Source of the DNA: Clostridia bacterium
GTDB taxonomy: Bacteria > Bacillota > Clostridia > Christensenellales > Borkfalkiaceae
Length of the DNA stretch: 54,807 bases
Reading direction: 5' to 3'
Assembly (NCBI GenBank): GCA_029059705.1
Contig: JAIDVM010000024.1
Location: 1-54,807, forward strand
Numbering within the stretch: the first letter of the stretch is position 1; the number at the start of each line of letters is the position of its first letter. Positions 1 through 54,807 of the stretch are shown here, in pieces. The translations under genes were made by a program, and so were the position numbers. The notes below the pieces were generated by a model that worked only from the letters and a program-made list of their open reading frames with translations, was not told where the DNA came from and did no database searches.

Positions 1-1
1 G

Positions 2-1894
2 GTTGCCGAAAAGATAGTAATTCCCCAGCAGGAAGTTCCCGCTCCCGTATATGCAGAAGCGGCTCCCGCGGCTGTTACGGCGGAAATTGATTACGAAACT
101 CTTGCCGACAGCATCGTGGCGCGCATTCCCGTTCAGGAAAGCCTTTCCCCCGAACACATTGCGTCCCTCGTTGCAGAACATATCCCCGAACGCGAGGTTG
201 TAACCGCCGACGGACAAATCGATTTGGACGCTCTTGCAGACAAGATTGCAGAGCGTATCCCCGCGCAGGAACAAACGGTTTATTCCGAAGCCGCTCCCGC
301 GGTTGTATCTGCCGAAATCGATTACGAAGCGCTTGCGGACAACATTGTTTCCCGCATTCCCGCACACGAAGGACAGCTCGACGAAGAAGAGCTTTGCGAC
401 AGAATAGCAATAAAGGTCGGCTCGCTTAAAGCCGAAGACTTCGACGTCCTCGTCGACGACGAAGGCTGCGACGCGATTTCAAAGAGCATTGCGGAAAAAC
501 TCGACTACGAGCTTATCGCATCTACGGTTGCCGAAAAGCTCCGCGCGGAACTCGACCCCGCAAACGCGGAAGAAACCGATTATGAGGAAATGGCTAACCG
601 CATAAGCGAAAAGATAACCGTTGCAGGCATAAACGAAGAGGCAATCGCAGACAAAGCGGCGGCTGCGCTTTCGAATTACCTTCCCGAAATCGACACAGAC
701 GAAATCGCAGACAAGGTTGCAAGTCAGGTTATAAGCGCAATGCCTTCGGTTGATAACGAATACATTTCCTCGTCCGTTGCCGAAAAGATTATCGAATCTC
801 AGGCAGATAAGGACTTCGATATAGTAATCGACGAAGACGGCGTTGCACAAATTTCGGAAAAGCTTGCCGAAGCGGTAGGCGCAAACGACAATAAAGAGCG
901 TTTCGACAGCGTTGATTGCGACCTTGACGAAATTAAATCCATGCTTGCAAACGGCGCTTACGTTGTCCGCGAAGTGGAAACCGTGTCCGCCGAACAGCAC
1001 GAGGCAATCGAAGAGCCCGAAGAGGAACCCGAAGAAACCCTCGTAACGGTAAGCGACATAGTAGAAGAAGTAGAACAAACCGAAGAAGAGGTTGCAGAAG
1101 AAGAGCCCGTTGAAGAAACGGTTGAAGAAGCTCCCGTTGAAGAGGTTGAAGAGGAAGAAGTAACCGAAGAACAGCCCGAGGAAGAAGAGGTTGTCGAGGA
1201 AACTCCCGAAGAAGAACCCGTAGAAGAAACGGTTGAAGAAGAAACCGAGGAAGTAACCGAAGAGGTTGTTGAAGAAGTTCCCGCCGAAACGCAGGTTGAA
1301 ACCGCTGAAAGCGAGGACGACGGAGAAGAAGCGGGCGACGAAAACGGCGATGTAGAAGAATTTACGCTCGACGAATTAGCCGGCGAAGGTGCAGAGGGCG
1401 AAGGCGGCGTAGACTTTGCAAACATGATGCGCTACAACCGCAGCTTTATTGCAAGAATTATTCAAAGCACCGACGACCAAAAGGGCTATTACGGCGAAGT
1501 AAGAAACGCGCTGTTAAGCTATAAAAAGGTCAACTCCAACATCGCGTGGGGTGCAGAGCGCTTCCACAAGGGCAGAGAAACTATTGCCCGCTTTAAAATC
1601 CGCGGCAAGACGCTTTGCCTCTATCTTGCGCTCGACCCTAAGGAACACGAATATTCCGTTTACCACCACAAGGACGTAAGCGGCGTAAGAATGTTCGACG
1701 GCACGCCCATGATGATAAAGGTTCAAAGCCCCCGCGGCGTAAAGAAGGCGATTAGATTAATCGATGAAATGCTCGAAGCCCGCGGCGGAGTAAAGAGGAA
1801 CGTGCCTCAGCGTGACTATGCGGCAATGTATCCTTACGAAACTATTGAAGAGCTCATCGAAGACGGACTTGTAAAGGACGTAAACAAAAAGTAA
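2..1894 (+). CDS. Acidic repeat protein with conserved C-terminal domain (5' end cut off)
   Basis: The reading frame is open from the first bases, so the start lies outside the window and about 630 residues are visible. The first third (about 2-900) is a run of degenerate repeats built on 'Y/L-x-ALAD-x-I-x-x-R/K-I', typical of an alpha-helical or coiled-coil rod. About 1000-1400 encodes a very Glu/Val/Pro-rich linker (EEPVEETVEE-like). The last 160 residues (from about 1416) form a compact domain with basic and aromatic residues, including RNALLSYKKVNSNIAWG and GKTLCLYLALDP. That domain recurs in many Firmicute proteins of unknown function, but I cannot name it. No membrane segment is seen. 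A role as a scaffold is inference only. Confidence 0.8.
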   Translation, partial: VAEKIVIPQQEVPAPVYAEAAPAAVTAEIDYETLADSIVARIPVQESLSPEHIASLVAEHIPEREVVTADGQIDLDALADKIAERIPAQEQTVYSEAAPAVVSAEIDYEALADNIVSRIPAHEGQLDEEELCDRIAIKVGSLKAEDFDVLVDDEGCDAISKSIAEKLDYELIASTVAEKLRAELDPANAEETDYEEMANRISEKITVAGINEEAIADKAAAALSNYLPEIDTDEIADKVASQVISAMPSVDNEYISSSVAEKIIESQADKDFDIVIDEDGVAQISEKLAEAVGANDNKERFDSVDCDLDEIKSMLANGAYVVREVETVSAEQHEAIEEPEEEPEETLVTVSDIVEEVEQTEEEVAEEEPVEETVEEAPVEEVEEEEVTEEQPEEEEVVEETPEEEPVEETVEEETEEVTEEVVEEVPAETQVETAESEDDGEEAGDENGDVEEFTLDELAGEGAEGEGGVDFANMMRYNRSFIARIIQSTDDQKGYYGEVRNALLSYKKVNSNIAWGAERFHKGRETIARFKIRGKTLCLYLALDPKEHEYSVYHHKDVSGVRMFDGTPMMIKVQSPRGVKKAIRLIDEMLEARGGVKRNVPQRDYAAMYPYETIEELIEDGLVKDVNKK

Positions 1895-1910
1895 ATTAAA
1901 GGCACAACGC

Positions 1911-1940
1911 GCGGGGGTTGATGATTTTGTCAACCCCCGC
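1911..1940 (+). terminator. Strong hairpin after the repeat protein
   Basis: Perfect 11-bp stem GCGGGGGTTGA / TCAACCCCCGC with an 8-base loop, 16 bases after the stop codon. No T-run follows, so it may be a weak terminator or an mRNA-stabilising or processing hairpin. It covers the first possible ATG codons of the RNase J frame, which argues for the downstream TTG start. Confidence 0.55.
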
Positions 1941-1965
1941 ATTATATGTAAACGGAGAATATAAT

Positions 1966-3891
1966 TTGGAAAAAGAAAATCAAAGCCCGCTTTCGCAGAA
2001 AAACAGACGGCGTTCGGGCAATTCAAGGGGCAACGCCCCCCGCGCGGGAGCAGAAAAACCCGCAAAACGCACAAGCGATAAAGCCGCGGCTCCCCGCGGT
2101 CAAAAACCCCGCGCGCAAAAGCCGCGCAGCCAAAAAAACCGCGGCGAGGACAAGCAGCGCGCAGCGGATTTAAAACCCGCACAGCCGCGCGAAAAGCGCG
2201 CAAAAGCCCCCAAACAGCCGCGTGAAGGCAACGTTCAAGCGGGCAAAAAAGCCGTTAAAATCGTATTTTTGGGCGGCGTGGGCGAAATCGGCAAAAACAT
2301 GACGGCGATAGAGTGCGGCGACGATATTATCATAATCGACGCGGGCGCAATCTTCCCCACCGAGGAAACCCCCGGGTTCGATTTAATCGTGCCCGACATC
2401 ACCTATTTAATAGAAAACCGCAAAAAAATCCGCGGTCTTTTGCTCACCCACGGTCACGAGGACCACATAGGCGGCGTTCCTTACCTTTTAAAGGAATTAA
2501 AAGTTCCCGTAATCGGCACCAAGCTCACACTCGCGCTCGTTGATAACAAGCTGCGTGAGCACCGCATAAACGACGCCAAGGAAATAACCGTTTCCCCCGG
2601 TCAAATCGTGCAGCTCGGCTGTTTCAAAGTCCGCGCCGTAAACGTAAATCACTCCATAGCCGGCTCGCTTGCCTTTGCAATCCAAACCCCGCAGGGCGTA
2701 ATTTTCCACAGCGGCGACTATAAAATCGATTTAACCCCCGTCGCGGGTGAACCTATCGACTTAAAAACCATTTCCGATTTCGGCGCGTCGGGCGTGCTTT
2801 TGTATATGGGCGAAAGCACCAACATCGAGCGCGCGGGCTTTACCATGAGCGAAACGGTGGTGGGAACAACTCTCGACAGATTGTTCGGCGAAAATTTAAA
2901 GCGCAGATTAATCGTTGCAACCTTCGCTTCCAACGTTCACAGATTGCAGCAAATAATCGATTTAGCCGTAAAATACAAGCGCAAGGTCGCGCTTTCGGGC
3001 AGAAGTATGCTAAACGTTGTCGAGGCTGCCGAAAAAATAGGCGAAATCAACGTTCCAGACGGCGCGATAGTTGACGTTTCAAAAATAAAAAATATGCGCG
3101 ACAGCGAAATCGTAGTCGTTTCAACGGGCAGTCAGGGCGAGCCCATGAGCGCGCTTTCGCGAATGTCCAACGGCGAAAACCAGTTCGTAACCGTAGGCGA
3201 AAACGACACGGTTATAATTTCCGCGTCGCCTATCCCCGGCAACGAAAAGCTCGTTTACAGAGTTATAAACAACCTCTATAAGCTCGGCGCGGAAGTCGTT
3301 TACGAAAGTCTGCAAAATATCCACGTTTCGGGGCACGCGTGCCGCGAAGAACACAAAATCATGCACCACCTGTTAAAGCCCAAATTCTTCATTCCCGTAC
3401 ACGGCGAATACAGGCACCTTAAAAAGCACGCGCAGCTTGCCGAAGAGCTAGGCATGCCCTCTGGGCGCATAATAATTCCCGACATAGGCAACCGCGTTTT
3501 ATTAACCACAAACGGCATGAAGCTCGGCGAAAGCGTTCCTTCTGGCTCGCGTTTAATCGACGGCGAGGGCATAGAGGAAGAAAAGGCGTCAACGGTAATC
3601 GAGGACAGGCGCCAGCTTTCGGAAGAGGGCTTGTTTATCGTTTCAGTAACCGTTTCCGGCGGCGTGGTGCTTGGCGAGCCCGCAATCAATTCCCGCGGGT
3701 TCGTGTTCGATTTCCACCGCGACTACGACAGGGAAATAAGAAGCGTAATCAACCGCGCGATAGACGGCTACGACCTCTCTTTGGGTACGGTTGACGAATT
3801 AAAGCGCACAATAAAGCGCTCGCTTGCAAATTATCTTTATAAAAAGACTAAGCAGTCGCCCATGATTGTGCCCGTAGTAGTGGAATTGTAA
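1966..3891 (+). CDS. rnj: Ribonuclease J (metallo-beta-lactamase/beta-CASP)
   Basis: RNase J is an endo/5'-3' exoribonuclease that matures and degrades RNA in the cytoplasm. The metallo-beta-lactamase motif THGHEDH lies near residue 162. It follows IVFLGGVGEIGKNM and precedes beta-CASP and C-terminal segments typical of the family (SGHACREEH, FFIPVHGEYRHL). The N-terminal ~90 residues are an Arg/Lys/Ala/Pro-rich disordered extension, as in many clostridial RNase J proteins, and probably bind RNA. I choose the TTG start at 1966 because GGAG lies 8 bases upstream; the in-frame ATGs at 1918 and 1921 lie inside the preceding hairpin. The resulting length is 641 aa. Whether it is the J1 or J2 paralogue cannot be told. 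Confidence 0.93.
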   Translation: MEKENQSPLSQKNRRRSGNSRGNAPRAGAEKPAKRTSDKAAAPRGQKPRAQKPRSQKNRGEDKQRAADLKPAQPREKRAKAPKQPREGNVQAGKKAVKIVFLGGVGEIGKNMTAIECGDDIIIIDAGAIFPTEETPGFDLIVPDITYLIENRKKIRGLLLTHGHEDHIGGVPYLLKELKVPVIGTKLTLALVDNKLREHRINDAKEITVSPGQIVQLGCFKVRAVNVNHSIAGSLAFAIQTPQGVIFHSGDYKIDLTPVAGEPIDLKTISDFGASGVLLYMGESTNIERAGFTMSETVVGTTLDRLFGENLKRRLIVATFASNVHRLQQIIDLAVKYKRKVALSGRSMLNVVEAAEKIGEINVPDGAIVDVSKIKNMRDSEIVVVSTGSQGEPMSALSRMSNGENQFVTVGENDTVIISASPIPGNEKLVYRVINNLYKLGAEVVYESLQNIHVSGHACREEHKIMHHLLKPKFFIPVHGEYRHLKKHAQLAEELGMPSGRIIIPDIGNRVLLTTNGMKLGESVPSGSRLIDGEGIEEEKASTVIEDRRQLSEEGLFIVSVTVSGGVVLGEPAINSRGFVFDFHRDYDREIRSVINRAIDGYDLSLGTVDELKRTIKRSLANYLYKKTKQSPMIVPVVVEL

Positions 3892-3901
3892 TTGTAATTA
3901 C

Positions 3902-4021
3902 AAACCTTATATATACTTCGCATAACTTTGTTGCGCTGTGGCAACTTTCAGTCACGTACTTCTGTGTACGCTCCTTCAAGTTTTCCTCGCGCGCCTCGTT
4001 CTGCTCGTATCTCTAAGGTTT
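3902..4021. repeat. MITE-like intergenic repeat, copy 1
   Basis: A 120-bp element with imperfect 15-bp terminal inverted repeats (AAACCTTATATATAC at the left, GTATCTCTAAGGTTT at the right). A second copy lies at 54674-54794. The outer ~30 bases on each side are nearly identical between the copies (ATAACTTTGTTG, GCCTCGTTCTGCTCGTATCT), and the middle has diverged. No coding capacity is seen. Both copies sit just after the stop codon of a housekeeping gene. Confidence 0.75.
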
Positions 4022-4044
4022 AAGGTTATCGTGTCATTAGCTTT

Positions 4045-4710
4045 ATGATAAATTTTTCTTACGCACACAAAAACACAAGCGGCGGCGAGCGTAAAAGCTC
4101 AACCGCGCAGTTCAATAAGCCGCGTTTAAGCGCGCAAATTACCGAGCTGCGAAAGTCGGCTTTCGAGCGCGAAATTCCCGTTTCCGACGACGAAACGCTG
4201 TGCCTTTTGCAAACGCTTCTTAAAGCCAAACAGCCGCAAAACGTTTTGGAGCTGGGTTCAGCCGTGGGAATTTCCGCCGCGGTAATGCTTTCCGCATGCC
4301 CGAATGCGCACATAACCACAATCGAGCGCGACGAAAGCTTTTATAACGAGGCGTTAAAAAACTTTAAAAACCTCGGCATAGCGCAAAGCGTAACGGCAAT
4401 TTTAGGCGACGCGGGCGAAGAAATCCAAAGGATAGAAAACGCGTTCGACTTCATTTTTTTGGACTGCGCAAAAGTGCAATACGTCAAGTATTTACCGCGG
4501 TTGAAAAAGCTTTTAAAAACGGGCGGTATGCTCGCCGCGGACGACGTTTTGCTGTTCGGTTATGTAACGGGCGAAGAGGAAGTCCCCAAAAAGCGCAAAA
4601 TGTTAGTTGAGCACGTCAAAGAATATATAACCGCGGTAACGAACGATAACGAACTTCAAACCACAATCTTAAACGTTGGCAACGGCGTTGCATTAAGCGT
4701 AAAATTATGA
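4045..4710 (+). CDS. trmR: SAM-dependent O-methyltransferase, TrmR-like
   Basis: A class I O-methyltransferase of the YrrM/TrmR type, 221 aa. The SAM-binding motif I is NVLELGSAVGISAA (residues 66-79) and the acidic metal/SAM region is FIFLDCAK (about 134-141). In B. subtilis TrmR methylates 5-hydroxyuridine at tRNA position 34 to 5-methoxyuridine. This assignment is supported by context: a U32-family TrhP-like hydroxylation gene lies two genes downstream, as in the yrrMNO arrangement. The stop overlaps the next start by 4 bases (ATGA), so the genes are translationally coupled. Without that context it would only be called an O-methyltransferase. Confidence 0.8.
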   Translation: MINFSYAHKNTSGGERKSSTAQFNKPRLSAQITELRKSAFEREIPVSDDETLCLLQTLLKAKQPQNVLELGSAVGISAAVMLSACPNAHITTIERDESFYNEALKNFKNLGIAQSVTAILGDAGEEIQRIENAFDFIFLDCAKVQYVKYLPRLKKLLKTGGMLAADDVLLFGYVTGEEEVPKKRKMLVEHVKEYITAVTNDNELQTTILNVGNGVALSVKL

Positions 4711-5432
4711 AAGCCCCTTATTTTAAACTTGAAAAAAAGGAAGAAGACGAGGTCTTATCGCAAATTATTCTGTCGGATAAAACCCCGCGCCGCTATGTCC
4801 GCACCCGCGCGCGAAATGCCTATAAAAAGGTAAAATATTTATGGGTGATGAGCGACAGCTGCGTGCGCGAAGCTTTTCAAAGAGCGGATAACGAAATTTT
4901 TAATTACGACGAACTGTTCGTTTTGTTCGGTAAGGACGGTTTGCCCCTTTGCGTTGCGGTGAGTAAAAGCGGCGTGCGTATTTTGCATAATCGCGATTAT
5001 TTTGAAATAACCGAAAGCAAGGCTAAAATCCGCCGCGACCCGCGCGCCTTATATCTTGCATACCTTGACATGTTTCCGCAGTCGGCACTTAATATGGACG
5101 CGTTCGTTTCCGAACGTAAACAATATTTTCTCGCACCCGAAAACTGCCTTTACGACAGCGTGTGGACGGCAACCACCGAGGGCGAAAATAAAATTTACTT
5201 TTCGGTGAACGCGGCGCATTCGGGCGTGGGGATATGGAAAATACGCAAAATTTTGTTTGAAACGGATAAAAATTTTCAAATTCAAACGGTTTATTCCGTG
5301 GTCGGAAAAGATTGCGGCAAATACGCAACCCGCGCGCAGGTCGTTGCGGCGGGCGAAAGCGTTGTTTCGCAGCTTAAAACGGCGTTAAACGACTTTCCGA
5401 ACGCTAAAAACATAATCGAAGAAATTTTATGA
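4707..5432 (+). CDS. Uncharacterised protein between trmR and the U32 gene
   Basis: 241 aa, not recognised. It has no signal peptide, membrane helix or obvious catalytic motif. It is basic and aromatic near the N-terminus (RYVRTRARNAYKKVKYLWVM) and contains a small beta-rich centre (FVLFGKDGLPLCVAVSKSG). It overlaps trmR by 4 bases at its start and the U32 gene by 4 bases at its end, so the three form a tightly coupled operon. A role connected with tRNA wobble modification is inferred from position only. Confidence 0.75.
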   Translation: MKAPYFKLEKKEEDEVLSQIILSDKTPRRYVRTRARNAYKKVKYLWVMSDSCVREAFQRADNEIFNYDELFVLFGKDGLPLCVAVSKSGVRILHNRDYFEITESKAKIRRDPRALYLAYLDMFPQSALNMDAFVSERKQYFLAPENCLYDSVWTATTEGENKIYFSVNAAHSGVGIWKIRKILFETDKNFQIQTVYSVVGKDCGKYATRAQVVAAGESVVSQLKTALNDFPNAKNIIEEIL

Positions 5433-6622
5433 AAGCAGAACTTTTAGCCCCAGCGGGCAACTTTTCAAAACTAAAAACTGCAATTTATTACGGCGCGGAC
5501 GCCGTTTACGTCGGCGGCAAGGATTTTTCCCTGCGTTCCTTTGCCGATAATTTCACGCGCGACGAGCTTAAAGAGGCAATTTCCTACGCGCACAACCTCG
5601 GCAAAAAGGTTTACGTAACCGCAAACATATTCGCAAAAAACGCGGATATGCCCCTTTTGGAGGACTATTTCAAATTTCTTGAAAGCGCAAAAGCCGACGC
5701 GGCTATTATATCCGACAGCGGCGTCGTCTACGCCGCAAAAAAAGCCGCTCCCAAGCTCGATATACATATTTCCACGCAAGCCAACTTAACCAACAAATAC
5801 GCGGTTAAATTCTGGCGCGAGCAAGGCGCAACCCGCGTAGTTCTCGCCCGCGAGCTTTCCTTGAACGAAATTAAAGAAATTCACGACTTCGTGCCCGAAA
5901 TCGAGCTTGAAGCCTTCGTTCACGGCGCAATGTGCATTTCTTACTCGGGGCGGTGCTTGCTCTCAAACTATCTCGCGGGGCGCGAAAGCAACCGCGGCGA
6001 GTGCGTTCAGGCGTGCCGCTGGAACTATCAGATACGCAAAAAGGACAACCTTTCGGACAGCGGCTGGCTGGATATCGAAGAGGACGCCCGCGGCGCGTAC
6101 GTTTTGAATTCCAAGGATTTGAACATGAGCGCGCACTTAACCGAAATGGAGACGGCGGGGGTAAGCTCCTTTAAAATCGAGGGCAGAATGAAGTCGGAAT
6201 ACTACCTCGCAACCGTAATAAACGCCTACCGCCGCTGTATGGACAAGGGGTTTAGCGAAACGGTCGAGCGCGAGCTTAAAACGGCTTTCCACCGCGATTA
6301 CACGCAAGCTTACGCCTTCGGCGAAAACAACCAGACGGAAAATTACGAGGACAGCCAAGCCAAGGGCGACTGCGATTACATCGCAAACGTAATTTCTTCA
6401 AACGGCAAAACGGCGGTTGTGGAAATGCGCGGCAGATTTAAAGTCGGCGAAACGCTCGAAGTTTTGTCGCCGTCAAACGCTTTCGGCAAGTCGTTTGCCG
6501 TTGAAAAAGCGGTTACAAGCGCGGGCGAAGAGGTAACCGACTGCAAACTCGTGCAGGAGCACTACACCATAAATTGCCCATATTTATTGAATAACGGCGA
6601 CATTTTAAGAAGAAGAAAATAA
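5429..6622 (+). CDS. trhP: Peptidase U32 family protein, probable tRNA U34 hydroxylation protein TrhP
   Basis: 397 aa. It carries the exact U32 signature E-A-F-V-H-G-A-M-C-x4-G-x-C-x-L-S near residue 161, followed by further cysteines (GECVQACRWNY) that match the Fe-S ligands of the family. The N-terminus (ELLAPAGNFSKLKTAI) is typical of YegQ/YrrO. Family members once called collagenases are now known to act in prephenate-dependent formation of 5-hydroxyuridine at tRNA position 34. The coupled TrmR-like methyltransferase would then make 5-methoxyuridine. Only one U32 gene is present here, whereas B. subtilis has two adjacent genes (yrrN and yrrO). Confidence 0.85.
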   Translation: MKAELLAPAGNFSKLKTAIYYGADAVYVGGKDFSLRSFADNFTRDELKEAISYAHNLGKKVYVTANIFAKNADMPLLEDYFKFLESAKADAAIISDSGVVYAAKKAAPKLDIHISTQANLTNKYAVKFWREQGATRVVLARELSLNEIKEIHDFVPEIELEAFVHGAMCISYSGRCLLSNYLAGRESNRGECVQACRWNYQIRKKDNLSDSGWLDIEEDARGAYVLNSKDLNMSAHLTEMETAGVSSFKIEGRMKSEYYLATVINAYRRCMDKGFSETVERELKTAFHRDYTQAYAFGENNQTENYEDSQAKGDCDYIANVISSNGKTAVVEMRGRFKVGETLEVLSPSNAFGKSFAVEKAVTSAGEEVTDCKLVQEHYTINCPYLLNNGDILRRRK

Positions 6623-6629
6623 CCCGCCC

Positions 6630-6692
6630 TGTCATTTCGTCCGCTCTTGTCATTTCAAGCGCCTCTGTCATTTCGAGCGCAGCCGAGAAATC
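6630..6692. repeat. Three tandem 18-bp TGTCATTTC repeats
   Basis: TGTCATTTC begins at 6630, 6648 and 6666, an exact 18-bp period; each is followed by a degenerate CGTCCGC/AAGCGC/GAGCGC tail. The last unit continues as GAGCGCAGCCGAGAAATCTC, a palindrome-like form of a short intergenic repeat common in many bacterial genomes. It lies between the U32 gene and aroA. Confidence 0.7.
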
Positions 6693-6717
6693 TCTTTCAT
6701 AAGTAAAATATAAAAAA

Positions 6718-7938
6718 ATGAACTACAAAGTTAAAAACGTTTACGGCAAAACGAACAATAAAGAAATAATCGTAACCGTCCCCGGGTCAAAAAGCATAAC
6801 CGCCCGCGCCCTTTTAATTGCGGCAATTGCAAACGGCGAAAGCGTTTTAAGCGGCGCGCAGTTTTCAAACGACTGCGCAACTTTTTTAAAGTGCTTAACC
6901 GACCTTAAAATAAAAGCCGAAGTAAACGGCACGACGGTTAAAATTTGCGGCTGTAACGGAGTTTTGCCCGCAAAAAAGGCGGAAATTTACGTTGGCAGCG
7001 CGGGCACGGCGGCGCGGTTTATTCCCGCGTTTTTGGCGTTTCAGAGCGGTGAATACACGCTAAACTGCTCCGAACAAATGAAAACCCGCCCCGTAAAGCC
7101 GCTTATAAACACGCTTTCCGCACTCGGCGCAAAATTTGAATTCCACGAAAAGGAAAACGCTTATCCTTTCACAATTTTCGGCGCGTCAAATCCCGCAACC
7201 GCTGTCAATGTCGATATATCTGAAAGCAGCCAGTTTTTGTCGGCTCTGTTAATTTCGGCTGCGTGCGCCAAAAAAACCGTTAAAATTTCCCCTTACGGCA
7301 GCCACGGCTTAGACTACGTAAAAATGACCGTAAATATGATGCGCTCGTTCGGCGCGGCAATAAGCGAAAATGACGGCGATTTTACGGTAAGCGGCGGTTA
7401 TTCGGCGCAAAATTACGAAATTGAACCCGACCTTTCGGCGGCTTCTTATTTTTACGCAATGAACAAAATCCTCGACGCGAATATCTGCGTGGAGGGCGTA
7501 GGCGAAAACAGCGTGCAGGGCGATTACAAATTTATAAAGCTTTTGCAAAATTTCGAGGGCGGAAAAATTGATATGGGCAGCTTTTCCGACCAAGCCTTAA
7601 CCCTCGCCGCAATCGCGCCTTACCTTAAAGAACCCACCGAAATTTGCGGGGTTGCGCATATCCGCAGGCAGGAATGCGACAGAATTGCCGCGATAGTCCA
7701 AAATTTAACGGCAATGGGAGTGAAGTGCGAGGAATTCCCCGACGGCGTAAAAATTTGCCCTTCCAAGCCACAGCCCGCAACGATTAAAACCTTCGGCGAC
7801 CACCGCGTTGCCATGAGCTTTGCCTTAACGGGCTTGCGCGCCGACGGAATTGTGATTGAAAACTGCGAAGTCTGCGCAAAAACCTTTGCGGATTATTTTG
7901 ATATTTTGGAAGAAGTGACGGCAAAACTCACAAAATAA
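6718..7938 (+). CDS. aroA: 3-phosphoshikimate 1-carboxyvinyltransferase (EPSP synthase)
   Basis: Sixth step of the shikimate pathway: shikimate-3-phosphate plus PEP gives EPSP. 406 aa, somewhat shorter than E. coli AroA (427 aa). Family motifs are present: VPGSKSITARALL near the N-terminus (the usual Asn of SITNRALL is Ala here), GSAGTAARF with MKTRPVKPL around residue 100, RRQECDRIAA near 320, and KTFGDHRVAMSFAL near 360. It stands apart from other aro genes and is followed 4 bases later by dinB, so the two are probably co-transcribed. The substitution at the SITxRALL Asn is worth noting but is not inactivating on its face. Confidence 0.93.
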   Translation: MNYKVKNVYGKTNNKEIIVTVPGSKSITARALLIAAIANGESVLSGAQFSNDCATFLKCLTDLKIKAEVNGTTVKICGCNGVLPAKKAEIYVGSAGTAARFIPAFLAFQSGEYTLNCSEQMKTRPVKPLINTLSALGAKFEFHEKENAYPFTIFGASNPATAVNVDISESSQFLSALLISAACAKKTVKISPYGSHGLDYVKMTVNMMRSFGAAISENDGDFTVSGGYSAQNYEIEPDLSAASYFYAMNKILDANICVEGVGENSVQGDYKFIKLLQNFEGGKIDMGSFSDQALTLAAIAPYLKEPTEICGVAHIRRQECDRIAAIVQNLTAMGVKCEEFPDGVKICPSKPQPATIKTFGDHRVAMSFALTGLRADGIVIENCEVCAKTFADYFDILEEVTAKLTK

Positions 7939-7942
7939 AGTT

Positions 7943-9244
7943 ATGGAACGCATAGTAATTCATTCCGATTTAAACAACTTTTACGCCTCGGTCGAGCGCA
8001 AGCTTAACCCCGAGCTGTTAAAAGCGCCCATTGCCGTGTGCGGAAGCGCGGAAGAGCGCCGCGGGATTGTTCTTGCAAAGAGCGAAGAGGCAAAGCGGGC
8101 GGGCGTAAAAACGGGCGACACGGTTTGGCAGGCAAAGCGCAAGTGCCCTAACATAGTTTGCGTGCCGCCGCACTTTAACGAGTATATGAAGCACTCGCGC
8201 ATGGTAAAGGCAATTTACGAGCGGTATACCGACTTAATCGAAAGCTACGGCATAGACGAGTGCTGGCTCGACGTAACCAAATCCACAAAAATTTTTAAAG
8301 AATTTTCGCCCATGTACACGGAGGTTGACGGCGTAAAATATTTCACCGACGAGTATTTAACCTTTTTGGGCGACACGATAAGAAACGAGGTCAAAAACGA
8401 AATCGGCGTAACCGTAAGCTGTGGCGTTTCCTTTAACAAGGTTTTTGCAAAGCTCGGCTCCGACTTAAAAAAGCCCGACGGAACTTCCGTCGTTTCCAAA
8501 TTAAATTATAAATCCATGATTTACGGCTTGCCCGTCGAAGATTTGCTGTTCGTGGGCAAAGCCACCAAGGAAAAGCTCAATTCAATGGGGCTTTCCACAA
8601 TAGGCAGACTTGCGGCGGCGGACGATGAGTTAATCCGCGCCAAATTCGGAAAATTCGGCGAAACGCTTTTAAAATACGCCCGCGGCGAGGACGAAGACGA
8701 AGTAAAGCGCATGGACGACAAGCGCGAGTATAAGTCGATAGGCAACTCGTGCACCTACCCGCAGGACGTAACGAGCTTAGAGCGGGTTGAACGGCTTTTA
8801 TTCGTTTTGGCGGAATCGGTTGCCTCGCGCCTGAGGGAAAGCGGGCAGGGGCTTGCCGACACCGTTCACCTTTGGGTGCGGTTCGATAATTTAAGCGATT
8901 TTTCCGTGCAGAAAAAGGTAAGACATACCGCGCTTTGCAGCGAAATTGCAAAATCCGCCTTCAAGCTGTTTAAAGCAAACGTAACCCCGCCCTTTAAGGT
9001 GCGCGCGCTCGGCGTAACCGTTTCGGGCTTTGACAACGGCATTTCGCAGCTTACTTTAGACGAGGTTTCGGGCAATTACAAAAAGCTTGAAGCGGTTGAA
9101 AAGTGCGTGGACGAAATCCGCAAAAAACACGGCTACGACAAGCTTCAGCGCGGAATAGTGGCGGCGGAGCCGTCGCAGATGCGCAACGACGTAAAAAATA
9201 CGCATCTTATAAAACCCGCCAACTTCGAAGACAGAGAAAAATAA
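7943..9244 (+). CDS. dinB: Y-family DNA polymerase IV
   Basis: Translesion DNA polymerase, 433 aa. The catalytic motifs are seen: HSDLNNFYASVE (first metal Asp and steric-gate region), SYGIDECWLDVT (Asp-Glu pair) and GVSFNKVFAKLGSDLKKPDG. A helix-hairpin-helix thumb and a C-terminal little-finger domain follow. In place of the common Asp-Met-Asp-(A/C)-F-(Y/F)-A-S it has Asp-Leu-Asn-Asn-Phe-Tyr-Ala-Ser, as in Firmicute relatives. The C-terminal tail is basic and lacks a clear consensus beta-clamp peptide. No LexA-type box was recognised; expression is probably tied to aroA. Confidence 0.93.
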   Translation: MERIVIHSDLNNFYASVERKLNPELLKAPIAVCGSAEERRGIVLAKSEEAKRAGVKTGDTVWQAKRKCPNIVCVPPHFNEYMKHSRMVKAIYERYTDLIESYGIDECWLDVTKSTKIFKEFSPMYTEVDGVKYFTDEYLTFLGDTIRNEVKNEIGVTVSCGVSFNKVFAKLGSDLKKPDGTSVVSKLNYKSMIYGLPVEDLLFVGKATKEKLNSMGLSTIGRLAAADDELIRAKFGKFGETLLKYARGEDEDEVKRMDDKREYKSIGNSCTYPQDVTSLERVERLLFVLAESVASRLRESGQGLADTVHLWVRFDNLSDFSVQKKVRHTALCSEIAKSAFKLFKANVTPPFKVRALGVTVSGFDNGISQLTLDEVSGNYKKLEAVEKCVDEIRKKHGYDKLQRGIVAAEPSQMRNDVKNTHLIKPANFEDREK

Positions 9245-9250
9245 AATAAC

Positions 9251-9286
9251 AGCCGCGGCGCGTTATCCAACGCGCCGCGGCTTTAT
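9251..9286. terminator. Rho-independent terminator between dinB and degV
   Basis: A 14-bp GC-rich stem (AGCCGCGGCGCGTT / AACGCGCCGCGGCT) with an ATCC loop followed by a T-rich stretch. It lies between two convergent genes and probably serves dinB; on the other strand only a weak A/T tail follows. Confidence 0.85.
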
Positions 9287-9299
9287 TCTTTATTGCAAA

Positions 9300-10172
9300 T
9301 TAATATTTAATTGTGGCTGCAACCGCAAGCGCGCCCGGACCTATGTGGCACGAAACGCTTAGCGAAAGCGGGTCGATATAGTTGAATTCCACGTCGGGGA
9401 AGGTTTCCTTGATTTCCGCGGCGAATTTTTCCGCTTCGGCAATGTTTTGCGTGTGCGCAACGGCAAGCGTCATTTTGCCGCCCGCGCGCAGCTCCTTAAA
9501 GCGCGTTTCCAAATCCTTTTTAATCGCGTTAATCATGGTCGTTTTTGCGTCGGTCAGCTTTCTCACCTTTGCAAACTGGTCAAGCTTTTCGCCCTGAATC
9601 TGCAACACGGGCTTAATCTTTAAAAGCGTGCCGATAGCCGCAACGGCGGGGGTAAGCCTGCCGCCCTTTTTAAGGTATTTAAGCGTGTCAACCATTATGT
9701 AAATGCTCGACTGCATCTTGGTCGCCATTAAAAATTCGTAAATTTCCTGCGCAGTTTTGCCTTCCTTAGCCATTTTAAGCGCGTCGATAACGCTTTGACG
9801 CTGGGTTATGGAAATTCTCTGGTTGTCCACAACAAAAACCTTGCCTTTAAACTGCGGTTCGGTTTCGGCGTAGTGCGAAAGGGTGTGGCACGTTTCGGAA
9901 AGTCCGCTGGACATGGGTATATGAATAACCGCGTCGTTCTCCTTTAAGGCTTTCGCCCAATATTCGCCAACGTCAACGGGGTTGGGCTGCGAGGTGGAAA
10001 CCTGCGCGTCCGCTTCGAGCTTTTCGTAAAATTTATCCTGAGATAAAGTTAAATCTTCAAAATACAGTTCGCCGTCTATAAGAACGGGCATAGGCACAAC
10101 TTCGATGCCCATTTCCTTAGCCACGCTCTGCGTAATGCCGCTGTTGCTGTCGGTTATGATTGCCGTTTTCAT
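9300..10172 (-). CDS. DegV family fatty-acid-binding protein
   Basis: 290 aa. It shows the family hallmarks: N-terminal AIITDSNSGI, the STSQPNP motif near residue 80 and the MSSGLSETC motif near residue 110, which line the fatty-acid-binding pocket in known DegV/FakB structures. FakB proteins present fatty acids to the kinase FakA; no FakA gene is in the window, so the exact role is not established. The start codon is preceded by AGGAG. The gene is monocistronic and is divergent from the GH3 gene that follows. Confidence 0.9.
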   Translation of the reverse strand: MKTAIITDSNSGITQSVAKEMGIEVVPMPVLIDGELYFEDLTLSQDKFYEKLEADAQVSTSQPNPVDVGEYWAKALKENDAVIHIPMSSGLSETCHTLSHYAETEPQFKGKVFVVDNQRISITQRQSVIDALKMAKEGKTAQEIYEFLMATKMQSSIYIMVDTLKYLKKGGRLTPAVAAIGTLLKIKPVLQIQGEKLDQFAKVRKLTDAKTTMINAIKKDLETRFKELRAGGKMTLAVAHTQNIAEAEKFAAEIKETFPDVEFNYIDPLSLSVSCHIGPGALAVAATIKY

Positions 10173-10376
10173 AAATTTTTCTCCTGATTATTTTTCGGTA
10201 TAAAGTAAGTTTAAATTTACCATACAAAATTATAATATCTGTATTTTACGTTGTCAAACAATTGCGCGGCTAAAATAAAAGGCTAAAAGCGTGAACGATA
10301 TGGTTTTTTGTTCTGATTTTTGTAATTTATGTACAAATACCGTCAATTTGTGTCACAAATATTGAAAATGCAAGAT

Positions 10377-10406
10377 TTGCCGTTATACTGATTACAGTTA
10401 TATAAT
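10377..10406 (+). promoter_or_regulatory. Candidate promoter of the cytoplasmic GH3 gene
   Basis: TTGCCG (10377-10382) and TATAAT (10401-10406) with an 18-base spacer, 34 bases before the start codon. The rest of 10173-10439 is AT-rich and holds no gene. Confidence 0.45.
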
Positions 10407-10439
10407 TTCCATAAATTATTTAATTGAAAGAGGTTATTA

Positions 10440-12854
10440 ATGGACGTTAAAACGATTGACAAACTAACTTTAAGACAGAAAGCCGACCTTTTGACGGGCA
10501 AAGATTTTTGGCAGACGCTCGATATTGCCGAAGCGGATATTCCCTCTTTATTTTTATCCGACGGACCTCACGGACTGAGAAAGCAGGCGGCAAAGGCAGA
10601 CCACCTCGGTTTAAACGCAAGCATACCCTCAACGTGCTTTCCCACGGCGGCGGCAATGGCAAACAGCTGGGACGACGTTTTGGGCGAAAAGCTCGGCGAA
10701 GCGCTTGGCGAAGAAGCGGCGTCTTTAAATGTAAACGTTTTGCTTGGGCCGGGCACGTGCATCAAGCGCAACCCGCGTTGCGGCAGAAACTTCGAATATT
10801 TTTCCGAAGACCCCTATCTTGCCGGCAAAATGGCGGCGGGCTACATACGCGGAATACAGAAAAACGGCGTTTCGGCGTGCGTAAAGCATTTTGCGTGCAA
10901 CTCTCAGGAGGAGCGCAGAATGGTAACCGATTCCGTCGTTGACGAAAGAACGCTGCGTGAAATTTATTTAACTGCGTTCGAGATAGCGGTTAAAGAGGGC
11001 GGCACTAACGCTATTATGTCCTCTTATAATATGGTAAACGGCAAGTTTGCCGACGAAAACGAACATTTAATCCGCGATATTTTGCGCGGCGAGTGGGGCT
11101 TTGACGGCGTAGTCGTTTCCGACTGGGCGGGCTGCAACAACAAGGTTGCCTCAACGAAAGCGGGGAGCGATTTGGAAATGCCCTCGTGCAGATACGGCGC
11201 TGACGATATAGTAAAAGCCGTTGAAAACGGAACGCTCGATATAAAATACGTTGACGAATGCGTGGAACGCATATTAAAATTAATCGAGAAAACGACGGCG
11301 CACGAGGCGGGCAAACCCTTCGACAAGGAAGCTCACCACGCGCTGGCAAGGGAGTGCGCCGAACAAAGCATAGTGCTTTTAAAGAACGACGGTGTGCTGC
11401 CTCTTAATAAGGGCTTAAAGGTTGCGATAATAGGCGACTTTGCCGAAAAACCCCGCTATCAGGGCGCGGGTTCGTCGGTTGTCAACCCCACAAAGCTCGA
11501 CACAGTTTTAAACGAAATCAAAAAGAGCGGTTACGGTATTTCGGGCTATTGCAAGGGCTTCGAACGCTACGGCAAAAAGAAGAAAAAATTAGTTAAAAAT
11601 GCGGTTAAGCTTGCCTCGCAGTCGGACGTAGCCGTGCTGTTTTTGGGGCTTGACGAATTCAGCGAGGTTGAGGGGCTTGACAGAGAACACATTAAGCTGC
11701 CTTACAATCAAATCGATTTATACCACGCAATAACGGCAACGGGCAAAAAGGTGGTGGTTGTGCTTTCGTGCGGAAGCTCGGTTACAACCGACTGGGCGCA
11801 AAGAGCAAACGCCATCGTCTACGCGGGGCTATCCGGTCAGGCGGGCGCGGGCGCCGTGTGGGACGTGGTTACGGGCAAGGTTAATCCTTCGGGCAAGCTT
11901 GCCGAAACTTTCCCTTCGCCTTACGACCCGTGCGCTTCGGCTTCGCACTTCCCCGGCAAGGAAATGACGGTGGAATACCGCGAGGGCTTGTATGTCGGCT
12001 ATCGCTACTTCGACACGGCGGGCGTTAAGGTTGCCTATCCCTTCGGGCACGGACTTTCTTACACTACTTTCGAATATTCGGGTTTAACGGTAACCGAAAA
12101 CGGCGTTTCGTTTGAAATAAAAAACACGGGCGAAGTGGACGGCGCGGAAATAGCGCAGCTTTACGTGGGCAAAAAGGACGCAAAGGTTTTCCGCCCCGCA
12201 AAGGAGCTTAAAGGCTATAAAAAAGTGTTCATAAAAGCCGGCGAAAGCGCAACGGTAAACATTCCTTTCGACGATAAAACCTTCCGTTATTTCAACGTTG
12301 CAACAAACGGCTGGGAAGTGGAAGGCGGCGAATATCAGCTTTATATTGGCGCGAGCATAGAGGATATAAAGCTCGAAGGCGCAATCGAAAGGGCGGCAAC
12401 GACCGAAATTTGCCCCTATCTTCCTGAAAAGCTGCCCTCGTATTACAGCGGTAAGGTTGCCGCAGTAAGGGACGAAGAATTTACCGAGCTTCTCGGCAGG
12501 GAAATCCCCAAATCAGGTTATAACTTTTATAAGAAAAAACGCATGGTTATAACCGAAAACGCTACTGTTGCCGATTTAAGATATTCCCGCCGCTGGGTAG
12601 GCAGAGCCTTTTCGGGAATAATAAGATTTGTAATAAAATCTTCTTACAACACGGGTAACCGCATAAACGCCAACACAATGGTTATGGGCGTTTTACACCA
12701 ACCCGTCCGCGGGCTTGCAAAATACGGCAAAATGACCCGCAGACAGATGGATGGGCTTTTGTTGATGTTCAACGGGCATTTCTTTAAAGGGCTGCATTGG
12801 TTCTGCTCGAAGGAAAAAGTCAAAAAGGACAAAAAAGCCGCAAAGGCAAATTAA
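10440..12854 (+). CDS. Glycoside hydrolase family 3, cytoplasmic beta-glycosidase
   Basis: 804 aa in the normal GH3 order: N-terminal TIM barrel, alpha/beta sandwich domain (from about residue 300), fibronectin III-like domain (about 560-650), then a basic ~110-residue C-terminal extension seen in clostridial homologues. The likely nucleophile is Asp228 in VVVSDWAG; KHFACNSQE lies near residue 148. There is no signal peptide, so it should act on imported glycosides. Substrate (glucoside, xyloside or arabinoside) cannot be decided from motifs. The ribosome site is GAAAGAGG. It is not closely related in layout to the two membrane GH3 enzymes downstream. Confidence 0.92.
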   Translation: MDVKTIDKLTLRQKADLLTGKDFWQTLDIAEADIPSLFLSDGPHGLRKQAAKADHLGLNASIPSTCFPTAAAMANSWDDVLGEKLGEALGEEAASLNVNVLLGPGTCIKRNPRCGRNFEYFSEDPYLAGKMAAGYIRGIQKNGVSACVKHFACNSQEERRMVTDSVVDERTLREIYLTAFEIAVKEGGTNAIMSSYNMVNGKFADENEHLIRDILRGEWGFDGVVVSDWAGCNNKVASTKAGSDLEMPSCRYGADDIVKAVENGTLDIKYVDECVERILKLIEKTTAHEAGKPFDKEAHHALARECAEQSIVLLKNDGVLPLNKGLKVAIIGDFAEKPRYQGAGSSVVNPTKLDTVLNEIKKSGYGISGYCKGFERYGKKKKKLVKNAVKLASQSDVAVLFLGLDEFSEVEGLDREHIKLPYNQIDLYHAITATGKKVVVVLSCGSSVTTDWAQRANAIVYAGLSGQAGAGAVWDVVTGKVNPSGKLAETFPSPYDPCASASHFPGKEMTVEYREGLYVGYRYFDTAGVKVAYPFGHGLSYTTFEYSGLTVTENGVSFEIKNTGEVDGAEIAQLYVGKKDAKVFRPAKELKGYKKVFIKAGESATVNIPFDDKTFRYFNVATNGWEVEGGEYQLYIGASIEDIKLEGAIERAATTEICPYLPEKLPSYYSGKVAAVRDEEFTELLGREIPKSGYNFYKKKRMVITENATVADLRYSRRWVGRAFSGIIRFVIKSSYNTGNRINANTMVMGVLHQPVRGLAKYGKMTRRQMDGLLLMFNGHFFKGLHWFCSKEKVKKDKKAAKAN

Positions 12855-13033
12855 TTAGACACACACATTTTCATTTTTCTCCTCAAAGTGAGTCCGCGCG
12901 AATGGATATTTTTTGAAATTCGCGCGGACGTCATACTTTGCACTTGAAAAATTTTAAAAACGTGGTAAAATATAATTAAAGAAATCTGCGCCGCAGGCTT
13001 TGCACCGGCGTTTCCGAAAGGGGGGTAACCGAA

Positions 13034-13744
13034 ATGGTATTTAATGTTGCTGTCGTTGAAGACAGTCCGGAGGAAATGCAAAAGCTTACGGCGTTTTTTA
13101 AACGCTACGAAAGCGAAAATCCCGACGTTGAATTCAAAATAAGCAAATTTACCGACGGCGACGAAATTTGCGATAATTATCAATGCCGTTACGACGTAAT
13201 TTTAATGGATATCGAAATGAAGCGGCTCGACGGCATGAAGGCTGCGGAATATCTGCGCAAGTTCGACGACAGCGTAGAAATTATTTTCGTTACTAACTGC
13301 ACGCAATACGCAATCGGCGGCTATAAGGTGCATGCTTTCAATTACATTTTAAAGCCAATGACTTACGCCGTATTCTGCGCGGAGGTTAAAAGATTTACGG
13401 GCTCGATAGCAAAAAAGCGTGAAGAATACATTTTAATTTCCATGCGCAACAACTCGGTAAGGCTTGCGCTCAGTCAAATAATTTACGTCGAAAGCGTAAA
13501 ACACAAAATTATTTTTCACACCAAAGACGCGGAATACGAAATTTTCGGAACGATGCGAGATTACGAAAGCCGCCTCGAAAAAAACAACTTTTTCCGTTGC
13601 AACAGCGGTTACCTCATAAACTTGATGATGGTAAACGGCGTTAAGGACGACATGGTAAACGTCGGCGGGCACGAGCTTAAAATAAGCCGCCCGCGTAAAA
13701 AGCAGTTTATGGAAAAGCTTGCGGGTTTTTACTGCGGAGGTTAA
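13034..13744 (+). CDS. LytTR-type response regulator (AgrA-like)
   Basis: 236 aa. The receiver domain (residues 1-125) has the phosphoacceptor Asp59 in VILMDIEM, the Thr/Ser switch in IIFVTN and Lys in NYILKPM. A C-terminal LytTR DNA-binding domain follows (YILISMRNNSVRLAL, IIYVESVKHKI, RCNSGYLINLMMV). It has a strong ribosome site (GGGGGG). It is coupled to the sensor kinase 3 bases downstream. Targets are unknown; the adjacent lipoprotein/GH3 operon is a natural candidate, but no LytTR direct-repeat site was confidently found. Confidence 0.92.
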   Translation: MVFNVAVVEDSPEEMQKLTAFFKRYESENPDVEFKISKFTDGDEICDNYQCRYDVILMDIEMKRLDGMKAAEYLRKFDDSVEIIFVTNCTQYAIGGYKVHAFNYILKPMTYAVFCAEVKRFTGSIAKKREEYILISMRNNSVRLALSQIIYVESVKHKIIFHTKDAEYEIFGTMRDYESRLEKNNFFRCNSGYLINLMMVNGVKDDMVNVGGHELKISRPRKKQFMEKLAGFYCGG

Positions 13745-13747
13745 ATT

Positions 13748-15055
13748 GTGCCAAGTTCAGTTTTAACCAACATTCCCCGCTTATACACGGCTGTTGCCGA
13801 GTGGCTTGCCTGCGTGCTTGTCATAGTCAACGCTGATAAGCGGTTCAACAAGTGGCAGACCGCGCTCATAATAATTGCGGCGCTTGCCGTTTTCGTCGGC
13901 TTTCATCTCGTTGCCGAGCTGTTGCCGATAGGCTTTTGGATTCCGTGCATGATACTTGCGGTTGTTATTATGTGCGGCTTTATATGGCTTACCGTCAAAA
14001 GAAACGTAAAGGTTGCGTGCTATCTCGGCGTTCAGGCGTTTATCGTGGCGGAATTCGCCGCTTCGGCGGAGTGGTGGCTCTATTATTTCTTTGCCCAGAA
14101 CTTTCCCGCGGTCGCCTCGGTTACGGGCAACGTGCTGTTTGCCGTGTTCGTTTACGCGGGACTGTTTACGGCGCTGTTTTTTATCGAACGTCACTTCAAT
14201 CACCGACGGCTTGCTTCGGTTACGTTAAAGGACATTTTTACCGCGGTCGTTATCGTGGTTACGGCGTTTTTAATAAGCAACATAAGCTTTATGCATTGGA
14301 ATACGCCGCTTTCAAGCAAATACGCGCTTGAAATATTCTATATCCGCACCATAGTGGATTTATGCGGGCTGTTGGTGCTTTACAGCAACAGGCAAATTAA
14401 AAACGCGGGCAGCGCGGAAGCGGAGCTAACGCAAATCCGTCTGTTGCTTGCAAGACAGTACGAGCAGTATTGCATAACCAAAGAAGCGATTGATTCGGTC
14501 AACCGCAGATATCACGACTTAAAGCATCAGGTTGCGCTTATCCGCGAAAAGGGTACGGACGCGGCTGAAATGCTTGTTGCCGAAATAGAAAACGAAACAA
14601 AGCTTTACGATTTGGTTTACAATACCGGCAACGAAATTTTAAACACCATTCTCATGTCCAAAAGCATGCTGTGCGTGCAAAAGGGAATAACCTTTACCTG
14701 CGTGGCGGACGGAAACGCGTTAAATTTTATAAGCGAAGTGGACATATGCTCGCTGTTCGGTAACGCGCTCGACAACGCCATCGAAAGCTTTGAGGAAAGC
14801 GATATAGAGGCAAGGCTGATAAAGCTTGCCGTTTATAAGAACAACGGACTTTTGATTATCAGGTGCGAAAACACCTTTAACGGACAGCTTAAAACGCGCG
14901 ACGGCGAACTGTTGACCACCAAGCGCGAGCGGCAAAACCACGGTTACGGAGTAAAAAGCATAAAGACCGTTGCCGAAAAATACGGAGGAACGGTAAATTA
15001 CGCCGTGAACGACGGTATTTTTTCATTGGGCGTTGTAATTCCCGTTAAAATTTAA
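13748..15055 (+). CDS. AgrC-like sensor histidine kinase (GHKL)
   Basis: 435 aa with a GTG start. About six hydrophobic helices fill residues 10-205, giving a membrane sensor. The H-box is RYHDLKHQVALI with His256. The HATPase_c domain carries an N-box (LFGNALDNAIES) and a G-box (HGYGVKSIKTVAEKYGG). This is the architecture of peptide- or envelope-sensing AgrC/ComD kinases. There is no AgrB/AgrD pair nearby, so the signal is unknown. It pairs with the LytTR regulator immediately upstream. Confidence 0.9.
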   Translation: MPSSVLTNIPRLYTAVAEWLACVLVIVNADKRFNKWQTALIIIAALAVFVGFHLVAELLPIGFWIPCMILAVVIMCGFIWLTVKRNVKVACYLGVQAFIVAEFAASAEWWLYYFFAQNFPAVASVTGNVLFAVFVYAGLFTALFFIERHFNHRRLASVTLKDIFTAVVIVVTAFLISNISFMHWNTPLSSKYALEIFYIRTIVDLCGLLVLYSNRQIKNAGSAEAELTQIRLLLARQYEQYCITKEAIDSVNRRYHDLKHQVALIREKGTDAAEMLVAEIENETKLYDLVYNTGNEILNTILMSKSMLCVQKGITFTCVADGNALNFISEVDICSLFGNALDNAIESFEESDIEARLIKLAVYKNNGLLIIRCENTFNGQLKTRDGELLTTKRERQNHGYGVKSIKTVAEKYGGTVNYAVNDGIFSLGVVIPVKI

Positions 15056-15066
15056 CCCAAAACTTT

Positions 15067-15102
15067 AAGGCCGAGGCGCAAAAGCGCCTCGGCCTTTTTT
15101 TG
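15067..15102 (+). terminator. Rho-independent terminator of the two-component operon
   Basis: A perfect 13-bp stem (AAGGCCGAGGCGC / GCGCCTCGGCCTT) with an AAAA loop and a run of T. It is 11 bases after the kinase stop. Confidence 0.92.
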
Positions 15103-15198
15103 TGGAATGCAAAAAATGTATAAAATATTACAGAATATGTAATTATTCAACATTTTTTCCGAAGTTTTGATATGCTGACAATAACTTAATATGAAAAA

Positions 15199-15294
15199 AA
15201 GAAGGGGTACCCCTTCTTCGTGTGTATACACACGAAGAATAACAAGCTATAAGCAAACGGCGCAAGCCGAAAATAACTAAACCGCCTGACGGCG
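15199..15294 (+). promoter_or_regulatory. Structured palindromic leader of GH3 operon 1
   Basis: Within the 363-base gene-free gap 15056-15418. It opens with a perfect 20-bp palindrome, AAGAAGGGGTACCCCTTCTT (15199-15218). A perfect 22-bp palindrome (15216-15237, core TGTGTATACACA) overlaps it by 3 bases. Then comes CGGC-GCAA-GCCG (15258-15269), a hairpin with a GNRA-type loop, and another small CGCC/GGCG hairpin (15283-15294). The same order of elements precedes operon 2 (23170-23244). A GC-rich A/G stretch leads to the ribosome site AAGGAG at about 15408. It may be a regulatory RNA leader or a tandem operator; no Rfam class is claimed. Confidence 0.55.
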
Positions 15295-15418
15295 AAAAGT
15301 AAGGAGGGTAAGGGAAAAAGGCTAAACGTTTCAACGCACTTGTGTGCTTATTTATTTAAGTGCCGCCGCCCGCAAGGGAAAACAATTTTAATTAACGTAA
15401 ACAAAAAGGAGACCTTTA

Positions 15419-16651
15419 ATGAAAAGCAAGTTTAAAAAGCTGATTGCCGCGGCAATGGCTGTACTTACGCTTTCCGTTGGATTTGTCGGCGCCGCCGGTT
15501 GCGGTTATTGCGCACACAACCTTGAAACTTTCGAGAAAGTGCCTTCGACCTGTATCGAACACGGTCACGGTTATTCTTATAAATGCAAAAAGTGCGGCAA
15601 GCTGTTTGCCTATGACGAGGAAAAGGGGCTTTACGAAATAGAAGCCGCCGAACAGCTTCCTCTCGGCGGGCACACTCTTCCCGATATTTCGGAAATGGGT
15701 GAAAAGCTCGGTTACAGACTTAAAGACGGTAAAACCGAAGCCGAATCCATATGGGATTACGAAATCACCTATAAATGCGCGCTTTGCGGCGAAGAAGAAG
15801 CTGTTTCGGGCGAGCACCTCGGCACCATAGTACCGCCCAACCTTAACAAAACCCAGTCCGGCAACGGAAGTCAGGTTTATAAGGCAACCTACGCTTACGA
15901 CAACGACGACAAAGAGACGGGCAAACCGTATACGAAGATAGATTTTCGTTCGGATACAAACAATTCGCCTATAACGCTCGACCCTTATAACTATATTTTT
16001 GAGGCTTGTGAAAAAGATTATTCAAAGAACGGTAAAACTTATGGACCTAATTACGAATGGGTTTCGGCTTCGCACATAGGAACCTTCCAGCGCTTCCCGC
16101 TTTACGTGCCCTTTACCGTAAACGAAACGAGATACGTCTTTTATGTAATAAAGAACACGACGGATACCTCGGTTACGACCGACCCCATTAAAGTGGAATG
16201 GAGCTTAAACGGCGACGACTGGGCAAACGTAACTATTAACCCCGGCGAAATTAAAGTGCTGCCCGTGAGCGCAACCGAAAAAGGAAACATAAACGTTCAG
16301 GCGCAGTACGTAAAAGTCAGCAATCCCAACAATCCAAATAAGCTCGGCAAAAAGATGAGCATAGAGATGGTGGGGCAGTTTTATATCCCTTCGGCGGTAG
16401 CAAAGCTTGATATCGACGAAATGCCGACCAAAACCGAGTATACCGCGGGCGAAACGTTCGACCCCACGGGCTTGAAAATTTACGCGACGTACGTAGAGCC
16501 TTCGCTTGGAAAGTCTTTGAGAGTTGAGGATTTGAAATTCAGCTGCGAAGGCAGACCGCTTACTACGGCGGACGACAGAGTGACGGTAACCTACGGCGGA
16601 ATGAAGGTTTCGTTCAACATAACAGTAACGGAGGGCGCGAACAATGGATAA
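15419..16651 (+). CDS. Surface lipoprotein with Cys-pair module, beta-sandwich and Ig-like domain (operon 1)
   Basis: 410 aa. A lipoprotein signal peptide ends in a GAAGC lipobox (Cys28). It is followed by a small His/Cys module (CxxxH, CKKCG, CALCG, GEH spacing) like the tandem 'C..CG...GH' domains common in gut Firmicute surface proteins. About residues 220-330 form a beta-sandwich (YVFYVIKNT, NPGEIKVLPV) that matches a domain occurring twice in the operon 2 lipoprotein. The C-terminal ~75 residues are a bacterial Ig-like domain (TEYTAGETFDPTGLKI). It overlaps the next gene by 8 bases. A substrate-capture or scaffold role for the GH3 is inferred. Confidence 0.82.
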   Translation: MKSKFKKLIAAAMAVLTLSVGFVGAAGCGYCAHNLETFEKVPSTCIEHGHGYSYKCKKCGKLFAYDEEKGLYEIEAAEQLPLGGHTLPDISEMGEKLGYRLKDGKTEAESIWDYEITYKCALCGEEEAVSGEHLGTIVPPNLNKTQSGNGSQVYKATYAYDNDDKETGKPYTKIDFRSDTNNSPITLDPYNYIFEACEKDYSKNGKTYGPNYEWVSASHIGTFQRFPLYVPFTVNETRYVFYVIKNTTDTSVTTDPIKVEWSLNGDDWANVTINPGEIKVLPVSATEKGNINVQAQYVKVSNPNNPNKLGKKMSIEMVGQFYIPSAVAKLDIDEMPTKTEYTAGETFDPTGLKIYATYVEPSLGKSLRVEDLKFSCEGRPLTTADDRVTVTYGGMKVSFNITVTEGANNG

Positions 16652-17135
16652 GGTTAAGGGCTTTTTCGTAAAAGTTTTGGATTGCTTAAAATCCCGTTGG
16701 ATAGGTTTTTATCTGCTTCTTCCCGTGGTTTTGCTTTCCTTTATAACCGCCTTTGTTTATCTGGGCACTTATAAGGATATGGAACTCGGAAGATATTACA
16801 GCGCGATTGCCTTCGTTTTGCCTCTTTTGGGCTGCGCGGCTTTTGCAACCGCTTTCTTTAAGTATACCGAAAGATATGCGGCGATAATTATGTTCGCCTT
16901 TATGCTTGCGGGCTTGGGCATGTTTGCAAACGCGGTTTATTACCACGTTGCCGACGTTGCCTTTAAGGGCGGTATACAAGGGCTTGAAAACGGCTTCTGG
17001 TTTACGGCGGTCGTTTACATAATCAACATCGTTCTCTGTTTCGTTGCGGCGTTCTTTAAGGTTTCGAAACCCGTAAATGAGCCCGAAGAAACTGCTGAAC
17101 CCGACGTAACCAAAGCCGGGGAGGTGCAATCGTGA
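16644..17135 (+). CDS. Four-helix membrane protein (operon 1)
   Basis: 163 aa with four predicted membrane helices (about residues 18-40, 53-72, 78-100, 120-143) and a short acidic C-terminal tail. The N-terminus MDKVKGFF resembles MDKIKNFF of the equivalent protein at 25804, and helix spacing is the same, so the two are probably paralogues. It lies between a lipoprotein gene and a membrane GH3 gene with overlapping ends (8 and 4 bases). No known family was recognised. It could be a membrane partner that holds the lipoprotein/GH3 complex. Confidence 0.82.
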   Translation: MDKVKGFFVKVLDCLKSRWIGFYLLLPVVLLSFITAFVYLGTYKDMELGRYYSAIAFVLPLLGCAAFATAFFKYTERYAAIIMFAFMLAGLGMFANAVYYHVADVAFKGGIQGLENGFWFTAVVYIINIVLCFVAAFFKVSKPVNEPEETAEPDVTKAGEVQS

Positions 17136-20100
17136 AAAATAAAGTTAAGAAAATTTTATTGCCCGTTTCAAGGGCAATGGCGCTTACCTTCACCTTGGCG
17201 TTCGGCGTGCTTTCGGTGGGCACTACAATCGCAAACGAAAATGCAAGCGTAATCACCTCCTATCTCGGTGGCGGCGGCACGAACGTCGTTTATATCGACA
17301 ACGGCGAAGTGAGCACCGACAACGACTATTACAAGTCGGATTATTCTTCCGTTAAGGAAGTCCGCGGCGCGGGAATCGACTTTACCCAAAGAACAATGGA
17401 AGAGGGCGCGGTGCTTTTGAAAAACGACAACAACGCGCTTCCCCTTGCTTCAACGGATAAAGTAAGTCTTTTCTCGGTTTCTTCGGCTAAATCGGTAGTT
17501 TCGGGTTACCGCGAATCGGGCAAGGGCAAAGACGCCGTTACCTTTAAGGACGCGTTCAAGGACGCGGGCATCAACGTAAACGAGGAGCTTTATAACTGGT
17601 ATGCAAACAGCGCCTACGGCAGAAAGTCGATTATGGGACATTCGAGCTTTGCAAACGTTTACAGCATAGGCGAAGCTCCCTGGTCGGCTCTTCCCGAAAG
17701 CAAAACGGCGGCGGGCTATAACACGGCGGTTTTCGTAGTTTCGCGTATAGCGGGCGAAGCTTCCGACGTGCAGATGAGAGATTTGGGCGAAAAAGCAAAG
17801 GGCTTTGACGGCAAAAACGGCAACTACCTTGTGCTTTCCAACGAAGAAGAGGACGTTTTAAGCCATCTTAAAGAGGAAAAGGGCAAAACGTTTGACAAAA
17901 TAATAGTTATTTTGAACACAACCAATCAGGTTGCTTGCGACTTTGAAGAAAAATACGGCGTGGACGCGTTGCTTTATACCGGTTCGACGGGTTCGGCGGG
18001 CACGAGAGGCATAGCAAACCTTTTAAAGGGCGCGGTAAATCCTTCGGGCAAGCTTTCGGACACGTTCTGGAAAACCCACGCACTCAACCCCGTGCTTGCA
18101 AACTGGGGTGCGGCTTCGTTCACAAGCTCAAATCAGGGCGCGCCCTACAACGCGTATTCCTATGCAAACAATTCGGGCTACGGCTCGGTGGTTTATCAGG
18201 AGGGAATCTACTCCGGTTACCGCTACACCGAAACGAGGTACGAAGATAAAATCCTCGGCACGGCGGGCGTAGGCGAATACAACTACAACGAAGTAGTCGC
18301 TTATCCCTTCGGTTACGGACTTTCGTACACCAATTTCGATTACAGCGACATGGCTATTAACTACAACGCCGAAACGGATAGCTTTGAAATTTCGGTTAAA
18401 GTAACCAACGCGGGCGGCGTAGCCGGCAAAGAGAGCGTGCAGCTCTTCCTTCAAAAGCCCTATACCGCTTACGACAAGGAAAAGGGCATAGAAAAGGCGG
18501 CGGTGGAGCTCGTTGACTTTGCAAAAACCGCAACGCTTGAAAGCGGCGCGGACGAAACGGTAAACTTCACCGTTGCAAGACGCGAGCTTGCTTCCTATGA
18601 TTCCTACGGCGAAAAGACTTACATAGTTGAAAACGGCGACTACCGTTTCGTAGTCGGTCACGACGCGCACGACGCAGTAAACAACGTGCTTGCCGACAAG
18701 GAAAAAACGGGCATGACCGACGTAAAAGGCGCAACCGTTGCAGGCAACAAAGCCCTTGTTAAAACCGTAACCGTAGGCGACAGCGACAACCTTTACAAGG
18801 CTTACGCAAAGTCGGAAAACGGCACGGATATCACAAACCAATTCGACGGCGTTGACTTAAAGCTTTACGAACACGCTTCCGAAACGGACAAAAACCTTAA
18901 ATACATGACGAGAAACGACTGGTCGGGCACCGTCAAATTCGGCTTTGACGACAACGGCAATTACACGTCGGCAAACTATTACAGGGTTACGATGACACCT
19001 GAAATGCTTGCCGAAATGCCGCCCAACGGCGACGCGCAGGCGGTAGCGGGAGATTTGCCCGTTATGGGCTCCACCGAAACGGCTTGGCAGCTTATCGACA
19101 TGATTCAGGACGAAGAGGGCAATCTTGCGGATATCCCTTACGGCGACGATAAATGGGAGCAGCTTTTAAACCAGCTTACCTACGCGGAAATGGCGGAATT
19201 TTTGAGCGACGCTTACGGTTTCACATTTGAAATCAATTCGATAAGCAAACCCAAAACCACCGACCAGGACTCCGACCTCGGCGTAATCAACGCATATTCC
19301 TACGGCGCGAGCGGGCTTGCAAACAAGCTTGCCGACCCTGACAAAGACCTTTATCCCGCGGCTTACGTGGATAACGGCGTGGTTGCCGCAACCCGCAACC
19401 CCGAACTTCTTTACGAATACGGCTTGCAATGGGGCGAGGACTGCCTGTGGGCGGGCTACTCAGGCTTATATGGCACGGGCGGCAACATTCACCGCAGCCC
19501 TTACAACGGCAGAAACTACGGCTATTACAGCGAAGACCCCGTGCTCATGGGCAAGTGCGTTTCGCAGATTAACGTTGGCATGGAAGAAAAAGGCTCGTTC
19601 ATGATGATGAAGCATTGCATGCTCAACGAGCAGGAAGCGGGCAGAATAGGCATGAGCAGCTGGGCAAACGAACAGACCATAAGGGAAGTTTACTTAAAGC
19701 CTTTCCAAATTGCAATCGAAGAGGGCGGCGTTCAGGGCGTTATGACTTCGCTTAACCGCCTCGGCACGGTTTCGGCGCCTCATCACCCCTTTATGAACAC
19801 GGTGCTCCGCGGCGAATTCGGCATGATTGGTTACAACGTAACGGATAGCTGGATGCCCTATAACGCAAGCGACGGTTCGGGACACATGGAACTTATTTCC
19901 TGTCTGTTAAACGGCAACGATTTGCCCCTCGGCGGCGCAAGCGTGCTTAAAAACAACGAGGCAAAGTATAACACCCGCGAATATGCAAACGTGGTTTGGG
20001 CAATGCGCAACGCAACGCACAACGTGCTTTATTCGGTAGTTCATTCAAACGCAATGAACGGCATGTCCAAAAACACGAGAATAATCACCTTCCAGCCCGA

Positions 20101-20221
20101 GTGGCAGTATTACCTCGACAGAATTAACCCCGCTGTGGCGGCTCTGTTCGGAATAAGCCTTGCGTTCTTCGTAGGTATGGAAATCTGGAGCTATTTCGGT
20201 AACGAAAAAAAGAAAAAATAA
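17132..20221 (+). CDS. Membrane-anchored, domain-swapped GH3 glycosidase (operon 1)
   Basis: 1029 aa with a GTG start overlapping the previous stop. The domain order is reversed relative to ordinary GH3: the alpha/beta sandwich domain comes first (EEGAVLLKNDNNALPL near residue 90; PSGKLSDTFW near 305), then a fibronectin III-like domain (about 410-520), and the TIM barrel comes last. The barrel holds NEQEAGRIG and the probable nucleophile Asp905 in GYNVTDSW. A hydrophobic N-terminal helix (about 10-33) and a C-terminal helix (AALFGISLAFFVGMEIW) would anchor both ends with the enzyme outside. Reversed GH3 enzymes are known in rumen Clostridia. The substrate is unknown. Confidence 0.88.
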   Translation: MKNKVKKILLPVSRAMALTFTLAFGVLSVGTTIANENASVITSYLGGGGTNVVYIDNGEVSTDNDYYKSDYSSVKEVRGAGIDFTQRTMEEGAVLLKNDNNALPLASTDKVSLFSVSSAKSVVSGYRESGKGKDAVTFKDAFKDAGINVNEELYNWYANSAYGRKSIMGHSSFANVYSIGEAPWSALPESKTAAGYNTAVFVVSRIAGEASDVQMRDLGEKAKGFDGKNGNYLVLSNEEEDVLSHLKEEKGKTFDKIIVILNTTNQVACDFEEKYGVDALLYTGSTGSAGTRGIANLLKGAVNPSGKLSDTFWKTHALNPVLANWGAASFTSSNQGAPYNAYSYANNSGYGSVVYQEGIYSGYRYTETRYEDKILGTAGVGEYNYNEVVAYPFGYGLSYTNFDYSDMAINYNAETDSFEISVKVTNAGGVAGKESVQLFLQKPYTAYDKEKGIEKAAVELVDFAKTATLESGADETVNFTVARRELASYDSYGEKTYIVENGDYRFVVGHDAHDAVNNVLADKEKTGMTDVKGATVAGNKALVKTVTVGDSDNLYKAYAKSENGTDITNQFDGVDLKLYEHASETDKNLKYMTRNDWSGTVKFGFDDNGNYTSANYYRVTMTPEMLAEMPPNGDAQAVAGDLPVMGSTETAWQLIDMIQDEEGNLADIPYGDDKWEQLLNQLTYAEMAEFLSDAYGFTFEINSISKPKTTDQDSDLGVINAYSYGASGLANKLADPDKDLYPAAYVDNGVVAATRNPELLYEYGLQWGEDCLWAGYSGLYGTGGNIHRSPYNGRNYGYYSEDPVLMGKCVSQINVGMEEKGSFMMMKHCMLNEQEAGRIGMSSWANEQTIREVYLKPFQIAIEEGGVQGVMTSLNRLGTVSAPHHPFMNTVLRGEFGMIGYNVTDSWMPYNASDGSGHMELISCLLNGNDLPLGGASVLKNNEAKYNTREYANVVWAMRNATHNVLYSVVHSNAMNGMSKNTRIITFQPEWQYYLDRINPAVAALFGISLAFFVGMEIWSYFGNEKKKK

Positions 20222-20282
20222 AAATTTAAAAACTTTAATTTCATAAAACAAAAAAACAAAATTATCGGAGGTTAAAAATTTT

Positions 20283-21797
20283 ATGAAAAAATTAAATAAA
20301 GTCCTTGCAATTCTTTGCACGGGCGCAATCGCAGTAAGCGGCGTGGCAGCATTCACGGCTTGCGGCGGCGGACACGACCACAACGCGCACTTAACTTACG
20401 TAAGCGACGGCGCAACACAGCACCACGGCGAGTGCTCCGAAGACGATTACAAAACCGCTCTCGAAAACCACACCTGGGGCACAAACAACAAATGCACCAA
20501 GTGCGGCGAAGACAAACCCGCGGAAGTTAGCATTACGCTTGACAAAACCACCGCTTCGGTAGAAGTTGGCAAAACCGTTGAAATAAACGCAACCGTAACG
20601 GGCAGCACCGCTGCAATAACCGCAACTTCCGGCACCCCCGCAAACGCAACCGCTTCGGTAAACGGCAAGGTTGTAACCGTAACGGGCGTAAAGGAAGGCA
20701 CCTCCGTAATCACGGTATCCTGCGGCGGCGCAAGCAAAACCTGCACCGTAACCGTAACCAAGGCGGCAGAAGTTTCCCTTTCGCATGAAATTGCAATCCT
20801 CGAAGACGACGGTGACTTAAAAACTTTGGAAGTAACCGTAAATAATGTCGATGGCGAAGTAACCGCAGACACCGACAACCACGAGGTTGCAACCGCGGCT
20901 TACGCAAACGGCAAAGTAACCTTAACGGCAGTACATACGGGCAAAACCGAGCTTACCGTAAACGCAGGCGGCAAAGATTTAAAGTGCACGGTTGAAGTTG
21001 CAACCTATGGCCTTAAATATGGCGCTGTTGACAGTACATATATGACGGTTGCGGACGGTGAAAACAGAACCTCGCAAGATATTTATGTTCCCGGATATTG
21101 GGAAGACGCCGATGACGGTTTGCTTCCCGTAACGGAAATTTTGGCTAAAGGTGCAGAAAATAAGGGTGGTTTCGAAGGCAAAACTTTAACTTCGATTTAT
21201 ACGGGCGATAACGTAACGACAATCGGAGCCGACGCTTTCAACGGCGCTCAAGAAATTACAACTTTAAAGGTCGCTCCTGTGTTAAGATATATAGGAGACA
21301 GAGCTTTTAACAATTGTTCTACTCTGACTACCGTTGTCGGGATAGAAGAAAGCGCCCTTACCGAAATTGGTCAGAACGGATTTTTGGGGACGGGACTTGT
21401 TTCAATTACTCTTCCCAAAACTATGAAAAAAACCAACAGCTCTATGTTTAATAACTGTGCGAATTTGGAAACTGTAAGGTTCCTTGGTGATATAGAGATA
21501 ATCTACGGCGGAACTTTTATGGGCTGCTTAAATCTTAAAGAGATATGGATACCTAAAACCGTTCACACTATTGAGAATACCGCTTTTTATAGAGCAAATG
21601 CTACTGTCGGTTGGGATGACAGCTATCCTGATTTTGCATATCATATTTATTATCAGGGAACCGAAGGAGAGTGGAACTCTATCGAAATAGCAAGTAAAGG
21701 TTCGGCAGGAAATAAAATGTTAGGTGCAAATAGTAATCTTACTATGCATTACGAAGCAGACTTCGACGCGCTTCTCGAAGCTGAAAAGAATGCTTAA
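20283..21797 (+). CDS. BspA-type leucine-rich-repeat lipoprotein with Ig-like domains
   Basis: 504 aa. The signal peptide ends in a lipobox (FTAC, Cys27). A His/Cys module follows (HDHNAH, HHGEC, CTKCGEDKP), then two BIG2-type Ig-like domains (about residues 80-245), and then LRR_5/BspA repeats (VTTIGADAF, LRYIGDRAFNNC, LTEIGQNGFLGTG, SSMFNNCANLETV). It is a surface adhesion-type protein. The nucleotide style changes near 21000: the first half is GC-ending and Ala/Thr/Val-rich, while the LRR half is clearly more AT-rich. This suggests fusion or recombination. It is 61 bases after the GH3 gene and may be in the same transcript. Confidence 0.85.
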   Translation: MKKLNKVLAILCTGAIAVSGVAAFTACGGGHDHNAHLTYVSDGATQHHGECSEDDYKTALENHTWGTNNKCTKCGEDKPAEVSITLDKTTASVEVGKTVEINATVTGSTAAITATSGTPANATASVNGKVVTVTGVKEGTSVITVSCGGASKTCTVTVTKAAEVSLSHEIAILEDDGDLKTLEVTVNNVDGEVTADTDNHEVATAAYANGKVTLTAVHTGKTELTVNAGGKDLKCTVEVATYGLKYGAVDSTYMTVADGENRTSQDIYVPGYWEDADDGLLPVTEILAKGAENKGGFEGKTLTSIYTGDNVTTIGADAFNGAQEITTLKVAPVLRYIGDRAFNNCSTLTTVVGIEESALTEIGQNGFLGTGLVSITLPKTMKKTNSSMFNNCANLETVRFLGDIEIIYGGTFMGCLNLKEIWIPKTVHTIENTAFYRANATVGWDDSYPDFAYHIYYQGTEGEWNSIEIASKGSAGNKMLGANSNLTMHYEADFDALLEAEKNA

Positions 21798-21818
21798 CTT
21801 TCCTTTATAATTAAATAG

Positions 21819-21856
21819 ACGGGCGGCTGCTTTTGCGGCCGTTCGTTTATTTTACC
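21819..21856 (+). terminator. Terminator after the LRR lipoprotein gene
   Basis: A 9-bp stem with two G-U pairs (ACGGGCGGC / GCCGTTCGT) followed by TTTATTTTA. Confidence 0.65.
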
Positions 21857-21962
21857 TAAAAAAAGCAGTTTATGATAAAAAATGCGTAGTTTGAGTTAAA
21901 ATAGTAGAAATTAATTTCTCTTTGTGTTATAATGTCACAAAAAGTATAAGGAGTAATTCTTT

Positions 21963-22925
21963 ATGAGTGAAGAAATAAAAGAGCTTACGGCGGAAGATTT
22001 GCAGAAAGAAATCAAACCTCTTTCCCAAAACGCGTTCGTGCGGTTCTTCCAAAAAATTCTCAGATGGTGGCTGGGCGTTTGGTACGGTTTTTGCGACAAA
22101 AAGCCCAAGCTGTCGGCTACCGTTTACAAGGTGTTTTTCTTCGTAGTGTTCTCAATGGGCGTTACCATTTGGCAGTTTTTAATTATGGCAATCGTGCCCG
22201 AATTTTTGCCCAAAACCGAGGAGGTGGGCTGGCCCATGATTCCCATTGCTGCGGCGGGCGGCAACAGCTTTATTATTTTCGGCGACGCAAAGGGCTGGGC
22301 AACGTTTATTTGCTTTGAAATCGCGGTGTTTACCGCGCAATGCATAAACTTCCCCTTGCAAAGGAACATAACCTACCGTTCGCACGGTAACCCTTGGTGG
22401 CAGGCAATGTGGTATTTCATCGGCTGGGTGCTCGTATCAATTGCAACCAACGCGCTTTGGGGCGTGTGCAACGCGTTCCTTTTGTATTGGAATGTTCCCG
22501 ACGTTGTAAACGGTTTGCTTAAAACCATTTTAACGGGCGGCATTTCGATGGTTATTTTTTTCTTCATTTTCATGATAATCTTCCCCGACAACAACAAAAT
22601 GGCTAAGAGCTCCAAGGCAAAATACGAAAAGCTTGTTGCGGCTAACGCGCCCGCCGAAAAGGTTGCAAAGGCAGAAGCTAAAATGAAGGAGTGGGAAGAA
22701 AAGGCGGCTAAATCCAACGCGGAAAAGGAATTCGTAAAGGCGAAATCGCAGGTAAACGCTTCGGTAATGACTTATAACGCTTTGGTAAAAGCTTTAGAAA
22801 ACCCCAAGCTTTCCGAAGAGGAAAAGGCGGCTTATCCCGAAAGGATTGAAAAGGCGTTTGCCGCCGCCGTCGAGGCGATTAAAGTTAAAAACGAAAAAGA
22901 AATTGCGTTTAACGCGGTTAAATAA
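21963..22925 (+). CDS. GtrA-like four-helix membrane protein with coiled-coil tail
   Basis: 320 aa. Four hydrophobic helices lie between about residues 55 and 205. The third region (CINFPLQRNITYRS) resembles the GtrA-like/DPMS-flippase family, in which small 4-TM proteins move lipid-linked sugars. The last ~110 residues are a charged, Ala/Lys/Glu-rich cytoplasmic coiled coil not usual for GtrA. The ribosome site AAGGAG is 9 bases upstream. It is monocistronic between two terminators. The family resemblance is weak, so the name is tentative. Confidence 0.7.
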   Translation: MSEEIKELTAEDLQKEIKPLSQNAFVRFFQKILRWWLGVWYGFCDKKPKLSATVYKVFFFVVFSMGVTIWQFLIMAIVPEFLPKTEEVGWPMIPIAAAGGNSFIIFGDAKGWATFICFEIAVFTAQCINFPLQRNITYRSHGNPWWQAMWYFIGWVLVSIATNALWGVCNAFLLYWNVPDVVNGLLKTILTGGISMVIFFFIFMIIFPDNNKMAKSSKAKYEKLVAANAPAEKVAKAEAKMKEWEEKAAKSNAEKEFVKAKSQVNASVMTYNALVKALENPKLSEEEKAAYPERIEKAFAAAVEAIKVKNEKEIAFNAVK

Positions 22926-22940
22926 AATAATACAAAAAAA

Positions 22941-22971
22941 GCGGACTGCTAATCGGCAGCCCGCTTTTTTT
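22941..22971 (+). terminator. Terminator after the GtrA-like gene
   Basis: Stem GCGGACTGC / GCAGCCCGC (one mismatch) flanked by A-run and T-run, so it may work in both directions. Confidence 0.85.
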
Positions 22972-23075
22972 GTGCTGATTTTTTGTTGTTTGTCGGGTTG
23001 CTGTTTTGTATTTTTTTAACATAATAACAGTATAATTTAATTAAAATGTGGACGAATTGCAATGTTTTTGATAAC

Positions 23076-23111
23076 AAATGCAATTGAAAAAAGATTTTTA
23101 TAAGATAGAAT
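23076..23111 (+). promoter_or_regulatory. Candidate promoter of GH3 operon 2 with shared AAATGCAATTGAAA block
   Basis: TTGAAA (23084-23089), 16-base spacer, TAGAAT (23106-23111). The -35 box is embedded in AAATGCAATTGAAA (23076-23089), identical over 14 bases to the transporter promoter at 33377-33390. An inverted TGCAATT copy lies just upstream (23054-23064). Confidence 0.55.
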
Positions 23112-23169
23112 ATTATCGAATGATAGTATTTATCGTTTTTTGGTAATACTGTCCAAATATTAAAAACTC

Positions 23170-23244
23170 AAGGGGCATGCCCCTTATTGCCGTCTTTCTG
23201 ACGGCAATAAAAAAACATTAATAGCAAAACGCGGCGCAAGCCGC
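23170..23244 (+). promoter_or_regulatory. Structured palindromic leader of GH3 operon 2
   Basis: Lies in the 355-base gap 22926-23280. It has a perfect 16-bp palindrome AAGGGGCATGCCCCTT (23170-23185), then at once a hairpin ATTGCCGTC-TTTCT-GACGGCAAT (23186-23208), then GCGGC-GCAA-GCCGC (23231-23244). This copies the arrangement before operon 1, including the word AGCAAA before the last hairpin. GGAGG precedes the start codon at 23281. Confidence 0.55.
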
Positions 23245-23280
23245 ACTAAGTAAGAAACAATATAAACGGAGGAATTATAT

Positions 23281-25803
23281 ATGAAAAAGTTTGGTAAGCT
23301 GATGGTTGCCGGACTGCTTGCGAGCGGACTTATTATTCCCTTTTCGGGATGCGTAAGCCCCGAGCCGTTTGTTCCGCCCGAAGGCGGGGGCAGTAACGTA
23401 AACATCAACGACGCGTACGACTGGAACGAGGATGAAACCGGTTCTACCCGTCCCGATTTGGGAGACGGATATGAGGCGGCTGTTCCGCCCAAGGCAACCC
23501 TTATTACGATTGCCGAAGGCTCGGACGTTAAGTTTAAGGGCGGGGAGAATAATTTTTCGCTGACGATAGGCGAAAAGATTAAGCCTTCGGACTTTGACGA
23601 AGCTACTCTCGGCGGGCACAAGGTGGAAGGCTTTGCGATTTTGGACGAGGGCGGAGCGATAGACTCGTTTATTTCGCTTAACGATTACGTTGCGGCGGGT
23701 GCTGCGGTTACCGTTTTGCCCTATTTTGCGCCCGAAAAAGGCGAAAGCGCGCTGTTCGGTTCAAAGAAAATAGGCGACTACTATTTTGCCGCAGACGGCA
23801 CGGATTTGGAAGACAACGAGGAATATGCGATTGAGAGCGGAAACGCTTTAATCGAAAATTTAATTGCAAAAAGGATTTTGATTAAAAAACCGCTTGAAAA
23901 GGGAAGCTATTTCAGGTCGGTTACTGCTGTTAAGAGAGAGACCGGAAAGACCTATACATATAATTTCGGATTTAAAAACTACGGCGAAAGCGCTGTTTCT
24001 TTCACCGTTTACCAGATGTTTGCGGGGTACGACTGGGAAGCCCCGACAAACCGCGTCGCTTCGGACGTGATAACCGTTGAGCCCGGCGAATATAAAACCG
24101 TTGCGATAAAGGTAAGAAACACGAAAAAAGACGATAACACGCTTACGCTGATAAAGCTTGAAGAGGACGCTGAAAAGGTGGAGCTTGGCATTACTATGTC
24201 GGTAGACGACAACACGGTAAAAGCGCCTGCGACAATAACTTTGAATCTTCCTGACAACTTTAAGGTTGCAAGCAGTTACAATACGAACGTTATGACGGGC
24301 GACGCGCTCGTGCTGCCTTCTGCCGCGCAGATAAACAACAGAACGGGACACAATTTGCTTGGATGGGTATATTCCAATTCCAATCAGACTGCGGTTACCG
24401 AGGGCACGCGCATCAAGGGTGACATTACAATAGAACCCGTTTTGACGGAGGACGCAATAATTTCGTTTACGGGACTTCCCGAAGGGTTTGCAATTAAACC
24501 CGAATACGAAACGCTGAAACAGACGGGCGATACGCTCGTGCTGCCCACCAAGGAGCAGATAAGCAATACAACGCGCCATAATCTGCTTTACTGGGAGTAT
24601 GCCGAAGGCGGCGTGGTTGCGGACAAGACGATTATTACCGAAAGCGTTACGCTTAAACCCGTGTTCACAAAGGACGTGACGGTTACGCTTGAGTTGCCTG
24701 CGGGGATTACGGTAAGCGAAGAGTATGTTAGATTATTCCAGGAAGGCGACAAGCTGGTTTTGCCCGAGGCAGGACATATTACCAACACGCTTCCCAACAA
24801 AATAATAAGATGGGTTGACAAATCGGGTAACCCCGTAGACGAAAAAACCGTTCTGAACGCGGATATCACTATAAAACCCGAGCTGTCGAAGTCGGCAACC
24901 GTCAACGTGATATTGCCTGCGGGCTTAACTCTTGCGGACGATTATATTACGCAGGTTCAGACGGGCGATACGCTTGTGCTGCCCACCAATGAGCAGATTA
25001 AGGGCGAAATTGCTGACGGCAGAGAAATAATCGGCTGGTACGAAGTGGGCAACGGAAACAGAATTCTTAACGGCGACGTTGTTATAACCGACGCCAAAAT
25101 GGAAATTGCGCCTTATTTCACCAGAAGAGCGGGCACCGCGGTTATGCAGAACTTCGACGATAAGACGATAGACGGCAAACCGTTGGTATTCTGCAACAAC
25201 CAGTATTCCAACAAGCCGATGAACGCTTACGGCGGAGCTACGACGGATAAATTCGTCGCGATTACCGACAAGTATAACAACACCACGCCCATAGGCGGCG
25301 GCAACGGCGGATATGCTGAGCTGGGCAACTTCCTTAAATATAACGGCACGCTTGCCGCGGGCGACGCTTTCCGTGCGGCGGCGATGATTTCCAACAACGA
25401 CGGAGGAACTGCGGTTGTTGCGCTCAACAAGCAGCATACTTTCTATTACAACTTTGAAAATCTTGGAACAAGCGCGCTGCATCTTTCCGTTCAGGGCGTA
25501 AATAGCGGCGCAGACGTTGAAGGGCCCGTAAGCGATATTAACCTTGCCCCCGGCGAGAGTATCTGCATTACGTTCAACGTTACTTACACCAAGGGCTCCG
25601 CTAACAAAAACGTAATCGCGTACTTTAAGGTTATCGAGGCTGTTACGGATATGAAGCTGGGCATTTCGATTAACGTTGTTTTAAACAGCGGCGAAACTTC
25701 GGCGGCGGTTGCAAAAACGGCGGACGCGGCAAATGGCGTCGACCTTTCGGACGCTTATCTCGGCGCGGCTGTCGGCGGACTTAAAGACGGGGAGGACGCA
25801 TAA
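23281..25803 (+). CDS. Large repeat surface lipoprotein (operon 2)
   Basis: 840 aa. The lipobox is FSGC (Cys24), with an acidic linker after it. Two copies of a beta-sandwich domain are seen (about residues 215-320: YTYNFGFKN, VEPGEYKTVAIKV; and about 715-810: FYYNFENLG, LAPGESICITF); they match the domain in the operon 1 lipoprotein. Between them are four tandem ~75-residue repeats with the pattern 'LPxGF...Y....QTGDxLVLP...I......GW/YW......D.TIxPxL', typical of surface-protein beta repeats. Probably a cell-surface glycan-binding or spacer protein serving the GH3 encoded downstream; this is inferred from context. Confidence 0.83.
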   Translation: MKKFGKLMVAGLLASGLIIPFSGCVSPEPFVPPEGGGSNVNINDAYDWNEDETGSTRPDLGDGYEAAVPPKATLITIAEGSDVKFKGGENNFSLTIGEKIKPSDFDEATLGGHKVEGFAILDEGGAIDSFISLNDYVAAGAAVTVLPYFAPEKGESALFGSKKIGDYYFAADGTDLEDNEEYAIESGNALIENLIAKRILIKKPLEKGSYFRSVTAVKRETGKTYTYNFGFKNYGESAVSFTVYQMFAGYDWEAPTNRVASDVITVEPGEYKTVAIKVRNTKKDDNTLTLIKLEEDAEKVELGITMSVDDNTVKAPATITLNLPDNFKVASSYNTNVMTGDALVLPSAAQINNRTGHNLLGWVYSNSNQTAVTEGTRIKGDITIEPVLTEDAIISFTGLPEGFAIKPEYETLKQTGDTLVLPTKEQISNTTRHNLLYWEYAEGGVVADKTIITESVTLKPVFTKDVTVTLELPAGITVSEEYVRLFQEGDKLVLPEAGHITNTLPNKIIRWVDKSGNPVDEKTVLNADITIKPELSKSATVNVILPAGLTLADDYITQVQTGDTLVLPTNEQIKGEIADGREIIGWYEVGNGNRILNGDVVITDAKMEIAPYFTRRAGTAVMQNFDDKTIDGKPLVFCNNQYSNKPMNAYGGATTDKFVAITDKYNNTTPIGGGNGGYAELGNFLKYNGTLAAGDAFRAAAMISNNDGGTAVVALNKQHTFYYNFENLGTSALHLSVQGVNSGADVEGPVSDINLAPGESICITFNVTYTKGSANKNVIAYFKVIEAVTDMKLGISINVVLNSGETSAAVAKTADAANGVDLSDAYLGAAVGGLKDGEDA

Positions 25804-26301
25804 ATGGATAAGATAAAGAATTTTTTCCTTAATTTCATCAATACGAGAAAGATTGCCTATTATATCGCGGCGGCGATAACGCTAATCGCGTGGATAGCGG
25901 GCATTGTGGCAAGCGGTGCGCTCGGTTTTGCGGGCGCCACCGCATTACCCGCGGTGCTTGTAACTCTCGGCTTAATATTGTTTGTCGCAACCTCGGTTGT
26001 CGGACATGAAAAAATCGGCGTTGCGCTTGTTGCAGCTGCAAGCTACGGCGCGTTAGTGGCTATGTTTTGCGAGGTTTTCGCGCATTTCCTTTCGGAAATA
26101 GAGGGACAGGGAATGACGGGCTTTAACATCGCCTCTATACAGGGCGTAGGCGCGCTGATTGCTTGCGTGATTATGCTTGTAGTATGCGCTGTGGCGGCAA
26201 ACGTTTTGGCTTTGCTTAAATTAAGCAAGGAAACAAAACCTGAAAATACTCAAAAGGAAGAAGTAAATAATACGGAGGCGGCAACCGATGAAGTCAACTA
26301 A
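25804..26301 (+). CDS. Four-helix membrane protein (operon 2)
   Basis: 165 aa with four membrane helices and a polar C-terminal tail (SKETKPENTQKEE). It is the positional and probable sequence paralogue of the protein at 16644 (same MDK-hydrophobic start, same helix spacing, same place between lipoprotein and GH3). It starts 3 bases after the lipoprotein stop and overlaps the GH3 start by 14 bases. The function is unknown. Its repeat occurrence implies a conserved membrane component of this lipoprotein/GH3 system. Confidence 0.82.
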   Translation: MDKIKNFFLNFINTRKIAYYIAAAITLIAWIAGIVASGALGFAGATALPAVLVTLGLILFVATSVVGHEKIGVALVAAASYGALVAMFCEVFAHFLSEIEGQGMTGFNIASIQGVGALIACVIMLVVCAVAANVLALLKLSKETKPENTQKEEVNNTEAATDEVN

Positions 26302-29300
26302 AATAAGAAATATTCTTCACACCGTGGCAAAAACGGCGGTCAACGTGTTGGCTGTTTTGCTGGGCATTGTGATAATAATAGGAAATCTTCTTTATAACGA
26401 AAGCGTTGAAAACCTTTTATCGAAGTTCGTTTTCAAAGACACCGGCGGTTCGGTGACGGTAAACACGGGCAAAGCCCCCGTAAGATACAAAACGTGGTAT
26501 TCTTCGGTTGAGGATAACCTTAACGGCAACGCGCAGATTGCAAGACTGACGCAAGCCGAGGGTACGGTTCTTTTGAAGAATGCGGACGTAACCGTAAACG
26601 AAGTAACCGCGCCCGCATTGCCCCTTTCCGCGGGTGAAAAGGTAAGCCTTTACGGCGTAACCGCTTACGACCCGATGTATTGCCTTGACGGCGCGGGCAA
26701 CAACAAGATTAACGACCCTAAGGCTTATAACGGCAAGTCGGAAGTGGATTTAAGACAGTTCTTTTACGACGAGTTCGAAGCCGCGGGATTTACAATGAAC
26801 AAAAAGCTGGAGCAATGGTATAACTCCGAAGCCGGCACGAAATACAGAAGATACGACGACGTAGGATTTTGGGGATTAAACGCTTACGGCTACGCGGGCA
26901 ACAAAAACGGTAGACTTCCCGCTCTTACCGAAGCGAACTGGAACGAGATAGATAATAACGCTAAGGACATTGCAAACTTCGGCAAAAACACCACCGCGAT
27001 ATACGTTACGGGCAGAATGGCTAACGAATCCGCCGATTTAAACTCCGACGGCTCCCGCCAGCATGCTTCGATAGCTTACGACAATAATGACGGTGTTGCA
27101 GAAGACGTTGATTATCTTGCGTTTACAAAGGATGAAAAAAATCTTTTGCAGGAGCTTGGCAAAAATTACGATAAAGTAATCGTTCTTTTCAATCAGGCAA
27201 ACCCGCCGCAGGAGGATATCCCCAAGCTTTTGGACGAATACGGCATAGAAGCGGCAATGTGGATAGGCTTCCCCGGTTCGGACGGCATAAGGGCGGTTGC
27301 GGAAGTGCTTGCCGGCAAGGTTAATCCTTCGGGCGGACTTTCGGCTGCGTGGTATACTTCGAGAGAGGCAAACCCCTCAACGCAAAACTACGCGATAAGT
27401 AATTTCAGCAACATAGTTAATATGGAGGGCATGTACGTAGGTTACCGCTATGCGGAAACGCGTTACGAGGACGTGCTTTTAAACAGCGAAAATGCGGGAA
27501 CTTACGATTACGGCACGCAGATTTCATATCCTTTCGGTTACGGACTTTCGTATACGACGTTCTCGTATTCGGACGTTAAAGTTGTTAAGGACAATGACCC
27601 CGCCAAGAATTATTATTCGGGCGGACTTATGGCAAGCAACGACAAAAATTATTCGGGTAATTACGGCAAGTTAAGACCCGAAGATGAAAGAAGGGCAACG
27701 GGTGACGACCTCGGCGACTGCGACGATTTAATTATTGAAGTAACCGTAACCAACACGGGTAAGGTTGCCGGCAAGGAAATCGTGCAGATTTATCTGCAAC
27801 AGGCCGAAGCTGCGACCGACAAGGAACACGGCGTTCAAAAGCCTTCGGTTCAGCTTGTGGGCTACGGCAAGACCTCTTTGCTTGCGCCCAACCAGTCCGA
27901 AACGGTAAAAATTAATATAGACGCCAACAAGTGGTTTGCAGCTTATGACGCAACGCTGAACGGCGGTGAAAACTATACCGGCGGCGGTTACGTGCTTGCG
28001 GAAGGCGATTATCATCTTGCGGCGGCAAGAAACTCGCACGAAGCCGTGAACAGCATTTATTTAAAGAAAGGCGGTACGGCTGCCAACACTTATATTAACA
28101 AAGAGTACGGCGACGGCAACGCGGCAAACGTTGCAACGGTACACGTTGACGCGGAGCGTTCGGCAAGCTATAAATACTGGACGCAGGGTACAACGGACGA
28201 AGTTCGCAATCTCTTTCAGGACGTGGCGCCTAACACGGATATGGTGTTCTCGCGCTATGACTGGAACAAGACCGCGGCAATAACGGGCGGCAGAATAGGT
28301 GCGAGCGGCAAGAGCGTATCCGGTTCGGCTAACACGGGCGCATTCAGTAAATACGGCCCCATTACTTCGGACGAGATAACCGCGTATGCTAATTATTACG
28401 ACGTGGAGTTCAACGAAAACGCGTATGAATTCGGCAGCAGCACCAGCACGTGGAAGCTTGTGGATTTAATAGGCGTGGAATACGACCCTGCGCGCGGTGC
28501 TTCGGAAGACGACGTTAAGAAATGGTCGGAGCTGGTAGGGCAGCTCACTAAAAACGAGTTTATCGACTTCTTTAAAGACGGTTTGCGCCAGACGAGGGGT
28601 ATAGACAGCATAGGTAAGCCCGGAACAAACGACCAGAATGCTTCGAACGGTTTAGAATGGGCGTTCGGCTATAACGACGAAATGGGCAAGAAGGCAGGCA
28701 ATGAGAAGGCAGGATTTATGTACGCCTTCGATTCGAATTCCAAAAAATGCTATCCCACTGGTTATCCCTGCGAAGGAATAATTGCGGCTACGTTTAACAA
28801 CGAGCTTGCTTATCTTGTAGGTCAGGCAATAGGCGAAGACGCGCTTTGGGCGGGAGCCGCAGGCTTATACGGATTCGGTTTGGGCTTGCAGCGCAACCCT
28901 TATCACGGAAGAGCGGGCGAGTTCTATTCGGACGACTCGTTCTTAACGGGTATGATGGGCGCGATGGAAACGCTTGGCGCACAGGAAAAAGGACTTTACG
29001 TTTATAACAAGCACTTTGTGTTGAACGACCAGGAAACGAACAGAACAGGCTATAAAGCGTGGATTGACGAGCAGACGTTCCGCCAGATTTATCTCCGTCC
29101 CTTTGAAATGGCAATTGAAATCGGCGACGCGATGAACGTAATGATTGCGTTTAACAAGCTTGGAACGGGCTGGACGGGCAACAGTTATAACCTTATGACA
29201 AGGTGGCTGCGCGGCGAAGCCGGTATGGCGGGATTTGCGATTTCGGACTATTATGCTGCCCCCGGCGAGAACCTCGGCGCGGGAATGCTTTCGGGCGTAT

Positions 29301-29614
29301 GCCTTTTGGACGGCGCGATTAGTACGACGAGCGGCGACGTTGTCGGTTCGCTCGGCGACGCAAGATACGACAACCGCGCGGTTGAAGCGATGACGAGAAT
29401 TCTGTATACCGTTGCGAACAGTAATGCAATGAACATGATTGGCAACACGACGGTTACTTACACTTACGAACCCGCGTGGTATGCAAGCCGCGACTTGATA
29501 TTTACCGGCGTTTCTGTTACGGTTTACGTGCTCTTCGGTTTGAGCCTTGCGTTTGTAGTAGGCACAACCACATGGAAGCTTTTAGACCAATACGTGTTTA
29601 AAAAGGAAGACTGA
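26288..29614 (+). CDS. Membrane-anchored, domain-swapped GH3 glycosidase (operon 2)
   Basis: 1108 aa. N-terminal anchor helix (about residues 15-36), then the alpha/beta sandwich domain (AEGTVLLKN near 90, NPSGGLSAAWY near 345), a fibronectin III-like domain (VTNTGKVAGKEIVQIYL near 490), and the TIM barrel last (NDQETNRTGYKAW near 915). The candidate nucleophile is Asp987 in AISDYYAAPG. A C-terminal helix (VTVYVLFGLSLAFVVG) is followed by a short basic tail. The layout equals that of the operon 1 enzyme, but the proteins are well diverged, so the duplication is old or the substrates differ. Confidence 0.88.
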   Translation: MKSTKIRNILHTVAKTAVNVLAVLLGIVIIIGNLLYNESVENLLSKFVFKDTGGSVTVNTGKAPVRYKTWYSSVEDNLNGNAQIARLTQAEGTVLLKNADVTVNEVTAPALPLSAGEKVSLYGVTAYDPMYCLDGAGNNKINDPKAYNGKSEVDLRQFFYDEFEAAGFTMNKKLEQWYNSEAGTKYRRYDDVGFWGLNAYGYAGNKNGRLPALTEANWNEIDNNAKDIANFGKNTTAIYVTGRMANESADLNSDGSRQHASIAYDNNDGVAEDVDYLAFTKDEKNLLQELGKNYDKVIVLFNQANPPQEDIPKLLDEYGIEAAMWIGFPGSDGIRAVAEVLAGKVNPSGGLSAAWYTSREANPSTQNYAISNFSNIVNMEGMYVGYRYAETRYEDVLLNSENAGTYDYGTQISYPFGYGLSYTTFSYSDVKVVKDNDPAKNYYSGGLMASNDKNYSGNYGKLRPEDERRATGDDLGDCDDLIIEVTVTNTGKVAGKEIVQIYLQQAEAATDKEHGVQKPSVQLVGYGKTSLLAPNQSETVKINIDANKWFAAYDATLNGGENYTGGGYVLAEGDYHLAAARNSHEAVNSIYLKKGGTAANTYINKEYGDGNAANVATVHVDAERSASYKYWTQGTTDEVRNLFQDVAPNTDMVFSRYDWNKTAAITGGRIGASGKSVSGSANTGAFSKYGPITSDEITAYANYYDVEFNENAYEFGSSTSTWKLVDLIGVEYDPARGASEDDVKKWSELVGQLTKNEFIDFFKDGLRQTRGIDSIGKPGTNDQNASNGLEWAFGYNDEMGKKAGNEKAGFMYAFDSNSKKCYPTGYPCEGIIAATFNNELAYLVGQAIGEDALWAGAAGLYGFGLGLQRNPYHGRAGEFYSDDSFLTGMMGAMETLGAQEKGLYVYNKHFVLNDQETNRTGYKAWIDEQTFRQIYLRPFEMAIEIGDAMNVMIAFNKLGTGWTGNSYNLMTRWLRGEAGMAGFAISDYYAAPGENLGAGMLSGVCLLDGAISTTSGDVVGSLGDARYDNRAVEAMTRILYTVANSNAMNMIGNTTVTYTYEPAWYASRDLIFTGVSVTVYVLFGLSLAFVVGTTTWKLLDQYVFKKED

Positions 29615-29671
29615 TAACGCGTTAAAGTAAACGAAGGGCGCGGCAATGCGCAATTTTCATAGGTAATAATT

Positions 29672-29707
29672 AAAAAAACTCTTGGATATTTCCAAGAGTT
29701 TTTTTAA
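29672..29707. terminator. Bidirectional terminator
   Basis: Stem CTCTTGGA / TCCAAGAG with flanking A- and T-runs. It separates the GH3 operon from the convergent XRE gene. Confidence 0.88.
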
Positions 29708-29762
29708 TAAGCGGCGCAACATACTAAACAAAAATTAAATTTTAAGATGCAAAATTATTTGG

Positions 29763-29966
29763 TTACACAATGTCTTCAAAAAAATCGTCAAATGAAATAT
29801 TAAAGGTTTTGACTAACTTAATTATGTAACTCGCTTTCGGTTCGTTTACTGAACGTTCCCAATAATCTATAGCCTTTTGACTTACTCCAATCAGTTTTGC
29901 AAGTTGTAATTGAGACAGGTTGTTTTCAATTCGCAATTCTTTAATTCTTTGTCCTAAACTATCCAT
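29763..29966 (-). CDS. Small XRE-family transcriptional regulator
   Basis: 67 aa, essentially one helix-turn-helix domain (LSQLQLAKLIGVSQKAIDYWERS). It is AT-rich, unlike the genes around it. It is divergent from the 114-aa gene. Two identical palindromes, AGAAGAAATCTTCT, lie in the shared promoter region and are its likely operators, giving autoregulation and control of the neighbour. The size and arrangement resemble phage or mobile-element repressors. Confidence 0.85.
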   Translation of the reverse strand: MDSLGQRIKELRIENNLSQLQLAKLIGVSQKAIDYWERSVNEPKASYIIKLVKTFNISFDDFFEDIV

Positions 29967-29977
29967 GCAATAATATT

Positions 29978-30028
29978 AGAAGAAATCTTCTTAAAATATT
30001 TGACAAAGAAGAAATCTTCTTGTATAAT
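29978..30028 (+). promoter_or_regulatory. Consensus promoter with twin XRE operators
   Basis: Two identical 14-bp palindromes AGAAGAAATCTTCT (29978-29991 and 30007-30020), 29 bp apart centre to centre. The second sits inside the 17-base spacer of a perfect TTGACA (30000-30005) / TATAAT (30023-30028) promoter for the gene at 30064. Binding there would block RNA polymerase. Confidence 0.8.
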
Positions 30029-30063
30029 TTAAGTACTAAAATAATTTTAAGGAGTGAATTAAT

Positions 30064-30408
30064 ATGGCAGGCTTTTTTACAATGTTTAAAAGATTAAACT
30101 CGAATAATTTTGGGGTTGTTACAGGTTCTGATTTCAGAAATGGTAATTTACCCTATGCTTATTTGGGAAGAGGGGAAAAACAAAACAAAAACAAATTGAT
30201 GATTTACGGAGAAAAAATAGATGATTTTATATTCTCTAAAGAAGATATAGAATCGGCAAAAGTATTACAGCAAGAAACGTATTTTAAGATGGGTTCCAAC
30301 CAACAAAAGAAAGGACCCAAATATGAAATAAAATTTAAAAACGGTAAAGTTGCAATTATAGCAATACCCGCAAATGATGCTTACAGACTTGAAAGTGTTA
30401 TTTATTAA
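30064..30408 (+). CDS. Uncharacterised 114-aa protein of the XRE module
   Basis: Not recognised. It is a soluble basic protein (FTMFKRLNSNNFGVV, YEIKFKNGKVAIIAIP) with no membrane helix or Cys motif. Its second half resembles small beta-sheet domains in composition only. It has a good ribosome site (AAGGAG), AT-rich codons and a repressor-controlled consensus promoter, so it is probably an accessory gene acquired with the regulator. Confidence 0.72.
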   Translation: MAGFFTMFKRLNSNNFGVVTGSDFRNGNLPYAYLGRGEKQNKNKLMIYGEKIDDFIFSKEDIESAKVLQQETYFKMGSNQQKKGPKYEIKFKNGKVAIIAIPANDAYRLESVIY

Positions 30409-30478
30409 AATATTTATCGAAAAACAATCAAAAAGGCGCAGTATTTAACTGCGCCTGATTTTTTGGATAAATTTTTAT

Positions 30479-32398
30479 TTACTTTTCCCAGCTCATGCTG
30501 TTGCCCGAAGTTACTTTATACGAAGGGTCGGGCTTGTTTACTTTTACAAACGTTGCGCCGTCGGTTAAACCGCCCGCTTTAACGGTTATTTCGTTTTGCG
30601 CTTCAAGCTTTATTTTGCACTTAAACACCTTGCCGCCCTTTTGCGCCTTGGGTTTTGCAACAAGCTTGCCGTTGTTGAAAATTTCAACCGCGCCGACGTT
30701 TGAAACTACGGTTATCGTCGTCTTTTTGCCCGTACGGTTTTTATAACGCTTGCCCGAAAGGTGCAAAACGGGTTCTTTCGACCAATACGCTTTGTAAAGG
30801 TAGAAGGCGTCCTTTTTCGTCTTTCTGTCAAAGGTTACAAGCCCTTTGTGGTTCATTCCGGGGTCGCCGCCCTGATTTCTGCCGTCAGCTGCAAAGTCAA
30901 ACATGTTCCAAACGTGCGTGCCCCACAAATAGGGATTGCGCGCAAAGAATTCAAGCATGTAAGCGTGGTAAATAAGCTGATAATCCTCGGTGTTGTCAAA
31001 TCTCTTGGGCTTTGCCGAATGGAGGTTGGGCATGCTTTCCGCGCCGTATTCCGAATAGCCTATAGCGCGCTTGGGATAGAACGCGTGGAACAGCTTAATC
31101 CATACGTCGTTTAAGAACAGTCCGGGTACGTACCAGCCCAAATATAAGTTCCAGCTTACCACGTCGCTTATGTGCGCGGATTTGTTTCCGAACGAGCACA
31201 TTGCAAAGCACGCAAGGGTAGTCAAACGCCTCGGGTCTAATTTGTGGCACAAATCGTTAAGCTTTTTATGCGTTGCAAGCATATCCTTTTTGTTCGTCTT
31301 CATCATGGTTATCTCGTTGGATAATCCCCAGAAAACGATGGAGGGGTGGTTGTACTGCTGCAAAACAAGCTCGGTCATCTGGCTTATTGCGTTTTCGTTG
31401 CCGCCCGACATATGGCGCGAAATATAGGGTATTTCCGCCCAGACAACAAGCCCCGCCTTATCGCACAGGTCGTAAAAATAATCGTCGTGCTGATAGTGGG
31501 CAAGCCTCAGCGTGTTTGCGCCTATTTCTTTAATAAGCGCCATATCTTCGTCGTGCTCAGCCTTGGTTAAAGCGTTGCCGATGTGCGGTCTGTCCTGATG
31601 ACGGCACACGCCGCGGAGAGGATATAATCTGCCGTTTAAATAAAAACCTTTCTTAGGGTCTACTTTATAGGTGCGGAAACCGAAGTTCGCGCTAACTTCG
31701 TCGCAAATCTCGCCGTTTTGCGAAAGAGTTGCAACGGCTTTATAAAGGTAAGGGTCGTTTACGCCGTCCCAAAGGTGCGCGTTTTTAATAACCGCCGTAC
31801 CGCCGTTTTCTATTTCGGCAACCTTGGTGCCGTCGGCGTCCAAAATTGCTATTTTAACCGTTCCTTCCGCCGCGTATGCGGTTACGGTAACGTGTCCGTC
31901 AGTTCCCTTTACAACGGGGTCAATCTTAATGGGATTACAGCCGAAGTAATCCAAATCGAAGCGGCATTTGTCGGCGCATATTAGATTTACGTCCCTGTAT
32001 ATGCCGCCGTAAAAGGTAAAGTCGGCGCGCTGCGGATAAACCTTGTCGTTTACCGAGTTGTCAACCTCAACCTTAATTTCGTTTTCGTCCTTTAAAAACT
32101 CGGTTATGTTGCAGCGGAAGGTGGAATAACCGCCGTCGTGTTCGCCCGCCAACTCGCCGTTTACGTAAACCTTTGCCGAGGCGTTTACGCCCTTAAATTC
32201 AAGATATACCGCGCCGTCCGCCGGATATTCGGGCTTTTTTATGTGCTTGATATAAGTGCACGTGCCGCGGTAATAATCGTTTCCGCCGTCCTGCCCGTCG
32301 TCGCCGTTCCAGGTGTGCGGAACGTTTACTTGATGTTCGGTATTGTCCTTGGAATAAATAAATTTCCAGTCTTTGTTCAGGTTTGTAACAGTTTTCAA
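30479..32398 (-). CDS. Glycoside hydrolase family 2 (beta-glucuronidase or beta-galactosidase)
   Basis: 639 aa, cytoplasmic (no signal). N-terminal sugar-binding jelly-roll (VPHTWNGDDGQ, YRGTCTYIK), Ig-like domain, then the TIM barrel (GVCRHQDRPHIG, LRLAHYQHDD). The acid/base Glu is in FWGLSNEI and the nucleophile Glu in GYSEYGAES. An N-H-K motif (MNHKGLVTFDR) fits the NxK carboxylate-binding motif of glucuronidases but also occurs in GH2 galactosidases. The uxuA/uxuB cluster nearby favours beta-glucuronidase. The start is TTG, 9 bases after GGGGG. It is transcribed away from the AraC gene's 3' end, in the same direction. Confidence 0.88.
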   Translation of the reverse strand: MKTVTNLNKDWKFIYSKDNTEHQVNVPHTWNGDDGQDGGNDYYRGTCTYIKHIKKPEYPADGAVYLEFKGVNASAKVYVNGELAGEHDGGYSTFRCNITEFLKDENEIKVEVDNSVNDKVYPQRADFTFYGGIYRDVNLICADKCRFDLDYFGCNPIKIDPVVKGTDGHVTVTAYAAEGTVKIAILDADGTKVAEIENGGTAVIKNAHLWDGVNDPYLYKAVATLSQNGEICDEVSANFGFRTYKVDPKKGFYLNGRLYPLRGVCRHQDRPHIGNALTKAEHDEDMALIKEIGANTLRLAHYQHDDYFYDLCDKAGLVVWAEIPYISRHMSGGNENAISQMTELVLQQYNHPSIVFWGLSNEITMMKTNKKDMLATHKKLNDLCHKLDPRRLTTLACFAMCSFGNKSAHISDVVSWNLYLGWYVPGLFLNDVWIKLFHAFYPKRAIGYSEYGAESMPNLHSAKPKRFDNTEDYQLIYHAYMLEFFARNPYLWGTHVWNMFDFAADGRNQGGDPGMNHKGLVTFDRKTKKDAFYLYKAYWSKEPVLHLSGKRYKNRTGKKTTITVVSNVGAVEIFNNGKLVAKPKAQKGGKVFKCKIKLEAQNEITVKAGGLTDGATFVKVNKPDPSYKVTSGNSMSWEK

Positions 32399-32466
32399 AT
32401 TTAATCCCCCGATTGTGATTTTGCGGTAAAATTTTAAAATTATTCCGCATGTATTATTTAATATTT

Positions 32467-32506
32467 TAACATTATCAAGCCGTCTAATCCATTGCAGATA
32501 ATGTTA
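32467..32506 (-). promoter_or_regulatory. Inverted repeat in the GH2 promoter region
   Basis: Perfect 10-bp inverted repeat TAACATTATC / GATAATGTTA with a 20-base spacer, upstream of the GH2 gene. On the minus strand TTGATA followed 16 bases later by TAATAC overlaps it, so it may be an operator. Confidence 0.45.
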
Positions 32507-32544
32507 AATTTTATTGCAAATCGTCCTTTAAAGAATTTATGCGG

Positions 32545-33327
32545 TTATTTTTTGCCTTCAAGCGGCGGATAACCGATTATCTTTTTGTAGTTGCGGTAAA
32601 AGGTGGAGTATTCGGGAAAGCCGAACTCTTCGGCAACTTCCACAAGCTTAGTTTTGCCTTCGGTTATTTTGCGGTGCGCCGCAATTATCTTTTTGTGCTT
32701 TATGTAGGTCATAACGGGCGTATTCATTTCCTTGCTGAATTCGCTGCTTATGTAAGACTTTGAAAAGTGCAAATCCCTGCAAATATCCGCAAGCGTAATA
32801 GGTCTGTTTATGTTAGCGTTTATATAATCCGTAACCTCGGCAATAATAGCATTGTTATGAATTTGTTCGTCGGTGGCGTGAGTTTCGTTTTTATAAACGC
32901 GCACGAGTATGCGAAAAAGCGTTGTAATCATTAAAAGATTGCGTTCTTCGTCGTTGAACGACGCATAAATAGCGTCAAGCTCTTCAAATAATTCCCGCAC
33001 TTTTGCAATTATGCCGCAGAACTTTAAATCCTCTATTTCTTTAAGCAGAAATTCGGGCAAAAGCTTTGCGGGGAACTTCAAAACATAGCGCTCATACGGC
33101 GTGGAAGGGTCTACAATGCCGAAGTGCAGCATGCCCGGGGACATCAAAACTATCTCGCCCGCGCCAAGCTTTTTTGTTTCGGATTCGACTGTATAATTGA
33201 TATTCCCGTGCACAAGGTACAACAGCTCGTAATGGTCGTGCATGTGCTTGGTAAAATCGCTTGAAGGCGTGGAATGCCCGTCAAGCTTGTGCGCAAAGTC
33301 TATATTTTTGTAAACAAAACTGAACAT
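32545..33327 (-). CDS. AraC family regulator
   Basis: About 260 aa. An N-terminal cupin-like sensor domain (HDHYELLYLVHGNINY) is followed by a C-terminal double helix-turn-helix AraC domain (ITLADICRDLHFSKSYISSEF, VAEEFGFPEYSTFYRNYKK). Two ATGs are possible (33333 and 33327). TATAAT occupies 33334-33339 on the minus strand with TTGCAT 17 bases upstream, so transcription should begin at about 33327 and the mRNA would be leaderless from that ATG. It probably responds to a uronic acid or glucuronide and controls the divergent transporter-uxu operon. Confidence 0.88.
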   Translation of the reverse strand: MFSFVYKNIDFAHKLDGHSTPSSDFTKHMHDHYELLYLVHGNINYTVESETKKLGAGEIVLMSPGMLHFGIVDPSTPYERYVLKFPAKLLPEFLLKEIEDLKFCGIIAKVRELFEELDAIYASFNDEERNLLMITTLFRILVRVYKNETHATDEQIHNNAIIAEVTDYINANINRPITLADICRDLHFSKSYISSEFSKEMNTPVMTYIKHKKIIAAHRKITEGKTKLVEVAEEFGFPEYSTFYRNYKKIIGYPPLEGKK

Positions 33328-33354
33328 AACCATATTATATCATAAGAGTGGAAG

Positions 33355-33413
33355 AAATGCAATACGATTACAAAAAAAATGCAATTGAAATTTTTTAGTC
33401 CTAGGTGTATCAT
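33355..33413. promoter_or_regulatory. Divergent araC/transporter promoters with direct repeat AAATGCAAT
   Basis: AAATGCAAT occurs at 33355-33363 and 33377-33385, 22 bp apart (two helical turns), as expected for an AraC dimer on direct half-sites. The first contains the -35 of the araC promoter (TTGCAT on minus). The second runs into the transporter promoter: TTGAAA (33385-33390), 17 bases, TATCAT (33408-33413). Confidence 0.6.
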
Positions 33414-33459
33414 ATATTAAGAAAATGTAATAAACTAACTTTTTATGGGGGTAAAGAAC

Positions 33460-35547
33460 ATGAGTACTGCGGGTAACGTAGCGGTTAACCGTGCGAAGGG
33501 CTGGCAGATAGCGTTGTTTCCGTTTAATAATGCGGCGACCAACGTTTATTTTGCCTTTTACAATTATTTCGTTTATTGGGCGGTGCTTGCGCTTACGGGT
33601 AGTACTGCCGGCGCAATAGGCGGCGTTGTCGTTTCAAGCGTGGTGGCAATCGGCGTAAGTACCTTTGCAAGCTTGTTTGCGCCTTTAATGCGCGTATTCG
33701 ACGGCGTAACCGACCCTGTTCTGGGCGGCATGATGGACAAAACCAAGATCAAACTCGGCAAGTTCCGTCCGTTTATGATTATCGGCAACGTAATGCTTGC
33801 GTTTTCGGTAATTTTGATGATGCTCGTAGCGCAGCTTGCAAACGGCATTATCTGGTTGCAATGGGTGCTTTATATCATAAGCTATATAATTTACGTTTTG
33901 GGCTACACCTGCCAGTGCGCGGTTACCAAAGCGGGGCAAACCTGCCTCACCAACGACCCCAAACAGAGGTCGCAGTTCGTTATCTGGAACATGATAGGAA
34001 TGATAGGTTCCATCGTTTTGGTTAACATAATGGCGGGCGGCGTTTTAACAAACGAAGCTATTTGCCAAAAGGGAATTATCTTTTATGAAGAAACGGTTGC
34101 AAACGGCGGTAAGAGCGTAGCCGAAATTATAACCGAGCTCGGCGCTAACGCATCGAAATATACGGCTGTGCTGGAATCGTTAAATCCCAACTTAACCTAT
34201 GTATATTTGCGCGGCGCTGCATACGGTGCGCAGTTCTATAACATAATGGTGCCTTTCGTAGTAGTGGTTTCAGCTATTTATACGATTATGGCGGTTGCCG
34301 CTATATGGAACAAAGACAGACCCGAATTCTGGGGCGTCGCGGGTGAACCTGCAAAAATTAAGGATTACATCGGCATATTAAAGGGAAATAAGGAAATCCG
34401 CTGGCTCGTGCTTTCTTCGGGCTTAAACAAGCTTGCCTCCACGGTTGCAACAAGTAGTGCGGTCGCGTTCCTTTTATACGGTTGCCTTATGGGCGACTAC
34501 AACGGACTTTATATTCCGTTCTATGCGCTTTGCTTCGTGTTCATGGGAATTTTCTTCCTGTGGGGCAGTAAAACGGCGGGCAGAAAGGGACAAAAGCGCG
34601 GCGTTGCACAGTTTACCGTTTTCGCGTTCCTGTTCTATATAGGCGTTTTGATAATGCTCTGCATTTACGACCCCGCAAACGCGGCAACGCACCTTTCGCT
34701 TTTCTCCATGGAAGGCGGCTTCCATTTAACTATCAACGCGTACACAATATTCTTTATAATTTTGTACGGCTGCGGTTACGGCGCGTTTAACTGCTGCGAC
34801 AACTTAACCATTCCAATGGTTGCCGACTGCACCGACTACGAAACTTACCGTTCGGGTAAATACGTTCCCGGCATAATGGGCACTATTTTCTCGCTTGTTG
34901 ATAAACTTATTTCTTCCTTGCAAACGCTTCTTTTACAGCTTTTCATTGTTGTTCTCGTTCCTGGGCTCACCGCTCTCCCCGGCGAAAGCACCACCTATAT
35001 GCCCGGCATGCAGCTTTCCTGCATAATCTGCTTCTGCGTTCTTCCTATGCTGGCATGGCTCGTTACCACGTTCTGCATGACGCGCTACGGCTTATCAGGC
35101 AAAAGATTGCAGGAAGTGCAGGCGGTTAACGCCGTAAGAAAGGCGGCTGTAAACGGCGGCATGACGATGGAAGAGGCAATGAAAACGTGGCAGACAATCG
35201 ACCAGGTGCCCGACATGTTCGTACTCAAACAAAAACCCCGCGTCAATAAAAAGACGGGTCAAGTAATCGTCGAAAAGGAAAACTTCCTCGATAAAATTTA
35301 CAACAAAGTTTTCACCAAACACGAAAAAGTTTCGGGCGAGCCTTCGTCTAACGCGGTTGACATTCCCGAAGAGTTCAGAACGGACGAAATAAAGGAGCTT
35401 TACGCAAATCAATCCGCCGCTGAAACCTTGCAGGAAAACGTTGAGGTTGTTCAGTCCGAACCCGCGGTAGAGGAAACGATTAAGTCCGAACAGGAAACCG
35501 AAACTCCCGCGCAAGATACAAACGGCGGGGATAAGGAGCAAAAATAA
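33460..35547 (+). CDS. GPH-family glycoside/cation symporter with long C-terminal tail
   Basis: 695 aa from the ATG at 33460, which follows GGGGG by 8 bases (a further in-frame ATG lies at 33445). Eleven to twelve membrane helices with the MelB/GPH signature FDGVTDPVLGGMMDKTKIKLGKF between helices 2 and 3. It should import a sugar or glucuronide with Na+ or H+. It is much longer than ordinary GPH proteins (about 450-500 aa): there is an insert between helices around residue 205-245, and an acidic, Glu/Gln-rich cytoplasmic tail of about 150 residues. It is followed 1 base later by uxuA. Confidence 0.88.
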   Translation: MSTAGNVAVNRAKGWQIALFPFNNAATNVYFAFYNYFVYWAVLALTGSTAGAIGGVVVSSVVAIGVSTFASLFAPLMRVFDGVTDPVLGGMMDKTKIKLGKFRPFMIIGNVMLAFSVILMMLVAQLANGIIWLQWVLYIISYIIYVLGYTCQCAVTKAGQTCLTNDPKQRSQFVIWNMIGMIGSIVLVNIMAGGVLTNEAICQKGIIFYEETVANGGKSVAEIITELGANASKYTAVLESLNPNLTYVYLRGAAYGAQFYNIMVPFVVVVSAIYTIMAVAAIWNKDRPEFWGVAGEPAKIKDYIGILKGNKEIRWLVLSSGLNKLASTVATSSAVAFLLYGCLMGDYNGLYIPFYALCFVFMGIFFLWGSKTAGRKGQKRGVAQFTVFAFLFYIGVLIMLCIYDPANAATHLSLFSMEGGFHLTINAYTIFFIILYGCGYGAFNCCDNLTIPMVADCTDYETYRSGKYVPGIMGTIFSLVDKLISSLQTLLLQLFIVVLVPGLTALPGESTTYMPGMQLSCIICFCVLPMLAWLVTTFCMTRYGLSGKRLQEVQAVNAVRKAAVNGGMTMEEAMKTWQTIDQVPDMFVLKQKPRVNKKTGQVIVEKENFLDKIYNKVFTKHEKVSGEPSSNAVDIPEEFRTDEIKELYANQSAAETLQENVEVVQSEPAVEETIKSEQETETPAQDTNGGDKEQK

Positions 35548-35548
35548 T

Positions 35549-36580
35549 ATGAAAATGACTTTCCGCTGGTACGGCGAAAAAGACAGTATTCCTCTTGAAT
35601 ATATCAAGCAAATCCAAAACATGAGCGGCGTTGTGACCGCCGTTTACGATACGCCCGTAGGCGAAGTGTGGGAGCTTGACAAAATCAAAAGGCTTAAAGA
35701 GCTTTGCGATAAAGCGGGCTTGGAAATGGAAGTTATCGAATCCGTTCCCGTGCACGAGGATATCAAGCTCGGCAAGCCTTCGAGGGACAGATTAATAGCC
35801 AACTATGCCGAAAATATCCGCAATTTGGGCAAAGTGGGAGTAAAGTGCATTTGCTACAACTTTATGCCTGTGTTCGATTGGTTCAGAACGAATTTGCATT
35901 ATGTTCAGCCTGACGGAAGCGTATGTCTTTCTTACAGCGAAGCCGACTTTAACAAATTGGATAAGCATAACCTGCGCTTGCCCGGCTGGGACGAAAGCTA
36001 TACGAGCGAAGAATTAAACGGCTTGCTTGCCGAATACAAGAGCGTCACGCACGAAAAACTGTTTGAAAACCTCGTGTATTTCCTTAACGGCATTATGCCG
36101 GCGTGCGACGAAACGGGGATAAATATGGCAATTCACCCCGACGACCCGCCTTGGGATATATTCGACTTGCCGCGCATTGTGGGAAAGGAAGAGGATTACG
36201 ACAGACTTTTCAAGGCTGTGCCCAATAAACACAACGGCATAACGTTCTGTACGGGCAGCTTAGGTGCGGGCAGATTTAACGATTTGCCTAAAATGGCGGC
36301 TAAGTATGCAAACCGCATATACTTTGCGCATTTGCGCCAGCTTAAATTTACTAACGAAACGGACTTTTACGAAAACGGACACCAGACGTCCTGCGGCAAC
36401 GTGGATATTTACGAAATTGCAAAGGCGCTCGTAAAAGGCGGTTTTGACGGTTATATCCGCCCCGACCACGGCAGAAATATCTGGGGCGAGGACGGCAAGC
36501 CCGGTTACGGACTTTACGACAGAGCTTTGGGTGCGGCTTACTTAAACGGCTTGTTCGAAGCGGTTGAAAAAAATAAATAA
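35549..36580 (+). CDS. uxuA: D-mannonate dehydratase
   Basis: 343 aa. Converts D-mannonate to 2-keto-3-deoxy-D-gluconate in glucuronate breakdown. The N-terminus MKMTFRWYGEKDSIPLEYIKQI, the MAIHPDDPPWDIFDLPRIV segment, TFCTGSLGAG, and the C-terminal YIRPDHGR with metal-binding residues are characteristic of UxuA. It is in an operon after the transporter and before a mannonate/fructuronate dehydrogenase-type SDR. Confidence 0.93.
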   Translation: MKMTFRWYGEKDSIPLEYIKQIQNMSGVVTAVYDTPVGEVWELDKIKRLKELCDKAGLEMEVIESVPVHEDIKLGKPSRDRLIANYAENIRNLGKVGVKCICYNFMPVFDWFRTNLHYVQPDGSVCLSYSEADFNKLDKHNLRLPGWDESYTSEELNGLLAEYKSVTHEKLFENLVYFLNGIMPACDETGINMAIHPDDPPWDIFDLPRIVGKEEDYDRLFKAVPNKHNGITFCTGSLGAGRFNDLPKMAAKYANRIYFAHLRQLKFTNETDFYENGHQTSCGNVDIYEIAKALVKGGFDGYIRPDHGRNIWGEDGKPGYGLYDRALGAAYLNGLFEAVEKNK

Positions 36581-36593
36581 AGAGGATTTATTA

Positions 36594-37451
36594 ATGAAAA
36601 AAGAATTATTGCCGATAGGCGTTGATTTAACCGGTAAGGTTGCTGTAGTTACGGGTGCGGGCGGCGTGCTCTGCTCGCTCATGGCCGATGCATTGGCGGC
36701 TGCGGGCGCAAAAGTGGCGCTTTTGGACAGAAATCTCGAAGCTGCGGAAAAGTATGCAAAAGCAATAGTAGCGGACGGCGGCATCGCAAAGGGCTATGCG
36801 GCTAACGTGCTCGAAAGAGAAAGCCTTGCCGAGTGCCATAAAAAAGTGCTTGCGGACTTCGGCAAATGCGACATTTTAATTAACGGCGCGGGCGGCAACA
36901 ACCCCAAGGCGCAGACGGATAAGGAATATTACGAAGACGGTGATATCGACGCCGATACGAAATCGTTTTTCGATTTGGATAAGGACGGCGTAGAGTTCGT
37001 GTTCAATCTTAATATGCTCGGCACGCTTTTGCCCACGCAGGAGTTTGCAAAGGATATGCTCGGGCGCGAAGGTTGCAGCATATTAAACGTTTCAAGCATG
37101 AACGCGTTTACACCGCTCACCAAAATCCCCGCATACAGCGGCGCAAAGGCGGCTGTTTCCAACTTTACGCAATGGCTTGCCGTGCATTTTTCAAAAATCG
37201 GCATACGCGTAAATGCAATCGCCCCCGGTTTCTTTTCAACAAAGCAAAACGCCGCGCTTTTGTGGAACGCGGATGGTACTCCCACGGCGCGCACGGGCAA
37301 GATACTTGCGGCTACGCCAATGGGCAGATTCGGCGAGGCGGAAGAACTGCTCGGCTCGGTGCTGTTCCTTGTTTCAGATAAAGCGGCGGGCTTTATTACG
37401 GGCGTGGTGTTGCCGATTGACGGCGGCTTCTCCGCGTATTCCGGAGTTTGA
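36594..37451 (+). CDS. uxuB: SDR oxidoreductase, probable D-mannonate oxidoreductase
   Basis: 285 aa from the ATG at 36594, preceded by AGAGGA. Rossmann motif TGAGGVLCSLMADAL, NINGAGGN-type motif (ILINGAGGNNP), and catalytic Tyr-Lys in YSGAKAAV. B. subtilis uses an SDR of this kind (YjmF) as the UxuB of glucuronate metabolism. Position right after uxuA supports fructuronate-to-D-mannonate reduction. Uronate isomerase (uxaC) and KDG kinase/aldolase are not in the window. Confidence 0.82.
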   Translation: MKKELLPIGVDLTGKVAVVTGAGGVLCSLMADALAAAGAKVALLDRNLEAAEKYAKAIVADGGIAKGYAANVLERESLAECHKKVLADFGKCDILINGAGGNNPKAQTDKEYYEDGDIDADTKSFFDLDKDGVEFVFNLNMLGTLLPTQEFAKDMLGREGCSILNVSSMNAFTPLTKIPAYSGAKAAVSNFTQWLAVHFSKIGIRVNAIAPGFFSTKQNAALLWNADGTPTARTGKILAATPMGRFGEAEELLGSVLFLVSDKAAGFITGVVLPIDGGFSAYSGV

Positions 37452-37492
37452 TTTTACCCAACATTTTTGTTTTTTAAATTTTTTCTCCAAAA

Positions 37493-37533
37493 CACGGGCG
37501 GGGGGACAATTGTTCCTCCGCCCGTGATTTTTT
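37493..37533 (+). terminator. Terminator of the uxu operon
   Basis: Long stem beginning CACGGGCGG and ending CCGCCCGTG, followed by ATTTTTTT. Confidence 0.88.
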
Positions 37534-37561
37534 TGTTTCTGCTTTGACTTTTAACTGCATA

Positions 37562-37590
37562 TTGACAAAATTGCCGAAATACGGTAGAAT
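37562..37590 (+). promoter_or_regulatory. Promoter of the small lipoprotein gene
   Basis: TTGACA (37562-37567), 17 bases, TAGAAT (37585-37590), 47 bases before the start codon. Confidence 0.7.
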
Positions 37591-37637
37591 TTGATTAAAG
37601 ATTTTACAAGAATTTTTTTTGTATGGGTGAGAAATAT

Positions 37638-38144
37638 ATGGCAAAAAAGATAGTTGGTTTTATAACAATAATCGGGGCAATAATAATGAGTTTATTTTGT
37701 TTGGCGGGTTGCAAGGTACCATACAACGCCGAAATAGTAAGTGACAGCTATAACTACTCTGGTGAATGGCTAAACGAGAATTTTGTAAAAAATAATTATA
37801 CTGCTTGGTCGAATCATGAAGGTGTATTAATAGATGGTTCGTTTCCAAAATCAAGAACATTCGTAATTAAAAGCGAAGAGGAAAAATGTAACATATTAAA
37901 CGGTGATTTTGACGTTGTGGTAAATTTTAAGCAAGAGATGCTTATAGTTTATACTTGGACTATAGATAATATTAGACCTTGTTATATTAAAAGCGTAAAA
38001 CTAATAGACGATGTTTTAAATATTAATTTCTATGTAGAACCTTTACCACTAGGTCATGGGGGCGCATGTATGCCTTATCAGCGTTGGTTTGTCATTAAGT
38101 TGGATTTATTGTCGATAACGTCTGTTGAAATTAAAGAATTATAA
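37638..38144 (+). CDS. Small uncharacterised lipoprotein
   Basis: 168 aa from the ATG at 37638 (GGGTGA ribosome site; an in-frame ATG lies at 37623 but has no ribosome site). Lipoprotein signal peptide with LAGC lipobox. The mature part is small, polar and beta-rich, with no recognised domain. It is AT-rich compared with the uxu operon and has its own consensus-like promoter. It ends at the bidirectional terminator next to the island remnant, and may be an accessory gene. Confidence 0.75.
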   Translation: MAKKIVGFITIIGAIIMSLFCLAGCKVPYNAEIVSDSYNYSGEWLNENFVKNNYTAWSNHEGVLIDGSFPKSRTFVIKSEEEKCNILNGDFDVVVNFKQEMLIVYTWTIDNIRPCYIKSVKLIDDVLNINFYVEPLPLGHGGACMPYQRWFVIKLDLLSITSVEIKEL

Positions 38145-38175
38145 AAATTACAATCATAAATGCAATATTAAAAAA

Positions 38176-38202
38176 GCGGTCTCAATGAGACCGCTTTTTT
38201 TA
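38176..38202. terminator. Bidirectional terminator, left copy
   Basis: GCGGTCTC-AAT-GAGACCGC with A-run before and T-run after. A related hairpin (GCGGTCT...AGACCGC) follows the intact GGGtGRT gene at 48668-48687; the pair belongs to the duplicated island ends. Confidence 0.9.
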
Positions 38203-38237
38203 TCGAATTAAATCAAAGCACAATATTCTGTGTTTTC

Positions 38238-38309
38238 TTATTTAGTCATTGCTTCCTGAACGGCAACCGCAACTGCAATCGTTGCGCCGACCATAGGGTT
38301 GTTGCCCAA
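38238..38309 (-). pseudogene. Remnant: last 24 codons of the GGGtGRT gene
   Basis: On the minus strand this reads LGNNPMVGATIAVAVAVQE-AMTK-stop, against GMGNNPMVGATVAVAVAVQE-GMTK-stop at the end of the intact gene (48733 onward). Homology stops abruptly at 38309. There is no upstream part of the gene here. It is the detached 3' end left by insertion of the island. Confidence 0.88.
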
Positions 38310-38449
38310 GAAATTTCGGGGGTTCAAATCGTCTTAATATGTATCAAGAAAGCTCAATTTTTTCGCAAAAAATGGCTTTAAGACGCGATAATGGGGCTGA
38401 AATTGTGCTAATCTGTATTTATCCATTTTTATATGTATTTGCGTACAAA

Positions 38450-38534
38450 GTTGAACTAATGTTGAACTGAGAGTCGTTTCAACCCTATGGTTTTTGCCGT
38501 TTTTCAGGTCTTATAAATCAACCCTATGGTTGGA
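38450..38534. repeat. Left end repeats of the island
   Basis: GTTGAACT (38450) and ATGTTGAACTG (38459) words, then CAACCCTATGGTT (38480-38492), then CAACCCTATGGTTGGA (38519-38534). The last is a perfect 16-bp match to 48446-48461. The block 38450-38492 aligns with 48607-48650. CAACCCTATGGT is the reverse complement of the target core ACCATAGGGTTG at 38290-38301. The rest of 38310-38690 shows no gene. Confidence 0.8.
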
Positions 38535-38696
38535 CAAAAATTCTTTCATTCTGATATTTACAGATTTATATAAATTAAGACAAATGGAAACACTTTAAAA
38601 CATCTAATAGAGTTGGCTTTTCTTATTTCTTATTCATTTATACAAAATCAGCAATATATCCAATATCTAAAATGAATATATAAATAATTACAAGTG

Positions 38697-38725
38697 TTGA
38701 CAAATTAAAAATTGTATGTTATAAT
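38697..38725 (+). promoter_or_regulatory. Consensus promoter of the pPIWI-RE operon
   Basis: TTGACA (38697-38702), 17 bases, TATAAT (38720-38725). A perfect consensus, so basal transcription should be strong. Confidence 0.85.
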
Positions 38726-38782
38726 TTGGACGTACTAGAGAAAATTTAATTAAAAAAGACCTAAGAAAAAATTTATTTATAT

Positions 38783-38813
38783 GGCGTCTCTTGTACAAAG
38801 AGATGCCTTTTTG
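38783..38813 (+). promoter_or_regulatory. Terminator-like hairpin in the pPIWI-RE leader (possible attenuator)
   Basis: Stem GGCGTCTCTT / AAGAGATGCC (one G-T pair) around GTAC, followed by TTTTTGTTT, between the consensus promoter and the ribosome site AAGGAG. It looks like an intrinsic terminator ahead of the coding region and could limit read-through into the operon. Confidence 0.6.
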
Positions 38814-38826
38814 TTTAAGGAGAAAA

Positions 38827-39969
38827 ATGGAAATTATACATTTGCGCAAAGCGTTCTGGTTTATTGCCAGAGGATTGATGGAAAAAGATAAGCTATTAAA
38901 ACAGAACCCTCATAGTTATCCGTACAGTATGAATTTGCAGCGTGGCATCAATATGTTTTTGGCGACAGCGATTGAAATCGGGGGAATGGGGGAAGATATA
39001 TTTGATTATTCCGACGAGAACGCTTTTTTATCGAAATTCATATTAAAGCCTGTTAACGAATGGTTTGACGGTTGGGATATTAAAGCGTGCGAAAAATTGA
39101 AATTGAGAGAGCAACCGTTTTATTTTTACGATGCGTTGTCGTATCGTAGAGGAAATGGGAGTGAGCTTTATGTGCCAAGTGAAGAGTGTATAGAGTTTTT
39201 AGAAACGCAGGAAAAAGGCAATGTCAACGAACCGAAAGACAGTATAATTGAAGAGACTGACGAGTACTCGTTGTATGAGCAGCTGAAAAGATTAAATCAG
39301 GATAATTATTGTAAGGTAAGAAAATTTGTAATAGAACACCCGATTATTGATGACGGTGTTTTGAGGGAAATACGATGCGATTTAGCCGATGTAACAGCCG
39401 CATACGCAATTACTTTGGCCTATGAACCTTTCGAAGAAAAAGCGTATTGTTGTCCTGTCTGCGGTTGGACGATGACGAAAGATGCGTACGGCTACATATG
39501 CATGTCAGACGATTGTTTAAAAAAGCGACCTTCTAAGGAATTAGACGGAACTAGTCGCTCAGTTTATAGATTAAAAAAAGGTATAATGAGGTATTTCGCC
39601 ATTCCGGGAAAATTGGAAATAGAAATTGCCTCTTTCTGTGAGAGAAACAATTTGGAGTATTCTCTGTGGCCATATATGGATAGATACGATATAGAAATTG
39701 TTTTTCCAGATAATTCTAAGTGGGAAGTTGACGCAAAGGCGTATAGTAACCCGATTTCTTTGCGAAGCAAAATTGAAAAAGACGGTGGCTTTCCATCCGG
39801 AGATTACCAAAAGGGTTTTTATGTGGTTCCAAACGAATGTAAGAGAAGAATCACAAATTATACAAATATAGTAAATAAATGCTTATCAGGACAAAAAAAC
39901 GTGATTTGCGTAACGTTAAGTAAAATTAAAGCTTTAATAAAAGCAAAATTGGGTGAATGCAATGAGTGA
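38827..39969 (+). CDS. pPIWI-RE-associated REase-type nuclease with zinc finger
   Basis: 380 aa from the ATG at 38827, 4 bases after AAGGAG. The N-terminal ~200 residues are helical and unrecognised. A Cys cluster follows (CCPVCGWTM...CMSDDC, about residues 208-232), probably zinc binding. Near the C-terminus Asp288 (YDIEIVFPD) and Asp302-Ala-Lys304 (EVDAK) fit a PD-(D/E)xK nuclease core. In pPIWI-RE three-gene islands a REase-fold protein accompanies the helicase and PIWI protein; position and motifs fit that role. It overlaps the helicase gene by 8 bases. Confidence 0.72.
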   Translation: MEIIHLRKAFWFIARGLMEKDKLLKQNPHSYPYSMNLQRGINMFLATAIEIGGMGEDIFDYSDENAFLSKFILKPVNEWFDGWDIKACEKLKLREQPFYFYDALSYRRGNGSELYVPSEECIEFLETQEKGNVNEPKDSIIEETDEYSLYEQLKRLNQDNYCKVRKFVIEHPIIDDGVLREIRCDLADVTAAYAITLAYEPFEEKAYCCPVCGWTMTKDAYGYICMSDDCLKKRPSKELDGTSRSVYRLKKGIMRYFAIPGKLEIEIASFCERNNLEYSLWPYMDRYDIEIVFPDNSKWEVDAKAYSNPISLRSKIEKDGGFPSGDYQKGFYVVPNECKRRITNYTNIVNKCLSGQKNVICVTLSKIKALIKAKLGECNE

Positions 39970-42900
39970 AAGAAACAACGAAACTTACTATGAACCATTA
40001 GCGGCAAGCTTTAGCAATATGGAAAACGCTATGTCTTTAAAGCGGTTTGCTTCAGTGGAAGCGGTGTTATATCTTTTAATGACTTTTTCTTCTGAACCAG
40101 ATCCAGGAAAAGCGTACCTATTGTTTACGGGTTATCATCTCATAAACATGAACCAAAGTGGTAAACAAGACTATATATTACAGTGTGCTCGTTTGACTTT
40201 GGGTTATTATAGATCAAAAAAGTTTTGGCAGGATGATTATAAAGAATACAAAGCGTCGCGATATAATGGCTTGCGGGCATTTGAATTTGAAACGCTTGAA
40301 GACGGTAAAATAATTTTACAGAAGGCTCCTGACGGTTATCCTTTTAAATTTGATGACCGCATGAAGGAATGGGAAAAATTTTGGCAGACTAATATTTTTG
40401 AAAACAAAAATTACCCTACAGCGGATGATGGGAAATTTACATATTATTTCGACAATAACGGAGGCAGGGAAAATTCCAAGAAAATGCAAGTAGAATTTTC
40501 TTGCAGATATAATTACGCAATTTCAGAAGAGTCTAAAAGCGGAAGAAACGGTAAGGCAGAACCTATTACTGTAACAATAGATGAGTTGCTCGACTGTGCT
40601 AAGGAAATGTCCGCGATCAATAAGGGTGACCACTGTTATGATGTTCTAAAAAGCAATGTAATTAAATCTGTAGATAATGGCGGTAAAGTTTTCGTTGCAA
40701 CGGAGTTAACAATACAAGAAGTTGTTAATATTGTAGGCATGGTTGGTTCGGGGAAATCCACGCTGATAAAAGTACTTGCGTTTTGGGCAAGCAAAAACGG
40801 GAAAAGAATAGTCATTGTTTTGGATACGGTTGTAGATGTATTCAATATGCAAAGTTACTTTGAAAACTTAAAAATTGACAGTTGTCCTTTAGTCGGTAGA
40901 AAAGAAAGGTTAAAATATATAAATCAGATTGTACGTGACGGACAAACTTGTTTGTCACGAGATGTATCGAAATACCTTACTAATGCGTGTGTAATTGATG
41001 GAATGAATGAAAGCGAGGATGCATGTGTTGTTTATGGTAAAGAGCCTTGTTATTCTCTTTATAAGAGCAACCGTGCTTATATATGTCCGCATTTCGATGT
41101 GTGCAATGGTACAAGAATGTTGCGTGAGTGCTACACAAAAAATGTCGTTCTTACTACTGTCGCAGGCTTTGCAATGACGAGAGTAGGTAAAAACAGAGAG
41201 GCGTTTTTCAACTGCGTGTTGGATTCTTTTGATATTGTAATCTTTGATGAAAGCGATAAGGTTCAAAAAACACTTGACAGATTGTTTATGCCAGATACGA
41301 GCTTTAACGCATATATCAATGAGTGCGCCAACGATTGCAGTTACTATATGCAATTATCGAGCATTGAACGAAACAAGAACCGCGCAAGATTACACTATGA
41401 TGAATTGCAAAGAAAGAGTGTATCGGTTTTAAATTGTCTAATATACGCATTAAAGCGGGATCTAGGTTCGTGGAACAAATTGGAGTTTGGTGACTGGTTT
41501 TCGGCAATGTCTCTGCTTGATGATTTGCAACAGGATAACAAGTATAAACTATCAAATGAACTTTATAATCGAATATATAGTTTAATGGATTATGATGAGG
41601 AAAAAAGCCTTGACAGAGAGCTACAAAATGTTATGAAAGTTTCGTGCGATAGCTCGGATTTTGATGTGTTTGATTCTCTGTATAATCAGTGGGTAAGTAA
41701 TAACAAAGATATTTTTGAACGTAAAGGGCAGGACAAGCGTACAGCGGAAATACAGGATAACAGAATAAAATTAATTTTGTGTTTGATTTATTTTGACAGT
41801 TTTGTGCGCAAAGCGAGCGATGCATATTGCGCTTCACACGAAACGTCATACGGGCAAAACGAACTGTTTGAATTTCTGCAATCAGGATTCAAAGAGCAAC
41901 AATGGGTTTTACCCTCTTCGCTCTGCGGGAACTTATTTGGTATTAAAAAGAGCAATGAAGACGATATTGTTTTGTTTAGACAATTTGCTTTCGGGCGAAG
42001 CCTTATGAAGGATTTGCCCTATTTGCGTTTGAATGAAGAGGGCAAACCTATTGGTCCGCATATAATAATGCTTTCTGGCTCAAGTTGGGCGGCAGGGTCT
42101 TATGAATATCATGTTACCCGCGCCGTCAACTATATTATAGAAGCGGATGTGAAGAAAAGAGAATTTTTGGCGAGAACAAAATTTTTTGAATCGGGATTTA
42201 TAGAAAGAGTATCTGGTGCGCCGAAAGATAAAAAAGCTGAAATGCTTAGAATTGTAACACAAAAATCTTCGGACAGCATAATAAACGAATTTTACAGAAA
42301 ACAAGGGAAGATTTTGCTTATAGTCAATAGCTACGATCAAGCCCGAATTGCACAAGAAGCGCTACAGTTTGAACTGTCAAAAAAATCTTGCGTAGCTAAA
42401 GTTTTTAGAATGGTGTCGGACTCTTATTCTAAAAAGCTTGACGAAAGCGTTATCCGTCGCGGTGAAATCGCTAAATTTGCTTTTATGGATGCCGACATAT
42501 TGATAGCCCCTGCGATTTCGATAGAACGAGGATACAATATTGTTGACGATAGCGGACACTCTGCTCTCGGTTCTGTTTTCTTTTTGGTTCGTCCAATGTC
42601 TGTTCCTGATGATATTCAGGATAAAGGCAGTAAACTTAATGGATACATGGAAGCGCATATGGAACGCCACGAAGGGGAATCTTTATGGAGCTACAATATG
42701 AGAATCAGGCAGGAAGCAATGATCTTTTGGTCTAAATTAACGGGGCATAAGGCGTATGGCTTGAGCGAATTGGATGAAGAGGAACAGAAGGATATTGTAT
42801 CAACATTGTTTGTATTGATTTTGCAGATATTTGGGCGATTAGCTCGCATTACAGATATGAATAAAATAGCTCCTAGAGTTTATTTTATGGACGGAGCATT

Positions 42901-43069
42901 TCGCAAGCCACAAACAGTAAACGGAGAATCAAGCGGATTTGATTGTTTGGATAGTTTGGGTAAATATCTTGATGAACTTTTTGAAGCTGAATCAAGTGCA
43001 GAAATTGCAAAAACATTATATGAGCCTTTCTATAAAGCATTTAAAGGAGGAATTAATTATGGCGGGTAA
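39962..43069 (+). CDS. DinG/XPD-like superfamily 2 helicase of the pPIWI-RE system
   Basis: 1035 aa from the ATG at 39962 (GGGTGA ribosome site); a GTG 9 bases earlier is an alternative. The N-terminal ~240 residues are a family-specific region. Walker A is GMVGSGKST near residue 260. A cysteine cluster typical of an Fe-S helicase domain lies between about 343 and 390 (C..., EPCYSL, ICPHFDVC). The DEAH-type box is IVIFDESD near 425. Motif VI is QIFGRLARITD near 957. DinG-type helicases are the standard partner of pPIWI-RE proteins. It overlaps the pPIWI-RE gene by 11 bases. Confidence 0.8.
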   Translation: MSERNNETYYEPLAASFSNMENAMSLKRFASVEAVLYLLMTFSSEPDPGKAYLLFTGYHLINMNQSGKQDYILQCARLTLGYYRSKKFWQDDYKEYKASRYNGLRAFEFETLEDGKIILQKAPDGYPFKFDDRMKEWEKFWQTNIFENKNYPTADDGKFTYYFDNNGGRENSKKMQVEFSCRYNYAISEESKSGRNGKAEPITVTIDELLDCAKEMSAINKGDHCYDVLKSNVIKSVDNGGKVFVATELTIQEVVNIVGMVGSGKSTLIKVLAFWASKNGKRIVIVLDTVVDVFNMQSYFENLKIDSCPLVGRKERLKYINQIVRDGQTCLSRDVSKYLTNACVIDGMNESEDACVVYGKEPCYSLYKSNRAYICPHFDVCNGTRMLRECYTKNVVLTTVAGFAMTRVGKNREAFFNCVLDSFDIVIFDESDKVQKTLDRLFMPDTSFNAYINECANDCSYYMQLSSIERNKNRARLHYDELQRKSVSVLNCLIYALKRDLGSWNKLEFGDWFSAMSLLDDLQQDNKYKLSNELYNRIYSLMDYDEEKSLDRELQNVMKVSCDSSDFDVFDSLYNQWVSNNKDIFERKGQDKRTAEIQDNRIKLILCLIYFDSFVRKASDAYCASHETSYGQNELFEFLQSGFKEQQWVLPSSLCGNLFGIKKSNEDDIVLFRQFAFGRSLMKDLPYLRLNEEGKPIGPHIIMLSGSSWAAGSYEYHVTRAVNYIIEADVKKREFLARTKFFESGFIERVSGAPKDKKAEMLRIVTQKSSDSIINEFYRKQGKILLIVNSYDQARIAQEALQFELSKKSCVAKVFRMVSDSYSKKLDESVIRRGEIAKFAFMDADILIAPAISIERGYNIVDDSGHSALGSVFFLVRPMSVPDDIQDKGSKLNGYMEAHMERHEGESLWSYNMRIRQEAMIFWSKLTGHKAYGLSELDEEEQKDIVSTLFVLILQIFGRLARITDMNKIAPRVYFMDGAFRKPQTVNGESSGFDCLDSLGKYLDELFEAESSAEIAKTLYEPFYKAFKGGINYGG

Positions 43070-45599
43070 ACCTATTTTTCCTATGGCGTTTACAATTAAC
43101 CCCAATCTTCAATGTAAAATATATTACGTCGGTTTTCCGTTGAAATGGAAGAACGAATTATTGCAAATCACAAAACTTAAGAAGGCAGACATTAAAAATG
43201 AATATGCACTTCCAACAAACACCTTAAAAAAAATGGTTAATTCGTGGATGGAAGGAATTGTTATGTTGCAGCCATTAAATAATGCATCAAATGATGAACG
43301 GTGGCTTTCTAGCTGTGTTCCGTTTGACGAGCAAAGGTTAAGCATCTTGTTTGGGATAATCAAAGTATGGATTACCGCAACTTATGTTTTTGATAAAAAA
43401 CTGCTGCCAAACATTATCGATAGCGCAAAAAAATTAATCAGCGAAATGGATATACAGGAACTGGTAGTATTATGTTCTCAAAGTAACGTTAAGCTGTCTG
43501 CTTTTGACGGTACTGTAAGTGACGAAGCCTATGACGCTTTGCCGTGGCTTGCCGCTAATCAGTTGATAGGCAAGAAAATACAATTAAAAGACACTATTCT
43601 TGAATTGCAATGTGTTGGTAAAAATGAGCTGATGAGCCAAGTGCTTATATGCGAGACTGGCAGATATTCTTATGTTTTTAAATTTACGGTACAAACTACT
43701 CCGCCGGAAAGAAGAGCGTTGCTTTTGTGTGACATGAGTATTCGCCGGTGGATTGATTCCCGTAAGACTGATGGTAACGAAAAAAAAGTTGACGTTTATC
43801 TTAATGAGAGCATTAATGCTTTCATTCTTGTGACAAAAAATAAGTATTTTAATGTGCCAATAGAATATAGCCGAATCAATAAATGTATAGATTGGAAACG
43901 GCAGGACAAAGATTGCTATAATTTGTATGGCTTCGAACAGTTGCCTGAAATATCCGATCTTTGGGATATGGTTGAAAGCGGTTCGCTAAAATATCTTTTA
44001 CCGTATAGTGTAAATGCATATTCTTTTGTCGAACCTAAAATCGGTACAGGTGTGCCCGTTTTTGATAAAGTGCCTGCGATTCATCAGATAGCTGAGCTTT
44101 TAAGCGATTATGCAGTAGAAGCTGAATGTGGTAACAGAGTAAACAAAAACCGTATATTCAGTAGCTTAGTGGGTGTAAAAGACGTATGTGGTTACGAAAG
44201 TAAAGAAGCTTTTAGAAAATGGGTATCATCATGTATTGAATCCGACAATATAAGGTTTGAAATATACGGTAATAAAGGGAATGAAACAGAAAGCTTTTAT
44301 ATTTCTAAGCTTGAAGAAAAAATTAGGGAAGATTTCGGGGTAGATCAAAGTAATTCTTGCTTAAACGTAAGTATAGAAATAAAAGATATTTCTGATATTG
44401 CAAATGCATTGACCGATTCAACTAAACAGGCACAGATAGATAAAAGCGATGGTGTTTTAAATATGCTTGGTAAAACGAACAAAGTAGTCGGATGCTTGTG
44501 TTTGATAAAGGATAAAAAAAGTTACAGATTGGGAAGATTCGATTTGGATCCGAAAAGTGCCGTTCGTAATGGGTTTGGTCGTTCAGGAAGAGTTGTACAA
44601 TTTGTCGTACCTGAAAAAATCGAGACTTATTCATCGGTAAGAAAACAGGAAAGAGCAGATAAAGCATTAAAAAACAAGATAGAAAAATCTGTTAACGACC
44701 TTTACAGACAGCTTGGCATTATTACTCTGTTAGACACCGCCAAAGTGAAGCCGGAAGCATTTATGGGCGTGGAAACTTGTGTGGGAATGAATGTGTTTAC
44801 GCAAGTTGAAGGGATTAACAATAAAGGCAGATTTTTACCGATCTTTGTATCGGTTGATTTGCAAAACGGGAAAACGCGCGTGTATTGTGATGCTTTTGAA
44901 GGAGGAAGCGTAAATTACAGAGAAGCTTGTTTTGAACTTGCCAATCTTTATTTTAAAACTAACCTTGAAGACCTATGTAAGAACGCATCTTTTTCTCCAG
45001 CAAAACAGAAATTAATAGAGTTAAAGAACAGGTATCAAGACGATACTAAAAAGTCTGCGCTGTTTATAGTTGCTGACGGAAATACAAGGTGGCTTTGGGA
45101 AGGCCTTTCGGATAAATGTATCAATAGCTACACATGCGATGCACAATATGTGCCAACTGAAATTAATGTAGGGACTAAAACAAACTCGTATAATATGTCA
45201 CTTAAAGGTAGTGGTATTCGAATTATTAGAATTCGTGGTAATTACGAAGTCCCCGATTATTATACTGCTACAAATGCAAAAAGTGAAGATTACTACGCTT
45301 CCACTGCAGGGCTCTTTAAATACGGACAAGTTTATTGGAATATAAATACTCCGCCTAATGAAGCAAAGTATGTGGGTAGTTTGAGAGATACTAAATCCCA
45401 AGCACCCCAAAGAGCTAACGCGCAGAAAGATATGGTGGAGATATATCCTTTACAATTGCAAATTGGTGACAATCCCGACGATTGGGTGCAATATGCTTCA
45501 GCTCTATGTGGTTTAGCAATACAATACGACCAAGCAACAAGATACCCGCTACCGTTACATTTAGCGGAAAATTTAAAGGAATATTTATTTAAAATATAA
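43059..45599 (+). CDS. pPIWI-RE family prokaryotic Argonaute-like protein
   Basis: 846 aa from the ATG at 43059 (AAAGGAGG, 8 bases upstream); the same frame is open from 42939 inside the helicase gene but that start has no ribosome site. The C-terminal third fits the RNase H-fold PIWI domain of the pPIWI-RE family: LFIVADGNTRWLW near 668, IRIIRIRGNYEVPDYY with Arg721/724/726 and Glu730, GLFKYGQVYWN near 751, then MVEIYP with Glu794, and a DQATRYPLPLHLA end. The family is named for conserved Arg and Glu residues. Members are predicted to bind guide/target nucleic acids in R-loop-type defence; catalytic competence is not evident. Confidence 0.82.
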   Translation: MAGKPIFPMAFTINPNLQCKIYYVGFPLKWKNELLQITKLKKADIKNEYALPTNTLKKMVNSWMEGIVMLQPLNNASNDERWLSSCVPFDEQRLSILFGIIKVWITATYVFDKKLLPNIIDSAKKLISEMDIQELVVLCSQSNVKLSAFDGTVSDEAYDALPWLAANQLIGKKIQLKDTILELQCVGKNELMSQVLICETGRYSYVFKFTVQTTPPERRALLLCDMSIRRWIDSRKTDGNEKKVDVYLNESINAFILVTKNKYFNVPIEYSRINKCIDWKRQDKDCYNLYGFEQLPEISDLWDMVESGSLKYLLPYSVNAYSFVEPKIGTGVPVFDKVPAIHQIAELLSDYAVEAECGNRVNKNRIFSSLVGVKDVCGYESKEAFRKWVSSCIESDNIRFEIYGNKGNETESFYISKLEEKIREDFGVDQSNSCLNVSIEIKDISDIANALTDSTKQAQIDKSDGVLNMLGKTNKVVGCLCLIKDKKSYRLGRFDLDPKSAVRNGFGRSGRVVQFVVPEKIETYSSVRKQERADKALKNKIEKSVNDLYRQLGIITLLDTAKVKPEAFMGVETCVGMNVFTQVEGINNKGRFLPIFVSVDLQNGKTRVYCDAFEGGSVNYREACFELANLYFKTNLEDLCKNASFSPAKQKLIELKNRYQDDTKKSALFIVADGNTRWLWEGLSDKCINSYTCDAQYVPTEINVGTKTNSYNMSLKGSGIRIIRIRGNYEVPDYYTATNAKSEDYYASTAGLFKYGQVYWNINTPPNEAKYVGSLRDTKSQAPQRANAQKDMVEIYPLQLQIGDNPDDWVQYASALCGLAIQYDQATRYPLPLHLAENLKEYLFKI

Positions 45600-45659
45600 T
45601 ATTGGGTCATTTTGGGAATACTAGCTATCATTTAAGTTTGCTAATATTTAAACATTATA

Positions 45660-45696
45660 TTGACAAAATTGCATATAAGTGCTAAAATAATAGCAC
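45660..45696 (+). promoter_or_regulatory. hipBA promoter with overlapping operator
   Basis: TTGACA (45660-45665), 17 bases, TAAAAT (45683-45688). An inverted repeat GTGCTA-AAATAA-TAGCAC (45679-45696) covers the -10 box and abuts the start codon at 45698; it is the likely HipB operator. The predicted transcript start is about 45695, so hipB would be nearly leaderless, and no ribosome site is present. Confidence 0.7.
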
Positions 45697-45697
45697 T

Positions 45698-45988
45698 ATG
45701 GAAAAGAAATTTGATATTGCGGATTTTGTTAAAACTCAAACAATACAATCTGTAACCGAGCAGCTTGTTGAAAGGGAAAAGTTACGGCGCAAAAAAATGC
45801 ACCTATCGCAAAGAGATTTAGCTAATAAATCTGGCATGAGCTATGCGTCTATTAGGCGGTTTGAAAATATAGGTGAAATTTCGCTTAATTCTCTTTTAAA
45901 AATTGCAAACGCACTTGATTGTTTGGAAGAGTTTAATTCGGTTTTTAAAATGCCCGTGGTAAAAAGTTTGAAGGACTATAAATTATGA
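45698..45988 (+). CDS. hipB: HipB-like antitoxin (XRE family)
   Basis: 96 aa. The helix-turn-helix spans about residues 35-80 (LSQRDLANKSGMSYASIRRFENIG). It neutralises HipA and represses its own operon through the operator overlapping the promoter. Its stop overlaps the hipA start (ATGA), the standard coupling for this toxin-antitoxin pair. The N-terminal ~30 residues (TQTIQSVTEQLVEREKLRRKK) are a helical extension. Confidence 0.88.
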   Translation: MEKKFDIADFVKTQTIQSVTEQLVEREKLRRKKMHLSQRDLANKSGMSYASIRRFENIGEISLNSLLKIANALDCLEEFNSVFKMPVVKSLKDYKL

Positions 45989-47079
45989 TTAAAGATATTA
46001 AAAAACTTGTAGTCAAGTATAATGGTATGACAGTTGGTTATCTTGCAGAACTTGACGGGAAGATAGGTTTTCAGTATGATGAAGATTGGATAGGTGGTGG
46101 TTTCAACATTTCACCGTTTTCGTTGCCACTTGAAAGAAAGATTTTTATTAATAAGAAAGATACGTTTGGTGGATTGTATGGCGTGTTTGCAGATTCACTT
46201 CCGGACGGGTGGGGAGAACTGCTTGTCCGTCGTATGCTTGCAAGGAAAGGAATAAATCCCGATAGACTTTCACCGCTTACTAAGCTTTCACTAATAAGCG
46301 GACAAGGGTTAGGCGGCTTAACTTATGTACCTAGCCAATCTGAAACTGACGACAATACTTTAATCGAATTAGATGCAATAGCTGAAGAAGTTAAGCATAT
46401 TTTAAACGATGAAACGGATAATCAAAGCTTAGATACTATTTATAAACTTGGTGGCTCAAGCGGTGGTGCAAGACCAAAGGCGCATATAAAAATAACCGGA
46501 GAAGATTGGATAGTAAAATTCCCCTGCCATTATGACCCGCAAAATATCGGAGAAAAAGAGTACAAGGCAAATATGCTTGCAAAAAAGTGCGGTTTAAACG
46601 TAAATGAGTGCAAGTTGTTTGACTCCAATATTTGTTCAGGATATTTTGGCGCAAAGCGATTTGATAGAGATAAGTATGGTAGAGTGCATATGATTTCGCT
46701 GTCATCGCTATTGGAAACTACGCATAGAATACCTAACCTTGATTATATTCATTTGCTACAGGTAGTGCAAAGAATTTGCGTTGATCAAAGTGATATGTAT
46801 GAAGCGTTTGGCAGGATGTGTTTTAATGTGTTATATGGCAACAAAGATGACCACGGCAAAAACTTTGCGTTCATTTACGATGAAGACAAGGGGGGATATG
46901 AGCTGTCACCGTTCTATGATATTACGCAGACTAAAGATAAACTCGAGCATGAAATGACTGTAAATGGCTTAGGCAATCCTACTGAAAAAGACCTATTGGA
47001 AGTTGCAAAAATAATGAAGCTTTCAATGCAAAAATGTAAAGAAATTATTGAACATATAAAAAAGGAACTATATTTATGA
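45985..47079 (+). CDS. hipA: HipA-like serine/threonine kinase toxin
   Basis: 364 aa, shorter than E. coli HipA (440 aa). The N-terminal subdomain is present (VGYLAELDGKIGFQYDEDW, GVFADSLPDGWGELL). The Gly/Ser-rich loop GGSSGGARPKAHI (about residue 155) holds the family's autophosphorylation Ser, followed by WIVKFP with the ATP-binding Lys, the catalytic segment YGNKDDHGKNFAF, and the metal-binding YDIT. E. coli HipA phosphorylates glutamyl-tRNA synthetase and causes dormancy; here the target is unknown. All core residues appear intact. It is coupled to the 54-aa ORF by an ATGA overlap. Confidence 0.9.
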   Translation: MIKDIKKLVVKYNGMTVGYLAELDGKIGFQYDEDWIGGGFNISPFSLPLERKIFINKKDTFGGLYGVFADSLPDGWGELLVRRMLARKGINPDRLSPLTKLSLISGQGLGGLTYVPSQSETDDNTLIELDAIAEEVKHILNDETDNQSLDTIYKLGGSSGGARPKAHIKITGEDWIVKFPCHYDPQNIGEKEYKANMLAKKCGLNVNECKLFDSNICSGYFGAKRFDRDKYGRVHMISLSSLLETTHRIPNLDYIHLLQVVQRICVDQSDMYEAFGRMCFNVLYGNKDDHGKNFAFIYDEDKGGYELSPFYDITQTKDKLEHEMTVNGLGNPTEKDLLEVAKIMKLSMQKCKEIIEHIKKELYL

Positions 47080-47240
47080 CAGAAGAACAATACAAGTTTT
47101 TATGTAAATGGATAGTTGATAATGGTAATCGGCCATTAAGCAAAAGTGATAAAGAACTTATCAAGCAAGCAATCGACAATGCCCAAAACCCTGCGGAAAT
47201 TATCTTGTCTATTTTAGCACTACTACCGAGAAATAAGTAA
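47076..47240 (+). CDS. 54-aa ORF coupled to hipA
   Basis: Starts at the ATGA overlapping the hipA stop and reads MTEEQYKFLCKWIVDNGN... ending in LALLPRNK. It is a small, probably helical protein with no recognised family. The overlap and AT-rich codon use like hipA suggest real translation. Split HipBST systems have a separate small HipS protein, but here hipA already contains the N-subdomain, so this is not HipS. Confidence 0.55.
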   Translation: MTEEQYKFLCKWIVDNGNRPLSKSDKELIKQAIDNAQNPAEIILSILALLPRNK

Positions 47241-47265
47241 GAAAAGATACATAAGAGGGGCAATT

Positions 47266-48444
47266 TTGAAGTTACTATTATTTTTCAGATGTACAGAACA
47301 AAAATATGCACGAAAATTTATTGAGTCTGGTAATTTGCGGTTTGGTACTCCAAACGAATGGATTAATGCTGCAAGGATAAATAATTTTGGTAGAGGTGAT
47401 GTTTTAGAAGGGACATGTATTGCAATTTCTAAGCAAGGAATTACAAAAGTTGAGCCTAGTTCAGAATTTATTGTTAGGGAAGACAAAGGCTTTTTCTTCT
47501 ATCAAAGAAAAGATGTTTTAGCATTAAGAACCTTCTGTTTGTTTGGTTTAACAGAGCTGAATTTTACAAAAACTACTAGAGCAACAAATAAGAAACTGGC
47601 GCCTTCGGGAGAGATAAATAACAGTTATTTTAAATCATTTTTCCCAGACATAGAGGCAACAACTTATGACCAGTTAGCTATAGGGCAAAAACCTACAGTA
47701 ATCGTAATAAATAATCCGGATTTGTTTTTAAAAAGAGTTAAAGATAAACTAATAAGCCTTGGATTTGGTGATGATGAAATAATTATGAGACATGTCCAGT
47801 ATGTAAACAAATATATTCAACATGAAATTAATGTACCTCACCCATATGAATTATTTTTTAAAGACCTATCTTACAGTAATCAATGCGAATTTCGCATAAT
47901 TATTAATTCTCAAAACAAGAAAGCAATAGAAAAGCTTGAACATCAAAATGGAATAATTGAAGTAGGTAATTTAAGTGATATTGCACAAACATATGACTAC
48001 TATTTTGATGATTTAAAATTTATGTTACATGATAATATGTTGGAGTTTTCACTGCCTAAAGCTACTACATACACACTTACTGATCCTATTGAGATGATGT
48101 GCTTAGTTCGTAAAGCACTTAGTGACGAGATGCTTGGTGAGGTTTCTTGGGAAGAGAATAAACGATTTATACATGAACGGTTAAAAGAGTTATGGGAAAA
48201 ACATAACATATCTTTTGACTGGTCAACTTTAAAATTTTACAACAAGAATAGCGAAGAGATTTTTGATGCAAGTGATGCTATTGATAATATTTGTAGCCAT
48301 GTAAATAGCTTTTTAGTTCAGGAAGAATATCAAAAAGCAATTGATTCTTGCAATTTAGCTATTAAACTTATGCCGTCGTCTACAAAAGGTTTTTTAAAAT
48401 TAGAAGAAGTCTATTCTTTTCTAAAAAAGCAAAAAGAATGTTAA
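47266..48444 (+). CDS. Uncharacterised island protein, DUF2971-like N-terminus and TPR-like C-terminus
   Basis: 392 aa with a TTG start 5 bases after AGAGGGG. The N-terminal pattern (YARKFIESGNLRFGTPNEWINAA, then a Cys/Leu-rich strand and CEFRIIIN near residue 205) weakly recalls DUF2971-type proteins found in accessory regions. The last ~70 residues look like a TPR helix pair (EEYQKAIDSCNLAIKLMPSSTKGF). There is no signal peptide or membrane helix. It is 25 bases after the 54-aa ORF, so it is probably in the hip operon, and it ends at the right-hand 16-bp repeat. A defence role is inferred only from location. Confidence 0.72.
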   Translation: MKLLLFFRCTEQKYARKFIESGNLRFGTPNEWINAARINNFGRGDVLEGTCIAISKQGITKVEPSSEFIVREDKGFFFYQRKDVLALRTFCLFGLTELNFTKTTRATNKKLAPSGEINNSYFKSFFPDIEATTYDQLAIGQKPTVIVINNPDLFLKRVKDKLISLGFGDDEIIMRHVQYVNKYIQHEINVPHPYELFFKDLSYSNQCEFRIIINSQNKKAIEKLEHQNGIIEVGNLSDIAQTYDYYFDDLKFMLHDNMLEFSLPKATTYTLTDPIEMMCLVRKALSDEMLGEVSWEENKRFIHERLKELWEKHNISFDWSTLKFYNKNSEEIFDASDAIDNICSHVNSFLVQEEYQKAIDSCNLAIKLMPSSTKGFLKLEEVYSFLKKQKEC

Positions 48445-48445
48445 G

Positions 48446-48659
48446 CAACCCTATGGTTGGATTTATTTTATTTGAGAAATCAAGAAATCACTAAATTTTA
48501 GTGCATAAACTGCTAATATATTAGCGCGGATGTTGAACTGGAGGTATCCAGTTCAACATTTGTTAAAAATTAACATAAAAAAGTCAGTTCAACATTGATA
48601 GATAATGTTGAACTGATGTTGTATTTAGCGGCTATTTCAACCTGATGGTTACCATAGGA
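48446..48659. repeat. Right end repeats of the island
   Basis: CAACCCTATGGTTGGA (48446-48461) begins 1 base after the last gene's stop and matches the left copy exactly. Two perfect inverted repeats built from one word follow: ATGTTGAACTGGA / TCCAGTTCAACAT (48530-48559) and CAGTTCAACATT / AATGTTGAACTG (48585-48615). Then CAACCTGATGGTTACCATAGG (48638-48658) forms a near palindrome and contains ACCATAGG. Nothing else is seen in this 288-base gap except the terminator. Confidence 0.8.
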
Positions 48660-48661
48660 AT

Positions 48662-48687
48662 AAAAAAGCGGTCTCCGAAAAGACCGC
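48662..48687 (-). terminator. Terminator of the GGGtGRT gene
   Basis: On the minus strand GCGGTCT-TTTCGG-AGACCGC followed by TTTTTT. It is the counterpart of the left copy at 38176. Confidence 0.88.
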
Positions 48688-48732
48688 TATATTTTGTGGT
48701 TATTTATACTAAAACACTACATATTGTGTTTC

Positions 48733-49734
48733 TTACTTCGTCATTCCCTCTTGTACGGCAACTGCAACGGCAACCGTCGCGCCGACCATAGGATTGTTGC
48801 CCATGCCGATTAAGCCCATCATTTCAACGTGTGCGGGAACGGAAGAAGAGCCTGCAAACTGCGCGTCGGAGTGCATTCTGCCCATCGTGTCGGTCATGCC
48901 ATAGGAGGAAGGGCCCGCAGCCATGTTGTCGGGGTGCAGGGTTCTGCCCGTGCCGCCGCCCGAAGCAACCGAGAAGTACTTAACGCCGTTTTCAACACAC
49001 CATTTTTTGTAGGTGCCTGCAACGGGGTGCTGGAAGCGGGTGGGGTTGGTGGAGTTGCCCGTAATCGAAACGGAAACGTGCTCCATTTTCATAATAGCAA
49101 CGCCTTCGGGAACATTATCCGCGCCGTAGCACTTAACCTTAGCTCTGGGGCCGTCGGAGAATGCAACGCTGTCGGTTACCTTAACCGTTTCGGTATAAGG
49201 GTCGAACTGCGTTCTGCAATACGTAAAGCCGTTAATTCTCGAAATTATATAAGCCGCGTCCTTGCCCAAGCCGTTTAAGATAACGCGCAAAGGTTTGGTG
49301 CGCACTTTGTTTGCGTTTTCGGCAATTTTAATTGCACCTTCGGCAGCCGCAAACGATTCGTGCCCCGCAAGGAAGCAGAAGCAGTCCGTTTCCTCCGAAA
49401 GGAGCATAGAACCGAGGTTGCCGTGACCTAAGCCTACTTGTCTGTTTTCCGCAACCGAACCGGGAATGCAGAAGCTCTGCAAGCCTATACCGATTTTCGT
49501 TGCCGCGTCGGCAGCCTTTTTGCAGCCGGACTTAACAGCAATCGCCGCGCCGACCGTATAAGCCCAAACGGCGTTTTCAAAGCAGATAGGCTGCGTGCCG
49601 CGCACGATTTTGTCTACGTCAATGCCCTTTTTAAGGGTAATTTCTTTACATTCTTCAATCGACTTAATGCCGTATTCCTTTAAAACGCCTAAAATTTTCT
49701 TTTCGCGTCTTTCATAGCTTTCAAAAAGTGCCAT
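48733..49734 (-). CDS. GGGtGRT family protein
   Basis: 333 aa from the ATG at 49734, 10 bases after AAGGAGG; an in-frame TTG at 49743 is too close to that site. It contains the family-naming GGGTGRT motif (VASGGGTGRTLHP), the Cys-containing stretch EETDCFCFLAGHE, and an Ala/Val-rich end (NNPMVGATVAVAVAVQE). It is a conserved protein of anaerobic Firmicutes of unknown biochemical role, almost always paired with the NifU-like gene upstream. The last 24 codons were probably supplied by the island, yet the reading frame is intact. Confidence 0.88.
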   Translation of the reverse strand: MALFESYERREKKILGVLKEYGIKSIEECKEITLKKGIDVDKIVRGTQPICFENAVWAYTVGAAIAVKSGCKKAADAATKIGIGLQSFCIPGSVAENRQVGLGHGNLGSMLLSEETDCFCFLAGHESFAAAEGAIKIAENANKVRTKPLRVILNGLGKDAAYIISRINGFTYCRTQFDPYTETVKVTDSVAFSDGPRAKVKCYGADNVPEGVAIMKMEHVSVSITGNSTNPTRFQHPVAGTYKKWCVENGVKYFSVASGGGTGRTLHPDNMAAGPSSYGMTDTMGRMHSDAQFAGSSSVPAHVEMMGLIGMGNNPMVGATVAVAVAVQEGMTK

Positions 49735-49735
49735 C

Positions 49736-50461
49736 TTAGTCAACCTCCTTGTCCGTTCTGGGGTCTATGTGCTTAACCGCGCCGGCTTCCTTGGAATATC
49801 TTCCGTAAGTGCCGATTGCCTTTTCATAAGCTTCGTTGGGAGTAAGACCTTTCTTTATAAAGTCGGTCATTTTTCCGAGGGATACGAATTTGTAACCGCA
49901 AATTTCGTTGTTTTTGTCAAGCGCAAGCGCAATAACGTAGCCTTCCGCCATTTCGAGGTACCTTGCGCCTTTAAGCTTGGTGCCGTACATGGTGCCCACC
50001 TGCGAGCGTAAGCCCTTGCCCAAATCTTCGAGCCCCGCGCCGATGGTTAAACCGTCTTCGGAGAACGCCGACTGCGTTCTGCCGTAAACAATCTGTAAAA
50101 ACAGTTCGCGCATGGCGGTGTTGATTGCGTCGCAAACAAGGTCGGTGTTTAAAGCTTCCAAAATGGTTTTGCCGGGGAGAATTTCCGCCGCCATAGCCGC
50201 CGAGTGCGTCATGCCCGAGCAGCCGATGGTTTCAACCAGCGCCTCTTCGATAACGCCGTCTTTAACGTTAAGCGAAAGCTTGCATGCGCCCTGTTGGGGT
50301 GCGCACCAGCCTATGCCGTGCGTAAAGCCCTTAATGTCCTTGATTTCCTTTGCCTGAACCCAAAGCCCTTCTTCGGGAATGGGAGCGGGGCCGTGTTCGA
50401 ATCTGCCCGAAACGCCCTTGGCAACGCAAATCATATTTTCAATGTCTTTTGAATATTGCAT
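49736..50461 (-). CDS. NifU-like iron-sulfur scaffold-related protein
   Basis: 241 aa from the ATG at 50461, preceded by GGAGGA. Cysteines occur in GWCAPQQGAC and ETIGCSGMTHSAA, which resemble NifU/IscU N-terminal scaffold motifs. The rest (YGRTQSAFSEDGL, GTYGRYSKEAG) is specific to the family that accompanies GGGtGRT. The two genes are directly coupled (stop and ATG nearly touching). A joint role in Fe-S or selenium/sulfur chemistry is a plausible inference, not established. Confidence 0.83.
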   Translation of the reverse strand: MQYSKDIENMICVAKGVSGRFEHGPAPIPEEGLWVQAKEIKDIKGFTHGIGWCAPQQGACKLSLNVKDGVIEEALVETIGCSGMTHSAAMAAEILPGKTILEALNTDLVCDAINTAMRELFLQIVYGRTQSAFSEDGLTIGAGLEDLGKGLRSQVGTMYGTKLKGARYLEMAEGYVIALALDKNNEICGYKFVSLGKMTDFIKKGLTPNEAYEKAIGTYGRYSKEAGAVKHIDPRTDKEVD

Positions 50462-50581
50462 TACGTATTCCTCCAAATTTATTACGTTGACATTTTTTAA
50501 CCGTAAATCATTATAACATCATTTTTTTATTAATACAATAAAATTTTACAAAAATTTTCCTGCGGTTGGGCTCTTTTTTTG

Positions 50582-50609
50582 TTTACCGAAGCCGAAAACG
50601 TAGTATAAT
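50582..50609 (+). promoter_or_regulatory. Candidate promoter of mcsA-mcsB-clpC
   Basis: TATAAT (50604-50609) with a weak TTTACC (50582-50587) 16 bases upstream. No clear CtsR heptamer repeat or CIRCE element was seen in the intergenic gap. Confidence 0.5.
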
Positions 50610-50627
50610 TAAAGTAGGGAAAAACTT

Positions 50628-51110
50628 ATGCTCTGTCAACATTGCAAAAAAAACACGGCAACTTATAACAAAATAGTTATAGTGGGCGACAAAAAGTTCG
50701 AAAGCCACCTATGCGAGGCGTGCTACGTTTCCATGTTCGGCGAACTCAACTCCAAGGGAGACATCTTGGGCGAAATGACCGCGGACGCATTTATGCGCAC
50801 CGAACGCTGTCCCGTATGCGGCACCACGTTTTACGATTACGAGCAAACGGGGCTTTTGGGTTGCGCAAGCTGTTACGACGTGTTTAAAAGCAGGCTTTTG
50901 CCCGTGATAAACAGAATTCACGGCAAAACCGAGCACGTCGGCAAAGTCGGTTCGAACAACGACGAGCTGGGGCTTCATCACCGCCTTAAAGCGTTGCAGG
51001 GGCAGCTTGAAAAGGCGCTGCGCGAAAAGAGGTTTAACGACGCGGACGAGCTGAACAGACGCATTTACGAAATTTCAAAAAAGCTTTACGGAGGCGAACA
51101 CAATGGATAA
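50628..51110 (+). CDS. mcsA: McsA, activator of protein arginine kinase
   Basis: 160 aa. Two pairs of zinc-binding CxxC motifs in the N-terminal half (CQHC...CEAC and CPVC...CASC) and a C-terminal UvrB/UvrC motif (LQGQLEKALREKRFNDADELNRRI). McsA activates McsB and adapts ClpC in the heat-shock proteolysis pathway. Its end overlaps mcsB by 8 bases. Confidence 0.93.
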   Translation: MLCQHCKKNTATYNKIVIVGDKKFESHLCEACYVSMFGELNSKGDILGEMTADAFMRTERCPVCGTTFYDYEQTGLLGCASCYDVFKSRLLPVINRIHGKTEHVGKVGSNNDELGLHHRLKALQGQLEKALREKRFNDADELNRRIYEISKKLYGGEHNG

Positions 51111-52113
51111 TTACGCCGGCACGGTAGTTACAACGCGTATTCGCCTTGCAAGGAATCTGGAAGGTTATCCCTTTCCCTCGCACCTCAAAAGCGACAAGCA
51201 GGCAAAGGAAATAATCCGCCTTGCGTCGTCGGGGCTTTCGCGGCTTGAAGAATTCAGGCTTTTATACATGGACGGCGTAACCGAGGACGAAGCGCAGTCG
51301 CTTATAGAAAACCATTTGATAAGCCCCGCGCTTTTAAACAACAGAAGGCGCTCGGCGGTGCTCATTAACCGCGAGGAAAATATTTCGGTTATGATAAACG
51401 AGGAGGACCACCTCCGCGAGCAATGCATAGTAAAGGGCTTGGATTTGCGCTTCGCTTACGAAACCATGTCCGAAGTGGACGGCTGCATTTCGGGCACTAT
51501 GAAGTTCGCCTTTGACGAGCAGCTCGGTTATTTAACAGCGTGTCCCACAAATCTTGGCACGGGACTGCGCGCTTCCGTTATGATGTTTTTGCCCGCGCTT
51601 ACGCTTGGCGGTATTATGCCGAGGATAATGAAAAGCGTTGCGCGTCTGGGGCTTACCGTGCGCGGCATCTACGGCGAGGGCAGCGCGGCGGAAGGTTATA
51701 CCTATCAGATTAGCAACGAAGTAACGCTTGGCGTAACCGAACCCGAAATTTTAGAGGGTGTTGAAGAGGTTGTAGGCAAAATCTGTAAATTGGAAGAGGC
51801 GGAAAGGGAACGGCTTGCAACGGGCGCTTCCGCGCTTGAAATTCAGGACGAATGTTTGCGCTCGTTCGGGATACTTTCAAACTGCGCAAAGCTTTCCTGC
51901 GAAGAGCTTACAAAGCTTGCCGCAAACGTAAAGCTGGGCGCGGCGCTTGGATATATAAAGCTTAACGATATTTCTAAAATAGACGAGCTCGTTAAAAAAA
52001 TGCGGCCTTCGAACATAATGGAAGCCGCGGCAAAAAAGCTTACCGCGTTGGAGCGCGACGTTTACCGCGCGCAGTATACGGGCAGGTTTTTAAAAAAGAT
52101 TACACAGCAATAA
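51103..52113 (+). CDS. mcsB: Protein arginine kinase McsB
   Basis: 336 aa. ATP:guanido phosphotransferase fold: TRIRLARNLEGYPFP near the start, the ACPTNLGTGLRASVM segment near residue 148 and GEGSAAEGYTYQISNEVTLG near 190 form the nucleotide-binding site. McsB tags arginines by phosphorylation, marking proteins for ClpCP. Overlaps mcsA and is followed 36 bases later by clpC. Confidence 0.95.
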   Translation: MDNYAGTVVTTRIRLARNLEGYPFPSHLKSDKQAKEIIRLASSGLSRLEEFRLLYMDGVTEDEAQSLIENHLISPALLNNRRRSAVLINREENISVMINEEDHLREQCIVKGLDLRFAYETMSEVDGCISGTMKFAFDEQLGYLTACPTNLGTGLRASVMMFLPALTLGGIMPRIMKSVARLGLTVRGIYGEGSAAEGYTYQISNEVTLGVTEPEILEGVEEVVGKICKLEEAERERLATGASALEIQDECLRSFGILSNCAKLSCEELTKLAANVKLGAALGYIKLNDISKIDELVKKMRPSNIMEAAAKKLTALERDVYRAQYTGRFLKKITQQ

Positions 52114-52149
52114 ACGTAATAAACTCAAACATATATTGGGGGTAACGAT

Positions 52150-54675
52150 ATGGAAAACGATTTTATGAACAACTGCACCGACAATTTGCAACAGGTTATT
52201 TCCATTGCCGAACAATTTTGCGGCATGTACGACGTAACCTATATCGGCAGCGAGCACATAATTCTTGCAATGCTCAACTGCCCCGAATGCACCGCTTATA
52301 AACTGCTTGTTTCAAGCGGCGTTTCCGAGGCCTCTTTCCGCATGTATTTTGAAAGAGTGCTTACAAAAAATTCAAACATAAACGGCTTTACGCCGCGCAC
52401 GAAACACGCAATCGAACGCGCGCGCGAAATAGCTTACGCGTCGAGCGGCGAGGACGCGCTTGTCGGCACGGAACATATGCTCCTTTCGATTTTGTCGTTT
52501 TCTGATAGCTACGCAACCAAAATTTTAAGGGCTGTGGGAACGGACATGACCAAGCTTTTGAGCATGGCGGAAATGGCGGTGGACAACTCCGAAAGCGCAG
52601 GCGGCAACGAAGAGGACGACGTTTCGCCTTATAAAAACTTTACCGACCTGTTCGGCATGCATACTCAAAAGCCCCAGCAAAAGCCCAAAGAAACGCGTTC
52701 GTCGCCCTCCCTTGATAAGTCCGTTTTGAGCTACGGAACCGACCTCACGCAAAAGGCGCGCGAGGGCAAAATCGACCCCGTAATCGGCAGAAAAAAGGAA
52801 ATTGACAAAATTATTCAGGTGCTCTCCCGCCGCACAAAAAACAACCCCGTTTTAATCGGCGAGCCTGGCGTAGGTAAATCCGCCGTCGTAGAAGGGCTTG
52901 CGCAGGCGATAATAAAGAACGAAGTTCCCGAACTCTTAAAAAATAAAATCGTGTTTTCGCTCGATTTGGCGGGCATGGTTGCGGGCGCTAAATACAGGGG
53001 CGACTTCGAAGAGCGCCTTAAAAACGCAATCACTGCCATAAAAAACAACGGCAACGTTATTTTGTTTATTGACGAAATCCATCAAATCGTCGGCGCGGGG
53101 GCAACCTCCGACGGCAACATGGACGCCGCAAATATCTTAAAGCCCATGCTCGCCCGCGGCGAATTGCAGACGATAGGCGCAACTACGCTCGAAGAATACC
53201 GAAAGTATATCGAAAAGGACGCCGCTTTGGAGCGCCGCTTCACCCCCGTGCAGGTGGAAGAACCCACGGTTGAGGACACCGTTGAAATTTTGCGCGGACT
53301 TCGCGACAAGTACGAAGCCCACCACAAGGTAGTTATAACCGACGAGGCGATAATCGCCGCCGCAACCCTTTCCGACAGATATATAACCGACAGATTTTTG
53401 CCCGACAAGGCAATCGATTTAATCGACGAGGCGGCTTCGCGCTCGCGCTTAAACGCAATGAACAGCCCCGACGAGCTTAAAGAGCTTGAAGAGCGGTTAA
53501 AGCGGTTAAACCTTGAAAAGAACAAGGCGGCAAAGGGCGAAAATTATACTCAGGCGCAAAAGCTGGTTGACGAAATAACCGAAGTTCAGGACAAAATAAA
53601 ACAGCTTACTTCCGACTGGAAGGGCGAAAAGCAAACGACTTCGCCCGAAATCGGCAGCAACGACATTGCAGAAATCGTAAGCGGCTGGACGGGCGTGCCC
53701 GTAATAAAGCTCACCGAACAGGAAAGCGAAAAGCTGCTGCATCTGGAAGAGAACCTGCACAAGCGCATAATCGGTCAGGACGAGGCGGTTTCGGCAGTCG
53801 CCCGCGCCATCCGCCGCGCCCGCGCGGGTTTGAACGAACCGGATAAACCAATCGGCTCGTTCATTTTCGTAGGGCCTACGGGCGTAGGTAAAACCGACCT
53901 TGCAAAAGCGCTTGCCGAAACGATGTTCGGCGACGAAAAGCTTATGATACGCATAGACATGTCCGAGTATATGGAAAAGCACAACGTTTCCAAATTAATC
54001 GGCGCGCCTCCGGGCTACGTTGGTTACGACGACAACGCGGGCGGGCAGCTAACCGAAAGGGTAAGAAGAAAGCCCTATTCCGTGGTGCTGTTTGACGAGG
54101 TTGAAAAAGCGCACCCCGACGTGTTTAACGTTTTGCTGCAAATTCTCGACGACGGCAGACTGACCGACAGCAAGGGCAGAGTAATAAACTTTAAAAATAC
54201 TATTATCATAATGACTTCGAACGTCGGCGCTTCTAAAATAAAAAAGATGTCAAGCTTCGGCTTTACCTCGGGCGACGAACATTCGGACGGTTACGACAAC
54301 ATGAAGGAGTCCATTAACGAAGCGTTGAAGGAGCAGTTTAAACCCGAGTTTTTAAACCGTTTGGACGACATAATCGTGTTCCGCAAGCTCACCAAGGAAG
54401 AGGCGGGCAAAATCTGCTATAAAATAATAGATTCGCTCTCGGCAAGGTTAAGGCTCCGCAATGTTTCCTTAAAAATTTCGGACGAGGCAATGAGCATGCT
54501 CCTCGACGAGGGCTACAACGACATGTACGGCGCGCGCCCCTTAAAGCGCGTGGTGCAAAAGCGCATCGAAGACAGACTTTCCGACGAAATTCTGGCGGGG
54601 CACGTGCTCCCCGGCGAAACGGTAACGGTTGAGGTAAAGGACGGCGAACTTGTGTTCAAGTCCGAAAAGAATTAA
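52150..54675 (+). CDS. clpC: ClpC AAA+ unfoldase
   Basis: 841 aa. Clp-N repeat domain (residues 1-145), D1 AAA module with Walker A GEPGVGKS near 238 and Walker [11 protein letters not shown], a coiled-coil middle region with a UVR-like stretch ([18 protein letters not shown]), and a D2 module with [14 protein letters not shown] near 577 and [14 protein letters not shown]. It unfolds pArg-tagged substrates for ClpP. The ribosome site is GGGGG. No ctsR gene accompanies the operon. The second MITE-like copy starts right at the stop codon. Confidence 0.95.
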
Positions 54676-54794
54676 ACCTTATATATACTTTGCATAACTT
54701 TGTTGTGCTTACGTTTTTGCTTCGGTCATTTACGCAAAAGAAACTCCCTTGCAAAATCCGCGCACGCCTCGTTCTGCTCGTATCTATAAGGTTT
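54674..54794. repeat. MITE-like intergenic repeat, copy 2
   Basis: A 121-bp element with terminal inverted repeats AAACCTTATATATAC / GTATCTATAAGGTTT (14 of 15 matching). It is the second copy of the element at 3902-4021, here overlapping the clpC stop codon. Confidence 0.78.
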
Positions 54795-54807
54795 AGATAA
54801 CGTGTAC

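Follow-up and report, generated by a model that had tools for sequence, protein, structure and literature searches.

A pPIWI-RE operon of a Clostridia bacterium and a predicted transcription attenuator recurring in the leaders of related operons

The three-gene pPIWI-RE island was defined by Burroughs, Iyer and Aravind in 2013, and its role in defence is a prediction from comparative genomics (PMC3702460). PsPIWI-RE of Pseudomonas stutzeri, whose gene adjoins DinG helicase and nuclease genes, is treated in the available text of its report in connection with a cell-division/ciprofloxacin phenotype and not with phage defence (PMC10991935). In terms of layout, a close parallel to the locus described here is RCd22-abiF of C. 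difficile, for which the consulted part of the report gives the order promoter, ncRNA, terminator and gene, with mapped 3' ends (PMC12373285). A further point of reference is pyrG of Bacillus subtilis, in which, according to the portion of the source used here, reiterative G addition prevents attenuation (PMC4448216).

The window, i.e. the whole 54,807-nt stretch of DNA analysed (contig JAIDVM010000024.1), contains a new member of the family predicted in 2013, a three-ORF operon at 38827-45599. Its gene content and motifs, as well as the promoter, the hairpin, the alternative pairings and the recurrence of the latter in seven operons, were established by computation. We consider it likely that the operon encodes an intact three-gene pPIWI-RE system from the subgroup in which the RNase H aspartates are retained, and that a transcription attenuator keeps its expression in check. 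Its features are as follows:

38697..38725, + strand: sigma-A type promoter TTGACA-17-TATAAT (12/12 consensus match)
38732..38741, + strand: 5' end predicted for the leader RNA, GUACUAGAGA, the first antiterminator strand (pairs 9/10 with 38787-38796)
38783..38816, + strand: predicted intrinsic terminator, hairpin (38783-38807) plus T tract, ahead of the Shine-Dalgarno sequence
38827..39969, + strand: REase protein with Y-like region, zinc ribbon and PD-(D/E)xK nuclease (Pfam PF18154, 2.8e-21; PADLOC PprRE, 6.2e-23)
39962..43069, + strand: DinG-type SF2 helicase with N-terminal Z domain (PADLOC PprDinG, 1.2e-95; Pfam PF18155, pPIWI_RE_Z, 1.2e-12)
43059..45599, + strand: pPIWI-RE protein with X, MID and RNase H domains (Pfam and PADLOC models, conserved residues)

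The original prediction of three overlapping, AT-rich genes forming a pPIWI-RE operon was borne out: the ORF coordinates agree, the G+C content of the region is 35-38% (mostly 43-52%, lowest 40%, in the remainder of the contig), and all three proteins match family-specific Pfam or PADLOC models in the canonical order (REase, DinG helicase, pPIWI-RE, with overlapping termini), with the defining residues present. The pPIWI_RE models for REase, Z, X, MID and RNaseH all scored above the Pfam cut-offs, while the Y model reached 18.4 bits on the REase protein against a cut-off of 26.7. The first protein (380 aa, ATG start preceded by AAGGAG) had been described as a PD-(D/E)xK-like nuclease with a zinc finger, in agreement with its matches and with the invariance, in 5/5 aligned proteins, of E264, D288 and D302xK304 (motif roles assigned by eye) and of the zinc ribbon Cys 209, 212, 225 and 230; the PADLOC PprRE model covers residues 124-384 of a 392-residue REase ORF. 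The 1035-aa second protein, for which an alternative GTG start is possible at 39953, is indeed a DinG-type helicase with a cysteine cluster and not one of another superfamily, since it matches PprDinG and its Walker A, FDE(S/C)D and Cys 343, 363, 375 and 381 are invariant in 5/5 aligned proteins. A PDB sequence search with the helicase yielded only weak matches to P-loop proteins.

The third protein (846 aa, ATG start preceded by AAAGGAGG) does match pPIWI-RE profiles, namely X (PF13111, 1.3e-30), MID (PF18157, 1.6e-14), RNaseH_pPIWI_RE (PF13032, 9.7e-27) and PADLOC PprPIWI (9.5e-90). It carries the RNase H aspartates D600 and D673, and the Arg and Glu residues that name the family were found as expected: R724, R726 and E794, and also R677 and E730, are invariant in 12/12 aligned pPIWI-RE proteins. 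The pair that would match R639/E718 of PsPIWI-RE may be placed among these residues from their order and spacing. An AlphaFold model of the PIWI proteins of the window and of locus L081 was set aside (pLDDT 32, pTM 0.30). Searches with the window PIWI protein gave no match in the PDB sequences or in phages, viral contigs and plasmids, and the viral scans A2 and A3 and a plasmid search with the L080 protein were equally negative. The protein of G567 retrieved seven plasmid records, the four examined all being cyanobacterial. Family searches centred on G1014 (1/58) and G897 (1/4) gave no further operon, and G993 carries a divergent relative that stands outside the alignments and classification.

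The operon thus shares with the pPIWI-RE island the gene order, the overlapping genes, the X-MID-RNaseH, Z and zinc ribbon/REase domains (with a putative Y region on the REase), the conserved R and E and the patchy spread, but its REase has no HTH fusion, and it has a conserved leader with a promoter-proximal terminator, on which PMC3702460 is silent, the words "terminator", "attenuat" and "leader" not occurring in its main text. PsPIWI-RE appears to resemble the window protein in its pair of catalytic Asp residues and in its R and E positions; a leader RNA is not reported in its main text, in which neither "terminator" nor "operon" occurs (PMC10991935). Following the Burroughs model, the three proteins may restrict transcribing invaders via DNA-RNA hybrids.

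The operon had been said to sit under a perfect consensus promoter. The promoter itself stands, all 12 positions matching and a TG preceding the second hexamer, but this description is incomplete, because a predicted terminator hairpin of 10 pairs intervenes between it and the REase start codon, and expression of the operon is therefore probably conditional. Six bases separate the -10 hexamer from the predicted +1 G at 38732, and termination at the hairpin would release a short RNA of about 76-84 nt. No Rfam match was obtained at the gathering score in the window or in loci L078, L079, L080 and L081 (the leaders of G1014 and G897 lying outside this search), so a known riboswitch, T-box or other Rfam leader was rejected for these five. 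A type III toxin-antitoxin RNA was also rejected, there being no tandem repeat within 38690-38830 and three genes following the leader.

Transcription attenuation is the best-supported mechanism for this operon. RNA polymerase would start at the consensus promoter and make the leader, whose first 10-16 nt are able to pair with the terminator (its loop and one of its arms) directly ahead of the Shine-Dalgarno sequence. Should the 5' end capture that terminator strand first, the terminator could not form and the operon would be transcribed; if the 5' end were occupied or too slow, transcription would stop and the short RNA would be released. The hairpin would act as a terminator in the cell, and the balance between terminator and antiterminator may respond to a signal. 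As in pyrG, the 5' terminus of the transcript would prevent termination. In the pyrG case the added G run pairs with a terminator arm, its antiterminator being supplied by stuttering on a G run, whereas here the antiterminator is encoded (GUAC or GUC). Reiterative attenuation of the pyrG type was accordingly rejected, as the predicted transcripts begin with GUAC or GUC(C/U) in 7/7 cases and have no +1 G run.

In all seven operons identified with RNase H aspartates, the REase start is likewise preceded by a promoter, a leader and a terminator; these operons come from three or more families and, in addition, a Lachnospiraceae MAG, and have differing upstream genes. The arrangement is absent from the five aligned relatives lacking these aspartates (G567 and four cyanobacterial plasmid operons). 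A fixed scan of the fetched loci detected it before 6/7 leader-operon REase genes and 2/426 other ORFs, the latter including the REase ORFs of the five leaderless relatives (Fisher 2.2e-11); the L081 operon is missed on account of one mismatch and a shorter T run. In all seven leaders, RNA taken from the predicted +1 and cut before the 3' arm of the terminator folds with its 5' end paired to the loop or arm, while the full-length RNA is predicted to fold into the terminator. Shuffled sequences matched the observed 5'-end pairing in 1/400, 0/400, 0/400, 0/400, 3/250, 14/250 and 5/250 cases for the seven leaders. When 16-nt windows are compared by duplex energy, the 5' region pairs best in six leaders (in G897 an internal window pairs slightly better), with shuffled 5' regions equalling the observed energy in 6-31 of 1000 cases; in L081, G1014 and G897 the best 5' duplex window begins a few bases before the predicted +1. 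That the 5' end pairs with the loop plus one arm of the terminator in 7/7 leaders predicts an antiterminator/terminator switch.

The leaders, of predicted size 76-152 nt, fall into two sequence groups, A (n=4) and B (n=3), so that these seven cases represent few independent events. In group A the outer terminator pairs covary (4, 1, 4 and 3 pair types among 4 sequences), and UCUCUUGUAC, the arm matching the 5' end, is constant even where its hairpin partner varies. For the group B leaders, the partner of the 5' end consists of the loop and the 3' arm; this arm is synthesised late, making a less usual antiterminator. The group A pattern occurs in 3/391 genomes of the class and the group B pattern in 3/93 genomes of the genus, every time only before a pPIWI-RE operon, and the group A pattern has no match in viral contigs; since the patterns were derived from these same leaders, only their absence elsewhere is informative.

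The same RNA might instead act mainly in trans, as a small RNA binding the pPIWI-RE complex (guide-like, inhibitory or antitoxin-like), with the terminator setting the ratio of RNA to mRNA, a reading that we regard as possible but unlikely. Its layout equals that of RCd22-abiF and ToxIN as given in the consulted text: a sigma-A promoter, an ncRNA of roughly 100 nt, an intrinsic terminator, a Shine-Dalgarno sequence and a defence gene are alike, and read-through yields the mRNA, as proposed here (PMC12373285). Those loci belong to another protein family, and their RNA carries tandem repeats or a pair of abiF motifs; 5'-end pairing with the terminator is not described for AbiF-RCd22 in the text examined (PMC12373285). 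The conserved part of the leader is its 5' end, which a PIWI MID pocket would be expected to hold, and PsPIWI-RE is described, in the portion of the report used, as cleaving DNA with RNA guides of at least 10 nt carrying 5'-P or 5'-OH (PMC10991935). The confinement of the leader to Asp-bearing operons (7/7 vs 0/5, confounded by kinship) points in the same direction. Against this, the leader has no tandem repeats of the type III antitoxin kind, and its middle part differs in length and sequence.

Tentatively, and with no great expectation, it may be proposed that nuclease-competent pPIWI-RE systems are ribonucleoproteins, with the leader RNA as a dedicated component whose 5' terminus the PIWI-RE protein binds. 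Since this terminus also serves as the antiterminator, the complex would sense its own level, or the loss of RNA at infection, and shut off or release its own operon. Among PIWI systems this would parallel the AbiF-RCd22 circuit and the long-tracrRNA circuit of Cas9.

It is very unlikely that the complementary blocks are a DNA operator, i.e. an inverted repeat bound by a repressor, with the hairpin incidental. Their positions, at +1 and some 55-130 bp downstream, would suit a looping repressor, and the REase genes of leader operons have no HTH fusion of the kind present in some relatives (PMC3702460; MerR annotation in L094), but the downstream block lies within a hairpin with covarying outer pairs followed by a T tract, which argues for a constraint acting on RNA. 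Least probable, and disfavoured, is an ordinary operon with a functionless leftover terminator of the upstream gene: the region is rich in terminator-like sites (19 against an expected 6.4), but that gene ends at 38144 and has its own inverted repeat and T tract (38167-38203) 580 bp before the hairpin, and the layout recurs behind differing upstream genes in the seven operons.

A recurrent predicted RNA switch before pPIWI-RE genes provides a tangible starting point for work on an immune system about which little is understood. Its occurrence before operons with nuclease residues points to RNA-based control within a family predicted in 2013, it supplies a defined RNA of 76-152 nt to seek, and it may serve as a sequence signature for locating further copies of such operons. 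Among the matches listed in literature searches, there was no report of such a leader, and the family was represented there by one biochemical study.

The operon is, together with a HipBA pair and a gene without family assignment, the cargo of an integrase-less island at the 3' end of a GGGtGRT gene. The boundaries and remaining cargo are:

38234..38308, - strand: left-hand duplicate of the final 75 nt of the GGGtGRT gene, resembling an attL and left over from the gene's original end (direct repeat of 75 nt, 85% identical to 48729-48803), reading FLGNNPMVGATIAVAVAVQEAMTK*
38450..38469, no strand assigned: arm-like repeats TTGAACT, left island end (string search)
38519..38532, + strand: left inner core CAACCCTATGGTTG, cargo boundary (core pattern)
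45698..45988, + strand: HipB-like HTH protein (PF01381, 1.1e-09)
45985..47079, + strand: HipA-like protein (PF07804, 2.7e-44; PF13657, 1.5e-15)
47266..48444, + strand: cargo protein without family match (Pfam, PADLOC, NCBIfam, none at E<1e-3)
48446..48459, + strand: right inner core CAACCCTATGGTTG, cargo boundary (core pattern, homology comparison)
48531..48616, no strand assigned: arm-like repeats TGTTGAACT / AGTTCAACA, right island end (repeat search)
48729..48803, - strand: right repeat copy, the 3' end of the intact GGGtGRT gene (75-nt repeat)

The host genome encodes six tyrosine recombinases. When compared with the 433-aa protein from the element in G046 that carries an integrase, two of them are 23-25% identical over 351-365 residues, one is 42% identical over 65 residues and three have no match at 1e-5. 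A 300-aa recombinase encoded immediately within the boundary of the G020 island, which occupies the same site, is 71-73% identical over 294-295 residues to two of the six, encoded on contigs C4 and C10. The DNA upstream of these two genes shows no similarity to the G020 island end, and no core site was found in their contig stretches; their action in trans as movers of the island is possible but unsupported. At the left end, positions 38447-38492 share 91% identity with the right end of the G046 element, and homology to the left end of G053 ceases 9 nt past the left inner core. On the other side of the island the intact GGGtGRT gene occupies 48733-49743 (PF14057, 8.1e-193). Within the cargo, the HipB-like gene has a separate promoter (11/12) at 45660-45688.

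The operon of the original prediction, with a REase, a DinG-type helicase and a pPIWI-RE protein, is borne out by ORFs and profile matches: all three genes are real and intact, the helicase has the expected DinG profile match and the 846-aa protein belongs to the pPIWI-RE family.

Features of the operon and of the island (window coordinates, profile matches)
38234-48803: island at the 3' end of the GGGtGRT gene, without an integrase
38827-39969: gene 1, REase, 380 aa; pPIWI_RE_REase 2.8e-21, PADLOC PprRE 6.2e-23
39962-43069: gene 2, DinG-type helicase, 1035 aa; pPIWI_RE_Z 1.2e-12, PprDinG 1.2e-95
43059-45599: gene 3, pPIWI-RE protein, 846 aa; pPIWI_RE_X, MID, RNaseH_pPIWI_RE, PprPIWI 9.5e-90

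The PprDinG match covers residues 37-1030 of a searched ORF of 1038 residues, and the PprPIWI match residues 48-884 of one of 886. The Y domain of gene 1 scores under Pfam's cut-off, and genes 1 and 3 have no NCBIfam match at E up to 1. Across five aligned REase proteins E264, D288, D302-x-K304 and Cys 209, 212, 225 and 230 are invariant (motif roles assigned by eye). Five aligned helicases likewise show no variation in Walker A, in the cysteines 343, 363, 375 and 381 or in the FDE(S/C)D box. R677, R724, R726, E730 and E794 are invariant in 12 aligned PIWI-RE proteins. The RNase H aspartates D600 and D673 (gene 3 numbering; alignment read by eye) are kept in seven of these, namely the window's protein and those of L081, G1014, G897, G053, G082 and G070 (a fetched locus and five relatives' genomes), and are missing at both columns in the remaining five, from G567 and four cyanobacterial plasmids. 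In the Pseudomonas stutzeri protein PsPIWI-RE, mutation of D525 and D610 abolishes cleavage (PMC10991935); we infer that D600 and D673 are probably the equivalent residues.

Upstream of gene 1 lies a 12/12 promoter (38697-38725) and, between it and the first ATG, a 10-pair hairpin with TTTTTGTTT directly behind it (38783-38816); this predicted leader folds more stably than shuffled versions do (z -2.14), only 3 of 200 of which fold as well. In all seven operons with the aspartates, promoter, hairpin and T tract precede the REase ATG in the upstream regions read, the hairpin lying 57-128 nt from the -10 hexamer and the ATG 19-60 nt after the T tract. By eye, this layout was not seen upstream of the relatives in G567, G993 and the four cyanobacterial plasmid operons. 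The leader goes with the aspartates (7/7, versus 0/5 in relatives lacking them), an association confounded by kinship. The seven leaders fall into two related groups. A fixed scan, requiring a promoter of at least 10/12, then 20-180 nt to a hairpin that has 8 or more pairs and a T-rich tail, and at most 70 nt from the end of that tail to any start within the first 26 codons, caught six of the seven leader-bearing REase genes (that of L081 was missed). Among the remaining uncurated ORFs in the fetched loci, 426 with a length of 120 aa or more, it caught two; this comparison set takes in the REase ORFs of five leaderless relatives. One of these two matches, L058, overlaps with the GGGtGRT gene, which is encoded on the other strand.

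In all seven leaders the predicted +1, separated from the -10 hexamer by six bases, opens a stretch complementary to the terminator. The pairing is GUACnnGAGA with UCUCUUGUAC in group A (window, L081, G1014, G897), and GUCC or GUCU ... AAACAC with GUGUUU ... GGAC in group B (G053, G082, G070). Six leaders pair best through their 5' region, and in G897 an internal stretch pairs slightly better; in L081, G1014 and G897 the best 5' stretch begins a few bases upstream of the predicted +1. When the RNA from +1 is cut before the 3' arm of the terminator, 5.6-8.9 pairs are expected at its 5' end.

Shuffles reaching the observed 5' duplex energy; shuffles of the cut RNA reaching the observed pairing
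Window: 31/1000; 1/400
L081: 17/1000; 0/400
G1014: 6/1000; 0/400
G897: 9/1000; 0/400
G053: 11/1000; 3/250
G082: 24/1000; 14/250
G070: 7/1000; 5/250

The complete leader RNA is predicted to fold into the terminator. These modelled folds, with the cut RNA paired at its 5' end and the full leader in the terminator form, bear the hallmark of structures that compete. In group A, outer hairpin pairs 1, 3 and 4 occur as 4, 4 and 3 pair types among the four sequences, while UCUCUU in the 5' arm and GUAC at the start of the loop never vary, even in the two leaders whose opposite arm has changed. In the cut RNA of group B a second helix is predicted to occupy the 5' arm of the terminator, its sequence differing in G082. 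As the search patterns were written from these leaders, their recovery by both is by construction; the group-A pattern found no further place in 391 class genomes and none in viral contigs, the group-B pattern none in 93 genus genomes, and the reversed control patterns had no match.

We propose that the strong promoter would always fire and the leader would determine whether a short RNA or the mRNA of the operon is made, with the RNA 5' terminus as the deciding strand. Candidates for what occupies this terminus are polymerase speed or NTP supply, an RNA acting in trans, or the operon's own PIWI-RE protein; analogy with the family suggests that it grips guide 5' ends. The published model makes PIWI-RE the sensor of a DNA-RNA hybrid, assigns opening or translocation to DinG and leaves cutting to the REase (PMC3702460); the same is inferred for the window's proteins. 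The closest measured precedent is abiF of Clostridioides difficile, whose RCd22 starts at a sigma-A promoter, binds the protein and in most cases ends at a terminator that lies ahead of the gene (PMC12373285). No report of a pPIWI-RE leader was found among the matches listed in the literature searched, whose scope left out preprints and most subscription journals. One relative (L094) carries a MerR annotation, which fits the HTH fusions noted in pPIWI-RE systems by Burroughs et al. (PMC3702460).

Relatives of the PIWI-RE protein are rare, occurring in 4/93 genomes of the genus, 1/396 of the order, 4/391 of the class and 2/398 of the phylum, the window's own genome counted each time; genome_contigs yielded one locus with a relative, in a Lachnospiraceae MAG (44% identity in the best segment). 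The proteins of the three other genomes of the genus are only 28-30% identical to the window's, which speaks for separate acquisition. In G053 and G082 (L078:5507-7866 and L079:5383-7794, minus strand) two extra genes follow the operon, judged by eye without profiles to encode a helicase-like protein (about 610 aa, GSGKTT motif) and an exonuclease-like one (about 182 aa, starting VVIDTETTW), possibly a five-gene variant. G993 (L092:5613-12906) has a divergent 907-aa relative adjoining 961-aa and 397-aa proteins, which may be another pPIWI-RE arrangement.

A second copy of the final 75 nt of the GGGtGRT gene lies at 38234-38308 (85% identity). Between the two copies, TTGAACT arm repeats occur at both island ends, and inner cores CAACCCTATGGTTG at 38519 and 48446 bound the cargo. 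The left end matches G053 (79% over 336 nt), homology stopping 9 nt past the left core; the right end matches G053 (75% over 385 nt) and G009 (74% over 377 nt), both stopping within 9 nt of the right core. G009 continues with a different ORF, and G053 tells little of its cargo because its contigs end 33 and 47 nt further on. Several assemblies break near this site (site loci compared: L061, L065, L069, L053, L062). Of 37 genomes of the genus that were examined, 9 carry this duplication of the gene end, the window's own among them. At the same site G046 and G004 encode a 433-435 aa integrase-like protein with blastp similarity to own-genome tyrosine recombinases matching PF00589; no such gene was found in the window's island (ORFs; Pfam, PADLOC and NCBIfam profiles), which we read as cargo whose integrase either acted in trans or was lost after the move. 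A 300-aa recombinase just inside the left end of the G020 island (L067) is 71-73% identical to two own-genome recombinases on contigs C4 and C10 (L073, L074); around these two, neither shared island ends nor cores were found.

Further cargo includes a 392-aa protein (47266-48444) that matches no family of Pfam, PADLOC or NCBIfam at E<1e-3 and gives a weak TPR signal close to the C terminus, and a HipBA pair (45698-47079), a close-looking homologue of which lies in G082 (L079:1-859), ~7 kb from the pPIWI-RE gene. The promoter region before hipB (45647-45672) resembles that at 37549-37574 (26 nt, 85%), which precedes a hypothetical gene outside the island (37623-38144).
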